A stretch of DNA of 6,280 bases from Candidatus Omnitrophota bacterium (lineage in GTDB: Bacteria; Omnitrophota; Koll11; Aquiviventales; Aquiviventaceae): contig JAHFGU010000059.1 in NCBI GenBank assembly GCA_023247285.1, positions 1,899 through 8,178 of the forward strand. Reading direction: 5' to 3'. The notes beneath the pieces were generated by a model. It ran no database searches, was not told the origin of the DNA, and saw only the letters and a program-made list of their open reading frames with translations. The translations under genes and the position numbers were made by a program. Positions 1 through 6,280 of this stretch are shown here, in pieces; position 1 is the stretch's first letter, and each line of letters starts with the position of its first letter.

Positions 1-897
1 GAGATTCCGGCCGTCGTCATCGACGTGCAGCGGGTCGGGCCGTCCACCGGCATGCCCACCAAGACCGAGCAGGGCGACCTGTACCTGGCCTGCTACGGCG
101 GGCACGGCAACTGCCCGCGCATCGTGATGGCGCTCACCAGCGTCGAGGACTGCTTCTACGGGATCATGCGCGCCTTCAACATCGCCGAGCAGTTCCAGAT
201 GCCGGTCGTGGTGCTCTCCGATCAGTACCTGGGGCACCGCAAGGCCACGGTGCCGGTGCCCAACCCCTCCACGGTGCCGGTGGTCGAGCGCCGCAAGCCG
301 ACGGCCGAGGAGCTCGCGGCCGGCTACCTGCGGTACCAGTTCACGCCGGACAGCATCTCGCCGATGTCGATTCCGGGGATGCCCGGCGGCGGCTATGTGG
401 CCGAGGGGCTGGAGCACGACGAGCGCGGCTATCCGGCCGCCTCGAACCACCAGATGCACCTGCGCTCGACGGAGAAGCGCTACGCCAAGTTCCGCGCGGT
501 GGAGGCGATCGCGAACGATCTCGTGCGCGTCTACGGGGATCCGCACCCGGACATCGGGGTGATCGGCTGGGGTTCGAGCGAGGGCGTGATCCGCGAGGCC
601 GTGCAGATGGCGCAGGACAAGGGCTACTCGGTCGGCGCGCTGCACCCCAAGATCCTCTATCCGCAGCCGCTGGCCAAGCTGAAGGCCTTTATGGAGCGCA
701 CGAAGGCGATCATCATCCCGGAGGTCAATTACTCCGGGCAGTTCGCCACCGCGCTGCGCAAGCGCTTCGCCTACGACTTCATCCAGCTCAACAAGTGCGT
801 GGGCCTGCCGTTCACGCCGAAGGAAATCTTCGACAAGATTGAGGAGGTCGCCCAGCATGTCCACGACGGTCGACGAGCGGTCGCCGCAAAGTTATAA
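1..897 (+). CDS. korA: 2-oxoacid:ferredoxin oxidoreductase alpha subunit, C-terminal part (5' end outside window)
   Basis: This is the C-terminal 298 residues of the alpha (pyrimidine-binding) subunit of a thiamine-diphosphate 2-oxoacid:ferredoxin oxidoreductase, a cytoplasmic enzyme that converts a 2-oxoacid, CoA and oxidised ferredoxin to acyl-CoA, CO2 and reduced ferredoxin, or the reverse. The frame is open from base 1, so the true start lies upstream; a GTG at 25 is internal. Seen directly: the family motif GPSTGMPTKTEQGDL at visible residues 13-27, LSDQYLG at 72-78, and a C-terminal domain with GWGSSEG (189-195) and PEVNYSGQ (240-247). These match KorA-type subunits, which in two-subunit enzymes usually carry a fused gamma domain at the N-terminus, not visible here. 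The next gene, overlapping by 41 nt, is the beta subunit. 2-Oxoglutarate is the likeliest substrate by family resemblance, but pyruvate or another oxoacid cannot be excluded from this fragment. Confidence 0.93.
   Translation, partial: EIPAVVIDVQRVGPSTGMPTKTEQGDLYLACYGGHGNCPRIVMALTSVEDCFYGIMRAFNIAEQFQMPVVVLSDQYLGHRKATVPVPNPSTVPVVERRKPTAEELAAGYLRYQFTPDSISPMSIPGMPGGGYVAEGLEHDERGYPAASNHQMHLRSTEKRYAKFRAVEAIANDLVRVYGDPHPDIGVIGWGSSEGVIREAVQMAQDKGYSVGALHPKILYPQPLAKLKAFMERTKAIIIPEVNYSGQFATALRKRFAYDFIQLNKCVGLPFTPKEIFDKIEEVAQHVHDGRRAVAAKL
841..847 (+). promoter_or_regulatory. Shine-Dalgarno site that fixes the korB start
   Basis: GAGGAGG lies inside the 3' end of korA, 9 nt before the ATG at 857. It supports ATG 857 over the in-frame TTG at 839, which lies upstream of this site and would add six residues (LRRSPS as encoded) with no ribosome binding site of its own. 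Confidence 0.8.
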
Positions 898-1711
898 GAC
901 TGACGAGCACCCGATCTGGTGCCCCGGCTGCGGGGACTTCGGGGTGCTGGCCTCGCTCTACAACGCGCTGGCCGGCCTGAACATCGATCCGAAGGACCTC
1001 GTGGTCGTCTCCGGGATCGGCTGCTCCGGGCGCACGCCGGGGTTCATCAAGTCCTACGGGTTCCACTCGGTGCACGGCCGCGTGCTGCCGGTGGCGCTGG
1101 GCGTGAAGCTGGCCAACCCGGCGCTGCACGTGATCGGGGTGGGCGGCGACGGCGACGGGTTCGCGATCGGCGGCGGCCACATCCCCCACGCGGCCCGGCG
1201 CAACCCGGATCTCCTGTACGTCATCATGGACAACGCGACGTACGGATTGACGAAGGGCCAGTACTCGCCCACCTCGCCGGTCGGGTTCCAGGCCGGGTCC
1301 ACGCCGTACGGGAACATCGAGCAGCCGCTCAACCCGATCGCCATGCTCATCGCCTACGGGGCCAGCTTCGTCGGCCAGGGCTACTCCGGCAAGCCGAAGG
1401 AGCTCGCCGAGCTGCTGACCCGCGCCATGGAGCACAAGGGTTTCGCGTTCGTCAACGTGATCAGCCCGTGCATCACGTTCTACAACACCTACAAGGTGAT
1501 CCCGCCTCGGCTGGCCGAGGTGCCGAAAGACCACGACCCCGCGAACCGCGCCGAGGCCTTCAAGCTAGCGCTCGATACCGAGCGCCTGCGGCTGGGCGTC
1601 TTCTACCAGTCGCCGCGCCCTACCTTCGAGGAGGGCGTGGCTGAGGTGATCCGCAAGGCGCAGGCGGCCAGCCCGCCGCGGCTGGACGCCATCTTCGCCG
1701 AGTTCGCATGA
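857..1711 (+). CDS. korB: 2-oxoacid:ferredoxin oxidoreductase beta subunit (TPP-binding)
   Basis: This 284-residue protein is the thiamine-diphosphate-binding beta subunit that pairs with the alpha subunit encoded just upstream; together they form the catalytic unit passing electrons from a 2-oxoacid to ferredoxin. Seen in sequence: WCPGCGDFG at 21-29, GIGCSGR at 53-59, HGRVLPVALG at 73-82, the TPP/Mg motif GDGDGFAIGG (98-107) continuing to the Asn of MDNATYGLTKGQYSPTS (124-140), and SPCITFYNTY (203-212). Length is normal for KorB-type subunits. The start at ATG 857 is chosen because a strong GAGGAGG precedes it and the family begins shortly before the WCPGC motif. It overlaps korA by 41 nt and the next gene by ATGA, indicating translational coupling. 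The exact oxoacid is inferred to be 2-oxoglutarate; the protein class itself is secure. Confidence 0.95.
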   Translation: MSTTVDERSPQSYKTDEHPIWCPGCGDFGVLASLYNALAGLNIDPKDLVVVSGIGCSGRTPGFIKSYGFHSVHGRVLPVALGVKLANPALHVIGVGGDGDGFAIGGGHIPHAARRNPDLLYVIMDNATYGLTKGQYSPTSPVGFQAGSTPYGNIEQPLNPIAMLIAYGASFVGQGYSGKPKELAELLTRAMEHKGFAFVNVISPCITFYNTYKVIPPRLAEVPKDHDPANRAEAFKLALDTERLRLGVFYQSPRPTFEEGVAEVIRKAQAASPPRLDAIFAEFA

Positions 1712-3156
1712 CGGTGCGGGCCATGCCCCGCACGCGCCGCGCCTCCCCGAACCGCGCCAGGCGCGGCCGCGCGGCCTTCCGCACCGAGCAGGATTCCCTC
1801 GGGACCAAGCGCGTGCCGGCCCGCGCCTACTACGGCATTCAAACCTTCAGGGCCGTCGAGAACTATCCCATCAGCGGGCTGCGCATGCCCGACGAGATGG
1901 TGCAGGCCTTCGCGCTTATCAAGAAGGCGGCCGCACAGGCCAACGCGGCCATCGGCGACCTGCCGCGCCGCCAGGCGCAGGCGGTCGCCCGCGCCTGCGA
2001 CGAGATTCTGCGGGGCGCCCTCCGCGACCAGTTCGTCGTCGACGTCTACCAAGCCGGCGCCGGCACCTCCTTCAATATGAACATGAACGAGGTGGTCGCA
2101 AACCGCGCCAACGAGCTGCTCGGCGCGCCGAAGGGCAGCTATCGCTACCTCCGCCCCAACGACCACGTGAACATGGCGCAGTCCACCAACGACACGTTTC
2201 CGACGGCGATCCGGCTGGCTTGCCTGATGGCCATGCCGCCGCTCGAGGCGTCGATGGCGCGGCTCGAAGCCGCCTTCCAGCGCAAGGCGCGGCAGTTCGC
2301 CTCGGTCGTCAAGGCCGGGCGCACGCACCTGCAGGACGCGGTGCCGGTGAGGCTGGGGCGCGAGTTCGGCGCCTACGCGCTGGCCATCCGAAAGGCGCGG
2401 CTGCACGTGCGCGACACCGCCCGCATGCTGCGCGAGCTGAATCTCGGCGGGACCGCGGTGGGCACCGGGATGAATACGCACCCCCGCTACCGGCGGCTGG
2501 CCATCGGCGCGCTGCGCCGGTGGACGCGGCTGCCGCTGCGGCCGGCGGCAGACCTCATGGAGCGCATGCAGAGCCTCGGCGACTTCGCGCGCCTCTCCGG
2601 GGCGCTGCGCGTCTATGCGCTCGAGCTCATCCGCATCGCCAACGACCTGCGCCTGCTGGCCTCAGGCCCGAACACCGGCTTGGGCGAATTGGAGCTGCCG
2701 GCGGTGCAGCCAGGCTCCTCCATCATGCCGGGCAAGGTCAACCCCTCGATTCCTGAGATGGTCGACCAGGTGGGATTCCAGGTGCTCGGCCACGACGCCA
2801 CCGTCGCGCTGGCGGTCCAGGCCGGCCAGCTGGAACTGAACGTCATGATGCCGGTCCTTGCCTACAACCTCCTGCAAGCCATGAAGATCACGGCCGCGGC
2901 CGGCCGGGTGTTCGCCGATCGCTGCGTGGATGGCATCGCGGCGCACGCCGGCCGGTGCGCCGCCTACGCGCACCGCAGCCTGGCGCTCGTCACTGCGCTG
3001 GCTCCGCAGATCGGCTATCTCAACGCGGCGAAGGTGGCGAAGGAATCACTCGCCACAGGCCGGCCAATCCGGGAGTTGGTCGTGGCGCACCGGCTGCTCG
3101 ACCGCGCCGCGGCCGCCAGGCTGCTCGATCCGGTTCGCCTCAGCCGCAGCGTCTAG
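1708..3156 (+). CDS. aspA: Aspartate ammonia-lyase-type enzyme (aspartase/fumarase superfamily)
   Basis: Predicted to interconvert L-aspartate with fumarate plus ammonia in the cytoplasm. The 482-residue protein carries the superfamily regions in order: YYGIQTFRAVENYPISG (41-57), YQAGAGTSFNMNMNEV (114-129), NDHVNMAQSTND (151-162), GRTHLQDAVP (204-213), and the mobile catalytic loop GSSIMPGKVNP (336-346), in which Ser337 corresponds to the general base of characterised aspartases. AGAGTS, LQDAVP and the YYGIQT stretch resemble aspartases (AspA, AnsB) more than class II fumarases, which usually show GSGT, LQDATP and GAQT; fumarase is the main alternative. The start overlaps the korB stop as ATGA. 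The first 24 residues are an arginine-rich tail before the family's usual N-terminus; ATG 1723 is another possible start. No clear terminator follows. Placement behind korAB suggests the operon serves the C4/C5 dicarboxylate part of central metabolism. Confidence 0.83.
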   Translation: MTVRAMPRTRRASPNRARRGRAAFRTEQDSLGTKRVPARAYYGIQTFRAVENYPISGLRMPDEMVQAFALIKKAAAQANAAIGDLPRRQAQAVARACDEILRGALRDQFVVDVYQAGAGTSFNMNMNEVVANRANELLGAPKGSYRYLRPNDHVNMAQSTNDTFPTAIRLACLMAMPPLEASMARLEAAFQRKARQFASVVKAGRTHLQDAVPVRLGREFGAYALAIRKARLHVRDTARMLRELNLGGTAVGTGMNTHPRYRRLAIGALRRWTRLPLRPAADLMERMQSLGDFARLSGALRVYALELIRIANDLRLLASGPNTGLGELELPAVQPGSSIMPGKVNPSIPEMVDQVGFQVLGHDATVALAVQAGQLELNVMMPVLAYNLLQAMKITAAAGRVFADRCVDGIAAHAGRCAAYAHRSLALVTALAPQIGYLNAAKVAKESLATGRPIRELVVAHRLLDRAAAARLLDPVRLSRSV

Positions 3157-3173
3157 AGCCCGCCCGCGGCCGC

Positions 3174-3203
3174 TTGCGCCGCCGTCCTTCCCCGTGCTAC
3201 AAT
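3174..3203 (+). promoter_or_regulatory. Extended -10 sigma-70-type promoter for the leader RNA and tRNA cluster
   Basis: TTGCGC (3174-3179), an 18-bp gap, then TACAAT (3198-3203) preceded by TG at 3195-3196, giving an extended -10 TGCTACAAT. It lies 18 bp past the aspA stop and points toward the tRNA genes. Transcription would start at about 3208-3211, some 195 nt before tRNA-Arg. Seen by eye only. Confidence 0.6.
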
Positions 3204-3207
3204 CGTG

Positions 3208-3315
3208 CTCCCCGCAGCCACTTAAGCGCAACTTTCTGCGCCAGCCAGTATTGTGCGAAGCCGGAAGGCTGAGCACATGTGCGCATAAACTGGCCGCGTT
3301 GTCCGGAAGGGGGAG
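3208..3315 (+). ncRNA. Candidate structured RNA or tRNA-operon leader, unknown family
   Basis: Starting at the predicted transcription start, the sequence can fold into a branched RNA closed by CTCCCC (3208-3213) with GGGGAG (3310-3315). Inside are a GCGCA/TGCGC hairpin (3226-3241) and GCCAGT/ACTGGC (3244-3249 with 3289-3294), which encloses a hairpin at 3252-3277. That inner hairpin has TGTGC/GCACA, a symmetric GA/GA internal loop, AGCC/GGCT and a GGAA (GNRA-class) tetraloop. CCGGAAGG recurs at 3303-3310 and could make a second GGAA loop. There is no open frame with a ribosome binding site here. I do not recognise it as SRP RNA, 6S RNA, tmRNA, RNase P RNA or a T-box. It may be an independent small RNA or simply the 5' leader removed during tRNA processing. 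Confidence 0.35.
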
Positions 3316-3319
3316 ACCA

Positions 3320-3368
3320 GCCCCGCCGAAGACGGGGCGATAGGAGGGGGAAACTTGGTTTCCCCCTC
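3320..3368 (+). other. Two tandem hairpins upstream of the tRNA genes
   Basis: GCCCCG (3320-3325) can pair with CGGGGC (3333-3338). After five bases, GAGGGGGAAAC (3344-3354) pairs perfectly over 11 bp with GTTTCCCCCTC (3358-3368) around a TTG loop. No T-tract follows, so this is not a canonical intrinsic terminator. It could be the 3' boundary of the upstream RNA or a processing signal before tRNA-Arg. Confidence 0.5.
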
Positions 3369-3378
3369 ACTATAGAGC

Positions 3379-3407
3379 ACTCCTCGTTTGACAATAGGTG
3401 CGACGCG
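3379..3407 (+). repeat. Diverged 5'-flank repeat, copy 1 (before tRNA-Arg)
   Basis: These 29 bases align without gaps to 3731-3759, with 22 identities counted by eye. The shared end is ATAGGYGCGACGCG, and it runs into the first three bases of the tRNA in both places. This suggests duplication of a tRNA cassette together with its upstream flank. Confidence 0.6.
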
Positions 3408-3478
3408 CCCGTAGCTCAATCGGATAGAGCGCTTGGCTTCGAACCAAGAGGCAGCAGGTTCGAATCCTGCCGGGCGCG
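3405..3478 (+). tRNA. tRNA-Arg (anticodon TCG)
   Basis: Full cloverleaf of 74 nt: acceptor GCGCCCG (3405-3411) pairs exactly with CGGGCGC (3471-3477); D stem GCTC/GAGC; anticodon stem CTTGG/CCAAG around CTTCGAA with anticodon TCG at 3439-3441; T arm GCAGG-TTCGAAT-CCTGC; discriminator G at 3478. It reads CGA and, by wobble, other CGN arginine codons. CCA is not encoded, so a CCA-adding enzyme is needed. It is the first of four co-directional tRNA genes. Confidence 0.97.
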
Positions 3479-3499
3479 CTCTTCTGCGAGGGCAGGATT
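3463..3499 (+). repeat. Inverted repeat pairing tRNA-Arg T arm with its own trailer
   Basis: AATCCTGCC (3463-3471: T loop end, T-stem 3' strand and first acceptor base) is exactly complementary over 9 bp to GGCAGGATT (3491-3499), just downstream of the tRNA. The intervening loop is 19 nt. Forming it would break the normal T and acceptor stems. Confidence 0.6.
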
Positions 3500-3513
3500 G
3501 ACCACGTGATCAT

Positions 3514-3571
<58 letters not shown>

Positions 3572-3586
<15 letters not shown>

Positions 3587-3609
3587 GCTTTTTCCGATCA
3601 GTGAAGGCT
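3572..3609 (+). repeat. Inverted repeat pairing tRNA-Lys T arm with its own trailer
   Basis: AGCCTTCGC (3572-3580) can pair with GTGAAGGCT (3601-3609): seven exact pairs, one G-U and one more G-C, with a 20-nt loop. A second AAGGCT at 3611-3616 is also complementary to the same T-arm strand. The geometry is the same as at tRNA-Arg and tRNA-Leu. Confidence 0.5.
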
Positions 3610-3619
3610 CAAGGCTGAT

Positions 3620-3701
3620 GGGCGAGTGGCGAAACTGGGAAACGCGCAGGCCTTAGGAGCCTGTCCCGAAAGGGTTGGAGGTTCAAATCCTCTCTCGCCC
3701 A
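3620..3701 (+). tRNA. tRNA-Leu (anticodon TAG)
   Basis: A class II tRNA of 82 nt with a long variable arm: acceptor GGGCGAG (3620-3626) with CTCGCCC (3694-3700); anticodon stem CAGGC/GCCTG around CTTAGGA with anticodon TAG at 3654-3656; variable hairpin CCC-GAAA-GGG; T arm GGAGG-TTCAAAT-CCTCT with a terminal G-U pair; discriminator A at 3701. It reads CTA and related CTN codons. CCA is not encoded. Confidence 0.96.
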
Positions 3702-3724
3702 CTCGACTTGCGAGAGGATTTGAA
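3682..3724 (+). repeat. Inverted repeat pairing tRNA-Leu T arm with its own trailer (strongest of three)
   Basis: TTCAAATCCTCTC (3682-3694, T loop plus T-stem 3' strand) is exactly complementary over 13 bp to GAGAGGATTTGAA (3712-3724), with a 17-nt loop. With a 2-nt bulge the match grows to GCGAGAGGATTTGAA (3710-3724). Seen on the minus strand, the trailer looks like an inverted copy of the tRNA 3' end. Confidence 0.75.
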
Positions 3725-3730
3725 GGGAGC

Positions 3731-3759
3731 GCCCCTAGTTTTGCGATAGGCGCGACGCG
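3731..3759 (+). repeat. Diverged 5'-flank repeat, copy 2 (before tRNA-Gly)
   Basis: Second copy of the block at 3379-3407, 22 of 29 bases identical by eye, again ending within the first three bases of the tRNA. It lies immediately after the tRNA-Leu inverted repeat. Confidence 0.6.
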
Positions 3760-3828
3760 GGTGTAGCTCAGGGGTAGAGCGTCACGTTGCCAACGTGAAT
3801 GTCGTGGGTTCAAATCCCATCACCCGCT
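3757..3828 (+). tRNA. tRNA-Gly (anticodon GCC)
   Basis: A 72-nt cloverleaf: acceptor GCGGGTG (3757-3763) with CACCCGC (3821-3827); D stem GCTC/GAGC; anticodon stem TCACG/CGTGA around TTGCCAA with GCC at 3789-3791; T arm GTGGG-TTCAAAT-CCCAT with a terminal G-U pair; discriminator T at 3828. It reads GGC and GGT. It is the last tRNA of the cluster, lacks the self-complementary trailer of the other three, and runs straight into a T-tract. Confidence 0.97.
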
Positions 3829-3839
3829 TTCTTTTTTTT
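3804..3839 (+). terminator. Possible terminator formed by the tRNA-Gly 3' end and T-tract
   Basis: The tRNA-Gly T-arm hairpin (3804-3820) and acceptor strand are followed by TTTCTTTTTTTT at 3828-3839. This fits termination at the end of the tRNA transcript, though the distance from the T hairpin to the T run is longer than in a classic intrinsic terminator. If it works fully, ptsN needs its own promoter within 3840-3897, where I see no convincing one. Confidence 0.4.
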
Positions 3840-3851
3840 GACACGCATGAG

Positions 3852-3866
3852 CACCGCACGGCGGTG
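3852..3866 (+). other. Small hairpin upstream of ptsN
   Basis: CACCGC (3852-3857) pairs exactly with GCGGTG (3861-3866) around ACG, five bases before the GGAGAGGAG purine run at 3871. It could influence ribosome access to the mini-ORF/ptsN start, but it is short enough to be chance in G+C-rich DNA. Confidence 0.25.
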
Positions 3867-3880
3867 AGCAGGAGAGGAGC

Positions 3881-3901
3881 ATGATGAGGGTCGCGGCATG
3901 A
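3881..3901 (+). CDS. Possible six-codon leader peptide (MMRVAA) overlapping ptsN
   Basis: ATG at 3881 follows the strongest Shine-Dalgarno sequence in this region (GGAGAGGAG, 3871-3879). It reads six codons to a TGA at 3899-3901 that overlaps the ptsN ATG at 3898 as ATGA. Translation of the mini-ORF could deliver ribosomes to ptsN. Alternatively the peptide is not made and GAGGG at 3886-3890 serves the ptsN start directly. Confidence 0.25.
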   Translation: MMRVAA

Positions 3902-4368
3902 ATATCATGGGGTTTCTGGACGAGCGCGCCGTCGCCACGAACATCAAGGCGCAGAATAAAGAGGATGTCATCCGCGAGCTCGTCGGCCTGCTCGTGACCG
4001 CCGGCGCCATCCGGGATCGGGACGTCAGCCGCATCATCCAGATCCTCTTCAAGCGCGAGTCGTTGGGCTCGACCGGGATCGGCCAAGGGGTCGCCATCCC
4101 CCACGGCAAGTGCGACTGCGTCACCCGCCTCGTCGGCGCTTTCGGCGTCTCGCGCACCGGGGTCAACTTCGACGCGCTCGACGGCGAGCCGGTCACCCTC
4201 TTCTTCCTGCTCATCGCGCCGGAAGATTCGGCCGGACCCCACCTGAAGGCCCTGGCGCGCATCTCCCGCCTGCTCAAGGACAAGCATTTTCGGGACAGCC
4301 TGCGGGCCGCGAAAGACGAAAAAGCGCTCATCAAGATCATCCGCGACGAGGACGAGCGCCGGCACTAG
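3898..4368 (+). CDS. ptsN: PTS EIIA-Ntr / fructose-type EIIA domain protein
   Basis: A single-domain 156-residue protein of the EIIA fructose/nitrogen-PTS family, cytoplasmic, which accepts phosphate on a histidine from an HPr-like carrier. Seen: the N-terminal LD-x-AV-x-x-N-IKA-x-NKE-x-VIREL pattern (7-28), the active-site segment GIGQGVAIPHGKC (60-72) with predicted phosphorylated His69, the middle region GVNFDALDGEPVTLFFLLIAP (88-108), and HLKALARISRLLKD (115-128) with the second conserved His115. Length is typical for PtsN. No EIIB/EIIC transporter domains are next to it, so a regulatory role is more likely than sugar uptake; this is inference. ATG 3898 is chosen by fit to the family N-terminus; ATG 3907 is possible but shorter. 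It is followed after 35 nt by yvcK, probably in the same transcript. Confidence 0.87.
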   Translation: MNIMGFLDERAVATNIKAQNKEDVIRELVGLLVTAGAIRDRDVSRIIQILFKRESLGSTGIGQGVAIPHGKCDCVTRLVGAFGVSRTGVNFDALDGEPVTLFFLLIAPEDSAGPHLKALARISRLLKDKHFRDSLRAAKDEKALIKIIRDEDERRH

Positions 4369-4403
4369 GTCCGCCGCGACCGGGTGACTGAGGGACAGGC
4401 TCG

Positions 4404-5717
4404 ATGCGCTTCTTGAAGTGGTTCTATCCGGGCATGCGGGTCAAGCGGTGGCTCTTCCTGGCCGTCGCCGGCGTGCTCCTTTTCGGCATCGGCGCAGCCC
4501 TCCTGCCGGTCGAGGGCGGCATCGTCCTGCGCCTCATCAGCCTGCTCACGCTGCTCGGCGGGCTCTTCTGCCTCGCGTTCGGCTTTGCCCTGATGATCCG
4601 CTCGCTGCTCGAGGTCGTCTTCGGGCAGGGCCGTCCCCAGGAGCTGGTCGAGTTGGTGTTCCAGCGCCGCTACCTGGAGCGGGGGCCGAAGGTCGTGGTG
4701 ATCGGCGGGGGCACCGGGCTCTCAACGCTGCTGAGCGGGCTCAAGAAGTACACGACCAACATCACCGCGATCGTCACGGTGGCGGATGACGGGGGCAGCT
4801 CCGGGCGGCTGCGGCAGGAGTTCGACATGCTGCCCCCGGGGGACATCCGCAACTGCCTGGTGGCGCTCGCCGACGCCGAACCCCTGATGCAGCGGCTCTT
4901 CCAGTACCGGTTCGCGCCGGACTCGGCGCTGCACGGGCACAACTTCGGCAACCTCTTCATCACCGCGATGACCAAGATCACCGGCGATTTCGAGCGCGCG
5001 GTGCAGGCCTCGAGCAAGGTGCTGGCCATCCGGGGCCGGGTGGTGCCGTCAACGAACACGAAGGTGCGGCTGGCGGCCGAGCATGAGGATGGCAGCGTGA
5101 CGCTGGGGGAAAGCAAGATCTCGGAAGCCCCGGCCCCGATCCGGCGCATCTACCTCGAGCCGGCCGACTGCCGGCCGACGGCCGACGCCCTGGCCGCGAT
5201 CCGCGAGGCCAACGCCATCGTTCTGGGCCCGGGCTCGCTCTACACCAGCATCATCCCCAACCTCCTCGTCGATGAGATGGTGGGAGCGATCGTGACCTCC
5301 AAGGCGCTGAAGATCTACGTATGCAACGTCATGACCCAGTCGCGGGAGACGCGCGGCTTCCGGGCCAGCGACCATGTCCGCGCCCTGATCGCGCACACCA
5401 ACCCGGGCATCATCCAGGTGTGCATCGTGAATACCGAGCCGGTGCCGCGCGACTTGCTCGAGCGGTACCGCGAGGAGGCCGCGTTTCCGGTAGAGCCCGA
5501 CATCGATCGGATCCGCGCGCTGGGCTGCCAGGTGGTGAGCGGCAACATCATCAGCGCCGAGAATTACGTGCGCCACGATCCCGAGAAGGTCGCGCACCTC
5601 ATCATCCAGCTCGTGGTTGGCAGCCGCCTGCGGATCTTGCCCCCGCTGCCGCCTGACGCGGCCGTGGCCACGGATGGGCGTCCGCCGGCAGCCCCCACGC
5701 TGCGAGCGCAGGGATGA
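4404..5717 (+). CDS. yvcK: YvcK/CofD-like UDP-sugar-binding regulator with N-terminal membrane anchor
   Basis: A 437-residue member of the YvcK (gluconeogenesis factor, CofD-like) family. In Bacillus and mycobacteria these proteins bind UDP-GlcNAc and are needed for growth on gluconeogenic carbon sources and for normal cell-wall synthesis. The Rossmann-like core begins about residue 96: VVVIGGGTGLSTLL (97-110), VTVADDGGSSGRLR (124-137), PPGDIRN (144-150), GHNFGNLF (178-185), GPGSLYTSIIPNLL (275-288), YVCNVMTQ (305-312). Before it lie two predicted membrane segments (about 16-34 and 40-66) after a basic start, so the protein is probably tethered to the membrane with the core in the cytoplasm; B. 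subtilis YvcK lacks this. The C-terminal tail from about 412 is Pro/Ala-rich. GAGGGA at 4390-4395 lies 8 nt before the ATG. The stop codon lies inside the left direct repeat of the palindromic element that follows. Confidence 0.92.
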   Translation: MRFLKWFYPGMRVKRWLFLAVAGVLLFGIGAALLPVEGGIVLRLISLLTLLGGLFCLAFGFALMIRSLLEVVFGQGRPQELVELVFQRRYLERGPKVVVIGGGTGLSTLLSGLKKYTTNITAIVTVADDGGSSGRLRQEFDMLPPGDIRNCLVALADAEPLMQRLFQYRFAPDSALHGHNFGNLFITAMTKITGDFERAVQASSKVLAIRGRVVPSTNTKVRLAAEHEDGSVTLGESKISEAPAPIRRIYLEPADCRPTADALAAIREANAIVLGPGSLYTSIIPNLLVDEMVGAIVTSKALKIYVCNVMTQSRETRGFRASDHVRALIAHTNPGIIQVCIVNTEPVPRDLLERYREEAAFPVEPDIDRIRALGCQVVSGNIISAENYVRHDPEKVAHLIIQLVVGSRLRILPPLPPDAAVATDGRPPAAPTLRAQG

Positions 5718-5848
5718 TCCCACGCCCTGCTGCTGTCCCGCCTACCGGCGGGACGGCCAGCGATCACGGATGTCCGCAGCGCCGCTGGCCTGGCGGCGCC
5801 CAACACGTTGAGTGCGGCATGCGCCGCCCGCGGCAGGGCGTGGGATGA
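5711..5848 (+). mobile_element. Putative inserted palindromic element (MITE/REP-like) with 7-bp direct repeats
   Basis: GGGATGA occurs at 5711-5717 and again at 5842-5848. Between them lie 124 bp made almost wholly of inverted repeats. The left repeat holds the yvcK stop (TGA 5715-5717) and the right one the GH57 start (ATG 5845). Deleting one repeat plus the element would leave GGGATGAGC, in which the yvcK stop and GH57 start overlap as ATGA, the same arrangement as korB/aspA. This suggests insertion into a formerly overlapping junction with target duplication. It carries no ORF and is too short to encode its own transposase, so it would be non-autonomous. The caveat is that five bases of the right repeat also belong to the outer inverted repeat, so the direct repeat may be partly a product of the palindrome. 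Confidence 0.5.
5717..5846 (+). promoter_or_regulatory. Cloverleaf-like 130-nt structure covering the GH57 translation start
   Basis: An exact 14-bp outer stem, ATCCCACGCCCTGC (5717-5730) with GCAGGGCGTGGGAT (5833-5846), encloses three hairpins. Hairpin 1 is GTCCCGCC/GGCGGGAC (5735-5742, 5747-5754, loop TACC). Hairpin 2 is GGCCAGCG/CGCTGGCC (5755-5762, 5783-5790). Hairpin 3 is GGCGGCGC/GCGCCGCC (5792-5799, 5821-5828). Junction linkers are only 4, 0, 1 and 4 nt. The right outer arm contains the likely Shine-Dalgarno AGGG (5835-5838) and the first two bases of the GH57 ATG, so folding in the mRNA would hide the start. A competing helix GCGCCGC/GCGGCGC (5779-5785, 5793-5799) excludes hairpins 2 and 3, giving an alternative fold. 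Pairings were checked base by base by eye; function is inferred. Confidence 0.55.
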
Positions 5849-6280
5849 GCGACGGCCAGGTCACGCTGCTGATGGCGGTGCACTGCCATCAGCCGGTCGG
5901 GAATTTCGGGTTCGTCTTCGAGGACGCCTACCGCAAGAGCTACGACCCGTTTCTGCGCGTGCTCGAGGGCCACCCCGGCGTGCGGTTGGCCCTGCACTAC
6001 AGCGGCTCGCTGCTCGATTGGCTCACGGATCATGAGCCAGGGTTTCTGGAACGGCTCCGCGCGCTGGCCGGCTGCGGCCAGATCGAGCTGCTGGCCGGCG
6101 GGTACTATGAGCCGATTCTGCCGCTGATCCCTGAGGCGGACCGGCAGGCGCAGATCGCGCGCATGCGGCAGGCGCTCAAGCGCCTCTGCGGCGCCGAGGC
6201 CAGCGGCCTGTGGCTCACCGAGCGCGTCTGGGAGCCGGACCTGCCATCGACGCTGGCCGCCGCCGGCATCCGGTATACCT
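5845..6280 (+). CDS. GH57 glycoside hydrolase (4-alpha-glucanotransferase/alpha-amylase type), N-terminal part
   Basis: The frame stays open from ATG 5845 to the window edge, giving 145 residues of a longer protein. It matches the N-terminal part of the GH57 catalytic barrel: HCHQPVGNFGFVFEDAY (13-29), LHYSGSLLDWL (50-60), GYYEPILPLIP (86-96) and GLWLTERVWEPDL (121-133), in which Glu126 corresponds to the catalytic nucleophile of Thermococcus litoralis 4-alpha-glucanotransferase. The acid/base Asp lies beyond the window. These enzymes act on alpha-1,4-glucans such as glycogen or maltodextrins; the close likeness of the first 145 residues to the glucanotransferase subgroup favours that over a plain amylase. 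ATG 5845 is chosen because HxHQP lies about a dozen residues from the start in the family; a GTG at 5812 is an in-frame alternative just after a stop. AGGG at 5835-5838 is the only ribosome binding site candidate and lies in the palindrome. Confidence 0.9.
   Translation, partial: MSDGQVTLLMAVHCHQPVGNFGFVFEDAYRKSYDPFLRVLEGHPGVRLALHYSGSLLDWLTDHEPGFLERLRALAGCGQIELLAGGYYEPILPLIPEADRQAQIARMRQALKRLCGAEASGLWLTERVWEPDLPSTLAAAGIRYT

Follow-up and report, generated by a model that had tools for sequence, protein, structure and literature searches.

Among described repeats, the kinds nearest to the element reported here are RPE, YPAL and ERIC. RPEs are palindromic, non-autonomous and dispersed, about 150 bp long, and their open frame allows them to sit in expressed genes; in the accessible text of their description they are reported as in-frame fusions inside ORFs, with a conserved peptide (PMC10969869). 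YPAL, or RU-2, of Yersinia is a structured 168-bp repeat with target duplications, empty sites and a contiguous ORF 'co-translated with upstream genes'; its duplications are 3 to 26 bp, its inverted repeats are internal, and the consulted portion of the description does not mention a double stop/start overlap (PMC2229807). A table in the same review gives ERIC (RU-1), Correia/NEMIS and RUP as short repeats with terminal inverted repeats, a target duplication, a stable transcript fold and 5'-TA-3' ends (PMC2229807). REPs are 20-40 bp, as stated in the part of their literature consulted (PMC3733652).

Here we analysed a window of 6,280 nucleotides, the whole stretch of DNA given above. The segment between its yvcK and GH57 genes belongs to a MITE-like family that is dispersed in Candidatus Omnitrophota and apparently undescribed. 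Like RPEs, the family combines a palindrome with an open frame fit for expressed genes, found in 73 of 73 junction copies of suitable length. Going by the accessible RPE description, it is set apart in that most copies are independent mini-ORFs placed between genes, each with a start and a stop codon of its own, and in that the peptide is not conserved. As far as the partial descriptions of the other repeats reach, it differs from YPAL by a fixed 3-bp, mostly TGA duplication and terminal repeats, and from ERIC, Correia/NEMIS and RUP by T/A-CCC ends and TGA targets. It shares GC-rich palindromes and many copies with REP/BIME, whereas its length (61-315 bp for the TGA copies), its 3-bp duplication and the lack of any RAYT link found here set it apart. 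No published description of the family was found in the literature searched, mostly without subscription papers, a scope that does not prove absence from print.

The element at the yvcK|GH57 junction

The upstream gene, yvcK (4404-5717, + strand), is an ORF with a CofD domain in a Pfam search. The downstream GH57 gene (5845-6280, + strand; ORF and Pfam) runs off the window. An earlier note on this DNA had reported GGGATGA twice with 124 bp between, the yvcK stop inside the left copy and the GH57 start inside the right one, and an ATGA overlap at korB/aspA. Direct reading bears this out: the repeats are at 5711-5717 and 5842-5848, the yvcK ORF ends at 5717, the GH57 ATG is at 5845 and the korB/aspA overlap is at 1708-1711. 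The note had given the direct repeats as 7 bp. The repeat itself is real, but the direct repeat of the family is 3 bp, TGA; the left GGGA is yvcK sequence and the right GGGA is the element's own end, so the 7-bp duplication was dropped.

With boundaries set by family comparison, the element is 128 bp (5718-5845, assigned to neither strand) and consists of T + CCC...GGG + A. The left target duplication, TGA at 5715-5717 (+ strand), is the yvcK stop codon and part of the ATGA at 5714-5717. The right one, TGA at 5846-5848 (+ strand), completes the GH57 ATG (5845-5847) with A5845. A GTG in the same frame at 5812 is an alternative start, and the GH57 proteins of relatives align with the ATG at 5845 over this GTG. 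By translation, a mini-ORF of 44 codons plus stop (5714-5848, + strand) overlaps the yvcK stop by ATGA at its left end and the GH57 start, again by ATGA, at its right end.

That the segment is rich in inverted repeats also proved correct. Its outer arms are 17 nt and 94% complementary, and the + strand folds into a 17-bp outer stem (left arm 5717-5733, right arm 5830-5846, from inverted repeat, fold and family) enclosing three hairpins (5735-5754, 5755-5790 and 5792-5828, from the fold). The fold of 5700-5860 is -102.6 kcal/mol (z = -5.19), and 0 of 200 dinucleotide shuffles were equally stable. Rfam covariance models gave no match across 5711-5848 up to E = 1. The window copy deviates from the family on both arms together: the left arm is a variant terminal inverted repeat, CCCACGCCCTGC against CCCACCACCTGC, and the right arm is GCAGGGCGTGGG, lacking the AGGTGG found in most copies.

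A YvcK protein scan of genome contigs matched 80 loci, of which 75 carry the label Omnitrophota or Omnitrophica, and the first 28 junctions were read. Relatives with a bare ATGA overlap at yvcK|GH57, for which the earlier note had proposed a check, were found (L003, L005, L007, L012 and L013). Inserts with family ends fill the junction in L004, L009, L010 and L014, and other inserts fill it in L001 and L002; the remaining loci lack an ATGA, have a different neighbour or meet a contig end. A YvcK tree of 22 rows leaves 13 of 19 inner branches unresolved; its smallest starred group that includes the window (96/89) contains the window and L004, both filled, together with L013 and L006, both empty, the former with an ATGA and the latter with none. 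Judged from these comparisons, the window element is an insertion. As an aside, the contigs of L009 and L015 are labelled Planctomycetales and Nitrospirae, although their YvcK groups with Omnitrophota at 72% identity to the window; they are probably mislabelled or misbinned.

Empty NTGA and filled states are both seen at four junctions: yvcK|GH57, adk|map, rplF|rplR and polX|era. At adk|map (25 relatives), a script scored 3 sites as filled, 12 as bare NTGA and 10 as unclassified, with L287, among the 12, being filled on reading. The scores were 3 filled, 10 bare and 13 unclassified at rplF|rplR (26 relatives), and 2, 10 and 10 at polX|era (22 relatives), where L353, which starts ATGATCCC with no right arm found, was counted as empty. 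The mini-ORF closes at all 8 sites scored filled at these last three junctions; the long elements of L280, L310, L316 and L336 belong also to the set of 122 described below.

A dispersed family with a 3-bp target duplication

The family ends are YCCCACCACCTGC, and the terminal stem usually surrounds three hairpins. Multiple copies in relatives, the other check proposed earlier, were found in number and dispersed. CCCACCACCTGC occurs in 18 of 20 relatives' genomes, at most 36 + 40 times (G009), against 0-2 per strand for the reversed control; in several of these genomes the count is one or two, no more than in the control. In an even sample of the phylum, TCCCACCACCTGC is present in 34 of 384 genomes, 21 of which have it once or twice, equal to background, and 13 three to 55 times. 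Within the order of G003, AGGTGGTGGGATGA is present in 19 of 28 genomes, and the control gave 0 in 28 of 28.

Elements were collected from the YvcK loci, the CCCACCACCTGC-match loci and regions around arms, giving a non-redundant set of 135, later 148, with paired ends. The search rule required arms matching at least 13/15. Because elements were picked by their ends, the rule is blind to reading frame, and it favours canonical ends. An early collection of 73 elements contained at least two chance inverted repeats (L128 at 388, L140 at 15151), and the later sets demand likeness to the consensus end.

Direct-repeat columns are identical in 129, 130 and 127 of the 135 elements and then in 74, 66 and 52, so the duplication is 3 bp and sharply bounded. 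It is identical in 124 of 135, being TGA/TCA in 111 and another triplet in 13 (CCA, TAA, CTA, CGA, ACA, AAG). The base pair adjoining CCC...GGG is T-A in 113 and C-G in 16 of the 135. In the set of 148, the duplication is TGA in 122, and these TGA copies are 61-315 bp long. AGGTGG lies within the last 14 nt of the right arm, ahead of the right start, in 115 of them. The number of inner helices of 5 bp or more is exactly three in 88 of the 122, versus 11% of shuffled interiors, and the median interior z is -3.5 (121 scored). L286 and L344 hold 27-nt copies that have lost the inner hairpins while the mini-ORF still closes. Homologous copies occur at different loci in both orientations, 87 pairs having the same and 43 the opposite orientation (130 pairs). 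As in MITEs, the elements are short and multi-copy, with terminal inverted repeats, a target duplication and empty orthologous sites. The earlier proposal of a palindromic-element insertion of a possibly undescribed family is thus borne out by the copies in relatives, the duplication and the empty junctions.

Position and reading frame of the mini-ORF

ORFs were called by length in these metagenome-assembled genomes, at a threshold of 80 codons and with no gene finder. By this measure 80 of the 122 TGA elements lie between an ORF stop at the left TGA and an ORF start at the right NTG, which we call junction elements, and 24 are start-only, 10 stop-only and 8 neither. In the 135-element set, 62 of 90 element ATGAs mark both a stop and a start, versus 240 of 7,099 ATGAs of the same loci. 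All 20 flanking ORFs sent to Pfam match a family at E up to 1e-5, and the flanking pairs include L6/L18, adenylate kinase/M24 peptidase, PolX-like/Era-like and a pair of T2SSE proteins. One ribosomal-protein operon (L181:1-4947) contains two elements, at rplF|rplR and adk|map.

A CCC-to-GGG length divisible by three puts the NTG within the left NTGA in frame with the right TGA, where a mini-ORF opening at this NTG ends. Such a length was found in 73 of 80 junction elements (p 2.9e-27). In every one of the 73, no stop codon interrupts the frame before the right TGA, at which it ends and overlaps the next start. Had the elements lain the other way round between unchanged end codons, only 30 of 73 would be stop-free (Fisher 1.4e-17). 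Because the elements are not independent, the comparison was repeated with one element per homology cluster (single-linkage and rough; 55 clusters in all, the largest of 41): 28 of 34 have the right length, and then 28 of 28 are open versus 9 of 28 in the opposite orientation. Among the 135 elements, the mini-ORF frame is open in 67 of 67 and the five other frames in 27-40 of 67. The left codon of the 73 closing copies is ATG in 64, GTG in 5, TTG in 2 and CTG, a poor start, in 2.

Closing junction copies are spread over genomes: 25/27 in G009, 9/10 in G011, 7/7 in each of G003 and G014, 5/5 in G012, 5/6 in G006, 4/6 in G004, 4/4 in G123 and 2/2 in G032. The mini-ORF also closes at 8 of 10 stop-only, 17 of 24 start-only and 4 of 8 'neither' sites. 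Both mini-ORFs close in 41 of 43 opposite-orientation homologous pairs. The peptides are not conserved, their inner parts differing widely, while frame, openness and end points are kept. For the 26 elements without TGA duplication the signal is weak, 14 having a length that keeps a frame through (p 0.025).

Five of the seven non-closing junction elements (L004, L128, L135, L169, L178) get to the right TGA through overlapping stop/start steps, against 61 of 730 and 32 of 730 frameshifted controls. The other two are L098, an in-frame N-terminal fusion, and L173, which fits no pattern. Over all 20 non-closing TGA elements there are 7 such chains, 7 in-frame fusions and 6 that are neither; among the non-closing start-only copies, 5 of 7 are in-frame N-terminal fusions. 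In L287 the adk stop is lost, and the adk frame continues through the element to the same right ATGA.

Proposed translational transparency, its rivals and the origin of the element

A transposon that inserts into an operon is expected to have polar effects. We consider it likely that this non-autonomous transposon survives in operons by translational transparency, that is, by preserving the hand-over of ribosomes. The MITE-like element inserts at TGA and duplicates it, and most copies sit at ATGA stop/start overlaps inside operons. Because its ends are T...A, the inserted copy reads ATGA-T(element)A-TGA; the upstream stop stays intact at the left and the ATG is re-created at the right, mostly behind the Shine-Dalgarno-like AGGTGG. 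Ribosomes ending the upstream gene would re-initiate at the left ATG, make the mini-cistron (MIPPPA...QVVG*) and, on terminating at the right ATGA, pass on to the downstream gene. The right-hand initiation region is paired in the outer stem, and ribosomes moving through the left arm would also open this stem and free the AGGTGG in it. The window copy, which lacks AGGTGG, would depend more on coupling.

The earlier note held that the insertion uncoupled the two genes. This is probably wrong, since an open mini-ORF links the left and right ATGA in the window copy and in 73 of 80 junction copies, and coupling can be argued to be kept. We infer both that ribosomes translate the mini-ORF and that copies survive because coupling is kept. 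The frame could stem from active source elements instead of selection in place, the 'neither' sites being few. With somewhat less assurance, we favour describing the family as a mobile mini-cistron that targets ATGA overlaps, carries one at each end and multiplies in operons, even ribosomal-protein operons, with the hand-over unbroken; it may make a loose coupling hairpin-gated and obligate. Dozens of natural insertions with an open, exactly ending frame would make the importance of termination-reinitiation readable by comparative genomics, even in uncultivated bacteria. They suggest how a mobile element can inhabit dense operons without harm and how new small ORFs may arise, and they make it testable whether coupling works across an arbitrary, highly structured mini-cistron.

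The frame may instead be open only against polarity, since an untranslated structured spacer invites Rho-dependent termination or mRNA decay, the downstream gene using the AGGTGG of the right arm; whether ribosomes restart precisely at the right ATG would then not matter. The frequency of AGGTGG there and the tolerance of N-terminal fusions at start-only sites agree with this reading, which is possible but rather unlikely as the sole cause: it accounts neither for 73 of 73 frames ending exactly at the right TGA nor for the arrival of five of seven exceptions at the same stop by overlapping steps. Rho protection overlaps with translational transparency, and both may act together. It is very unlikely that source copies encode a functional small peptide for which the frame is kept. 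Such an intrinsic gene would account for the open frame in all junction copies of suitable length, but homologous DNA serves in either orientation and then encodes unrelated peptides, and a conserved peptide was dropped because the inner peptides differ and protein searches with two mini-ORFs found no homologue.

REPs are linked to a RAYT gene and are not known to duplicate their target. In a REP/RAYT-type mechanism, a Y1 tyrosine transposase would cut after a short target and the TGA would be the element's end rather than a duplication. In its favour, Y1_Tnp (PF01797) is present in 18 of 25 genomes, and TCA/TGA stands on one side in several of the 11 flank pairs that are not identical. The mechanism is nevertheless improbable, given the 13 non-TGA targets with identical 3-bp repeats, the element-rich G003 and G011 without a Y1_Tnp match (as metagenome-assembled genomes, they may be incomplete) and the exact CCC[AC]CCACCT end in 0 of 47 transposase loci (1.9-3.8 kb each). 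A vertically inherited, conserved regulatory RNA of yvcK/GH57 would fit the strong fold and the presence of an element at the same junction in other species. Empty junctions in relatives and copies dispersed at many other genes refute it, Rfam gave no match, and its chance is close to nil.

No mobilising transposase or parent transposon with the same ends was found in the collected loci or the 47 PF01797/PF01609 loci, these two families being the only ones searched. Among the long end-to-end pairs, two were read as candidates for an autonomous partner and rejected, L180 being a nested second repeat plus a mini-element and L181 two separate mini-elements. A phage origin was likewise dropped: two viral-contig matches to ATGATCCCACCACCTGC have no right arm in the stretches read and look like chance. 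Most arms thought unpaired belong to mini-elements whose second arm is mutated. Arms in L261, L264, L274, L275 (8296), L276 (21) and L277 (two) showed no good partner in a 400-bp range, and the unpaired arms of L270 and L272 are at contig ends.

Several other repeats were seen. A second, longer repeat of about 280 bp, with terminal arms such as AGAGCACCTAACAGAATGA and inner motifs common to both copies, fills the yvcK|GH57 junction in L002 (1988-2268) and is nested within a mini-cistron element in L180 (inside 4034-4474); the L002 insert does not close. A different palindrome (GTGACGTTC...GAACGTCAC) lies at yvcK|GH57 in L001 (7266-7436), where the ORF from the yvcK ATGA stops exactly on the GH57 ATGA, as it does in the degenerate L009 insert; arms in L004 (4706-4824) look similar to those of the L001 palindrome. 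In the window, a short inverted repeat seen by eye at 3339-3367 (GGGGGAAAC...GTTTCCCCC) lies between aspA and four tRNA genes in a row (3405-3828), and Rfam matched nothing on its strand except tRNAs. Tandem element pairs, whose middle duplication is common to both members, occur in L120 (7668-7948) and L121 (9125-9393), the latter pair being 99% identical inside.
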